The notes beneath the pieces are model-generated. The model worked only from the letters and a program-made list of their open reading frames with translations, had not been told where the DNA came from and ran no database searches. A DNA stretch of 46,057 nucleotides from Devosia equisanguinis. Its GTDB lineage: Bacteria > Pseudomonadota > Alphaproteobacteria > Rhizobiales > Hyphomicrobiaceae. Shown piece after piece: positions 1-46,057 of the stretch. The position numbers and the translations under genes were made by a program. Positions within the stretch are counted from its first letter, which is position 1. Each line of letters opens with the position of its first letter. The stretch lies in NCBI GenBank assembly GCA_945889015.1, contig CAMDBL010000008.1:1-46057 (forward strand). The letters are read 5' to 3'.

Positions 1-53
1 GCGGCGCCGACCGCGCCGGCGGTCGGCGCGCCAGCGGCGCGCGGGCGGGTCTC

Positions 54-941
54 GTGGCCCTCGGCTGCTTCGCTCTGGCGCTCGTGACGCTGCTCGCGGG
101 GTCCAGCGACGCGCTTGCCGTGGCCGGCCAGCCCCTGCCCGGCCAGCTCGGCATGCAGGAGCCCGTCACACAGGTGGCGGCGGCGATTCATTGGTTCCAC
201 GACTTCGTCAACATCATCATCATCGCCATCACGATCTTCGTGCTGCTGCTGCTGCTGTGGGTCATCGTTCGCTACAACGAGAAGGCCAATCCGACCCCGG
301 CCCGCTTCACCCACAACACCACTGTCGAGGTGTTGTGGACCGTGCTGCCGGTGCTGATCCTGGTCGTGATCGCGATCCCTTCGTTCAAGCTGCTGTTCCT
401 GCAGTATGATTATCCCAAACCCGACCTCACCATCAAAGCCACCGGCTACCAGTGGTATTGGAGCCACGAGTATCCCGACCAGGGCGGTATCAAGTTCGAC
501 AGCGTGATGCTGCAGGACAACGAGCGAGAGGCTCGCATCAAGCGCGGCATCGATGCGCCCCGCCTGCTCGCCGTCGACAACGAGGTCGTGGTGCCCGTCA
601 ACAAGGTGGTGCACGTGCTCGTCACCGCCAGCGACGTGATCCACAACTGGACCGTTCCGTCATTCGGCTCCAAGGTCGACGCCGTACCCGGGCGCGTCAC
701 CGCCACCTGGTTCAAGGCGACCAAGGAAGGCGTGTTCTACGGCCAGTGCTCGGAGCTGTGTGGCAAGGACCACGCCTTCATGCCGATCGCCGTGCGCGTC
801 GTGAAGGACGAGGTCTTCAACAACTGGGCCGCGGCGGTGAAGGCGCGTGATCGCAAGAAGGCGCGCGAGATCATCGAGAAGGCGGCGCTGGAACTCGGCA
901 CCCCGACCAACGTCGCGGCCGCCGCTGCCGCCGTTCGCTGA
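54..941 (+). CDS. ctaC: Cytochrome c oxidase subunit II (start possibly beyond the window edge)
   Basis: Subunit II of the aa3-type oxidase takes electrons from cytochrome c through its binuclear CuA centre. A leader-like hydrophobic stretch (residues 4-22) is followed by two transmembrane helices (about 50-70 and 92-112) and a periplasmic cupredoxin domain. The CuA ligands are visible: H197 in VIHNW, then C232, C236, H240 and M243 in the QCSELCGKDHAFM stretch. The YQWYW aromatic motif for electron entry is present. GTG at 54 is the only start codon available in the window. The frame is open to base 3 and its upstream codons are Arg-rich, as in the n-region of a signal peptide, so the true start is probably further upstream and the gene is cut by the window edge. 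First gene of the oxidase operon; ctaD follows after 145 bp. Confidence 0.96.
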   Translation: MALGCFALALVTLLAGSSDALAVAGQPLPGQLGMQEPVTQVAAAIHWFHDFVNIIIIAITIFVLLLLLWVIVRYNEKANPTPARFTHNTTVEVLWTVLPVLILVVIAIPSFKLLFLQYDYPKPDLTIKATGYQWYWSHEYPDQGGIKFDSVMLQDNEREARIKRGIDAPRLLAVDNEVVVPVNKVVHVLVTASDVIHNWTVPSFGSKVDAVPGRVTATWFKATKEGVFYGQCSELCGKDHAFMPIAVRVVKDEVFNNWAAAVKARDRKKAREIIEKAALELGTPTNVAAAAAAVR

Positions 942-1080
942 AGCTACGTCGCGCGCGCCCTATGGGACGTGCGTTTCCAGAATTTGCCCGCCTCCGATCG
1001 GGCAGCCGGCCTAGCGTCCAGACTTCACAGAGACGCAGGCGGCAGGAGGAGGCAGGCGAGCAGAACAAGCAACAAGGTGA

Positions 1081-2730
<1,650 letters not shown>

Positions 2731-2905
2731 CGCAGCGCAGAGCCCGCGGCGATCGGCCGGAGGCTCTGCATAACGAACCGATACGACGACGACGGCGGCG
2801 ACGGTTTCGCTGTCCGACACGATCCAGACCGGCGATCACGGCCAAAAAGGCCGCGGTGCCGGTCTCAAACGTCACCGAGGCAGTTGGAACAGAAGTCGCG
2901 CAGGC

Positions 2906-3877
2906 ATGGCGGATACGGGGCTGGCAGAGCAAGGGTTCGATGCGGACGGCAACGCCGTGATGGCGGCTGGCGCGATGCGGGCTGCCGGAACGAGCGCGGG
3001 CGGCGACGTTCGCGACTTCATCGCGCTGATGAAGCCGCGGGTGATGTCGCTGGTGGTGTTCACCGCGATGACCGGGCTGGCCGCCGCACCCGGCCAGCTG
3101 CATCCGTTCCTCGCCGTGATCGCGATCCTGTGCATCGCGGTCGGGGCCGGTGCCTCGGGCGCCCTCAACATGTGGTACGACGCCGACATCGATGGGCGCA
3201 TGGCCCGCACGGCGGCCCGCCCGATCCCGCGCGGCCGGTTGACAGCCGACGAGGCGCTGACGTTCGGAACCGTGCTCTCGGTCTGCTCGGTGCTGACGCT
3301 CGGCGTCATCGTCAACTGGGTCGCGGCGGCGTTGCTGGCGATGACGATCGCCTATTACCTGTTCATCTACACGATGTGGCTGAAGCGGCGGACGCCGCAG
3401 AACATCGTCATCGGCGGTGCCGCGGGCGCCTTCCCACCGATGATCGGGTGGGCCGCCGTGACCGGCACCGTCAGCTTCGAAAGCATCCTGCTGTTCCTGA
3501 TCATCTTCATGTGGACGCCGCCGCACTTCTGGGCGCTGGCGCTCTATCGCGTGCGCGACTACGAGCGCGTCGGCGTGCCGATGCTGCCGGTGGTCGCTGG
3601 TCCCGACGAGACGCGCCGTCAGATCCTGATCTACTCGCTGCTGCTGGTCCCGCTGGCGGTGACGCCCGCCTTCGTCGGCCTCGGCGGAATCGTCTACGGG
3701 GTCGCCTCGACGCTGCTCGGCGCGGTGTTCCTGGCGCTAGCGGTCAAGGTCTGGCGGGTGCGCGAGGGGTCGGCCGCCGACAAGGCCGCCAAGGCCCTGT
3801 TCGGATTCTCGATCTTCTATCTGTTCGGACTGTTCGCCGTGCTGCTGGTGGAAAGCCTCGTTCGGTCTTGGACGTGA
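2906..3877 (+). CDS. ctaB: Protoheme IX farnesyltransferase (heme O synthase)
   Basis: UbiA-family membrane prenyltransferase that adds a farnesyl group to protoheme to give heme O, the precursor of the heme A used by CtaD. The protein has 323 residues and about nine membrane helices. The first Asp-rich motif is seen as [19 protein letters not shown] and the second loop as [17 protein letters not shown], both typical of CtaB. A hydrophilic stretch of about 38 residues precedes the first helix. It sits 175 bp after ctaD; that gap has no convincing gene. Its isoprenoid substrate depends on the pathway that includes ispE, also encoded in this window. Confidence 0.97.
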
Positions 3878-3901
3878 GCAAAGCCAGCGGGAGCGATCGT
3901 T

Positions 3902-4120
3902 GTGGCTAAGAAGCGAAAAGGCAAAGGCCGGCGCGACAGGCCCAAGGCGGCTGCTCCTCCGGCGGTCAGAGCGCCGGTCGCCGAGCTGGAGACCGAGCGG
4001 CTGCGACGACAGCGCATGCGCTCGCTGGCGATCGGGTTGGCGCTGGCGTTGATGGTGGCGCTATTCTACGTGGCGACTATCGTGCGGATGGGCGGCAATG
4101 TGCTCAAGCGGACGATGTGA
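3902..4120 (+). CDS. Small CoxF-like membrane protein of the oxidase operon
   Basis: A 72-residue protein starting at GTG 3902 behind GGGAGCG. It has a very basic N-terminus (KKRKGKGRRDRPK), a short charged helix, then one transmembrane segment at about residues 42-61. Its place between ctaB and ctaG matches the short single-helix protein often annotated CoxF in alphaproteobacterial oxidase operons. The assignment rests on position and topology, not a diagnostic motif. Its final ATGTGA provides the GTGA at which ctaG begins, a 4-base overlap that suggests translational coupling. The biochemical role is unknown; help in oxidase assembly is inferred. Confidence 0.8.
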   Translation: MAKKRKGKGRRDRPKAAAPPAVRAPVAELETERLRRQRMRSLAIGLALALMVALFYVATIVRMGGNVLKRTM

Positions 4121-4758
4121 GTGACGGTGCGGCGCACCGGGTGACGGAGAAGGACGGCAGGATGCAGGCGGAGCGCGACCACGGCGGGCATTCGAACGGG
4201 CGGCGGCACCGGACCCTCGGCCTATCGCTGGCCGCGCTGGTGCTCGGCATGGTCGGCATGAGCTTCGCCGCCGTGCCGCTCTACAAGCTCTACTGCCAGA
4301 CCACCGGCTACGCCGGCACCACCCAGCGCGTGGTCAAGCCGTCCGAGGTGGTCGTCGACCGGATGATGCGGGTGCGCTTCGACGCCAACGTGGGGCCCGG
4401 CCTCGAGTGGGATTTCGGGCCGCTGCAGAACACCGTCGACGTCAAGCTCGGCGAGAACACGCTGGTGTTCTTCCGCGCTACCAATCGCTCCGACCGGCCG
4501 GTGACGGGGACGTCCACGTTCAACGTCACGCCGGAGATGGTCGGGCCGTACTTTGCCAAGGTGGAGTGCTTCTGCTTTACCGAGCAGCGCCTCGAGCCCG
4601 GTGAATCGATCGAGATGCCGGTGAGCTTCTACATCGATCCGGCGATCCTGCAGGACACCGACGCCAAGGCGCTGGATCTCGTGACGCTGTCCTACACCTT
4701 CTATCCGGTGCCGGCCAAAGCCGCGGTCGCGGCGGCGCCGAAAGCCAACGGCTCGTGA
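4117..4758 (+). CDS. ctaG: Cytochrome c oxidase assembly factor CtaG/Cox11 (copper delivery to CuB)
   Basis: Membrane-anchored periplasmic copper chaperone that delivers Cu to the CuB site of subunit I. One transmembrane helix lies at about residues 34-52, followed by YKLYCQTTGYAGTTQ and a beta-rich periplasmic domain. The Cu-binding CFCF motif is seen in AKVECFCFTEQRLEPGE, with the typical MPVSFYIDP downstream. GTG at 4117 overlaps the previous stop (GTGA). An internal ATG fifteen codons in, at 4159, is an alternative start, but the coupled GTG is favoured. Length 213 residues, normal for Cox11. It precedes ctaE by 113 bp. Confidence 0.96.
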   Translation: MSDGAAHRVTEKDGRMQAERDHGGHSNGRRHRTLGLSLAALVLGMVGMSFAAVPLYKLYCQTTGYAGTTQRVVKPSEVVVDRMMRVRFDANVGPGLEWDFGPLQNTVDVKLGENTLVFFRATNRSDRPVTGTSTFNVTPEMVGPYFAKVECFCFTEQRLEPGESIEMPVSFYIDPAILQDTDAKALDLVTLSYTFYPVPAKAAVAAAPKANGS

Positions 4759-4871
4759 GTTGACGGCGCTCTGTGGGCGCGAGGGCCGGTGGCCCTGATT
4801 GAACGTTTTGAACATGAGGCCCGAACGGGCTTCGACCACGGTGACGAAAGACGACGGGGAGAGACTGAGAC

Positions 4872-5774
4872 ATGGCCGATTCGCACGCCAAGCATCATGA
4901 CTACCACCTGGTGGACCCGAGCCCGTGGCCCGTGGTCGCCTCGCTGTTCGCCTTCGTCACGGCGATCGGCGCCATTGCCTGGATGAAGACTTCGGCCGGC
5001 GGCGTGTTCGGCCTCAAGGGCCCCAACATCTTCTTTATCGGCTTCGCTGGCCTGCTGTTCACCGCCTTCATGTGGTGGCGCGACGTGATCCGCGAGGCGC
5101 ACAAGGGCGATCACACGCCGGTCGTGCAGCTCCACCTGCGCTACGGCATGATCATGTTCATCGCCTCCGAGGTGATGTTCTTCGTTGCCTGGTTCTGGGC
5201 CTATTTCGACGTGTCGCTGTTCCCCGCCGGCGTGCATGAGCTGGCGGCGACCAACAAGCAGGTGGTCGGCATGGTCGCTCGCAACGAACTGACCGGCGGG
5301 CAGTGGCCGCCGGCTCCGTCGGAGGCGTTCAAGGCGACCTTCGATCCGTGGGGCCTGCCGCTGGTCAACACGCTGATCCTGCTGCTGTCGGGCACCACCG
5401 TCACCTGGGCCCACCACGCGCTGCTCAACGACGATCGCAAAGGCATGATCTGGGGGCTCGTCTGCACTGTCGTGCTGGGCGCGCTGTTCACCGTGTGCCA
5501 GGTCTACGAGTACGGCCACGCGGCGTTCAACTTCTCCGGTCACATCTACGGCGCGACGTTCTTCATGGCGACCGGCTTCCACGGCGCGCACGTGCTGATC
5601 GGCACCATCTTCCTGGCGGTCTGCCTGTTCCGGGCGATGGCAGGGCACTTCACGTCTAAGCAGCACTTCGGCTTCGAGGCCGCCGCCTGGTACTGGCACT
5701 TCGTCGACGTGGTCTGGCTGTTTCTGTTCGCCTGCATCTACGTCTGGGGTGCGGGCACGCCTGCGGCGCACTGA
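4872..5774 (+). CDS. ctaE: Cytochrome c oxidase subunit III
   Basis: Third core subunit of the aa3 oxidase, 300 residues with seven predicted membrane helices. It binds lipid and stabilises the proton-uptake function of subunit I. Family features include HDYHLVDPSPWP at the N-terminus, the FIASEVMFFVAWFWAYF helix with its buried Glu, the QWPP segment, TVTWAHHALL, and the HFVDVVWLFLFACIYVWG C-terminus. The ATG is preceded by GGGGAGAGACTGAGAC, a good ribosome-binding site. Last gene of the operon: a perfect terminator begins 23 bp after the stop, so DUF983 and SURF1, which often follow subunit III, are absent here and appear at 18.2 kb. Confidence 0.98.
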   Translation: MADSHAKHHDYHLVDPSPWPVVASLFAFVTAIGAIAWMKTSAGGVFGLKGPNIFFIGFAGLLFTAFMWWRDVIREAHKGDHTPVVQLHLRYGMIMFIASEVMFFVAWFWAYFDVSLFPAGVHELAATNKQVVGMVARNELTGGQWPPAPSEAFKATFDPWGLPLVNTLILLLSGTTVTWAHHALLNDDRKGMIWGLVCTVVLGALFTVCQVYEYGHAAFNFSGHIYGATFFMATGFHGAHVLIGTIFLAVCLFRAMAGHFTSKQHFGFEAAAWYWHFVDVVWLFLFACIYVWGAGTPAAH

Positions 5775-5796
5775 TCGATTGGCGTCAAGCCGAAAT

Positions 5797-5832
5797 AAAA
5801 AGGGGTCCGACCAGCCGGTCGGACCCCTTTTT
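5797..5832. terminator. Bidirectional intrinsic terminator between ctaE and leuC
   Basis: Perfect 16-bp inverted repeat: five A, then GGGGTCCGACC, a 4-base AGCC loop, GGTCGGACCCC, then five T. The A/T tails give a U-tract on both strands, so it can end both the oxidase operon and the convergent leuC transcript. Confidence 0.95.
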
Positions 5833-5876
5833 CATGTGCGGATCTCGCTGAGGTGAGCTGGCCGGCCAGCCTGCGC

Positions 5877-7280
5877 TCAGCCTTGCCAGTTCCGGATGTC
5901 GACGAAGTGGCCGGCGATCGCCGCCGCCGCCGCCATCGCCGGTGACACCAGATGCGTGCGGCCGAGCAGGCCCTGGCGGCCTTCGAAGTTGCGGTTCGAG
6001 GTCGAGGCGCAGCGCTCGCGCGGCTTCAACTGGTCCGGGTTCATGCCGAGGCACATCGAGCAGCCGGCCTCGCGCCAGTCGAAACCGGCCTCCCTGAAGA
6101 TCTTGTCGAGGCCCTCGGCTTCCGCCTGTGCCTTGACGAGACCGGAGCCCGGCACGATCATCGCGTAGACGTTGCCGTTGACCTTCTTGCCCTCGGCGAC
6201 GCGCGCGGCCGCCCGCAGATCCTCGATGCGACCGTTGGTGCACGAGCCGATGAAGATGCGGTCGACGGCGATGTCGGTGACCTTGGTGCCGGGCGTCAGA
6301 CCCATGTACTCGAGCGAGCGCAGCATCGACGCGCGCTTGTTCTCGTCGGCGACCTTGGCCGGATCGGGCACCGCGCCGGTGATCGAGACGACGTCCTCGG
6401 GGCTCGTGCCCCAGGTGACGATCGGCGGCAGCGAGGCCGCGTCGAGCCTGACCTCGGTGTCGAACACCGCGCTCTCGTCCGAGCGCAGCGTCTCCCAGTA
6501 GCGCATCGCCGCGTCCCAGGCGGCACCCTTCGGGGCCTTCGGCCGGCCCTTCAGGTAGGCGAACGTCTTCTCGTCGGCGGCCACCATGCCGGCGCGGGCG
6601 CCGCCCTCGATCGACATGTTGCAGACCGTCATGCGGCCTTCCATCGACAAGGCCCGGATCGCCTCGCCGGCGTACTCGATGACGTGGCCGGTGCCGCCGC
6701 CGGTGCCGATCTCGCCGATGATGGCGAGGATGATGTCCTTCGCGGTGACGCCGTCGGGCAGCGCGCCATCGACGGTGACGCGCATGTTCTTGGACTTCTT
6801 CTGCAGCAGCGTCTGAGTGGCGAGCACGTGCTCCACCTCGCTGGTGCCGATGCCGAAGGCCAGCGCGCCGAACGCGCCGTGCGTGGCGGTGTGGCTGTCG
6901 CCGCAGACGATCGTGGTTCCCGGCAGCGTGAAGCCCTGCTCGGGTCCGATGACGTGGACGATGCCCTGGCGGACGTCGACCTCGTTGTAGTACTCGATGC
7001 CGAAATCCTTGACGTTCTGTGCCAGCGTCTCGACCTGGATGCGGCTCTCCTCGTCCTTGATGCCGCCGCGGCGGTCGGACGTCGGCACGTTGTGGTCGAC
7101 GACGGCGAGCGTCTTCTCGGGCGCGCGAACCTTGCGGCCGGCGAGCTTCAGACCCTCGAACGCCTGCGGACTCGTCACCTCGTGCACGAGGTGGCGGTCG
7201 ATGTAGATCAGGCAGGTGCCGTCGGGATGCGTGGTGACGACATGGTCGTCCCAGATCTTGTCATAGAGAGTCTTGGCCAT
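5877..7280 (-). CDS. leuC: 3-isopropylmalate dehydratase large subunit
   Basis: With LeuD it isomerises 2-isopropylmalate to 3-isopropylmalate in leucine synthesis. The 4Fe-4S cysteines are seen as C347 (GSCTNG) and C407/C410 (GCSMCLG), the expected positions for LeuC. The 467-residue length is normal, and [20 protein letters not shown] and [19 protein letters not shown] are typical. The ATG at 7280 gives the canonical [15 protein letters not shown] start. leuD is not next to it here: downstream comes the convergent oxidase operon. Its 333-bp leader contains a minus-strand terminator, described separately, which may regulate it. Confidence 0.98.
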
Positions 7281-7613
7281 GGAGCGCGGATGTCCTGAAG
7301 GTTGCCGGACCTTGATAACGACATCTGATAGCGCCTTCGCGCGCGGCTGAAAACCCCGGCGGCGGTGCGCAGCGCGCTGCGGCGTGGTCGCGACACAAAA
7401 AAAGCCGGATCCACTGGGGATCCGGATTGAGGTCGTTTCCCGCTCGTGAGAGCGGCTGAAGGCGTCAAAGGGAGGGGACGGCCTTCATCACCCGTCCGTC
7501 ACGGGTGTGAGAGCTTTGAACCACGTCCCGTGTGCACTGCACAAGCCGGGTGTTCGCATGTTTGCCATGCCTCGCATGCATGACGTGGATGACTGCGCCT
7601 TGCACCGCGCGCG
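7281..7613 (-). other. Structured leader/intergenic region between the LysR gene and leuC
   Basis: This 333-bp stretch holds no convincing gene. Read on the minus strand it contains CACCCGT-GACGG-ACGGGTG, an alternative pairing GGACGG/CCGTCC that shares bases with it, CCGCTC-TCAC-GAGCGG, and then an intrinsic terminator. A 38-codon open frame (ATG about 7580, ending at about 7467) overlaps the hairpins but is not leucine-rich. The segment 7281-7395 between terminator and leuC has no other obvious feature. Confidence 0.5.
7396..7424 (-). terminator. Intrinsic terminator in front of leuC (LysR terminator or attenuator)
   Basis: On the minus strand: CCGGATCC, a 5-base loop, GGATCCGG, one C, then seven T. 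The stem is 8 bp and perfect. It lies about 190 bp after the LysR stop and 116 bp before the leuC start. It could simply end the LysR transcript or work as a leader terminator for leuC. Confidence 0.85.
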
Positions 7614-8501
7614 CTACTTCGCTTGGCGCGCTTTCGACACCAGAAAATCGCGCAGCACCTGTACGCGCTTCGATGTCTTCAGCTCCTCCGGGTAGACGTA
7701 CAGGATCGGCAACGTCGGCACCTCGACCTCGGTCAAGACCGTGACGAAATCGGACTCCTCCTCGGTGAGATAGTCCGGCAGCATACCGATGCCGATGCCG
7801 GCCTTCACCGCGTACTTCATCGCGATCACGCTGTTGGCCGAGAACGCCGGCACGCGCGGACCCTTGCCGTTGCGGCCGACCGTCTCGAGCCAGCGAATGG
7901 CCGACAGGTGCAGCGCGGGCTGGCCGCTGTAGGAGACGATGCGATGCCGGTCGAGCGCATCCAGGGTCTGGGGCGCGCCGAACCGGCGCACGTATTGCGC
8001 GGAGGCGAAGGCGTGCACCTTCATCGAGAAAAGATGCCGTCTTATCAGGTCGCTCTGCTCGGGCTCGCGCGTCCAGATGGCCACGTCCGCCTGCCGCATC
8101 GAGATGTCGAGCTGCTCGTCGTTCAGCACCAGCTCCACCCGGATGTCGGGATACAGGTCCATGAACTCGCGCATGCGCTGGGTGATCCAGACGGTGCCGA
8201 TACCGACCGGAGCGGTGATGCGCAGGTCGCCGGACGGCTTCGTCGTGGTGTCGGCGAGCAGGGTCTCGGCGGTCTGCAGCTTGTTCAGTACCTCGGTCGC
8301 GGTGCGGAACAGCAGCTCACCCTGCTCGGTCAGCACCAGTCCGCGGGCGTGCCGGTGGAACAGGGAAACCTTGAGCTCCTTCTCGAGCGCCGACACCTGC
8401 CGGCTGACGGCCGACTGGCTCATCCGCAGCAGATCGCCAGCGTGGGTGAAGCTGCCCGCCTCGGCAGCGGAGTGGAAGATCCTCAGCTTGTCCCAGTCCA
8501 T
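7614..8501 (-). CDS. LysR-family transcriptional regulator
   Basis: A 295-residue LysR-type regulator. The N-terminal winged helix-turn-helix covers about residues 1-60, with AAEAGSFTHAGDLLRMSQSA and VSRQVSALEKELKVSLFHR as the classic signature. A linker helix and a substrate-binding-like effector domain (about 90-290) follow, with DLRITAPVGIG, DIRVELVLND, and VKAGIGIGMLPDYL. The ATG at 8501 gives the standard MDWDKLRIFHSAAE start. It is transcribed in the same direction as trxB upstream and leuC downstream, not divergently from a target, so its target is not obvious. Redox or leucine-related control would be only a guess from the neighbours. Confidence 0.95.
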   Translation of the reverse strand: MDWDKLRIFHSAAEAGSFTHAGDLLRMSQSAVSRQVSALEKELKVSLFHRHARGLVLTEQGELLFRTATEVLNKLQTAETLLADTTTKPSGDLRITAPVGIGTVWITQRMREFMDLYPDIRVELVLNDEQLDISMRQADVAIWTREPEQSDLIRRHLFSMKVHAFASAQYVRRFGAPQTLDALDRHRIVSYSGQPALHLSAIRWLETVGRNGKGPRVPAFSANSVIAMKYAVKAGIGIGMLPDYLTEEESDFVTVLTEVEVPTLPILYVYPEELKTSKRVQVLRDFLVSKARQAK

Positions 8502-8701
8502 GGAGTGTGCCCCGGTGCTGTGGACCGCAGGTCGTCGCAGGCCTCTCCGAGGGAGAGAAAGCCATGCGAAGAGAAGGGTCTAGGTGAACTGCGACGGCGC
8601 GGCTTGCTCGCCTTGTCGGTATTTAGCGGCCGATCAACGATACACGCGACTTGCACAGGAGCGCAAGAAGACCTGCGATTTTTGCATGGCAAAAGACGAA
8701 C

Positions 8702-8726
8702 TGCAACTGGATAACTCCAGGTTGCA
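8702..8726 (-). terminator. Probable trxB terminator hairpin
   Basis: Minus-strand reading: TGCAACCTGGA, a short loop, TCCAGTTGCA (one bulged base), followed within a few bases by TCTTTT. It starts 27 bp after the trxB stop. The T-run is short and offset. The same dyad could instead be a regulator site in front of the LysR gene. Confidence 0.4.
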
Positions 8727-8752
8727 ATCTTCTGCCGCTTCCCGCTGCGACC

Positions 8753-9802
<1,050 letters not shown>

Positions 9803-9835
9803 TCAAGCGTGGGCGGTGTCCCTCGATTGCGATCG

Positions 9836-9858
9836 CCTCCCCCCGAGCGGGAGGGGAG
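9836..9858. repeat. Partial copy of the GC-rich palindromic repeat
   Basis: Immediately after the SDR stop at 9862. On the minus strand it reads CTCCCCTCCCGCT then CGGGGGGAGG, closely matching the left half of the element inside the acyl-CoA synthetase gene at 14966. It can also fold as a hairpin behind the SDR gene. Confidence 0.55.
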
Positions 9859-9861
9859 CGA

Positions 9862-10635
9862 TCATCCCGTCCAGTTGCCGCCGTTGACGTCGAGCACCGC
9901 GCCGATGGTGAAGCCGGCGCCGGGGGTGCAGAGGTACCAGATGGCATGCGCCAGTTCGTCCTCGGTGCCGAGCCGGCCGACGGGGATCGTGCGGGCGGTC
10001 GCGGCGAGTCGCTCGTCGCTGTGGCGGCGGGCGCGCGGCGTCAGGGTGGTGCCGGGCGCGATGCAGTTGACGGCGATGCCGTAGGGCGCGAGCTCCACCG
10101 CGAGGCGCCGCGTCAGGCCGATGGTGCCGGCCTGCATGGTCGAATACTGGAGTGCTGCTCCCATGCGGCCACGCCGGCCGGTGGTCGACGACATCATCAC
10201 GATGCGGCCGTAGCCGTTGGCCTTCATGGCCGGCACGAAGCGCTGCGTGATCAGCACCTTGGAGACGATGTTCCACTCGAAGCTGTGATGCAGGGCCGCG
10301 TTGGTCACCTCCTCGATCGGCGGGTGCTCGATCCAGCCGCCGGCGATGTTGCAGAGGATGTCGACACGGCCCCAGCGGTCGAGGATGGCCTTGCTGGTGG
10401 CATCGACCTCGGCCTCGTCGGCGCAGTCGCAGGCGAGGAAGTGCGCGTCATGGCCCTCGGCCCTGAGCTCGGCCACCATCGCCTCGCCCTTCGCCGCGTC
10501 GCGGCCGAGCGCGATCGCGGTCGCACCCTCACGCGCGAACCGCCGTGTGCAGCCGGCTCCGATGCCGGCCGTGCCGCCGGTGACCACCGCGACCTGTCCG
10601 CGGATCGACGTGAGATGGGTGAACGATGTCGTCAT
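9862..10635 (-). CDS. SDR-family oxidoreductase lacking the catalytic Lys (YxxxQ)
   Basis: A 257-residue Rossmann-fold short-chain dehydrogenase relative. The cofactor motif VVTGGTAGIG is at residues 17-26, N122 (FEWN) and S149/S150 (MMSSTTG) of the SDR tetrad are retained, and Y164 is in ALQYSTMQAG. The residue four after Tyr is Q168 where SDRs have Lys, and no Lys lies at +7 either, as an FabI-like enzyme would have. The C-terminus is GAVLDVNGGNWTG. Its ATG overlaps the stop of the upstream 2OG-Fe(II) oxygenase (ATGA), so the two are translationally coupled. It is clearly paralogous to the SDR at 11790. A reductase/dehydrogenase role is uncertain without Lys; substrate unknown. Confidence 0.92.
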   Translation of the reverse strand: MTTSFTHLTSIRGQVAVVTGGTAGIGAGCTRRFAREGATAIALGRDAAKGEAMVAELRAEGHDAHFLACDCADEAEVDATSKAILDRWGRVDILCNIAGGWIEHPPIEEVTNAALHHSFEWNIVSKVLITQRFVPAMKANGYGRIVMMSSTTGRRGRMGAALQYSTMQAGTIGLTRRLAVELAPYGIAVNCIAPGTTLTPRARRHSDERLAATARTIPVGRLGTEDELAHAIWYLCTPGAGFTIGAVLDVNGGNWTG

Positions 10636-11645
10636 ACGGGCACTCCCGCCTTCCTCTCCGCATACGCGAAGTTCGCCGTGGCGTACTGCGCGTGGTGCTG
10701 GCTGAACGTGATCGGGGCGTGTTTCGGCGCGGTCTCCGGCGCCGCGATCGGTGTCATCACGGCGTCGACGGAGGGGTAGAAGAAGAAGATGTTGGAGAAG
10801 CGGTCGCCGGTCTTGGAGGCGAGCACGCGATGCGGCGTCGCGATCAGGCGGTCGTTGGCCCACCGGCGCAGCGCCATGCCGGTGTTGACGACGATGCCGC
10901 CGGGCACGTGCGGCTGGTCGATCCAGGTGCCGTCCCGCAGCAGGATCTGCAGGCCGGGCGCGGTCGCCGGCGGGATCATGGTCAGGAACGACATGTCGGT
11001 ATGCGGCCGGCTGCCGAACTGGTCCTCGTCGACCGGCAGCACCGGATACCACGCGAGACGGACGACCGAACTCGTCTCGGCGAACGCCGCATCGAAATGA
11101 TCGGGCGTCACACCGAGCGCAACGGCGACCATGGGCAGCAGCCGCCGGCCGAGCGCGTCGAAGGTTTCGAGATAGTCCTGCAGCACGGCGTGCGAGGCTT
11201 CGGACAGCCCCTCCGGCCATCGGTTGTGCCCGATGAAGCGTTTCGTTCCGCGATGATCGGGATGGCCGGGCGGCAGGTCGTGCGCGTACTTGAACGCCTC
11301 GTTGGCGTTGGCCTTGACCGCCGATCCGTCGCCGAGACCTGTGGTCTGCATCGCCACCTTGGACGGCTGGAAGCCGCACTGGTGCTCGTTCATCCGCACC
11401 GCGAGCTTGGCGTCGGCCGGTAGCGCGAACAGCTCGCGCGAGGCCGCGAACGAGCGCTCGACGAGGGCCGGATCGAGCCCGTGGTTGACGATGAAGAAGA
11501 AGCCGATCTCGGTGCAGGCGCGCTTAAACGCGCGCGCGGCCTGCTCCAGCGCGCCGGGTGCGTCTGCCAGAAGCGGCCCGACATCGATGATCGGCACGTC
11601 GCGGGCGGTGGCTTCGGACGTGTTCGTCTCGGTGGAAGCTTTCAC
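10632..11645 (-). CDS. 2-oxoglutarate/Fe(II)-dependent oxygenase, isopenicillin-N-synthase-like
   Basis: A 337-residue non-heme iron oxygenase. The N-terminal DIOX_N-like part has DVPIIDVGPLL and EIGFFFIVNHGLD. The double-stranded beta-helix domain carries the iron facial triad H215, D217 (SRPHTDMSF) and H272 (ATPHRVL), with the 2-oxoglutarate-binding R282-x-S284 (DRFSN). All key residues are intact, so catalysis is expected, probably hydroxylation or oxidative desaturation of a small molecule. The substrate cannot be read from the sequence. It sits between two SDR paralogues on the same strand and shares a 4-base overlap with the downstream one, which argues for a shared pathway. Confidence 0.93.
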   Translation of the reverse strand: MKASTETNTSEATARDVPIIDVGPLLADAPGALEQAARAFKRACTEIGFFFIVNHGLDPALVERSFAASRELFALPADAKLAVRMNEHQCGFQPSKVAMQTTGLGDGSAVKANANEAFKYAHDLPPGHPDHRGTKRFIGHNRWPEGLSEASHAVLQDYLETFDALGRRLLPMVAVALGVTPDHFDAAFAETSSVVRLAWYPVLPVDEDQFGSRPHTDMSFLTMIPPATAPGLQILLRDGTWIDQPHVPGGIVVNTGMALRRWANDRLIATPHRVLASKTGDRFSNIFFFYPSVDAVMTPIAAPETAPKHAPITFSQHHAQYATANFAYAERKAGVPV

Positions 11646-11789
11646 GACATTTTCCCACTTGCGTTTTCCCGGCCGGAGTGGCGCGGAGCGCGACGCGGAG
11701 CCGGGACCCTTACCGCAATCTGGCGGGTGAAGATCCCGGATCTCCGCGCTACGCGCTGCGTCCGGGACACCGGCCTTCTGGATTTGATC

Positions 11790-12551
11790 TCACCCCATCC
11801 AATTTCCGCCGTTCACGTCGAGCACCGCGCCCGTCGTGAAGCCGGCACCTGGCGTGCAGAAATACCAGATCGCGTGCGCCAGCTCCTCGGGTCTCCCGAG
11901 CCGGCCGACGGCGATCGACTGCGCGCGCTTGGCCAACTCGTCCTCGGAATGACGGCGCACGCGCGGCGTGTTGACGAGGCCGGGCGCGATCGCGTTGACA
12001 GTGATCCCGAACGGCGCCAGCTCGACGGCGAGGCGCCGCGTGAACCCGAGGATCGCCGCCTCGTTGAGGGAGTATTCGATCGACGAGCCGGAGCGCGCGG
12101 TACGTCCCGCGACCGAGGAGATGTTGACGATCCGGCCGTAGCTGTTGGCCTTCATCGCCGGCACCAGTTCCTTGGTGATCAGGAACTTGGCGGTCACGTT
12201 CCAGTCGAAGCTGTGGTGCAGGCCCGCATGCGTCACCTGCTCCAGCGGCGGCGCATCGATGAAGCCGCCGGCGGTATTGACCAGGATGTCGGCGCGCCCC
12301 CAGGTGTCCAGCACCTTCTTGGCGGCGGTTTTCACCTCGCCCTCGTCGGCGCATTCGGCCTGGACGAACATCGCGGTGCCGCCCGCGTCCGTGATCTCCT
12401 TGACGACGGCGTGGCCCTTCTCCGGCGTGCGGCCGATCACGGCGACCTTGGCCCCCTCGGCGCCGAACCGCAGGCAGGCCGCGTGGCCCATACCGGCCGT
12501 GCCGCCGGTGACGACGGCGACCTGCCCCGCAATCGAGGTGATCTGGTCCAA
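11790..12551 (-). CDS. SDR-family oxidoreductase lacking the catalytic Lys (YxxxE)
   Basis: A 253-residue SDR relative, collinear with the protein encoded at 9862-10635 and sharing long identical stretches (GQVAVVTGGTAG, TRRLAVELAP, DVNGGNW). Cofactor motif VVTGGTAGMG is at residues 13-22, with N118 (FDWN), S145/S146 (NISSVAG) and Y160 (SIEYSLNEAA). The expected Lys at Y+4 is E164, and Y+7 is Ile. The start ATG at 12551 gives MDQITSIAGQVAVV. It lies 144 bp upstream of the oxygenase gene on the same strand. It may be a partner subunit of the other SDR, a non-redox SDR fold, or an enzyme with altered chemistry. Confidence 0.92.
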   Translation of the reverse strand: MDQITSIAGQVAVVTGGTAGMGHAACLRFGAEGAKVAVIGRTPEKGHAVVKEITDAGGTAMFVQAECADEGEVKTAAKKVLDTWGRADILVNTAGGFIDAPPLEQVTHAGLHHSFDWNVTAKFLITKELVPAMKANSYGRIVNISSVAGRTARSGSSIEYSLNEAAILGFTRRLAVELAPFGITVNAIAPGLVNTPRVRRHSEDELAKRAQSIAVGRLGRPEELAHAIWYFCTPGAGFTTGAVLDVNGGNWMG

Positions 12552-12657
12552 GGTGTCCTCCCGCGTCTTGTCTTTGCTGCCAGTTTAACCCGGTGCCGGG
12601 CATTGAGGCCCGCGATTTCGGCAGGGAAGATATCCGCTAGCAGCGATTTCGCGTGAT

Positions 12658-13380
12658 TCAGGCCCGCCGCATGAGCTTCGTCTGGCCGCGCCGCGCGTAG
12701 AACATGCGGCCGTAGACGTCGCCGATCAGTTCGCGCTTGTAGTCCATGTAGTCGAGGATCGGGTCCCAGGGGCATTCCTCGTCGAGGATCGCCTCGAAAT
12801 CCTTAGCCAGAACCTGCTGCATCACCTTCCGGTTGGCGCGGTTCTGGAACTCGCCGAGCACCAGTGACGTGCGCGACAGATCGAGCGCCGCCAGCACCTC
12901 GCCCTCGCCACCCTCGATGTCGATCTTGACGATGTCGGCCGATGTCAGCGTCGCGGGATCGATCACGTCGACCTCGACCATGCGGCCCAATGCGTGCTTT
13001 TCGAAGGTGTCGCCGGCATAACGCGCGAGCCCGCCCTCGCCGTCGCCGTCGAAGCGCGCGAAATAGGGCTCCTTGGCACGCGCGCCGGGGAACAGCGCGG
13101 CGTTGACGGCGGTCACGTTCGGCAGGTGCCCGGTGTTACGTTTCAGGAGTGCGAACGTGCCGGGGTTGGGCTCGTAGCTGGCGATGCGGCTCGCCGGCCA
13201 GCGCAGGTTGGCCCACACCGCGAACGAGCCGACGTTGGCACCGATGTCGAGGATATCGAGGCCCGCCCCGTCGAAGCCGCTCTCGTACTCGCCCGCCAGC
13301 ACATACTCCACCGCCGAGCGCATCGGCTCGGGGCATTCCAGGTGCACGGGGATGGTGGCCTTGAAAACGGTCGGCGTCAT
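12658..13380 (-). CDS. FkbM-family methyltransferase
   Basis: A 240-residue S-adenosylmethionine-dependent methyltransferase of the FkbM type, which usually O-methylates sugars or other secondary products. The SAM-binding motif is LDILDIGANVGSFAVWANL, followed by ASYEPNPGTFALLKRN and the family KIDIEGGEGEVLAAL. The reading frame is open upstream to 13518, but the 46 extra residues are low-quality and ATG 13380 has GAGG at a good distance, so this start was chosen. It is first in the minus-strand group FkbM-SDR-oxygenase-SDR and divergent from the acyl-CoA synthetase, leaving a 166-bp shared promoter region. Confidence 0.9.
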   Translation of the reverse strand: MTPTVFKATIPVHLECPEPMRSAVEYVLAGEYESGFDGAGLDILDIGANVGSFAVWANLRWPASRIASYEPNPGTFALLKRNTGHLPNVTAVNAALFPGARAKEPYFARFDGDGEGGLARYAGDTFEKHALGRMVEVDVIDPATLTSADIVKIDIEGGEGEVLAALDLSRTSLVLGEFQNRANRKVMQQVLAKDFEAILDEECPWDPILDYMDYKRELIGDVYGRMFYARRGQTKLMRRA

Positions 13381-13546
13381 GAACCCTCGTTTCGTCGGTG
13401 GCGTCGATGCGTCTGCGCTGCACCTTACACGGCAGCGGCATAGGTGTCGCCCGACGGCGAGCGTTGAACCGGACGGCGGAATTTGGTTAGCCTGCGCCGT
13501 CGTTCCGTCCGTGCGCACTCAGCGCCCCATCCCGAGGCCGCCAGAC

Positions 13547-15751
13547 ATGACCTTAGCCAGGGCCTTCGATCCCCGTGGCATCGCCATCATCGGCGCCTCG
13601 GCGGACCCGACGCGGATCGGCGGGCATCCGCTGCGGGCGCTACGCAACGCCGGCTACAAGGGCGGCGTCTATCCGGTGAACCCGAAGTATCCGGAGATCG
13701 CGGGCTGGACATGCTACCCTACGGCCAAGGCGATCGACGGGCCGTGCGACCTCGCCATTATCGCCGTGCCGGCCGCTGCCGCGCCCGCCGCCGTGCGCGA
13801 CGCGGGTGAGGCCGGCATCTCCGTGGCGATCATCCTGACGGCAGGATTCCGCGAGGCGGGCGCGCCGGGCCGCAAGCTCGAGGCCGAGCTGCTGGCGGCG
13901 GCGCGCGAGACCGGCATCCGCCTGATCGGGCCGAACTGCCAGGGCATGCTCGTCATGCAGTCGCGGGTGTGGGCGGTGTTCGGAAGTCTCGCCGAGGAGA
14001 CCGAGTTGCGTCCGGGCACGGTCAGCGGCGCGTTCCAGTCCGGCGGCTTCGGCTTCGGCATCGTCAATCTGTCGGAGCAGCAGGGCGCCGGTTTCCGAAT
14101 CTGCGTCTCGACCGGCAACGAGACCGACGTGACCATGCCCGAGCTGATCGGCGCCATGCTCGACGATCCCGGCACCGACATGGCGTTCGGCTTGCTCGAA
14201 GGTACGCCAGATGCGCGACGGTTCCTCGAGGTCGGCCGCCGCTCACTGGAGACGGGCAAGCCGGTACTGATCTGGAAGAGCGCCGTCACCGAGCAGGGAG
14301 CGAAGGCCGCAGCCTCGCACACCGCCAACATGACCGGCTCGACGGACCTGTGGCGCGCGGCGCTGAAGCAGGCGGGTCTGATCGAGGTCGACGACGTCGA
14401 ACCGATCACCGACATCGCCAAGCTGGTCGCGCAGGGTCGGCTGCCGAAGGGGCCGCGCGTCGGCGTGCTGTCGATTTCCGGCGGCTCCAGCATCGTATTC
14501 GCCGACCGCGCGACACAGGGCGGGCTGGTGTTCCCCGGCTTCGCCAAATCCACGCACGACGCGTTGTCCAGGATCATCCCGTCGTTCGGCTCGGTCGAGA
14601 ACCCGGCCGACGTCACCGCGGGCGTGTTCAACAACATGGACATTCTGACGCAAGCGATCTCGATCGTGCTCGATGATCCGGGCATCGACCAGGTGGTGCT
14701 GATGCTGGCCTCGATCCCCGGCGCGGGCGCGCTGCTGGCGGCCAAGGCGATCGCGGCGGCGGCGGCGCGCACCGACAAGCCGGTGACGCTGGTGTGGTCG
14801 GGGCGGCGCTCGAAGTCGGAGCCGGCCTATGCCGTGCTGGAGGAAGCCCGCGTTCCGATCGTGCCGACCCCGCCGCGCATGGCCGCCGCGATGGCCAAGC
14901 TGACGCGGTTCAGCCTCGACCGGGAACGGTTGCTGCCTCGGTTGCGGGCGGATGCTGACGCATCACTCCCCTCCCCGCTGGGGGGAGGGGGCGGGGGGAA
15001 TCCCCACGCCAGCGGCCGTTCTGCCATCCCCCCCACCCCTAACCCCTCCCCACAAGGGGGAGGGGAATTCAGAGGCACCCTAACCGAGCTCGAGAGCAAG
15101 CAGCTGCTCGCCCACTACGGCATTCCCGTCACGCGCGAGGTGCTGGTGCCGCCGGGCGGCGATCCGCTCGATCTCGCTGGACACCTGAAGCCGCCGTTCG
15201 CGGTCAAGATCGTCTCGGCCGACATCGCCCACAAGTCCGACATAGGCGGCGTCAGGCTCGGCATCGCCACCCATGCGGAGCTGGCCGCCGCCATCCTCGA
15301 CGTCACCGGGCGCTCACGCAAGGCGATGCCGTCCGCCCGGATCGAAGGCGTCGTCGTCGCCGAGATGGCGCGGGGCATCGAAACGCTGATCGGCGTCGTC
15401 AACGATGCGAGCTTTGGACCCGCGATTGCGCTGGGCATGGGGGGCGTGACGGCCGAGGTGATGAAGGACGTCACCTACCGCATCGCGCCGTTCGGCATCG
15501 AGACGGCGCGCGAGATGATCGCCGAGTTGAAGTCCGCGCCCTTGTTCCACGGCTATCGCGGCAGCCCGCCAGCCGATGTCGAGGCGCTGGCCGGCTGTCT
15601 CGTCAAGGTGGCTCGCCTCGCCTGGGATCTGCGCGACAGTCTCGCCGAGCTGGACGTCAATCCGCTGTTTGTCGGCGCGACGGGCCATGGAGTCGTCGCC
15701 GCCGATGCGCTCGCCATCCTGAAGCCCGTCGGACCGGAGCCCACCGCGTGA
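13547..15751 (+). CDS. NDP-forming acyl-CoA synthetase (acetate-CoA ligase family), with in-frame repeat insertion
   Basis: Fused alpha-beta acyl-CoA synthetase of 734 residues from ATG 13547. Domains in order: CoA-binding Rossmann fold (about 1-130, FDPRGIAIIGASADPTRIGG), succinyl-CoA-ligase-like domains (about 150-460) with the phospho-histidine H258 in AAASHTANMTGS, and an ATP-grasp domain (about 515-730) with VKIVSADIAHKSDIGGVRLG and LAELDVNPLFVG. It converts a carboxylic acid to its CoA ester with NTP; the acid is unknown. Residues about 474-507 are a low-complexity Gly/Pro linker ([21 protein letters not shown]) encoded by a palindromic repeat inserted in frame at the domain junction. 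The frame extends upstream to 13184, but that part is antisense to the FkbM gene. Its stop overlaps the next gene. Confidence 0.93.
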   Translation: MTLARAFDPRGIAIIGASADPTRIGGHPLRALRNAGYKGGVYPVNPKYPEIAGWTCYPTAKAIDGPCDLAIIAVPAAAAPAAVRDAGEAGISVAIILTAGFREAGAPGRKLEAELLAAARETGIRLIGPNCQGMLVMQSRVWAVFGSLAEETELRPGTVSGAFQSGGFGFGIVNLSEQQGAGFRICVSTGNETDVTMPELIGAMLDDPGTDMAFGLLEGTPDARRFLEVGRRSLETGKPVLIWKSAVTEQGAKAAASHTANMTGSTDLWRAALKQAGLIEVDDVEPITDIAKLVAQGRLPKGPRVGVLSISGGSSIVFADRATQGGLVFPGFAKSTHDALSRIIPSFGSVENPADVTAGVFNNMDILTQAISIVLDDPGIDQVVLMLASIPGAGALLAAKAIAAAAARTDKPVTLVWSGRRSKSEPAYAVLEEARVPIVPTPPRMAAAMAKLTRFSLDRERLLPRLRADADASLPSPLGGGGGGNPHASGRSAIPPTPNPSPQGGGEFRGTLTELESKQLLAHYGIPVTREVLVPPGGDPLDLAGHLKPPFAVKIVSADIAHKSDIGGVRLGIATHAELAAAILDVTGRSRKAMPSARIEGVVVAEMARGIETLIGVVNDASFGPAIALGMGGVTAEVMKDVTYRIAPFGIETAREMIAELKSAPLFHGYRGSPPADVEALAGCLVKVARLAWDLRDSLAELDVNPLFVGATGHGVVAADALAILKPVGPEPTA
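14966..15065. repeat. 100-bp palindromic repeat element inside the acyl-CoA synthetase gene
   Basis: Two hairpins point at each other. The first is CCCCTCCCC (14968-14976) with GGGGAGGGG (14982-14990); the second is CCCCTCCCC (15043-15051) with GGGGAGGGG (15057-15065). The ends form a larger inverted repeat. The reverse complement of the right half matches 27909-27944 nearly base for base, including the TTGGGGGTGGGGGG-type tail, and the left half resembles 9836-9858. It is translated in frame as a Gly/Pro-rich linker. Confidence 0.8.
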
Positions 15752-16803
15752 TCGATGGTTTCGACGCCGCCACCTTGAAGCGGCTCGCCGTGACGCTCGC
15801 CATCGGCGGCTGCGGCGGCCTTCTGTTCGCCAGCCTCGGCTTCCCGGCCGGCTGGCTGACGGGGGCGGCGATCTTCGTCGGCATCAGCGCGCTCGCCGGC
15901 GTGCCGATGGCGATGCCGCTACCGGTGCGCAACACCGCGTTCTCCGTGCTCGGCGCCAGCATCGGGGCGACCGTGACACCGGCCACCATCGCTATGCTGT
16001 GGCGCTGGCCGGCGGGCGTGATCGGGCTCGTGATCTCGATCTTCCTGACGCTGAACGCCATCGCCTGGTATCTCGAGCGCGTGCACGGATACGACAGGGC
16101 GACGGCGCGGCTGTCGGGCATTCCCGGAAACATGCAGCTCGTGCTGGCGCTGTCGGATCAGTGCGAGTGCGACAAGGCCCGGGTCGTCATCATCCAGGTG
16201 TTCCGTCTCGTGATGATGGTGATCGTGGCGCCGATGCTGCTGGCCATCGGCGGGCACGGTCCGCCGCCCAATCCGCGCCTGTCCGCCTTGCCGACGACGA
16301 CGCCGGTCGAGCTGATCACGCTGATCGCGTTCGCGGTCGCCGGCATTCTGCTGATGCGGCGGATCAAGTTCCCCGCACCGTTCATGTTCGGCGCGATGTT
16401 CGGCGGCGCGGTGCTGTACGGCTCGGGCTGGCAGTCCGACGTGCTGCCCGGCTGGGTGCTGCTGCCGTGCTTTGTCGTCACCGGCACCATCGTCGGCACC
16501 AACATGATCGGCATGGATCGCAACATGCTGAAGGACACGCTGCTGGCCGGTCTCGGCTCCGTCGCCATCGGCACCGGTGTCTCGCTGGCCTGTGCCTGGC
16601 CGGTTGCGCTCATGATCGGCGTGCCCGTGGCCCAGGTCTGGTTCGCCTATGCGCCGGGAGGCGTCGACATGATGGCGATCATGGCGCTCGCGCTCGGCCT
16701 CGACGCGGCGTTCGTCGGCGCCCACCACGCGGCCCGCTTCTTCTGCCTCGGCCTGCTGGTGCCGACCTGGATGCGCGACATCCTCCGCTCCAAGCGCCCC
16801 TGA
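15748..16803 (+). CDS. AbrB-family (COG3180-like) membrane protein
   Basis: A 351-residue integral membrane protein with about ten hydrophobic helices in two similar halves, as in the AbrB/'ammonia monooxygenase' family of putative transporters. Supporting motifs are FPAGWLTGAA, LGASIGATVTP, RLSGIPGNMQLVLAL, KFPAPFMFGAMFGGA and YAPGGVDMMAIMALALGLD. GTG 15748 overlaps the stop of the acyl-CoA synthetase (GTGA), so the two are co-translated. A link such as uptake of the acid that the synthetase activates is a reasonable inference, not shown by sequence. The family name reflects early annotation, not a demonstrated monooxygenase function. Confidence 0.85.
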   Translation: MIDGFDAATLKRLAVTLAIGGCGGLLFASLGFPAGWLTGAAIFVGISALAGVPMAMPLPVRNTAFSVLGASIGATVTPATIAMLWRWPAGVIGLVISIFLTLNAIAWYLERVHGYDRATARLSGIPGNMQLVLALSDQCECDKARVVIIQVFRLVMMVIVAPMLLAIGGHGPPPNPRLSALPTTTPVELITLIAFAVAGILLMRRIKFPAPFMFGAMFGGAVLYGSGWQSDVLPGWVLLPCFVVTGTIVGTNMIGMDRNMLKDTLLAGLGSVAIGTGVSLACAWPVALMIGVPVAQVWFAYAPGGVDMMAIMALALGLDAAFVGAHHAARFFCLGLLVPTWMRDILRSKRP

Positions 16804-16854
16804 TCGGCCGGCGTCAGATCGTCTTTCCACGCCTGCGGCGAGCCTGGATCGCCC

Positions 16855-16892
16855 TGTTCCGGCCGGAACACCTTCCTGTTCCAACCGGAACA
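16855..16892. promoter_or_regulatory. Two tandem 16-bp dyads upstream of the RTX gene
   Basis: TGTTCC-GGCC-GGAACA (16855-16870) and TGTTCC-AACC-GGAACA (16877-16892) have identical half-sites. Their centres are 22 bp apart, about two helical turns. They lie 128-165 bp before the RTX start and 51 bp after the AbrB-family stop. This looks like a paired operator for a dimeric regulator. The regulator is not identified. Confidence 0.65.
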
Positions 16893-17019
16893 GGCGGGGA
16901 AGATGGTTTACGGCATCTTGCAATCACCAACCGGGACGAGCCCGACGGGCCGGACGGTGGAAGCAAACGAGACAAGACAGTCCATCCCCCCATCCACTTC
17001 ACCCCAACAGGAGACGACC

Positions 17020-18096
17020 ATGGCTATCGAGACCACTCTGAACAACGGCAACAACGTTTTCGCCGGCTCCAACATCGAGGACGACATCATCTTCGCCGAG
17101 GGCGGCAACGACGAGGTGTTCGGCCGCGGTGGCGACGACACGATCTTCGGCGGTGAAGGCGCCGACACGCTGCGCGGCGGCGAGGGCAAGGACGTGCTCG
17201 TCGGCGACGCTGGCAACGACCAGCTCGATGGCGGCAACGGCGAAGACAGCCTGATCGGCGGCGCCGGCAACGACACGCTGCTCGGCGGCAACGGAGCCGA
17301 CACGCTCGAGGGTGGCGAGGGCGCCGACCGTCTCGAGGGTGGAGCGGGCAACGACCAGCTCAACGGCGAGGCCGGCAACGACACGCTGCTCGGCGGCGAC
17401 GGCAACGACGTGGCCCGCGGCGGCGACGGCAACGACTCGATCGAGGGCGGGGCCGGCAACGACACGCTGCTCGGAGAGAAGGGTGCCGATGTCATTCGCG
17501 GCGGTGACGGGACCGACCGCATCGACGGCGGCGAGGGCAACGACCAGCTGTTCGGCGATGCCGGCAACGACCAGATGCTCGGTGGCGACGGCCGCGACTC
17601 GATGGACGGCGGCAAGGGCGCCGACCTGATGGCCGGCGGACAGGGCAACGACCTGATGACCGGTGGTGAAGGCAACGACACCATGCGTGGCCAGCAGGGC
17701 GACGACAAGCTCGACGGCGGCAAGGGCAACGACTTCGTGGCCGGCGGACAGGGCAACGACACGGTCGCTGGCGGCGAGGGCAACGACATCCTTCGCGGCG
17801 GGCAGGGCGAGGACGTGCTGAAGGGCGGGGTCGGCAACGACATCCTGACCGGCGGGACCGAGGCCGACAAGTTCGTGTTCGAGCAGGGCGGCGGCGTCGA
17901 CCACGTCACCGACTTCAGCCAGGCCGACCAGGATGTCATCGACCTCTCGCAGTTCGCGGATGTCGACAGCATCGACGACCTGCAGATCACCCAGGACGGC
18001 GCCAACACCGTCATCACCGTCGGCGACAGCGAGATCGTGCTCGACAACTTCGACGCCGGCAACCTGACCGCCTTCGACTTCGAGTTCCACGCCTGA
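17020..18096 (+). CDS. RTX calcium-binding protein built of tandem nonapeptides
   Basis: A 358-residue, strongly acidic secreted protein from ATG 17020, which has AGGAG at the right distance. The frame extends upstream to 16903, but those residues look non-coding. Residues 1-25 are a short lead-in; 26-286 are 29 consecutive nine-residue units of GGxGxDxLx type (the last degenerate), which bind Ca2+ in a parallel beta-roll. Residues 287-358 form the RTX C-terminal region (VDHVTDFSQADQDVIDLSQF, SEIVLDNFDAGNL) that type I secretion systems recognise. No lipase, protease or toxin domain is present, so a structural, adhesive or surface-layer role is more likely than an enzymatic one. No type I secretion genes are in the window. 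Confidence 0.93.
   Translation: MAIETTLNNGNNVFAGSNIEDDIIFAEGGNDEVFGRGGDDTIFGGEGADTLRGGEGKDVLVGDAGNDQLDGGNGEDSLIGGAGNDTLLGGNGADTLEGGEGADRLEGGAGNDQLNGEAGNDTLLGGDGNDVARGGDGNDSIEGGAGNDTLLGEKGADVIRGGDGTDRIDGGEGNDQLFGDAGNDQMLGGDGRDSMDGGKGADLMAGGQGNDLMTGGEGNDTMRGQQGDDKLDGGKGNDFVAGGQGNDTVAGGEGNDILRGGQGEDVLKGGVGNDILTGGTEADKFVFEQGGGVDHVTDFSQADQDVIDLSQFADVDSIDDLQITQDGANTVITVGDSEIVLDNFDAGNLTAFDFEFHA
17095..17877 (+). repeat. 27-bp tandem repeat array coding RTX nonapeptides
   Basis: Twenty-nine in-frame 27-bp units with consensus GGN GGN/GAN GGC AAC GAC in their first codons. The bases diverge between units while the protein motif stays, so this is an old, selected array. Confidence 0.9.
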
Positions 18097-18126
18097 TCGC
18101 GAGTACTCGACAGCTCGAAACCACGG

Positions 18127-18154
18127 ATGGGGGCCGGAGCGATCCGGCCCCCAT
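18127..18154. terminator. Strong hairpin after the RTX gene
   Basis: Perfect 12-bp stem: ATGGGGGCCGGA (18127-18138), loop GCGA, TCCGGCCCCCAT (18143-18154), 30 bp past the RTX stop. No clear U-run follows, so it may act as a terminator or as a 3'-end mRNA stabiliser. Confidence 0.65.
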
Positions 18155-18233
18155 TCACGTATACGGCCGGAAGGGCTGCGACACGCCGGACAACCGGCTT
18201 GAGGTGCGGCCGGTCGCAGCGCATATATCCGCC

Positions 18234-18635
18234 ATGCTCAATGATGTGCCATCCCCGCCTCCGCTCCAGAGCCCGCTCGCAACCGGGATCACCTGCCGCT
18301 GCCCCCGCTGCGGCGGCGCATCGCTGTTCAAGCGACTGCTGATCGTGCGCGAGACCTGCCCGGCTTGCGGACTCGACTACAGGTTCGTCGATTCCGGCGA
18401 CGGCCCGGCCGTGTTCGCCATCTTCATCCTGGGATTCCTGGTGCTCGGCGGTGCGCTGATCGTCGAATTCAAACTCGAGCCGCCGGTGTGGGTGCACGTC
18501 TTTATGTGGGGGGTCGGCACGCCGATGCTGGCGCTCGGTCTGCTGCGGGTGCTCAAGGCGACGCTGATCGCGCTGCAGTATCACAACAAGGCCGAGGAGG
18601 GCCGCCTCGCCGTCAAGCCCCGCGGCGACGTCTGA
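18234..18635 (+). CDS. DUF983 family small membrane protein
   Basis: A 133-residue protein with an N-terminal zinc-ribbon-like pair (CRCPRCGGASLFKR and ETCPACGLDY) followed by two membrane helices (AVFAIFILGFLVLGGALIV and VFMWGVGTPMLALGLLRVL). This matches the DUF983 family, which usually sits beside cytochrome oxidase genes. ATG 18234 was preferred. GTG 18204 in the same frame is an alternative adding ten residues, and neither has a strong ribosome-binding site. The stop overlaps the SURF1 start by one base (TGATG). Function is unknown; oxidase biogenesis is inferred from neighbours. Confidence 0.9.
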   Translation: MLNDVPSPPPLQSPLATGITCRCPRCGGASLFKRLLIVRETCPACGLDYRFVDSGDGPAVFAIFILGFLVLGGALIVEFKLEPPVWVHVFMWGVGTPMLALGLLRVLKATLIALQYHNKAEEGRLAVKPRGDV

Positions 18636-19366
18636 TGCTGGATCGGATCAGGCAGGCGCGACTGGTGTGGCCGACTCTGGTCACGGCCGCAGCCCTTGCC
18701 GTGCTGATCGGGCTCGGCACGTGGCAACTCCAGCGCAAGGCGTGGAAGGATGGGCTGCAGCGCGAGATGGACCAGCGCGCGGGACAGGCGCCGCGCTCGG
18801 TCTCCATTGGACCGGAGCTGGCGAAGCTCGCGCCATACACGCGGGTGCGGGTACGGGGCCGGTTCCGCCACGACGGCGAGCGCTACGTCTATGCGCCCCA
18901 CCCGCGCCTCGGCTCCGGCGTGCTGGTGTTCACGCCGTTGACACTGATGGACGACAGTACGCTGATGGTCAATCGCGGTTTCGTGCCGGACGCCTTGCGC
19001 GATCCGGCCCGGCGCGCCGACGGTCAACTGGCCGGCGAGGCCGAGGTGGTGGGTCTCGTGCGTGAGCCCGAGGCGCAGGCGGCTTTCGTTCCCGCGAACG
19101 ATCCCGCGCGCAACTTCTGGTATTGGCGCGACATTGCCGCCATGGCGGGCAATTCGCCCAAGGTGCTGCCGGTCTACCTCGATGCCGTCGCCGAGCCCGC
19201 CAATCCCGGTGGCTGGCCCAAGGGCGGCGGCACGCTGCTGCAACTCCCCAACAAGCACCTCGAATACACGGTGACCTGGTACGGCATCGCCTTGACTCTG
19301 GTCGGTGTCTACTTCGCCTTCGCCCGCGGCCGGCTGCAGGCGGCCGGCGGCAAGCCCCAGGCCTAG
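18635..19366 (+). CDS. SURF1-family oxidase assembly protein
   Basis: A 243-residue SURF1/Shy1 homologue, involved in heme a insertion into subunit I of the aa3 oxidase. Topology is standard: one N-terminal helix (VTAAALAVLIGLGTWQLQR), a periplasmic domain with GRFRHDGERYVYAP, TLMVNRGFVP and NFWYWRDIAAM, and one C-terminal helix (EYTVTWYGIALTLVGVYFAF). ATG 18635 shares its A with the DUF983 stop codon. The frame extends back to 18365 but that part overlaps DUF983. It stands about 12.9 kb from ctaE and must be transcribed separately from the oxidase operon. Confidence 0.95.
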   Translation: MLDRIRQARLVWPTLVTAAALAVLIGLGTWQLQRKAWKDGLQREMDQRAGQAPRSVSIGPELAKLAPYTRVRVRGRFRHDGERYVYAPHPRLGSGVLVFTPLTLMDDSTLMVNRGFVPDALRDPARRADGQLAGEAEVVGLVREPEAQAAFVPANDPARNFWYWRDIAAMAGNSPKVLPVYLDAVAEPANPGGWPKGGGTLLQLPNKHLEYTVTWYGIALTLVGVYFAFARGRLQAAGGKPQA

Positions 19367-19376
19367 TATCCCCGCC

Positions 19377-19850
19377 CTAGATCGGCTCGACCACGAGCAC
19401 CGTGCCCTTCGTCGCCGTCACCCTGACGTGGGCTCCGATGTCGAGGTCGGGGCCTTCCGCCGCCCACAGGCTGTCGCCGACCGTGATCTTCCCGCGTCCA
19501 CCGGCGATCGTCTCGGCGACGACGAACGTGCGGCCGACGTATTGCGCCGCCCTCGAGTTCAGGTCCGGCAGATCGCTGGCATTGTGCGCGGGATTGGCCC
19601 AGCGGCGCACAAAGAACACCGCCATCACCGCCAGCGCCGCGAACGCGATCACCTGGATCGGCCAGCCGAACACCGCGCCGTATCCCGCCGCACCGAGCGC
19701 GATCGCAAGCACACCGACGACCGCGGCGGCGAGACCGAACCACAGGAAGTGGACGCCGGGAACCACGGTCTCTAGCGCCAGCAGCAACACCGCGGCCACC
19801 AGCCAGCTCCACGGCCCCAGTGTCGTCAGCATGCTTGTCAGGGACGGCAT
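19377..19850 (-). CDS. NfeD-like membrane protein
   Basis: A 157-residue short-form NfeD protein. An N-terminal hydrophobic region (about 15-92) holds three to four helices, such as WSWLVAAVLLLALETVVPGV and VIAFAALAVMAVFFVRR. A C-terminal OB-fold-like soluble domain follows (about 110-157, GKITVGDSLWAAEGPDLDIG). NfeD proteins pair with SPFH/stomatin proteins, and the stomatin gene lies just upstream on the same strand (42-bp gap), so the two probably form a complex in membrane microdomains. It is convergent with SURF1, only 10 bp apart. Confidence 0.92.
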   Translation of the reverse strand: MPSLTSMLTTLGPWSWLVAAVLLLALETVVPGVHFLWFGLAAAVVGVLAIALGAAGYGAVFGWPIQVIAFAALAVMAVFFVRRWANPAHNASDLPDLNSRAAQYVGRTFVVAETIAGGRGKITVGDSLWAAEGPDLDIGAHVRVTATKGTVLVVEPI

Positions 19851-19892
19851 TTCAGGTGTCCTCGTGCTCAGTTTGCGGCACTGGTTCCCGAA

Positions 19893-20876
19893 TCACGCCT
19901 GCGGCACGCTGCTCGAGCCCCGGCGAGCCGGCGGCGGTGGGACCGATGCACCGTCCTTGCCGAAGGCTTCCTTGGTGATCTCGGCGAGACCCGCCAGAGA
20001 GCCGATCACCGACGAGGCTTCCAGCGGCATCATCAGGATCTTCTGGTTCGGAGACTTGGCGAGCGCCTCCAGTGCCTTGATATAGTTGTTGGCGACGAAG
20101 TAGTTGATCGCCTGCACGTTGCCCTTGGCGATCGCGTCCGACACCATGCGGGTGGCTTCGGCTTCGGCGAGGCCGAACCGCTCGCGCGCCTCGGCGTCGC
20201 GGAACGCGGCCTCCTTGCGGCCCTCGGCCTCGAGCACGACGGCCTGCTTGGCGCCCTCGGCCTTCAGGATCGCTGCCTGACGCAGGCCCTCCGATTCGAG
20301 GATCTGCGCCCGCTTCTCGCGCTCGGCCTTCATCTGGCGGGCCATCGAGTCGACGAGGTCGCGCGGCGGGGCGATATCCTTGATCTCGATGCGCGTGACC
20401 TTGACGCCCCACGACTCGGTCGCCGCGTCGACCACCTGCAACAGGCGGGCGTTGATCTGGTCGCGATTGGAGAGCAGTTCGTCGAGGTCCATCGAGCCCA
20501 TGACGGTGCGGATATTGGTCATCGTCAGGTTGATGGTGGCGTTCTGCAGGTTGTCGACCTCATACGCCGACTTGGCGGCGTTCAGCACCTGGTAGAAGGC
20601 GACGCCGTCGACCGTGACCATCGCGTTGTCGCGCGTGATCACGTCCTGGGAGGGGATGTCGATCACCTGCTCCTTGACGTTGACGCGGTGGCCGACGCGT
20701 TCCATCACCGGGATCAGGATATGCAACCCGGGTGTCAACGTGCGCGTGTAGCGGCCGAAGTTCTCGACCGTGTAGTTGTAGCCCTGCGGAACGACCTTGA
20801 TCGTCGACCACAGCACGAACACAGCGAGCAGCACCAGCAGGACGCCGAGCACCTCGAGACCGCCGAAGAGAGGCAT
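19893..20876 (-). CDS. SPFH/stomatin-like protein
   Basis: A 327-residue band-7 protein. One N-terminal membrane helix (LGVLLVLLAVFVLW), then the SPFH domain (about residues 28-190, VVPQGYNYTVENFGRY, VIDIPSQDVITRDNAMVTVD), then a long Ala/Glu-rich coiled coil (about 190-260) and a flexible tail. ATG 20876 was chosen because it places a short n-region before the helix and has AAGGATGG upstream. ATG 20933 in frame would add 19 residues. With NfeD downstream this is the usual stomatin/NfeD operon, thought to scaffold membrane proteins. Confidence 0.94.
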   Translation of the reverse strand: MPLFGGLEVLGVLLVLLAVFVLWSTIKVVPQGYNYTVENFGRYTRTLTPGLHILIPVMERVGHRVNVKEQVIDIPSQDVITRDNAMVTVDGVAFYQVLNAAKSAYEVDNLQNATINLTMTNIRTVMGSMDLDELLSNRDQINARLLQVVDAATESWGVKVTRIEIKDIAPPRDLVDSMARQMKAEREKRAQILESEGLRQAAILKAEGAKQAVVLEAEGRKEAAFRDAEARERFGLAEAEATRMVSDAIAKGNVQAINYFVANNYIKALEALAKSPNQKILMMPLEASSVIGSLAGLAEITKEAFGKDGASVPPPPARRGSSSVPQA

Positions 20877-20976
20877 GATCTGACCATCCTTTGTGAGAGC
20901 GACACGGGCAATCATCGACATGTAGTGTCGCAACTGAAAATGGTCGGTTAATGAAAGGCCCGTTAAGCATTGATCT

Positions 20977-20990
20977 GAAATTATAATTTC
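20977..20990. promoter_or_regulatory. 14-bp perfect palindrome between hemH and the stomatin gene
   Basis: GAAATTATAATTTC is a perfect dyad with a TATAAT core, AT-rich within GC-rich surroundings. It lies 101 bp upstream of the stomatin start and 44 bp past the hemH stop. It may be a -10 element or a regulator site for the stomatin operon. No matching -35 is evident. Confidence 0.35.
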
Positions 20991-21033
20991 CGCATGTCAC
21001 GGCGGACGGGCTGGGCGAGATCGCGCGACAGCC

Positions 21034-22110
21034 CTACACCCAGCCCATCAACTCCCTTCGCACCACGGCCTCGATCACGTCGATACCTTCGGGGGTGTCG
21101 TTGAGCGCGGTCAGGTAGGCGAACTGCTCGCCGCCGTTCGACTCGAAGATCTCCCGGTTCTCGACGTCGAGCTCCTCCAGCGTCTCCAGGCAATCGGCCG
21201 AGAAGCCGGGCGCCACCAGAGCCAGCCGCTTGATGCCTTCCTTGGCCAGTCGCTCGACGGTCTTGTCGGTGTAGGGCTGCAGCCAGGGATCGTTGCCGAA
21301 GCGGGACTGGAACGTGGTCAGCCAACGCTCCTTCGGGATGCCGAGCGTCTCGCGGACGAGACGCGAAGTCTTCATGCACTCGCAATGATAGGGATCGCCG
21401 GCCTCCAGGTATTTCTGCGGCATGCCGTGGAAGGTGGCGATGATCCGCTCGGGCTGGAACGGCAGCGCCGAGAGTTGGGCGGTGATGGATTTCGCCAGCG
21501 CCTCGATGTAGGCGGGATCGTCGTGATAGGCGGGCGCGACGCGGATCGCCGGCTGCCAGCGCATCTCCATCAGCGCGCGGAAGGCCTGGTCGCAGGCCGT
21601 CGCCGTGGTGGCGGCGGCATACTGCGGATAGAGCGGCACCAGCAGGATCCGGTCGCAACCGGCCTGCTGCAGCGCTTCCAGGCGGCTCGCCGTGTTCGGG
21701 CTCGCATAGCGCATCGCCCAGTCGACGACCACCTTGGCATCGCCGGGGTTTTCGCTGCCGGCGAGGCGCGCGGCGAGTTGCTCAGCCTGCCCGCGCGTGA
21801 TCGTTTTCAGCGGGCCCTCGTTGCGCTCCTTGTTCCAGATCTTGTCGTAGTCGCGGCCCTTGGGTCCGGGCCTCACCGAGAGGATGATCAGGTTGAGGAT
21901 CGGCCACCATTTCCAGCGCGGCTCCTCGATGACCCGGCGGTCCGACAGGAATTCCTTGAGGTAGCGCCGCATCGACCAGTAGTCGGTGGCGTCCGGCGTG
22001 CCGAGATTGAGCAGCAGCACGCCGACGCGGCCATGCGCCACCGCCGGATGGTCCGGGGGCAGGTGGCTGGGCGTGCCGGCCGTCGAAGCGTGCATCAGGC
22101 TGTCGGTCAT
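21034..22110 (-). CDS. hemH: Ferrochelatase
   Basis: Inserts Fe2+ into protoporphyrin IX to make protoheme, the substrate of CtaB. From ATG 22110 the protein has 358 residues; ATG 22146 would add 12 and cannot be excluded. Family motifs are GVLLLNLGTPD near the N-terminus, VPLYPQYAAATTATACDQ, the metal-ligand His in RIIATFHGMPQKYLEAGDPY, LTTFQSRFGNDPWLQPYTD and the acidic FSADCLETLEELD. It is on the same strand as the stomatin gene but 157 bp apart, with an AT-rich palindrome between. Confidence 0.96.
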   Translation of the reverse strand: MTDSLMHASTAGTPSHLPPDHPAVAHGRVGVLLLNLGTPDATDYWSMRRYLKEFLSDRRVIEEPRWKWWPILNLIILSVRPGPKGRDYDKIWNKERNEGPLKTITRGQAEQLAARLAGSENPGDAKVVVDWAMRYASPNTASRLEALQQAGCDRILLVPLYPQYAAATTATACDQAFRALMEMRWQPAIRVAPAYHDDPAYIEALAKSITAQLSALPFQPERIIATFHGMPQKYLEAGDPYHCECMKTSRLVRETLGIPKERWLTTFQSRFGNDPWLQPYTDKTVERLAKEGIKRLALVAPGFSADCLETLEELDVENREIFESNGGEQFAYLTALNDTPEGIDVIEAVVRRELMGWV

Positions 22111-22316
22111 GGGGGTCCGTCGTGTGGAGGGCCGAAACGTCGCCATGCGCGGCTACGCTTGTCGCGCCGATCTGGATCGGTTGGTCTTGCGGGTCGGGGT
22201 AGCAGTGCGCGAAGGGGTGTGCAATCACCGGTTTGACCGTGCCCGTGCTCCGCGATAGTGACGATGGTCGTGACCGCGGATCAAAGGCGTCGCCGTTATG
22301 GTCCGGCAGGAGGCGC

Positions 22317-23669
22317 ATGACGCAGGATACCTTCAAGGGGCATCTCGGCTCGGCCGATGACAGCCCGCTGCTCGCGGCCGGCGCCGGTATCGCCGGTGTC
22401 GCGCTGGCGGTGGTGCTGATATTTCCGCGCGCCTCGCCCTTCATGCTGCTGCTGCTGGCACTGGTTCCGGCAGTCCTGGCGATCGGTGCGCCTTATCGGC
22501 AGCGTGCCCTCTGGACAGATTTCAGTCGCCCGCCGATGGTCTTGGTTCTGCTGTTCTCGGGCTATCTGCTGCTCAACAGCCTGTGGTCGGATGTTCGGCT
22601 CGACGCGCTCGGCAAGGCCCTGCTGTTCCTCGTCGTCGTGATGGCCGTGTGGCTGGTGCGGCGCGGGCTGCCGCGACTTCCGGACGAGAGCCTGCGCCGC
22701 CTCGCGACCTCCGTGCTGACCGGCTTCACGGTGGCGCTGATCTATCTGATGGTCGAGGAGTACAGCGCGCATCTCGTCAAGCGAACGGTCTACAACCTGC
22801 TGCCGTTCACCCGCCCTGACGTCAAGCATATCCAGCACCTCGAAGGTGGCGTCGTTTCCGACGTCTATCTCTACATCTCCAACCGCAGCATCGGGCTGCT
22901 GACGCTGGCGCTGTGGCCGGTACTGCTGATGTGCGCCAGGGGTGGGCTCCTCGGCACCCGCACGCGTCGCTGGGTCGCGACGGCGGCACTGTTGGCGCTG
23001 ACGGTGGCGACGCTGGCCCGATCGCAGCACGAGACCTCCGAGATTGCCCTGGCACTGTCGCTGGTGGCGGCCGTGACGGCAGTGTGGTGGCGCGGCCTGA
23101 CGCTGGCGCTGGTTGCCATCGCCTGGGTGGTCTCGACCCTGCTGGTCATTCCGCTCGCGTCACATGCCTATGAGACGGAGAAGCTCTATCTGAACAAGTC
23201 GATCCCGATGTCGGCACGTCACCGGATCATCATCTGGGGCTACACCGCCGAGCAGATTCCAAAGGCGCCGTTGCTTGGCATCGGCATCGAGTCCGGCAAG
23301 AGGCGCGATGCGCGCGCCAAGCACGAGCAGCCGGTGGATCACGAGTATCCGCGACGGACCGGTACGCACTCGCACAATGTCTACGTGCAGACCTGGTACG
23401 AGCTCGGCGCCGTCGGTGCCGTGCTGTTGTGTGTGGCTGGCCTGTCGATCCTGCTCGCGATCGGGCGGCTGGCGCCGGCCAAGCAGCCCTTCGCGCTGGC
23501 GACGTTCGTTGCATCGGCGGCGATGGCGGCGTTCTCGTGGGGCATGTGGCAGCCCTGGTTCATGGCGGCGTTCGGCGTTTCGGGGGTCTTGCTCATGATC
23601 GCGGCCGAGTGCGCGCGGCGGGCGGAGCCGGCCGACGAGGGGCGAGGCCCGCGCGGCGTCTCGGGCTGA
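22317..23669 (+). CDS. O-antigen ligase / Wzy-like polytopic membrane protein
   Basis: A 450-residue membrane protein with about ten to eleven hydrophobic helices and the O-antigen-ligase (Wzy_C) pattern. The large periplasmic loop contains RHRIIIWGYTAEQIPKAPLL and GIGIESGKR, and ends with THSHNVYVQTWYELG, the H-N-x-x-x-Q-x-x-x-E-x-G signature. These proteins join or polymerise lipid-linked polysaccharides at the outer face of the inner membrane. ATG 22317 has AGGAGG at ideal spacing and is preferred to the in-frame start at 22233. No glycosyltransferases lie nearby, so the glycan concerned is unknown. Convergent with the CHAD gene, 7 bp apart. Confidence 0.9.
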   Translation: MTQDTFKGHLGSADDSPLLAAGAGIAGVALAVVLIFPRASPFMLLLLALVPAVLAIGAPYRQRALWTDFSRPPMVLVLLFSGYLLLNSLWSDVRLDALGKALLFLVVVMAVWLVRRGLPRLPDESLRRLATSVLTGFTVALIYLMVEEYSAHLVKRTVYNLLPFTRPDVKHIQHLEGGVVSDVYLYISNRSIGLLTLALWPVLLMCARGGLLGTRTRRWVATAALLALTVATLARSQHETSEIALALSLVAAVTAVWWRGLTLALVAIAWVVSTLLVIPLASHAYETEKLYLNKSIPMSARHRIIIWGYTAEQIPKAPLLGIGIESGKRRDARAKHEQPVDHEYPRRTGTHSHNVYVQTWYELGAVGAVLLCVAGLSILLAIGRLAPAKQPFALATFVASAAMAAFSWGMWQPWFMAAFGVSGVLLMIAAECARRAEPADEGRGPRGVSG

Positions 23670-23676
23670 GACACGG

Positions 23677-24630
23677 TCAGTCCGTAGGCAGTGTCGGCCG
23701 TTCGGAATTCGTGCCGACGGCGGCCGCCGCCCACAGTGCAGCGACGTGCCGCGCGAGGTCTTTCGGGCGGTCAGCCGCGAGACGCGCCCCGAGGCTGGCG
23801 GCGGCTGCGCGCAGCTTTGTCTGCCTTGCCCGGCAGGCGGCGTCGACTTCGCCAGCCATCCGCTCGCTCAATCCGCTGCGGTCGCGATCCCCGGCGAACG
23901 CGATCAGCATCGAAAGGTCGTGGTCGTCGCCGAGCACTTGCGACAGCTCGCGCGCGGTCGCCGCACGGGCCTCGAACAACGCGGGCCAGGCCTCGGTCAG
24001 CAGCTTCATATGCCGCCAGTGCCGCTGGACCGCCTTGCGCCACTCGTGAAAGGCTTCGTCGGTGCCCGTCTTCAGCGCCTCGTCCATGTTGGCGATCAGC
24101 TCGCGCTGGGTCAGCCGCAGACCCTTGGCGAGCGGTTCGAAGCCGTCCCCTTCGACCTGCAATCGGCGCAATCGCTTGCGTGCGGCAGCGAGCGCGTGAC
24201 GCGCGCTGGTGAGCCTCCGGCTCGTCGCGCCGTTCTCCGCACCCTGGCCTTCCGGCGCCTGTAGAGCTTTCGTCAGCTCTGCCACCGCCAACGCCAGCGA
24301 TTTGCTCTCTCCCGCCGCGCCTTCCGCCTCAGCGGCGTCGGCTAGCCCCAATGCGGTCTGAAGCAGGACGTGCCGGTCGCGGGCTCCGGCCAGCTTGGCC
24401 GCGATGTCCCTGAACGCCGCATTTTCGCGCTGGAACGTCTTTTCACCGATGCCGGAGCGGGTGAGCCGTAACGTCGCGCGGATGCGCTTGAAGCTCTTGC
24501 GCGCCTCGTGCACGGCCTCCGGAGTGCCGCCTTGTTTGCCCAATCGCTTCTCGGCGGCATTGATCTGCGAAAGCAGCACCCGGCGGATGCCCTTTGCGAC
24601 GGGCTCGTGTGGATGAAGGCGGAAGGACAT
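23677..24630 (-). CDS. CHAD-domain protein
   Basis: A 317-residue all-alpha CHAD-domain protein. The domain begins at about residue 10 and contains the conserved basic signature EAVHEARKSFKRIRATLRL, a second copy FHEWRKAVQRHWRHMKLL, and ELSQVLGDDHDLSMLIAF. CHAD domains bind polyphosphate through these Lys/Arg/His-rich helices. ATG 24630 (MSFRLHPHEP) was chosen over the in-frame ATG 24711, whose extra residues look non-coding. No CYTH or polyphosphate kinase gene is adjacent. Confidence 0.93.
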   Translation of the reverse strand: MSFRLHPHEPVAKGIRRVLLSQINAAEKRLGKQGGTPEAVHEARKSFKRIRATLRLTRSGIGEKTFQRENAAFRDIAAKLAGARDRHVLLQTALGLADAAEAEGAAGESKSLALAVAELTKALQAPEGQGAENGATSRRLTSARHALAAARKRLRRLQVEGDGFEPLAKGLRLTQRELIANMDEALKTGTDEAFHEWRKAVQRHWRHMKLLTEAWPALFEARAATARELSQVLGDDHDLSMLIAFAGDRDRSGLSERMAGEVDAACRARQTKLRAAAASLGARLAADRPKDLARHVAALWAAAAVGTNSERPTLPTD

Positions 24631-24758
24631 GAAGATGAACTTGCACCGGAGTTCGAGGAGACCTCGAACCGCATACCGCCGAACACTGTCACAAACCAGT
24701 GCCGGATTCACGTCGACAATTAAGATGGAGTGTCAATGCCTTGTAAAAGAAGTGCAAC

Positions 24759-25397
24759 CTACCCTCGTTCAGCGGCCTTGTCGGCCCATGCTTGCCATTG
24801 GCGGATACGGGCCTCGGGATCGGCATGGGTGATGAAATCCGTGATCACCGCGCAGGAGTTGGCGCCGGCCTCGAGCACCGAGGGCGCGCGCTCCAGCGTG
24901 ATACCGGCGATGCCGACGAGGGGGAGGGCGCCGATCCTCTGCTTCCAGGCCCGCACCCGTTCGAGGCCCTGCGGCGCCCACTTCATCGCCTTCAGCCGCG
25001 TCTCCCAGATCGGGCCGAGCGCGACGTAGTCCGGCTTGGCGGCGAGCGCGATCTCCAGCTCCTCGGGGCTGTGCGTGCTGAGGCCGAGCTTGAGCCCCGC
25101 GGCCTTGATCCGGACGACGTCGGCATCGGCCAGATCCTCCTGGCCGAGATGCACCCACTCGCAGCCCGCCTCGATCGCCTCGCGCCAGTAGTCGTTGACG
25201 ATCAGCGTGCAGCCGGTCCGGGCCGCGCTCTCGCGGGCGGCGCGGATCTGGCGGCGGACCTCGGCGGGGGCGGCGTCCTTGAGGCGGAGCTGCACGGTCT
25301 TCACGCCGAGCGGCAGGATGCGCTCGAGCCAGGGGAGATCCGGAACGATCGGGTAGAACGGGCTCAGCAGGGCAGGCTTTGACGCAGCGGGGGTCAT
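24759..25397 (-). CDS. thiE: Thiamine phosphate synthase
   Basis: Joins the hydroxymethylpyrimidine and thiazole phosphates to give thiamine monophosphate. The 212-residue TIM-barrel protein shows [68 protein letters not shown] and [15 protein letters not shown], all typical of ThiE. The ATG at 25397 overlaps the thiG stop (ATGA), so it is coupled to thiG. The frame runs further upstream but only as a shadow of thiG. It is the last gene of the thiS-thiG-thiE run. Confidence 0.95.
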
Positions 25398-26230
25398 GAG
25401 GCGCTTCCAAGGCCGAAGAACGGGGTGCCGGCCACGGGCGTCGACGGCTGGGCCATGTCGCGCGGCTCCATCAGTCCGGCCTTGGACGCGGCCCTTCCGG
25501 CTTCGATCGCCAGCGCGAAGGCGCGCGCCATGCCGATGGGATCGCCGGCTTTGGACACGGCGGTGTTGAGCAGCACCGCGTCGTAGCCCATCTCCATGGC
25601 TTCGGCGGCATGTGAGGGCGCGCCGAGGCCCGCGTCCACGATCAGGGGCACGCCGGGAAAATAGGCGCGCATCGTCCGCAAACCGTAGCGATTGTTGAGA
25701 CCGAGCCCGGTTCCGATCGGCGCACCCCAGGGCATCAGCACCTCGCATCCCGCCGAGAGCAGCCGTTCGGCGGCGCCCAGATCCTCGGTGGTGTAGGGGA
25801 ACACCTGGAAGCCGCGCTTTGTCAGCTCACCCGCCGCCTCGACGAGGCCGAACAAGTCGGGCTGCAGCGTGTCGTCGTTGGCGATCACCTCGAGCTTGAC
25901 CCATTCGGTGCCGAACAACTCGCGGCCCATCTCGGCCGTGGTGATCGCCTCCTTGGCCGTCCGGCAGCCAGCGGTATTGGGCAACACGCGCACGCCGAGA
26001 TCGCGGATCAACTGCCAGAAGCCCTGGCCGGACTTGGCACGCGCGGATTCGCGGCGCAGCGACACGGTGACGATGCCGCAGTGGGACGCTTTCACCGCGT
26101 CGGCCAGAACCTGCGGCGAGGGATATTGCGCAGTGCCGAGGAGCAGGCGCGAGGCAACCTGCACGCCGTACAGCGCCACCGGGTCGCCGGCATGCGGACC
26201 GGTATTGGGTTTGTCGGTGCTTGCTGTCAT
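25394..26230 (-). CDS. thiG: Thiazole synthase
   Basis: Makes the thiazole phosphate of thiamine from deoxyxylulose phosphate, dehydroglycine and ThiS thiocarboxylate. The 278-residue protein has the ThiG landmarks [48 protein letters not shown], the Schiff-base lysine in [26 protein letters not shown] and [23 protein letters not shown] 26230 (MTASTDKPN) was chosen; ATG 26254 would add eight residues. It lies 51 bp after thiS and overlaps thiE by four bases. No thiO or thiH for the glycine/tyrosine branch and no thiC are in the window. Confidence 0.96.
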
Positions 26231-26281
26231 CGTCTGTCCGTCATCGCGGCCCATTCATCATGCCGTCCAGCCCGGCCGGCC

Positions 26282-26509
26282 TCAGCCGCCCTGGCGTGGA
26301 GCGACGATCTCGATCCTGTCGCCGTCGGAGAGCCTGGTCTCGGGCCTGCGCCGCTCGGCCACGAAATCACCGTTGACCGCGGTCGCGACCTTCAGCCCGG
26401 CAAATCCGATCTCGTCCAGCAGTGCTGCCAAGGTCGCGGATGCAACCTCGGCCGGCTCGCCGTTGACGACGAGCGCGAGGCGGGTTTGCGGTGCGGACGT
26501 CGTGGTCAT
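26282..26509 (-). CDS. thiS: Sulfur-carrier protein ThiS
   Basis: A 75-residue ubiquitin-fold protein ending in the required Gly-Gly (VAPRQGG), which is adenylated and thiocarboxylated to donate sulfur to ThiG. VNGEPAEVASATLAALLDEI and VATAVNGDFVAE are typical. The frame is open upstream for 67 codons, but that stretch crosses a non-coding gap and the trpB end, and ATG 26509 fits the family length. No canonical TPP-riboswitch core was seen in the 140 bp upstream, so regulation of thiSGE is unclear. Confidence 0.93.
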   Translation of the reverse strand: MTTTSAPQTRLALVVNGEPAEVASATLAALLDEIGFAGLKVATAVNGDFVAERRRPETRLSDGDRIEIVAPRQGG

Positions 26510-26649
26510 CGCGGGTCGAAGTCTCCGAGGCACGCGCTCGATGTCGTGAACGCACGCGGCAATACAAGGGCTTTCCGCGTCAAAGCTCAAGTCCCCCGTT
26601 TCCCGATCCCTGCTCGCGGCTCGTGTGCCCCTCAGGCCCTGACGCCACT

Positions 26650-27885
26650 CTAGATCTTCATGCCCAGGGCCTTGGCGACGGTGAACAGGTCCTTGTCGCC
26701 GCGGCCGCACAGGTTCATCACCAGGATGGAGTCCTTGGGCATCGTCGGCGCGAGCTTGGACACGTAGGCGAGCGCGTGCGCGGGCTCCAGCGCGGGAATG
26801 ATGCCCTCGAGCTTGGTGCAGAGCTGCAGCGCGTCCAGCGCCTCCTTGTCGGTCGCCGGCACGTAGGTGACGCGGCCCGTGTCCTTCAGCCAGGAGTGCT
26901 CCGGTCCGACGCCGGGATAATCGAGACCGGCCGAGATCGAGTGGCCCTCCAGGATTTGCCCGTCGCCGTCCTGCAGCAGATACGTACGGTTGCCGTGCAG
27001 CACGCCCGGCCGTCCGCCCGTCATCGACGCCGCATGGCCGTTCTCCACCTCGATGCCGTGGCCGCCGGCCTCGACGCCGTAGATCTTCACATCCTTGTCG
27101 TCGAGGAAGGGATGGAACAGGCCAATGGCATTGGAGCCGCCGCCGATGCAGGCGACGAGCGCATCGGGAAGCCGCCCTTCGCGCTCCATGATCTGCTCGC
27201 GCGTCTCGCGGCCGATCACCGACTGGAAGTCGCGCACCATCGCCGGATAGGGGTGCGGACCCGCGGCCGTGCCGATGATGTAGTAGGTGTCGTGAACGTT
27301 GCTGACCCAGTCCCGAAGAGCTTCGTTCATGGCGTCCTTGAGCGTGCCGGCTCCCGAGGTCACCGGGTTGACCTTGGCGCCGAGCAGCTTCATGCGGGCG
27401 ACGTTCGGGCTCTGCCGCTCGACGTCGGTGGCGCCCATGAAGATCTCGCAGGGCAGGTCGAACTTGGCGCAGACGGTGGCGACGGCGACGCCATGCTGGC
27501 CCGCGCCCGTCTCGGCGATGATGCGGGTCTTGCCCATCCGGCGCGCGAGCAGGATCTGGCCGAGGCAGTTGTTGATCTTGTGCGAGCCGGTGTGATTGAG
27601 CTCGTCGCGCTTGAAGTAGACCTTTGCGCCTCCGAGATGGTCGGTCAGCCTGTTCGCCAGGTACAGCGGCGAAGGGCGGCCCGAGTAGTGCGTGTTCAGG
27701 AAGGCGACCTCGGCATGGAATTTCGGGTCTGCCTTGGCGTCCTCGTAGGCCTGCTCCAGGTCGAGGATCAGAGGCATCAGCGTCTCGGCGACGAACCGGC
27801 CGCCGAACAGTCCGAAGAAGCCGCGGTCGTCGGGGCCGGTGCGCATGCTGTTGGGCGGCGGCGGGGTGGTGGGCGTCTTGGCCAT
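26650..27885 (-). CDS. trpB: Tryptophan synthase beta subunit
   Basis: PLP enzyme that condenses indole with serine. It has 411 residues. The N-terminal part [20 protein letters not shown] is standard, the PLP lysine is K103 in [14 protein letters not shown], and the phosphate-binding [15 protein letters not shown] and the late [10 protein letters not shown] are visible. ATG 27885 gives [10 protein letters not shown]. It follows trpF with an 83-bp gap that contains a palindromic repeat. trpA, which normally follows trpB, is absent: the next same-strand gene is thiS, so the alpha subunit must be encoded elsewhere. Confidence 0.98.
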
Positions 27886-27908
27886 GTCACAGAAATCCAG
27901 GCGGCTCG

Positions 27909-27944
27909 CCCCTCCCCTTGCGGGGAGGGGTTGGGGGTGGGGGG
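27909..27944. repeat. Copy of the GC-rich palindromic repeat between trpF and trpB
   Basis: CCCCTCCCC (27909-27917), loop TTGC, GGGGAGGGG (27922-27930), followed by TTGGGGGTGGGGGG. This is nearly identical to the reverse complement of the right half of the element at 14966-15065. In the trpF-trpB transcript it would fold as a strong hairpin and could shift expression between the two genes. Confidence 0.75.
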
Positions 27945-27968
27945 CAGGGAAGGCGTCTGACAGGATGC

Positions 27969-28628
27969 TCAGACACCTTTACCCGCCTTGGCGGCGGCAA
28001 GGAAGCGGCGGATCAGCTCGGTACATTTCTCGCCGGGAGCGGTCTCCACTCCCGATGAAACGTCGACGGCGGGCGCTTGGGTCAACCGGATCGCCTCGGC
28101 GACGTTGCCGGGCGTCAGTCCGCCCGCCAGCATCCAGTCGCCGATCTCGGCCGCGACGCCGTCGAGCGCGCGCCAGTCGAACGTGATCGCGTTGCCGCCC
28201 GGCAGTGCACCGGCCAGCCCCTTGGGCGCCTTGGCGTCGAACAGGATCAGGTCGGCTGCACCCTTGAACGCCAGTGCCTCGCGAGCGTCTGCCGCCGTCT
28301 CGACCTTGATCGCCTTCATCACCGGGATGGCGTGCCGTGCCTTGATCTCGGCCACGCGCCCAGGCGTCTCGGCGCCGTGCATCTGGAAGAGATCGGGCCG
28401 GACCTCGGCCGCGATCCGTGCCAGCGCCTCGTCGTCGGCATCGACCACCAGCGCCACGACCTTCGCGCGTCCGCGCGCCATGGCGGCCAGCGTTGCAGCC
28501 TCGTCGAGGGACACGTTGCGTGGGCTGCGGGCGAAGAACACCAGCCCGACGTAATCCGCCCCGCCCGCCAGCGCGGCTTCGAGCGTCTCGGCCGTCCTGA
28601 GCCCGCAAATCTTGACCTTCGTCGTCAT
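27969..28628 (-). CDS. trpF: Phosphoribosylanthranilate isomerase
   Basis: Carries out the Amadori rearrangement of phosphoribosylanthranilate in tryptophan synthesis. The 219-residue TIM barrel has the catalytic Cys in VKICGLRT, the catalytic Asp region in [44 protein letters not shown] and [14 protein letters not shown]. The ATG at 28628 has no purine-rich ribosome-binding site. A TTGTAA-N17-TAACGC promoter-like pair would place the transcript start next to the start codon, so a leaderless mRNA is possible. First gene of the minus-strand trpF-trpB pair. Confidence 0.97.
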
Positions 28629-28635
28629 GCGGGGA

Positions 28636-28664
28636 GCGTTAGAGCAAAATGGGGAAAGTTACAA
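28636..28664 (-). promoter_or_regulatory. Possible trpF promoter
   Basis: Minus-strand TTGTAA (28664-28659), 17-bp spacer, TAACGC (28641-28636). The expected transcript start is within a base or two of the trpF ATG at 28628. The -10 match is weak. Confidence 0.3.
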
Positions 28665-28748
28665 TTTCCGTGCGGGACTCACCCCGACGCCAGCCGTGCG
28701 CCGGCGAACCGGCTGCTGCGTCTCGCGTTCGACCCACGTCGCAGCGCC

Positions 28749-29366
28749 TCAAGCGTCGCGAGCCTTGGGCGGCGGCATGAAGCCCTTCGCCACCCAATGG
28801 GAGGCCAGCAGGAAGCTGACCAGGACTCCGATGCCGATTGCTGCGACGACGATCCACACCTGAAGCTCGACGAGCTGCGCCCCGCTCGACCAGCGCCAGC
28901 CACCGGCCGCGGCGCCGATGCCGAGGAGGCCGCCCCCGAGGATCGCGCCGATCATCTGGAAGGTGGAACGCATGGTTTCCGCGAAGCTGCCGTCACGGAC
29001 GCTGGCGATGAGATCGGCGACGGTGATCAGGCTCGCGCCCGGCAGTAAGCCGACGATCAGCCGTGGCATCCAGCCGAGGCGGCCCATCAGGGTCGAGACC
29101 CGGGCGGCTCCTTCGGTGGCGAGGCTCGACTTGGAGATGGTCTCGAGGGCGAGACCGATCATGCGCGCCGCCCCGGAGGCCGAGAAGCCCACGAAGAGGA
29201 TGGCGAAGGCAACGACGCCGTTCCAGGGCCCCAACACGATCAGGCCGGCCTTCTGCGCCACCCACAGCATGACGACGATGCTGGCCGAGAGCCAGAAAAG
29301 CGTCGATCCCGCGCGGCGGAAACCACGACGCAGATCGATGTCTTGGGCCAGTGGCAGGTCCGTCAT
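28749..29366 (-). CDS. Unidentified membrane protein
   Basis: A 205-residue protein not recognised as a named family. Two N-terminal helices (TLFWLSASIVVMLWVAQKAG and VVAFAILFVGFSASGAA) and two C-terminal ones (MIGAILGGGLLGIGAAAGGW and VWIVVAAIGIGVLVSFLLA) flank a middle region with one more hydrophobic stretch (MPRLIVGLLPGASLITVADL). ATG 29366 follows GGGGAAC. The longer in-frame opening to 30248 is antisense to the HD-like gene. It ends 120 bp before trpF on the same strand and is divergent from the exported HD-like gene. Confidence 0.7.
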   Translation of the reverse strand: MTDLPLAQDIDLRRGFRRAGSTLFWLSASIVVMLWVAQKAGLIVLGPWNGVVAFAILFVGFSASGAARMIGLALETISKSSLATEGAARVSTLMGRLGWMPRLIVGLLPGASLITVADLIASVRDGSFAETMRSTFQMIGAILGGGLLGIGAAAGGWRWSSGAQLVELQVWIVVAAIGIGVLVSFLLASHWVAKGFMPPPKARDA

Positions 29367-29516
29367 GGGTTCCCCGATGGTCGGCGGACGAGCGGTCGCG
29401 CAAGTCGCCAGTCCTCCTTCACTCGCTCGGCCGGCACAGAGTGGCAAAACGATTGCAAGGCGCGGGACGTCATCAAGCATAATATCCCGATCAACTCCAG
29501 AGTTGGAGGGGCAAAG

Positions 29517-30458
29517 ATGAGTGGGACAGTCCTTGGCGCCGCCATCATCGGTCGCAAGTTGATGTGGCTTCCCGTTTGCGTGCTTGCGACGCTGCACACC
29601 TGGATCGGAGGCGCCATCGCTCAATCGGCCGGGGCGTCGGTGCCGCAGCCGCACGCGACCATGATCCGCCCGATCGCGGAACGGTTGCCTGGGGTCTGGT
29701 CCTTTCTGCAGGCGCTCGATGCCGACATCACGACGGGCCGCCTCGCGTCGACGGACGCCCTGATCGCGAAGGCGCGCGCGTTCTACACGCCCGAACGGAT
29801 GGCCGAGATCGAGGCGGTGATTCCCGGCTGGCGGCACATGGCCTCCTACGACGACGGTAAGACGCTCTGGCACGTCACGGTCGCGATGGTCGCGCTGATG
29901 GGGCTCGACGAGTACAAGGCGATGACCGGGCCGGAGCATGTCGTGCAGGAGTGGATCGTGCTGTTGCACGACCTCGCCAAGGAGCCGGCGAAAGGCCGCG
30001 ACCACCGGCACGGCTTTCGCTCGGGCGCGCTCGCGGGCCGCGTGTTGCCGGCGCTCGGCTTTCCGACAACGGCCGTCTACGCGGCCGAGTTTCCCGCTTG
30101 GTTCTCGCTGACCGACGGCGCCTTCAAGCTCGATCGGGCGAAGGGCTATCCCATCCACGACAACGCCAAGCTGCCCGAGATCATGGCCGGCGCCGCGCGG
30201 CTGTTCACTGGGCCGACACTGACGGTGGTGAAAGCGATCACGCTGCACCAGTCGATCACCTCGCTCGCCGCCTGGCCGGTGGCGGCCCCGATCGCGCAGG
30301 CCGAGGCCGCCCGCTATGTGGATCGGCCGCTCTATCCCGCATTGCTGGCACTGACGCTGGCCGATAGTGGCGGCTGGAACCTGTTCGAGCGGGCGCGGTT
30401 GGCGGCCATGTATGGCGAGACGAGGAAGGTTTTCGCTCGGTTACGTCCTTCGGACTGA
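29517..30458 (+). CDS. Exported HD-domain-like protein
   Basis: A 313-residue protein from ATG 29517, which has GGAGGGG seven bases upstream. Residues 1-36 look like a signal peptide with a long n-region (cleavage near GGAIA-QS). The body shows an HD-superfamily pattern: H119 (LWHVTVAMVAL), H151-D152 (VLLHDLAK), H163 and H165 (DHRHGFRSGALAGRVLPALG) and a late Asp (ALTLADSGGW). These residues usually bind one or two metals in phosphohydrolases. HD proteins are normally cytoplasmic, so export is notable. Substrate unknown. Some histidines could serve other roles, so the family call is by eye. Confidence 0.7.
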   Translation: MSGTVLGAAIIGRKLMWLPVCVLATLHTWIGGAIAQSAGASVPQPHATMIRPIAERLPGVWSFLQALDADITTGRLASTDALIAKARAFYTPERMAEIEAVIPGWRHMASYDDGKTLWHVTVAMVALMGLDEYKAMTGPEHVVQEWIVLLHDLAKEPAKGRDHRHGFRSGALAGRVLPALGFPTTAVYAAEFPAWFSLTDGAFKLDRAKGYPIHDNAKLPEIMAGAARLFTGPTLTVVKAITLHQSITSLAAWPVAAPIAQAEAARYVDRPLYPALLALTLADSGGWNLFERARLAAMYGETRKVFARLRPSD

Positions 30459-30491
30459 CCCCGGTCTTCAGGGCCGAGCCCGCATCCGCAC

Positions 30492-30695
30492 CTAGGCGTG
30501 CTCGTACTCGTCGACGAAGAATTTACGAACCACCATTTGGACCTCGGATGGGGTCTCCGCGTGTCCGACGCGCTGAGCGGCGATCTGCACGTCGCCGTTC
30601 GGATGGCGCTTGAATTGCGCGATCTCCATTTCACCGTCGTCGAAGGTGACGACGACGCGGTTGGCCGAAAAGTTGAATTCGCGAACCTTGCTCAT
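30492..30695 (-). CDS. 67-residue protein of unknown function
   Basis: A small protein with a good start: ATG 30695 preceded by GGAGG. Sequence features are a beta-rich N-terminus (VREFNFSANRVVVTFDDGE), MEIAQFKRHPNGDVQIAAQR, and a C-terminal helix VQMVVRKFFVDEYEHA. It has no signal peptide or membrane segment. It is convergent with the HD-like gene and divergent from the aminotransferase. I do not recognise the family. The frame continues far upstream as an antisense shadow of the aminotransferase, but codons before 30695 are not supported. Confidence 0.65.
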   Translation of the reverse strand: MSKVREFNFSANRVVVTFDDGEMEIAQFKRHPNGDVQIAAQRVGHAETPSEVQMVVRKFFVDEYEHA

Positions 30696-30905
30696 GACGC
30701 AACCTCCGTTGGTGCTTTGGTCGAGTAACGGAGGTTTCGCGGGTGGGGTTCCTGCAGCAACCGCGAGCGGGCAGGGGGCCGCCGTCCGCACCGACCCATG
30801 TCCGGCTGCGCCACAGGGCCGCGTCTGTCGCCTTTGCAGGCCGGTGCGCCGCTGATAGTGTCGGCCCGAACAATTCCCACAGATGACCTTAAAGAGGAGA
30901 CCCCG

Positions 30906-32234
30906 ATGGCGCCGCTCGATATGAAGCCGAACGAGCTCGAATCCTACTGGCTGCCCTTCACGCCGAACCGCTCGTTCAAGAAGCGGCCCCGTCTGTTCTC
31001 CGGCGCCAAGGACATGCACTACTTCACGCCCGACGGCCGCAAGGTGATGGACGCCTCCTCGGGCCTGTTCTGCGTCAATGCCGGTCACGGCCGCGACACC
31101 ATCACCAAGGCGATCCAGGAAGCCGCCGGCCGGCTCGATTTCGCGCCGCCCTTCATGTACGCGACGCCACAGGTGTTCGAGCTCAGCTCCAAGCTCGCCA
31201 TGCTGGCGCCGGGCGATCTCGACTATGCGCTGTTCGCCAACTCGGGCTCCGAGGCGGTCGATACCGCGCTGAAGGTGGCGCTCGCCTATCACCGCGCCCG
31301 CGGCGAGGGCGCCCGCGTGCGCTTCATCGGCCGTGAGCGCGGCTATCACGGCGTCGGCTTCGGCGGCATCTCCGTCGGCGGCATGGTCAACAACCGCAAG
31401 ATGTTCGGCAACATGCTGTACGGCGTCGACCACCTGCCGACGACCTACAACAAGGCCAAGCAGGCGTTCACCATCGGCGAGCCGGAGTGGGGCCTCGAGA
31501 CCCTCGACGAGCTCACCCGGCTGATCGGCCTGCACGATGCCTCGACCATCGCCTGCGTCATCGTCGAGCCGGTGCAGGGCTCCACGGGATGCATCCCGCC
31601 GCCCAAGGGCTACATGCAGAAGCTGCGCGAGATCACCGAAAAGCACGGCATCCTGCTGATCCTCGACGAGGTCATCACCGGCTTCGGCCGGATGGGCTAT
31701 GCCTTCGCCGCCGAGCGCTACGGCATCGTTCCCGACATGATCACCTTCGCCAAGGGCGTCACCAACGGCGCCGTGCCGATGTCGGGTGTGATGGTCCGCA
31801 AGGGCATCTACGAGACGCACATGCAGGGCGCCGAGCACCTGCCCGAGCTGTTCCACGGCTACACCTACTCCGGCCATCCGCTCGCTGCCGCCGCCGGCGT
31901 CGCGACGCTCAACCTCTATCAGGAGGAGGGCATCTTCGAGCGCGCCCGCAAGATGGAGAAGACGTTCTGCGAGGCGATGATGAGCCTCAAGGGCCTGCCC
32001 AACGTCGCCGATATCCGGCCGATCGGCATGCTCTGCGGCATCGACCTCGACCCGATCCCGGGCAAGGGCGGCGTGCGCGGCTACAACGCCATCGAGACCG
32101 CCTACCACGACGAGGACGTTTACGTGCGCATCACCGGCGACACGTTCATCGTCTCGCCGCCGCTGATCGCGACCGAGAGCGATATCTCGTTCATCCGCGA
32201 CAAACTGGCGACGATCATCAAGAAGGTTGCGTGA
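30906..32234 (+). CDS. Class III aminotransferase, omega-amino acid:pyruvate type
   Basis: A PLP-dependent fold-type I enzyme of 442 residues, most like beta-alanine/omega-amino acid:pyruvate aminotransferase. Support comes from LESYWLPFTPNRSFKKRPRL at the N-terminus, FANSGSEAVDTALKVALAYH, D254 in LILDEVITGFGRMG contacting the PLP nitrogen, and the PLP lysine K283 in ITFAKGVTNGAVPMSGVM. ATG 30906 has GAGGAG upstream and is preferred over the in-frame ATG 30798. The likely reaction moves the amino group of beta-alanine or another omega-amino acid or amine to pyruvate. A terminator follows 70 bp after the stop. Confidence 0.95.
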   Translation: MAPLDMKPNELESYWLPFTPNRSFKKRPRLFSGAKDMHYFTPDGRKVMDASSGLFCVNAGHGRDTITKAIQEAAGRLDFAPPFMYATPQVFELSSKLAMLAPGDLDYALFANSGSEAVDTALKVALAYHRARGEGARVRFIGRERGYHGVGFGGISVGGMVNNRKMFGNMLYGVDHLPTTYNKAKQAFTIGEPEWGLETLDELTRLIGLHDASTIACVIVEPVQGSTGCIPPPKGYMQKLREITEKHGILLILDEVITGFGRMGYAFAAERYGIVPDMITFAKGVTNGAVPMSGVMVRKGIYETHMQGAEHLPELFHGYTYSGHPLAAAAGVATLNLYQEEGIFERARKMEKTFCEAMMSLKGLPNVADIRPIGMLCGIDLDPIPGKGGVRGYNAIETAYHDEDVYVRITGDTFIVSPPLIATESDISFIRDKLATIIKKVA

Positions 32235-32304
32235 GACCTGCTCCGGCCGGGCGACCTGCTGCGTAGCGGGGCGCGGGGCCGGAGGTCGACACTGCGGCAT
32301 CGCA

Positions 32305-32334
32305 CGAGGGGCGGGTCAAGACCCGCCTCTTTTG
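32305..32334 (+). terminator. Intrinsic terminator after the aminotransferase gene
   Basis: GGCGGGT (32310-32316), loop CAAG, ACCCGCC (32321-32327), flanked by GAGG/CTC pairing and followed by TCTTTT. Confidence 0.8.
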
Positions 32335-32467
32335 CGTCGAGAGCCGCACACGGGCGAGGACAATCCGCGCTTTTCTGGTGATAGTGGTTCAGCGGCCGTT
32401 GCCTCAGGGCGGTTAGACGCGAAAGCTCGATGCAGTCGATTCGCTCGAGCTTCCAGGGTCCCGCAAG

Positions 32468-34240
32468 ATGACGCAGTCCAAGCCGGCCGCCAGTAAAGTG
32501 AGCGGGCTGCCCGTTCCCGGCAACGCCGTAGTTCTCGTGGGCATGACCGTGGTGTCGATTGCGCTGGGCGTCGCTTTTTCAGCGCATCTGGGCATGCCGG
32601 CCTCGGCCGCCATCACGTGTGCCGCGCTGATTTATGTCGGGCTCGTCGTCTCTCACATCGCCGTCGTGCGGGGCCGCAAGGTCTCCGAGCTCGAGGGCGA
32701 GATCTCCAAGCTGTGGGACGCCTTGGGGCAGGGCGGCGAGCGGTCCGCCGCCAAGGTCGCGTCACGTTCCCCGGCCAAGGACAGCACGCCTGCAAGCTCT
32801 GCTCCCGCGACGCCGCTGGCGCGCGCTCTGGGTCGCGGCCAGATGCCGGAGGGCGCCGCGGGCCAGCTCGCAGCCCATGCCGCTTCCCCCGGCGCCGCCG
32901 ATCCGCGCGCGCTTGCACGGCGAGCCGCCGCCACTGCCACCCCTGCAGCGATGCCGGCCGCGGTCGCGCATGACGAGGACACCTTCACCCTCGAGGACGA
33001 GACTGCGCTGGCACGAGCCCTGGCGGAGCCCGACGAGCAACCGCCAACGCAGCATGCGCCGCAGCACTCCAACCCCGCCGAGGCCGCGAGACAGTCGATG
33101 TCCGCGCCTCTGCCGCCGACGCTGGCTGCCGCCGCCCGTACGCTCGATGCGAGCACCATCCACGAGATGGTGAAGAAGCTCGCGACCGAGACGGCCGCCG
33201 CCTCGCCGCCGCGGGCCGCACCAGCGTTCGCCGTCGCCGCCGAAGCCCCCGAGCTGGCCGAGCAAACGTTTGACGACGGGATGGACTTCGCCGAGGAGAT
33301 GCCGGCCAACGCGGGCGCCGTCGACGGGGATGCGATCACCGAGTCGGTGCGGGCGCTGCGGGCTGCGGCGGATGCGATGCGGCCGGCCACGGCGCCGGTC
33401 GGCGAGGCCGCCGGGTTCGACGTGTTTGCCGATGAGGCGGCCGAGCGTGCCGTCGATGACGAGTTCGGCGAGCAAGGCGACCAAATTTCGCTGCTGGCGG
33501 AGGCCCTGTCCGCGGATCGCATGGACGTGATGCTGGAACCGATCCTCGGCCTCAAGGACCATGCGCCTCGCCACTACGAGATCTCGGTTTGCCTGCGCAC
33601 TGCCGAGGGCGCTGTGCTCGATCCCAACGACGATCGTCGCGCGCTCGGCGGCACCGGAATCCTGCCGCTGATCGACCTCGCCAAGCTGTCGCGTATCGCG
33701 GAGGTATCGCGACGCCTCGCTGAGCGCGGCAAGACCGGCTCGGTCTTCGCGGGCTTCGCCGGCGAGTCGCTGGCCGACGACGACTTCCTCAACCGCTTCG
33801 CCGACGTTTACCAGGATCGCACCTCCATCACCGAGCAGCTCGTCGTCTCGCTGGCGCAGGAGGATGTGCGGGTGTTCGCGCCGGGGCACTGGAGCATGGT
33901 CAAGGATCTGAGCGGCGCCGGGTTCCGCTTCGCGCTGGAACACGTCACCGATCTCGACATGGACTTCGACGCGTTGAAGGCGGCCAACATCCAGTACGTG
34001 AAGCTCGACGCGGAGGTCTACCTGCGCGGCTTGCCGGCGAGCGATGGGGTGACGATCCCGGCCGTCGACGTCTACAAGTTCCTGGCCGACAAGGGTTTGA
34101 GCCTGATCGTCGACCACATCACCACCGAGCCGCAGCTGATGAGAGTCGTCGATTGCGGCGCGCTCTATGGCCAGGGCCAGCTGTTCGGCGGGCCGCGCTC
34201 CGTCAAGGCGCAGGTGTTCACGGCACGCTCGGCGGCGTGA
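32468..34240 (+). CDS. Membrane-anchored degenerate EAL-domain protein, TipF-like architecture
   Basis: A 590-residue protein with two N-terminal helices (about 20-66), a short coiled coil (KVSELEGEISKLWDAL), a long Ala/Pro/Glu-rich disordered region (about 85-335) and a C-terminal EAL-type domain (about 335-590). The EAL signature is changed: the expected EALLR appears as YEISVCLR, and the DDFGTG-type metal site reads LEHVTDLDM. Phosphodiesterase activity is therefore unlikely and c-di-GMP binding or scaffolding more likely. Two helices plus coiled coil plus degenerate EAL recalls Caulobacter TipF, a flagellar positioning factor. No flagellar genes are nearby, so this is an architectural comparison only. 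Confidence 0.85.
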   Translation: MTQSKPAASKVSGLPVPGNAVVLVGMTVVSIALGVAFSAHLGMPASAAITCAALIYVGLVVSHIAVVRGRKVSELEGEISKLWDALGQGGERSAAKVASRSPAKDSTPASSAPATPLARALGRGQMPEGAAGQLAAHAASPGAADPRALARRAAATATPAAMPAAVAHDEDTFTLEDETALARALAEPDEQPPTQHAPQHSNPAEAARQSMSAPLPPTLAAAARTLDASTIHEMVKKLATETAAASPPRAAPAFAVAAEAPELAEQTFDDGMDFAEEMPANAGAVDGDAITESVRALRAAADAMRPATAPVGEAAGFDVFADEAAERAVDDEFGEQGDQISLLAEALSADRMDVMLEPILGLKDHAPRHYEISVCLRTAEGAVLDPNDDRRALGGTGILPLIDLAKLSRIAEVSRRLAERGKTGSVFAGFAGESLADDDFLNRFADVYQDRTSITEQLVVSLAQEDVRVFAPGHWSMVKDLSGAGFRFALEHVTDLDMDFDALKAANIQYVKLDAEVYLRGLPASDGVTIPAVDVYKFLADKGLSLIVDHITTEPQLMRVVDCGALYGQGQLFGGPRSVKAQVFTARSAA

Positions 34241-34307
34241 GCCGACAAGCGCGGGCAGGGGCGGGACGGGGCTTGATGGCGGGCTTGCCAGTCGCTAGGC
34301 AGTGACC

Positions 34308-35180
34308 ATGAGCACACCGACCAGTTCGCCCCCCGCCATCCCCATCGTTTCCACTGTCGCCGAGGTCGCCGCCGGCACGCGCGCTTGGCTGGTCGACATC
34401 TGGGGCGTGATGCACAATGGCGTCGCGCCGTTCCGGCCTGCCGCCGAGGCGACCGCCGCCTTTCGCAAGCGCGGTGGTATCGTGCTTCTGGTGTCGAACG
34501 CTCCGCGTCCGGCCGCCAGCGTCATCGCGCAGATCACCACCATCGGCGTGCCGCGCGACGCCTATGACGGCGTCGTCTCGTCGGGCGATGTCTGCCGCGC
34601 CATGCTGGCGGACTGGACGACACGGCCGATCCATCATCTGGGACCGGACCGCGACAAGCCGGTGTTCGAGGGCCTGCCGCTGCGATTCGTGCCGGCCGAG
34701 CAGGCGGACATGGTCGTCTGCACCGGCCTGCTGAACGACGACACCGAGACGGCGGAGACCTACCGGCCGTTGCTCGAGCGGCTGCTCGCCAAGCGCATTC
34801 CGATGATCTGCGCCAACCCCGATCTGACGGTCGAGCGCGGCAATCGCGTGGTCTATTGCGCCGGCGCCATCGCCGGCCTTTACGAGCAGATCGGCGGCGA
34901 GGTCACCTACGCCGGCAAGCCGCATCTGCCGATCTACGACATGGCGTTCGCCCGCGTCTCCCAGATTGCGGGATCGACGGTGCCGCGTGAGGCGGTGATG
35001 GCGATCGGCGATGGGCTACGCACGGACATCGCGGGGGCCGAGCGGGCCGGCATCCGCTCGCTGTTCATCGCCAGCGGCGTCCACGTCGAAGGCGGCCGGA
35101 TCGATGCGGCCGTGCTGGAGACGCTGTTCGCTGGAGCGCGCGCGCGGCCGGTGGCGGCGATGCAGGGCTTGAGCCCCTGA
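34308..35180 (+). CDS. HAD-superfamily hydrolase, TIGR01459/NagD-like
   Basis: A 290-residue HAD protein. Motif I reads WLVDIWGVMHNG, keeping the nucleophilic Asp but with Trp where many HADs have the second Asp. Motif II is LLVSNAPRP, motif III lies in VTYAGKPHLPIYDMAF, and motif IV is AIGDGLRTDIAGAERAGI. The large cap between motifs II and III is of the NagD (class IIA) kind, acting on small phosphorylated metabolites. ATG 34308 was chosen; GTG 34302 is possible. Substrate unknown. It is convergent with ispE, 38 bp apart. Confidence 0.9.
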   Translation: MSTPTSSPPAIPIVSTVAEVAAGTRAWLVDIWGVMHNGVAPFRPAAEATAAFRKRGGIVLLVSNAPRPAASVIAQITTIGVPRDAYDGVVSSGDVCRAMLADWTTRPIHHLGPDRDKPVFEGLPLRFVPAEQADMVVCTGLLNDDTETAETYRPLLERLLAKRIPMICANPDLTVERGNRVVYCAGAIAGLYEQIGGEVTYAGKPHLPIYDMAFARVSQIAGSTVPREAVMAIGDGLRTDIAGAERAGIRSLFIASGVHVEGGRIDAAVLETLFAGARARPVAAMQGLSP

Positions 35181-35218
35181 CGGTGTGGGGTAGCCGCCTC
35201 ACCCTCGCCGTCACAGGA

Positions 35219-36091
35219 TCAACTCAGCCGCGTCGATCGCACCCACCAACGGGGATGGGCCGCAGTGAGTTCTGCTGCAGCACCGATGGCGGCTTCCTGA
35301 TCGTCGAAAAGTCCAAAGCAGGTCGGGCCTGCGCCCGACATGCGGGCGACGCGGCATCGGGCGGTCGCATCGAGAGCCGTGAGCACGGCGCGGATCGACG
35401 GCACGACGGAGCACGCCGGTTGCGTCAGTGCATTGGGATGGCTACGGACGAATCCGATCACGTCGCTGCTGCTTGCGAACTCCGGCCGCTGCGGGCTCTC
35501 GCTGGTCGAGAGGCGAGCGCCCGGCGCCAGCCCGAGCGCGCGAAACACCTGGGCTGTCTTGTCCGCGGGCACCGCGGCCAGCGGATTGACGAGCACCGCG
35601 GCGAGCATCGGAAACGGTACGATCGCCTCGACCCGCTCGCCGGCTCCCGACATCCAGGCCGGGCGATCGGTGACGCAGACGGGGACGTCGGCGCCGAGTC
35701 GGGCCGCGATGTCGGGCCATGGCACGCGATCACCTGCGTCGCGGAGCGCGCGTCGAACAGCGCGCAGCAGCGCCGCAGCGTCTGTCGACCCGCCGCCGAT
35801 GCCCGAGGCGATGGGAAGGTGCTTGCTGAGTGCGACGGCACCGACGTTCACACCCACTTGCCGCAGCGCCTCGATGGCGCGATCGAGGATGTTAGTGCCT
35901 TCGATGGCACTGGCGAACGGACCCGTTATCGTCAGCGACGTCGCAGAGGCCGGGGCGAGCGTCAAAATATCCCCGGCATCTCGGGCAAACACGACGAGCG
36001 AATAAAGCTCATGGTAACCATCGCCGCGCCGGCCCAGCACGTCCAGGGTCAGGTTGATCTTCGCGGCGGCCGGTTCCTGGATCAGGGTCAT
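35219..36091 (-). CDS. ispE: 4-diphosphocytidyl-2-C-methyl-D-erythritol kinase
   Basis: GHMP kinase of the MEP isoprenoid pathway that phosphorylates CDP-methylerythritol. The 290-residue protein has AAAKINLTLDVLGRRGDGYH at the N-terminus, the ATP-binding LPIASGIGGGSTDAAALLRA, and the C-terminal RVARMSGAGPTCFGLFDD. The ATG at 36091 is 28 bp after the stop of the TPR gene on the same strand, so the two likely form an operon. The pathway's product supplies the farnesyl group used by CtaB. Confidence 0.96.
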   Translation of the reverse strand: MTLIQEPAAAKINLTLDVLGRRGDGYHELYSLVVFARDAGDILTLAPASATSLTITGPFASAIEGTNILDRAIEALRQVGVNVGAVALSKHLPIASGIGGGSTDAAALLRAVRRALRDAGDRVPWPDIAARLGADVPVCVTDRPAWMSGAGERVEAIVPFPMLAAVLVNPLAAVPADKTAQVFRALGLAPGARLSTSESPQRPEFASSSDVIGFVRSHPNALTQPACSVVPSIRAVLTALDATARCRVARMSGAGPTCFGLFDDQEAAIGAAAELTAAHPRWWVRSTRLS

Positions 36092-36119
36092 GAGAGGAAG
36101 CCGGTGATGGAAAGCCCGC

Positions 36120-37964
36120 CTACTGCTCGAAGATCGACTTCGTCGGCCCCGTCTTCGTCTCCGCGCGCTTCTTCAGTTCCGGTTTGACGGTTGCTTCCCG
36201 GGACTTCTTCGCGGGCGCCTTGGCTGTCTGCTTCACCGGATTGAGCCCGTTGACGAGTTTCTTGCGCGTGCGTTCGGCGTCCTCGGGCTCCGGCTTCAGC
36301 GACAGCGACTGATCCCACTGGAAGCGCGCCTCGCGCTCGCGGCCGACCTTCCAGAGCGCATCGCCCAGATGATCGTTGAGCACGGGATCCTCCGGGCGCA
36401 ACTCGACGGCGCGCTCGAGGTGCTTGACCGCATCCTTGAAGTTGCCGAGGCGGAAATGTGCCCAGCCCAGGCTGTCGACGATGTAACCGTCGTCCGGCTT
36501 CAGCGAGACGGCCTTCTCGATCAGCTTCATGCCTTCCTTGAGATTGCGGTTCTGATCGATCCAGGAGTAGCCGAGATAGTTCAGCACCAGTGGCTGATCG
36601 GGATAGAGCTGCAGCGCCTTCTGCAGGTCGGCCTCCGCCAACGGCCACTTCTTCAAGCGCTCATAGGAGGTGCCGCGCGAGTAGTAGTACGTCCAGTGCC
36701 GCTTCTCGGGCTTTTGGACCAGCGCGATCGCACGGGAGTAGTAGTCGACGGCTTCGGCATGGCGCTTGTGGGCGCGCATGATGCCGCCGAGCGCATCGAG
36801 CGGCCGGATGTCCTTGGCATCGGCCGCGACCAGCTGCTCCAGCACGGCTTTCGCCTCGTCCACCTTGTCGAGCGCGTTGAGGTTGATCGCCTTGCGGATC
36901 TCGATGCTGGATGCGAGCGGGCTGCCTTTCGGAATCCGGTCGTAGGTTGTGATCGCGGCGGAGAAGCGCTTGGTCGCCTCGTGCGCGGACGCGAGCGAGG
37001 CCAGGGCGAACGGGAAGTCCGGCTGCAGGTAGAGGGCGAGCTGCAGGTAGAGCACGCCGACCGCGACGCCGCTCTCGCCCTCGTTGGTCAGCGCCTCGCC
37101 GAGCCCATAGAACACCTCCGCGAGCCCCTCGGTCGCAGACGAGATGAGTAGCGGACGCACAGGCTCTCCGGCCGCGAGTTCGTCGCGCAGCGCGCGCGCC
37201 AGGGGATGCCCATCCCCCGTGGTGCGGTCCATGTGCTCCTTGACGATGCTGCGAGCGAGCTTGAAATCCCCCGCCTTGATGGCGTGCTGGGCATAGGCGA
37301 GCATCGTGCGCAATGTGCGCGGATCCTGCTTGAACACTCTGTCGAAGGTCTCGCGAGCCTCGTCGGGGCGGCCCGCGACGTCGGCGATCAGCGCCTTGTG
37401 GTAGCGCATGTAGTACTGCGCCCACTCGGGCAGCCTCGTAGACTCGAGCGAGGAGATGGCGCTGTTGGCATCACCGCGGGCGAGCTTCACCCAGGCGGCG
37501 GCGAGCGCGTGCGTCAGCTCGCCGATCGGCCCCGTGCCGGCGGCGCGCAGATGGTCCTCGGCCTTGTCCCACTCGCCCGCCTTGAAGGCGGCGACGCCGA
37601 TCAGGGTGCGCGCCATGCGATGCGTCGGCAGGCGATTGGCGATCTGTTCGGCCAGCGGCAGCGCGCGCTGCCAGCTCCCTTCCGAGGTCTCCATCAGGAA
37701 CGCCTGCTCGATCAGGACATTGCTGTCCGGGTCGCTGGTCAGCGCCGCGCCGTAGTATTCGGCGGCCTTGGCGGTCTCGTGCTGGCTGCGTGCGAACCGG
37801 CCGGACAGATAGCTGCCTGGAAGCGATCGCGCGGGCATCCGGGCAGCAGGACGCGGGGTCTCGGCAGGCTCGCTGTCGCTCGATGCGCCGGTCAGCAGCG
37901 ACAAGCATAAGCCGCCGGCGGCCACGCGGAGGGCAAGGGCGGTAACGGTGCGATGCTGGCGCAT
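36120..37964 (-). CDS. Exported tetratricopeptide-repeat protein
   Basis: A 614-residue protein with an N-terminal signal peptide (ALALRVAAGGLCLSLLTGASS) followed by TPR-like helical pairs over most of its length. The clearest repeats are in the last third: HWTYYYSRGTSYERLKKWPL, QPLVLNYLGYSWIDQNRNLK, GYIVDSLGWAHFRLGNFKDA and DPVLNDHLGDALWKVGRERE. The tail is Lys-rich. It likely acts in the periplasm as a protein-protein interaction scaffold; no partner is shown. It sits directly upstream of ispE, an arrangement I recall as common in alphaproteobacteria. Confidence 0.9.
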   Translation of the reverse strand: MRQHRTVTALALRVAAGGLCLSLLTGASSDSEPAETPRPAARMPARSLPGSYLSGRFARSQHETAKAAEYYGAALTSDPDSNVLIEQAFLMETSEGSWQRALPLAEQIANRLPTHRMARTLIGVAAFKAGEWDKAEDHLRAAGTGPIGELTHALAAAWVKLARGDANSAISSLESTRLPEWAQYYMRYHKALIADVAGRPDEARETFDRVFKQDPRTLRTMLAYAQHAIKAGDFKLARSIVKEHMDRTTGDGHPLARALRDELAAGEPVRPLLISSATEGLAEVFYGLGEALTNEGESGVAVGVLYLQLALYLQPDFPFALASLASAHEATKRFSAAITTYDRIPKGSPLASSIEIRKAINLNALDKVDEAKAVLEQLVAADAKDIRPLDALGGIMRAHKRHAEAVDYYSRAIALVQKPEKRHWTYYYSRGTSYERLKKWPLAEADLQKALQLYPDQPLVLNYLGYSWIDQNRNLKEGMKLIEKAVSLKPDDGYIVDSLGWAHFRLGNFKDAVKHLERAVELRPEDPVLNDHLGDALWKVGREREARFQWDQSLSLKPEPEDAERTRKKLVNGLNPVKQTAKAPAKKSREATVKPELKKRAETKTGPTKSIFEQ

Positions 37965-38306
37965 GCCACCTCGAGGATAAGAACGGATGATTCCGCCCGC
38001 ACTTTAGCAATCAACACGGCGGTTTGGCGACCGGTGTAGCAACGATTGCGAACTCGACCTATCACAATTTATTGCCGCGGCGGCTTGCTTCGACTCGCGA
38101 CGGGAGGTGCGGCCCAAGGTGCGGCCAGATGGCGGATCCTCGCGGCCCGGAGGGCGACGGTGCCCGTCATGGTGCCCGTCATGGTGAATGCGACATTGCT
38201 GCGCTGCACGGTATTTGTGCGGTTGCGTTGGGTATTGCGATGCGATTTTGTAGAATAGTGCATGACTTGTTGTATGGTGCGCTCACTGGTTTCCGAGGGA
38301 TCTCGC
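37965..38306. other. Intergenic region between the TPR and SGNH genes
   Basis: A 342-bp divergent region with no convincing gene. It contains two 12-bp direct repeats GGTGCCCGTCAT (38159-38182) and an AT-richer segment (38195-38275) with a promoter-like pair for the SGNH gene. A minus-strand frame of 79 codons across it is Arg/Thr-rich and reads as non-coding. Confidence 0.6.
38228..38256 (+). promoter_or_regulatory. Probable promoter of the SGNH hydrolase gene
   Basis: TTGGGT (38228-38233), 17-bp spacer, TAGAAT (38251-38256), about 50 bp before the start codon at 38307. Confidence 0.45.
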
Positions 38307-39302
38307 ATGACGGGACGGAGGTCGCGATCGTCCGGATGGGCGCTCGCAGCTGCGATGTTGGCGCTGTCGCCGTCGCTCGCACGGGCAGAGACGGGCGTGC
38401 TCGCCGCGTCGCGCGAGGCCGTGGTTGCGCCCGCCCAGGTTCCAGCTCAAGGCCCCGCTTCGGGCCATGTCGCACCAGCCCCTTCGCAGTCCATTCCAGC
38501 TCGCGCGGATCATGCCGCCGCTTCCGGCTTCCAGATCGCCAGTCTGCGCCAGGTGCCGCGTCAGCTATCGAAGGAATGCAGCGTCCGCGGCTCCACCGTG
38601 GAGGGCCGGTCGCCGCTCCGAGCCATGCGCCGCGCACTGCGCGAGAGCCGCCCGGTCAAGGTGCTCGCGATCGGCTCGTCGTCGATCGTCGGGGTCGGCG
38701 CTTCGTCGCCCGTCGCCGGCTACACGGTGCGGCTCGAGCATGATCTCGAGGGGTTTCTCAAGGGCTTCGACATCGATCTCATTCCCAGCGGCATGTCGGG
38801 CGAGCAGGCGGAAGGTACGGCCGCGCGCATCCGGGCCGAGGTGGAGGAGAAGCGCCCCGATTTAATCGTCTGGCAGGTCGGCACCAACGACGCGATGGCC
38901 GGTGTCGGCGAGGAGCGCATCACCAACTGCCTGCGGACGACGCTCGACTGGCTGGCAAAGAAGAAGGTCGATGTCGTGCTGATCAATCCACAGTACGTCG
39001 ACCGCCTCGCTGCCGACGACTACTATCGCCGCGTCGTAGAAATCATCGCCGATGTCGCTCGCGAGCGCCGCGTGCTGGTCGTCGACCGCTATCAGGCGAT
39101 GGCCGAGCTGGCCTGGAAGAACGGCAACAACACCTACCTCGCCTCCGACAAGTTTCACCTGAACGATCTCGGGTATCGCTGCATGGCGGAATATTCGGCA
39201 CGCGCGATCGTCTCGGGTATCCTGCAGGCCGATGCGGAGCCGGTCGCGTCCCCTGTGCCGGCGCAGGCGCCGGACTTTGCCGAGCGCGCGGGAATCCGCT
39301 GA
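38307..39302 (+). CDS. Exported SGNH/GDSL-type hydrolase
   Basis: A 331-residue protein from ATG 38307 (GAGGG upstream; an in-frame ATG at 38262 is less likely). A signal peptide ends near LSPSLARA-ET (residue 27), followed by a 60-residue Ala/Pro-rich linker. SGNH blocks: GSSS at 123-126 with S125 as the likely nucleophile (the usual Asp of GDS is Ser), a block II Gly in SGMSGE, N194 in VGTNDAM, and D281/H284 in SDKFHLND. It probably removes acyl or acetyl groups from a periplasmic or surface glycan or lipid. The substrate is not evident. Confidence 0.9.
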   Translation: MTGRRSRSSGWALAAAMLALSPSLARAETGVLAASREAVVAPAQVPAQGPASGHVAPAPSQSIPARADHAAASGFQIASLRQVPRQLSKECSVRGSTVEGRSPLRAMRRALRESRPVKVLAIGSSSIVGVGASSPVAGYTVRLEHDLEGFLKGFDIDLIPSGMSGEQAEGTAARIRAEVEEKRPDLIVWQVGTNDAMAGVGEERITNCLRTTLDWLAKKKVDVVLINPQYVDRLAADDYYRRVVEIIADVARERRVLVVDRYQAMAELAWKNGNNTYLASDKFHLNDLGYRCMAEYSARAIVSGILQADAEPVASPVPAQAPDFAERAGIR

Positions 39303-39332
39303 CCCTCGAAGCGTGCCCGGAGCGAGGCGGAC

Positions 39333-40961
39333 CTACAGCCGCCGCCGCGCATCGCGCAGGATTTCACGTGCGGCACTGCGCCCCGGCAATCCGGTGACGC
39401 CGCCACCGGGATGCCCGCCCGACCCGCACAGATAGAGGCCGGGCACCGGCATGCGATAATCGGCATGGCCCAGCACCGGACGCAGCGAGAACAGCTGGTC
39501 GAGCGAGAGCTGGCCGTGGAAGATGTCGCCGTCGACGAGGCCGAAGCGGGTCTCGAGGTCGAGCGGTGACAGCACTTGCCGGCCGAGCACGCTCGCAGCG
39601 AATCCCGGTGCGTGCGCGTCGACCGTGCGGATCACGAGATCGGCGAAGGCCTCCTTTTCGTGGATGCTGCGCCAGCTTCGCCCATTGGGGAGGCGCGGCG
39701 AGACGTGCTGTACGAACAAGCTGGCGACGTGAGCGCCTTTCGGCGCCTTGTCGCCGTCGACCAGGCTGTCGTCCAGCGTCGAGGGAATCAGCATCTCGAC
39801 CACCGGCTCGAGCGACCAGCCGTGCAGCCGCGCGTCGAGATAGGCGCGCTCGAGGTAGTCCAGCGTCGGTCCGATGACGATGCCGGAGCCATGGTGGTCC
39901 TGTCGGTATGAACCCGGGCGGCAGCGGAAATCCGGCAGCGCGCTCAGCGCCACGTTCATACGGAACGTGCCCGATCCCGTCTTGATGGCGAGGAACCGGC
40001 GGCGCGTCTCGGGATCGACATCCCCCTCGGCGACGAGATCGCGAAACAGCAGCTTCGGCCCGACGTTGGCTGCGACGCGGGAGGCACGCACCACCTCGCC
40101 CGAGGACAGCACCACGCCTGCCGCGCGTCCGCCCTCGACGAGGATGCGCTTCACCTCCGCGCCGGTGCGGATACGCGCGCCGGCGGCCGTGGCGGCCTTC
40201 GCCATCGCCGCGCTGATCGCGCCCATGCCGCCGATGGCGTGCCCCCAGACGCCGGCTTTGCCGTTCACCTCGCCGAAGCAGTGGTGCAGCAATACGTAGG
40301 CGGTGCCGGGGGTGGAGGGAGCGGCAAAAGCACCGACGATGCCGTCGAACGCGAGCGCGCCCTTCACCACCTCGTTCTCGAACCAGCCGTCGAGGAAATC
40401 GGCGGCGCTCTTGGTGAACAGGTCGGTGACGAGCCGCTGATCCGCGAGCCCGAGCTTCCAGAGACGGCGGCCGAGACCGGCATGACGCAGCAGGCCGGTC
40501 CAGCCATCACCGGCGTTGGGCGGGGTCGCCAGTGCGAGATCGCGCAGAACGGACGCGGCGCGGTCGAGGGCGGCGTCATAGGCGGGAAGACGCGCGGCGT
40601 CACGGGCGGAGAAGGCGGCGATGGCCCGCTGGCGGGCGGCGAGACCATAGGGCATCAGCAGGTAGCGGGTGTCGTCGACCGGCCAGAAGTTGGCCACAGG
40701 ACGCTCGACGATCCGCAAGCCGTGCGCGTGCAGATCGAGGTCGGCGATCACGCGAGGATTGAGCAAGCTGACGGTATAGGCGGCGACCGAATTGCGAAAA
40801 CCCGGGTGGAACTCCTCGGTGAGGGCCGCGCCGCCGGGCGCAGCGTTCTTTTCCAGCACAGTAACGCTGAGGCCGGCCTTGGCCAGGTAGGCGGCCGTGA
40901 CCAGTCCGTTGTGGCCGCCGCCGACGATGGCGACATCGCAGTGCTCGCCGCTTCCGGTCAT
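39333..40961 (-). CDS. FAD-dependent oxidoreductase, phytoene-dehydrogenase (COG1233) type
   Basis: A 542-residue flavoprotein. The ADP-binding motif is DVAIVGGGHNGLVTAAYLAK at the N-terminus with the following LEKNAAPGGAALTEEFHPGF, and the C-terminal FAD signature is GLYLCGSGGHPGGGVTGLPG. The middle shows HAIGGMGAISAAMAKAA and GARIRTGAEVKRIL, as in CrtI/retinol-dehydrogenase-like proteins. No carotenoid genes are nearby, so a carotenoid role should not be assumed. ATG 40961 was chosen because it has GAGGG at a proper distance; ATG 40991 has its purine run too close. It is divergent from the hydroxyacid dehydrogenase. Confidence 0.9.
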   Translation of the reverse strand: MTGSGEHCDVAIVGGGHNGLVTAAYLAKAGLSVTVLEKNAAPGGAALTEEFHPGFRNSVAAYTVSLLNPRVIADLDLHAHGLRIVERPVANFWPVDDTRYLLMPYGLAARQRAIAAFSARDAARLPAYDAALDRAASVLRDLALATPPNAGDGWTGLLRHAGLGRRLWKLGLADQRLVTDLFTKSAADFLDGWFENEVVKGALAFDGIVGAFAAPSTPGTAYVLLHHCFGEVNGKAGVWGHAIGGMGAISAAMAKAATAAGARIRTGAEVKRILVEGGRAAGVVLSSGEVVRASRVAANVGPKLLFRDLVAEGDVDPETRRRFLAIKTGSGTFRMNVALSALPDFRCRPGSYRQDHHGSGIVIGPTLDYLERAYLDARLHGWSLEPVVEMLIPSTLDDSLVDGDKAPKGAHVASLFVQHVSPRLPNGRSWRSIHEKEAFADLVIRTVDAHAPGFAASVLGRQVLSPLDLETRFGLVDGDIFHGQLSLDQLFSLRPVLGHADYRMPVPGLYLCGSGGHPGGGVTGLPGRSAAREILRDARRRL

Positions 40962-41066
40962 GGCGCCACCCTCGGCGCCCTCGTGCTCCATCCCTCCCGC
41001 GGCGATTGTGGTGCGTGGAAGGGAATGCTACGAGCCGAAATCCCCCTCGCGTCGCGGAGATCACCC

Positions 41067-42077
41067 ATGGCCAAGCCTGTCCTGCTGATGACCGGACCGA
41101 TGCCGCCGATCATCGATCGGGGCCTGCGCCAGACTTTCGACTGCCATCAGTTGCCGCCGAAGGGACGCACGGGCACGGCCGCTGCCGGCACGGAGACGCC
41201 GGAGGCACTGCTGGCACGGATCGGTCCGGCCGTCGAGGCCGTTTGCACGGGCGGGCACACCGGCGTCAAGACCGACGAGGCGCTGATGGCGGCGCTGCCT
41301 GGGTTGAAGGTGATCGCCAACCTCGGCGTCGGCTACGATTCCATCGACGTCGCCGCCGCCGCCCGTCGCGGCATCGTCGTCGCCAATACCCCTGATGTGC
41401 TGACGGACGAGGTGGCCGACACCGCGCTCGGGCTGCTGCTGATGACCGTGCGCGAGATGTCGAAGGCGGAGGCATACCTCCGGGCCGGACGCTGGGCCAA
41501 GGAAGGCGATTATCGCCTGAGCACCGCGAGCCTCCGCGACCGAAGTGTCGGCATCATCGGACTGGGCCGCATCGGCAAGGCCATCGCGCGACGATGCGAG
41601 GCCTTTGGCCTGCCGGTCAGCTATTGCGGCCGTCGCCCCCAGGCCGACGTGACCTATGCCTACCATGCCGATCCCGTGTCCCTGGCTAAGGCCGTCGATA
41701 CGCTGATCGCGGTCATTCCCGGCGGCGCCGAGACCCGCAACATCGTCGATGCCCAGGTGCTGGAAGCGCTCGGACCTCGCGGCATCTTCATCAACGTCGC
41801 CCGCGGCACCATCGTCGACGAGGCCGCGCTGATCGATGCGCTGCGCACCGGCAAAATCCTCGCGGCCGGACTGGATGTGTTCGTGGGCGAGCCGAGCTTC
41901 AACCCCAATTTCCTGACGCTCGAAAATGCTGTGCTTTTGCCGCACATCGGCTCGGCGTCGATCCTCACCCGCGAGCGGATGGGGCAGCTCGTCGTCGACA
42001 ATCTCGCTGCCTACGCCAATCGCAAGCCGCCGCTGTCGCCGGTGGCGGAGACGCCGTTCTCGGGCTGGGGCGGGTAA
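41067..42077 (+). CDS. D-isomer-specific 2-hydroxyacid dehydrogenase
   Basis: A 336-residue NAD(P)-dependent dehydrogenase. The nucleotide-binding motif is VGIIGLGRIGKAIARR (161-176). The catalytic triad is R246 (NVARGTIVDE), E275 (VFVGEPSF) and H293 (LLPHIGSAS). The substrate-binding segment is ANLGVGYDSIDV. The pattern is close to glyoxylate/hydroxypyruvate reductases, though the exact substrate is not determined by sequence. ATG 41067 follows GGAGATCACCC. The frame extends to 40239 but that is antisense to the flavoprotein. The 105-bp gap to the divergent gene should hold both promoters. Confidence 0.93.
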   Translation: MAKPVLLMTGPMPPIIDRGLRQTFDCHQLPPKGRTGTAAAGTETPEALLARIGPAVEAVCTGGHTGVKTDEALMAALPGLKVIANLGVGYDSIDVAAAARRGIVVANTPDVLTDEVADTALGLLLMTVREMSKAEAYLRAGRWAKEGDYRLSTASLRDRSVGIIGLGRIGKAIARRCEAFGLPVSYCGRRPQADVTYAYHADPVSLAKAVDTLIAVIPGGAETRNIVDAQVLEALGPRGIFINVARGTIVDEAALIDALRTGKILAAGLDVFVGEPSFNPNFLTLENAVLLPHIGSASILTRERMGQLVVDNLAAYANRKPPLSPVAETPFSGWGG

Positions 42078-42270
42078 TCGTTATGTCGCTGGCCGTCATA
42101 ATTGTGTCGATGGGGTGACAATAGTGTGGAAAAGGAAGATTCTGCGTGCTGGCGCAGAACTGGAGCTTTGACTCGGGTGTCGCAATAGGTCCAAATTCCG
42201 GACGAACGATGGCTAAAAACAGTGCGTTAAGGTGTTATTGAGGAGTTGGCGGCTACCGTTCGACACGTGA

Positions 42271-42300
42271 TCCAGGCTTTCCTGGCCTTCGGGGCCGAAG
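42271..42300 (+). promoter_or_regulatory. Two small adjacent hairpins before the small membrane protein gene
   Basis: CCAGG-CTTT-CCTGG (42272-42285), then CTTC-GGGGCC-GAAG (42287-42300), 22 bp before the TTG start. Another stem, TCTGCG/CGCAGA, lies near 42145. They may be leader structure or a weak terminator for the upstream gene. Confidence 0.3.
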
Positions 42301-42321
42301 TTTGACTGGAGTTGATCTGAT

Positions 42322-42591
42322 TTGAGCGCGCCCCAGACCACTCTTCGCAGGCCAGCCGGTTGGTTTTGGCAAGCAGAGCCTGTGTCTACGCAGTCGCCGA
42401 ACATCAATACCGACTACTGGGTCGGGTTGGCGATCGTGGCGGTGGCACCGGCTGTGTTCTGGCCGCTCGCCATCAAGGGTGTGAGCCTTCTTGCCGGCTT
42501 CGATGTCGCCTGGTTCAGCCTGGCCTTACTCGGCGGCAGCATCTTCGCGTTCCTCGGCACCATATATGGCTTGCTGGTCCGTCGTCGCTGA
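42322..42591 (+). CDS. Small two-helix membrane protein, TTG start
   Basis: An 89-residue protein with two transmembrane segments (about 32-54 and 61-84) and a basic C-terminus (VRRR). It matches no family I recognise. The proposed TTG at 42322 has GGAG ten bases upstream. GTG at 42382 would give a 69-residue version starting MSTQSPNINTDYWVG. It lies in a locally less GC-rich stretch between the hydroxyacid dehydrogenase and mutA, with 200 bp of gene-free DNA on its 3' side. Confidence 0.55.
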   Translation: MSAPQTTLRRPAGWFWQAEPVSTQSPNINTDYWVGLAIVAVAPAVFWPLAIKGVSLLAGFDVAWFSLALLGGSIFAFLGTIYGLLVRRR

Positions 42592-42791
42592 ACGATCGCG
42601 TGCAGATTGGACCTCGCCCCGCGGCAGACTTTAGCTCTTCCCCCTCCGACCCGACCAAAGCGTGACTAAAAACAAGGCTGTCGGCCATCGGCTGCCCGCA
42701 CGTCGAGCAGCTTCGAAAGTCTACTGTTCCATGTGCCGGCGTGATGTTCTAGCTAGGCGGATCGGCTTTCGTCACGAACGGTTGAAGCGAG

Positions 42792-44696
42792 ATGTCCAAC
42801 GAGCTCGAGCTTGCGCTCACGCTAGACAGTGAGTTTGCGCCGGCCACGCGAGAGATGTGGCTGCGGCTGGTGGAGAAGGCGCTCAAGGGCGGCGACTTCG
42901 AGAAGCGGCTGGTGCAGCGCACCGCCGACGGCATCCGGGTCGATCCTCTCTATACACGTGAGAGAGCCGTCTCCGGCGTCCGCGACGCCGTCCCGGGTTC
43001 TGCGCCGTTCACCCGCGGTGCGCATCGAGCCGACGGCTCGGGCTGGCAGATGCGCCAGCTCTGCGTCGAGGCGGACCCCGCCGCGGCACACACCGTAATC
43101 GCCGAGGAACTGGCCGCCGGTGCGGATGCCTTCGCGCTGATGATCGCGGCACCTGGTCAAACCGGCTTGCAGCCGTCGCCGGATGCCCTGTCTGCGGCCC
43201 TGGCGAACGTGCCGCTCGACCGTGTCACGATTTCGCTTTCTGCCGGCGAGAGCGGCACGGCCGCGGCCGAGGCGCTCGCCGCGCTCTGGAGCGGGGCGGG
43301 GACTCCGGCCTCCGCGCGGAGCGCAGCCTTCAATCTCGATCCGATCGGTGATCTCGCGCGGCTCGGCGGCGCCTCGGCGCCGTTGTCGGTGCAACTGGCG
43401 GATGCGGCCCGGTTCGCCGCCGACGCGCGCTGGCGCGAGGGGCGGATCTCGGTGCTGCTCGCCGATGGCCGGATCTACCATGAGGCGGGTGCCTCGGAGG
43501 CGCAGGAGCTCGGCGGTCTCGCCGCCACGGTGATCGCCTATCTGCGCGCGATGGAGGCGGCCGGTGTCGCGCCGGCCGACGCATTGCCGCGGATCGGGAT
43601 CGCGCTGTCGGTGGATGCCGATCTGTTCCTGTCGATCGCCAAGTTGCGCGCCGCCCGCCGGATCGTCTGGCGGATCGCGGATGCGGCCGGTGCCGGCGCA
43701 GCGACTGCGCGCGTTTCGTTCTCGGTGACCACGTCCGCCCGAATGATGTCCCGCCGCGATCCCTGGGTGAACCTGCTCAGGACGTGCGCCGCCGGCATGG
43801 CGGCAGCGATGGGCGGCGCCGACGCGCTGTCCATTCTCCCTTACTCGTCGGCGCTGGGCTGTCCCGACGGATTCGCCCGCCGGATCGCGCGCAACATGCA
43901 CGTCGTGCTGCGGGAGGAGAGCGGCCTCGGCCGCGTCGCGGACCCGGCCGGCGGCTCCTGGCATCTCGAGGCGATGACCGAGGAACTGGCGCAGAAGGGC
44001 TGGGGCGAGCTGCAGGCGATCGAAGCCGAGGGTGGCATCGTCGCGACGCTGCGCAGCGGAGCGCTCGGCCATCGGATCGCGGCCGTGGCCGCCGAGCGCG
44101 CCAGGGCGATCGCGACGGGCCGTGCGGCGCTGACGGGCGTCTCGGCGTATCCCCGGCTCGGCTCCGACGGTGTCGATGTGAAGCCAATGCCTCAGCCGGC
44201 GATGGCGGTGGGCTCGGCCGAGACGGTGCCCGCTCTGTCGCCCATCCGGCTATCTGCGCCCTTCGAGGCGCTCCGAGATCGGGCCGATCTGGCCGCGAAG
44301 CGCACCGGGGCACCGCCACGGGTGTTCCTTGCCTCGCTCGGCACCATCGCCGACCATTCCGCGCGCTCGACCTGGATCACCAACTTTCTGGCCGCTGGCG
44401 GCATTGCCGTCGTCACCGACGGTGACGGCCAAACGAGCTCGGCCGACGTGGGCCGTGCCTTCGCCGGGAGTGGCGCCGAGGTTGCCTGCATCTGCTCGTC
44501 CGATGCGGTTTATGCGGAGCTGGCCGAGGCGACGGCGAGCGTGTTGAAGCAGGCAGGCGCCACCCAGGTGCTGTTGGCGGGGCGGCCGAAGGCAGAGGCC
44601 GAGCTGAAGGCGGCCGGCGTCGATGCGTTCCTCTATGCCGGACAGGATGCGGTCGCCGCGCTGTCGGCGCTGCAGGCGCGCCTGGGGATCGCCTGA
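42792..44696 (+). CDS. mutA: Methylmalonyl-CoA mutase small (beta) subunit
   Basis: A 634-residue subunit of the B12-dependent mutase that interconverts methylmalonyl-CoA and succinyl-CoA. It keeps the TIM-barrel domain (about 1-460), with VDPLYTRE, SVTTSARMMSRRDPWVNLLR, LRTCAAGMAAAMGGADAL and ADPAGGSWHLE, and a C-terminal flavodoxin-like domain (about 500-634). The cobalamin-binding DxHxxG of the large subunit is missing (LGTIADHSARSTWITNF in its place), as expected for the non-catalytic small subunit. mutB, which usually follows directly, is not present in the next 1.3 kb. ATG 42792 gives MSNELELALTL. Confidence 0.93.
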   Translation: MSNELELALTLDSEFAPATREMWLRLVEKALKGGDFEKRLVQRTADGIRVDPLYTRERAVSGVRDAVPGSAPFTRGAHRADGSGWQMRQLCVEADPAAAHTVIAEELAAGADAFALMIAAPGQTGLQPSPDALSAALANVPLDRVTISLSAGESGTAAAEALAALWSGAGTPASARSAAFNLDPIGDLARLGGASAPLSVQLADAARFAADARWREGRISVLLADGRIYHEAGASEAQELGGLAATVIAYLRAMEAAGVAPADALPRIGIALSVDADLFLSIAKLRAARRIVWRIADAAGAGAATARVSFSVTTSARMMSRRDPWVNLLRTCAAGMAAAMGGADALSILPYSSALGCPDGFARRIARNMHVVLREESGLGRVADPAGGSWHLEAMTEELAQKGWGELQAIEAEGGIVATLRSGALGHRIAAVAAERARAIATGRAALTGVSAYPRLGSDGVDVKPMPQPAMAVGSAETVPALSPIRLSAPFEALRDRADLAAKRTGAPPRVFLASLGTIADHSARSTWITNFLAAGGIAVVTDGDGQTSSADVGRAFAGSGAEVACICSSDAVYAELAEATASVLKQAGATQVLLAGRPKAEAELKAAGVDAFLYAGQDAVAALSALQARLGIA

Positions 44697-44846
44697 ACGG
44701 CACAACAGAATCGTTGCTCTCCAGCCTGATCGCCGCAATTGCGCAAGCATGTGCCGGTAAAACTCCGCATGCGGCTAACGGCACCCGCCTGTCTGCGTCC
44801 AGGCCAGGATCGCGATCGGCAGGCCATCATCAGGACGGTTGGCTAC

Positions 44847-45390
44847 ATGACCCTCATGCGCTCGTTTTCGACGGCAGCCTTCCTGGCCGCCGCCGCGTTT
44901 GCTCCAGTGCTCGCCCAGGATGGGAAGGCGCCGATGCCAGCCGCGTCCTCCCGCCGGCTCGTCTGTCGCCAAGCAGGTCGCGCCGGTTCTGAAGCCGGCA
45001 GCCACGGCGCCGACGATCAAGGCCCCAGTCAAGGCCCCGGTGAAGGCTCCAGTAAAGGCTCCAGTGAAGGCGGCTCCGCCTGCCAAGTCCGCCGAGGCAG
45101 CAAAGGGTGTCGCGGCCGGTGCCCCGAAGGTGGCAGCAGCGAAGGTCGTTGCCCCCGCGGGCGCCAAGACCCCTCCCGCGTCCTTGTCCGCGCCGAAGCC
45201 GGCCCAGGCCACGCTGGGGGCACCGGCAAAGGCCGGCGCACCGACTACCGCCAAGTCCGGCGGCAAGGCAGCCGCTCCCGCGGTCAAGCCGTCGATCCCG
45301 GCCGTGGTGCGCAAGGTGGCCGTACCCAAGGCAGCGCTGCCGCCGGTCGCGCAGCCTGGACCGGCTGTCTCCGACACCGCGAAGAAATGA
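44847..45390 (+). pseudogene. Exported Lys/Ala/Pro-rich KAPV-repeat protein, frameshifted
   Basis: ATG 44847 opens a clear signal peptide (MTLMRSFSTAAFLAAAAFAP, cleaved near VLA-QD) and reads to MPAASS, then loses sense. The next frame takes up a sensible low-complexity protein, SVAKQVAPVLKPAATAPTIK, four KAPV units and a Lys/Ala/Pro-rich tail ending SDTAKK at 45390. Removing one C from the CCC at 44950-44952 would join them as MPAASSAGSSVAKQ, giving about 180 residues. Either the gene is broken, the sequence has a one-base error, or expression uses frameshifting. No enzymatic domain is seen; it resembles periplasmic or cell-wall-associated linker proteins. Confidence 0.65.
45019..45066 (+). 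repeat. Four 12-bp tandem repeats coding KAPV
   Basis: Units AAGGCCCCAGTC, AAGGCCCCGGTG, AAGGCTCCAGTA and AAGGCTCCAGTG in the frame of the C-terminal part of the KAPV gene. Synonymous differences show the reading frame is, or was, translated. Confidence 0.85.
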
Positions 45391-45415
45391 TCGTTCGCTC
45401 CGTCGTCGGATGGGC

Positions 45416-45443
45416 GCGTGGCCGGCGATCCGGCCGGCCACGC
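45416..45443 (+). terminator. Stem-loop after the KAPV-repeat gene
   Basis: GCGTGGCCGG (45416-45425), 8-base loop, CCGGCCACGC (45434-45443), then TGTTTGCC. The 10-bp stem is perfect but the T-run is weak. It starts 25 bp after the stop. Confidence 0.6.
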
Positions 45444-46057
45444 TGTTTGCCAGGGGGGATCGGCAAGCTCGATTGATTTTGTCTTAACAAGCAAAAGATA
45501 ATTTTTCTCAACTGTTCGCATCGGCAAGGTGGAGCTGGGCCATGCGAACGCCAGTAAATGCGACGACCGGATGAATTGCTCCGGAACGACGCGAGCATAT
45601 TCCATAAAAATAATCTGCCGGCGTACTGGGCGTTGGACGTTTTTCAATTCTTTACTTGAATGGTTCCTGCAATCTCTGCGTGTTTCAGTCTTCAGTAAGA
45701 TTGGTGTGCGAGCGGTGAATTCAGGTGCTTCAACAATCTCTATAACACCCTAAAACGTTGATTTTGATTGGTTTTTTGGTAACGGCTCTAGTCTCGTTGC
45801 TTGCTGTCGGGTCGCGTGTGTGAAATCGTTTTCAAAAAATGAAAATGTAATTTCCGAGGAAATTCGATCATTGCGTGTGTTCGATGTTCGGGTTTCCATG
45901 CAGCGTTTCTGAAACGTTTTGTTCACCAATGAAAATCGCATCAACCTCCCACCTGCTTCAGTGCCTTCATTTCCGCGACATCTACGTAACTCGCTGACCT
46001 AATGATCGAATCAGGTAGATCGCTTGCCGTGGGCGGTATCACTCGGCGGGTGAAGGC
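45444..46057. other. AT-rich region without a convincing gene
   Basis: About 610 bp with a clear drop in GC compared with the rest of the window, including runs such as AATTTTTCTCAA, CCATAAAAATAATC, GGTTTTTTGG and TTTTCAAAAAATGAAAATG. The open frames here (longest about 75 codons) have unnatural composition. It may be the regulatory region of a gene beyond the window or the edge of acquired DNA. I see no transposase, integrase or att-like repeat. Confidence 0.55.

Follow-up and report, generated by a model that had tools for sequence, protein, structure and literature searches.

Two neighboring SDRs without the YxxxK lysine belong to a conserved glutamate-bearing clade with a candidate substitute lysine on helix alpha-E

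Few enzyme families are as large as the SDRs, whose annotation makes use of the YxxxK motif. How should two closely linked SDR genes be read that retain the tyrosine of this motif and have both lost its lysine? The genes lie on either side of a 2OG-Fe(II) oxygenase gene in the window, the 46,057-nucleotide stretch of Devosia equisanguinis DNA that was analyzed (contig CAMDBL010000008.1) (Table 1). A sequence-only reading had reported Gln (CAG) and Glu (GAG) at the lysine position of SDR-A and SDR-B, respectively, and the coordinates, reading frames, and residues were all confirmed. Neither protein therefore carries the lysine that defines YxxxK in classical SDRs.

Table 1. Features of the SDR-oxygenase-SDR cluster, in positions of the window
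Feature	Position	Strand	Description
SDR-B	11790..12551	(-)	253 aa classical-type SDR; YSLNE, Y160, E164, N118-x3-K122
SDR-B codon 164	12060..12062	(-)	GAG = Glu at the YxxxK Lys position
SDR-B codon 122	12186..12188	(-)	AAG = Lys, helix alpha-E, tetrad Asn118 +4
2OG-Fe(II) oxygenase	10632..11645	(-)	337 aa; HxD...H...RxS intact
SDR-A	9862..10635	(-)	257 aa; YSTMQ, Y164, Q168, N122-x3-K126
SDR-A codon 168	10132..10134	(-)	CAG = Gln; 3 orthologues have Glu
SDR-A codon 126	10258..10260	(-)	AAG = Lys, counterpart of SDR-B K122

The remaining catalytic features are in place, as that reading had also described. The TGGTAGxG cofactor motif (TGxxxGxG type) is retained in both proteins, the catalytic Asn, Ser, and Tyr of SDR-B (N118, S146, and Y160) have their equivalents in SDR-A (Asn being N122), and the Y-x6-K arrangement of FabI-type enzymes is absent, the residue at Y+7 being Ile in SDR-B and Thr in SDR-A. 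The two paralogues are collinear, with 60% identity and a common DVNGGNW sequence. Likewise, the oxygenase that they flank was found to have an intact iron site (H215xD217 and H272) and 2OG site (R282xS284), it matches DIOX_N and 2OG-FeII_Oxy above the Pfam cutoffs (IPNS-like), and its final four bases are overlapped by the start of SDR-A. The start codon of SDR-B is TTG, preceded by GGAGG, and a scan for promoters and terminators gave signals at chance level. The next gene upstream of SDR-B, read in the same direction, encodes an FkbM-family methyltransferase (12658-13518, -). An ADP-forming acyl-CoA synthetase-like gene (13184-15751, +) is divergent from the cluster; its product could activate an oxo acid that the cluster supplies, and an RTX-type calcium-binding repeat protein is encoded at 16903-18096 (+).

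Profile searches gave strong matches to adh_short_C2 and adh_short for both SDRs. The nearest broad family by profile includes FabG (PF13561, PF00106), and among the best 25 models no curated NCBIfam equivalog or subfamily cutoff was reached by either protein. The AlphaFold model of SDR-B has the classical SDR fold (pLDDT 86, pTM 0.88) and was aligned by Foldseek to many PDB entries with TM values of 0.86-0.92 at 30-38% identity. In this model, N118 and K122 share a helix (residues 108-135), as do Y160 and E164 (156-181). Arg41 and Lys45 hint at a preference for NADP(H).

Loss of the lysine is not a general trait of the SDRs in this genome: 49 other SDR-like proteins were retrieved from it, and the lysine is kept in all 44 that have the tyrosine. 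It is, instead, a property of the clade to which SDR-A and SDR-B belong. After identical and near-identical sequences of the same genomes in two collections had been merged, Glu was found at the lysine position in 17/17 distinct sequences of the SDR-B clade and in three of the four SDR-A sequences (20/21 in total). A genome-collection scan, which used two peptide patterns and may miss members, returned six SDR-B orthologues with about 77-79% identity, all with Y-x3-E. The SDR-A orthologues of three genomes (68-73% identity) read YSTME, and Gln occurs in the SDR-A of the window only. The conservation of Q/E that had been proposed as a check thus holds for Glu and fails for Gln. A limited literature search yielded no "YxxxE" SDR.

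A class-wide search led to a single family (f128), with members in 20 of its 24 genomes. The cluster was probably acquired by the window's genome, because 397 genomes from the window's order yielded no member at the cutoffs applied; nor did 398 genomes sampled across the phylum. No plasmid copies were found at E 1e-40. Two side observations concern other SDRs. At locus L089 (8587-10254, -), two family copies lie in tandem, the first split over two frames by decay or assembly error. A separate, divergent group (L148, which comes from the window's genome, L037, and L039) has SN-x-x-R at the YxxxK stretch, with Tyr and Lys both replaced.

In the phylogenetic tree, A and B form well-supported sister clades with lysine-bearing members outside. 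More distant members, at about 45-60% identity, have Lys, apart from one with Thr (L044). The two different residues in the window had been taken as separate replacements; however, the SDR-A orthologues have Glu, and on the best tree the history reads as a single replacement of Lys by Glu that predates the divergence of A and B, with the Gln of the window's SDR-A arising from Glu later. The codons suggest a path of single-base steps, from AAG to GAG to CAG. Values of dN/dS range from 0.014 to 0.121 for the computable close pairs inside each of the two clades, more distant pairs being saturated, and strong purifying selection acts on the A/B clade. The proposed subfamily is thus real.

If the lysine was lost from enzymes that are still under selection, does another residue accompany its loss? 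Across 137 aligned SDRs, the lysine on helix alpha-E (K122 in SDR-B) is present in all 22 tyrosine-keeping members without the YxxxK lysine and in two of the 111 SDRs with it. It is the sole lysine found in all 22 yet rare among the lysine-bearing members. The two exceptions, L066 and L067, are close outgroup relatives of the A/B clade in which both lysines are present. The association is strong by Fisher's test (p 4e-23, uncorrected for kinship). In a tree built without the two lysine columns, K122 undergoes two changes, most plausibly a gain and a loss, and there are two losses of the YxxxK lysine, to Glu and, in L044, to Thr, with K122 present both times. The covariation comprises few independent events, because K122 arose once and the lysine was lost twice, once on a weakly placed row (L044) whose fork is open in this tree; an independent-pairs test cannot reach significance on such numbers. 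The L044 protein itself (1501-2259, +) combines Y-x3-T and K122 with Ser for the tetrad Asn, apparently a separate loss of the YxxxK lysine. Judged by covariation and position, K122 (K126 in SDR-A) may take the place of the lost lysine, the very circumstance that the sequence-only reading had named as counting against its proposal.

The catalytic lysine, then, may have moved rather than vanished. As a whole, the best explanation is that SDR-A and SDR-B are classical redox SDRs in which the role of the lysine moved from alpha-F to alpha-E, a view to which we give a little under an even chance. The full form of this idea, an evolutionary relocation of the catalytic lysine in which the N-x3-K lysine of alpha-E functionally replaced that of YxxxK, with a Glu salt bridge at the old site and living relatives that have both lysines, is put forward somewhat more tentatively. 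In this small group of classical, presumably NAD(P)(H)-dependent SDRs, the alpha-E lysine would have arisen first, and the alpha-F lysine would then have been replaced by Glu (by Gln in the window's SDR-A). Tyr160 would stay the proton donor/acceptor and Ser146 would still hold the substrate, while K122, at i+4 of Asn118, is predicted to bring its ammonium close to the position that the lysine left. In other SDRs, the main-chain carbonyl of the tetrad Asn carries the relay water, according to passages of PMC3922912. Glu164 would bridge K122 and the nicotinamide ribose, and the pKa of the tyrosine would thus still be lowered. The A/B enzymes would accordingly remain alcohol/ketone dehydrogenases. 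Glu itself is not indispensable, because SDR-A has Gln. K122 could also be needed for another reason, such as a salt bridge or a dimer interface.

Redox chemistry need not be abolished by loss of the lysine, since the K155E, K155R, K155I, and K155A variants of Escherichia coli FabG are active in vivo, as stated in passages of PMC7973133. This leaves two main readings, the favored relocation to alpha-E and simple tolerance, in which ordinary redox SDRs put up with the loss, K122 is incidental or only structural, and replacing Lys by Glu matters little for catalysis. We consider simple tolerance unlikely, though deserving of attention. The same passages report that the FabG K155 mutants lost acetoacetyl-CoA activity and that K155A had no measurable NADPH binding (PMC7973133), and an excerpt of PMC3922912 states that a Lys-to-Ala substitution abolished the activity of RrQR. 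Moreover, Glu persists throughout the clade, which is under strong purifying selection, and the lysine was lost solely where K122 is present.

Gene neighborhoods bear on which reaction is catalyzed. In two genera (g323 and g278), all contigs of sufficient length show SDR-B preceded by an SCP2-type thiolase, a ChsH2-type OB/Zn protein, and 3-oxoacid CoA-transferase subunits A and B. The transferase scores above the cutoffs of 3-oxoacid CoA-transferase models and is of the standard type, with the SENG glutamate present. In genus g323, a second copy of the A subunit and a YHYH-domain protein (L080, 8143-8835 and 8880-9740, +) lie between CoA-transferase B and the SDR. Because a thiolase and a CoA-transferase lie beside it, SDR-B of these genera is suggested to make a 3-oxo acid (or acyl-CoA) from an alcohol. 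In this sister lineage, SDR-B would probably convert a 3-hydroxy acid to the 3-oxo acid consumed by the adjacent CoA-transferase and thiolase. In a search of the window's genome for this CoA locus, just thiolases at 34% or less were found.

In genus g154, SDR-B adjoins SDR-A without oxygenase or CoA genes, and the SDR-B/SDR-A tandem is known from four genomes, that of the window and three others. The SDR-oxygenase-SDR order, whose conservation had been proposed as a check, occurs in the window's genome only, as no oxygenase lies beside the SDRs at any other member examined. The nearest sampled oxygenase homologues (49% and 46%) are also from f128 and are unlinked to SDRs. An oxygenase followed by dehydrogenases conforms to the ordinary hydroxylate-then-oxidize pattern, and in the window's genome SDR-B and SDR-A would probably oxidize the alcohol that the intervening oxygenase forms.

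The sequence-only reading had favored altered, possibly non-redox chemistry. Of this proposal, the lysine-less subfamily under purifying selection stands, whereas the non-redox part fits poorly with thiolase and 3-oxoacid CoA-transferase neighbors, which suggest hydroxyacid dehydrogenation instead. A dehydratase, epimerase, or retro-aldolase-like SDR with Glu as general base would explain a carboxylate conserved at a catalytic position in nearly every A/B sequence, and CoA and thiolase enzymes nearby make isomerase or lyase steps possible. However, Tyr, Ser, Asn, and the cofactor motifs are all kept, a standard 3-oxoacid CoA-transferase with its SENG glutamate calls for an upstream oxidation, and the Gln at the same position of SDR-A cannot act as a base. 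We regard non-redox chemistry as improbable.

We judge it equally improbable that these proteins are pseudoenzyme partners in a hetero-oligomeric SDR, in the manner of BbsC in BbsCD, with A and B pairing mutually or with a lysine-bearing SDR. The A/B tandem of four genomes is compatible with such an assembly, and a structure exists for a relative, BbsCD (7pcs), in which inactive subunits form part of a heterotetramer, going by a title cited in PMC10818641. Nevertheless, a BbsCD-like pair is made less likely by the 13 genomes of g323 and g278 in which SDR-B stands without SDR-A, one member per genome, and the earlier suggestion of a hetero-oligomer, as an obligate A/B complex, finds no support in the same genomes. 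In addition, pairing A with B would give no canonical subunit, as both are without the lysine, and, the lysine apart, nothing is missing from their cofactor and catalytic motifs. Finally, local mutation, sequencing error, or gene decay is scarcely credible, for although the Gln of SDR-A is known from a single genome, an error or pseudogene as the source of Glu is refuted by 20 further distinct sequences from many assemblies, together with low dN/dS and intact frames.

The A/B clade is a new variant of the classical SDRs. With its tyrosine, a fixed Glu in place of the lysine, the alpha-E lysine, and relatives that have both lysines, it constitutes a natural experiment on the role of the lysine, and it is relevant to the contested report that E. 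coli FabG can function without that residue (PMC7973133). Relocation, if true, would be a rare move of a catalytic residue for which both-lysine forms are still living. The clade also warns against labeling lysine-less SDRs as inactive.

Compared with FabG (3-oxoacyl-ACP reductase) and other classical SDRs, the A/B proteins have the same fold, TGxxxGxG motif, N-S-Y residues, length, and C-terminal xNGG, but differ in the Glu or Gln at the YxxxK lysine and in the additional lysine at N-x3-K. BbsCD, the (alpha-hydroxybenzyl)succinyl-CoA dehydrogenase of anaerobic toluene degradation, is likewise encoded by tandem SDR genes, next to a thiolase and its Zn/OB partner protein, and BbsD has 36% identity to SDR-B in the fold alignment. 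However, one subunit type of BbsCD is active and the other inactive, whereas the commonest arrangement in the A/B clade is a single SDR, and the CoA-transferase of the A/B-clade locus is of the PcaIJ/ScoAB type. Bacterial use of ketone bodies and 3-hydroxybutyrate proceeds through an SDR dehydrogenase, a 3-oxoacid CoA-transferase (ScoAB), and a thiolase. The SDR-B locus has the same order of functions, but its thiolase is of the SCP2/lipid-transfer type, it includes a ChsH2-type OB protein, and its SDR has Glu for Lys. Precedent for displaced or replaced catalytic residues within the SDR fold is provided by the Y-x6-K of FabI and the LxxxK of BcSDR (PMC11614110). In those enzymes the spacing on alpha-F is changed or the tyrosine is lost, whereas in the A/B clade the tyrosine is kept and the candidate lysine lies on alpha-E.
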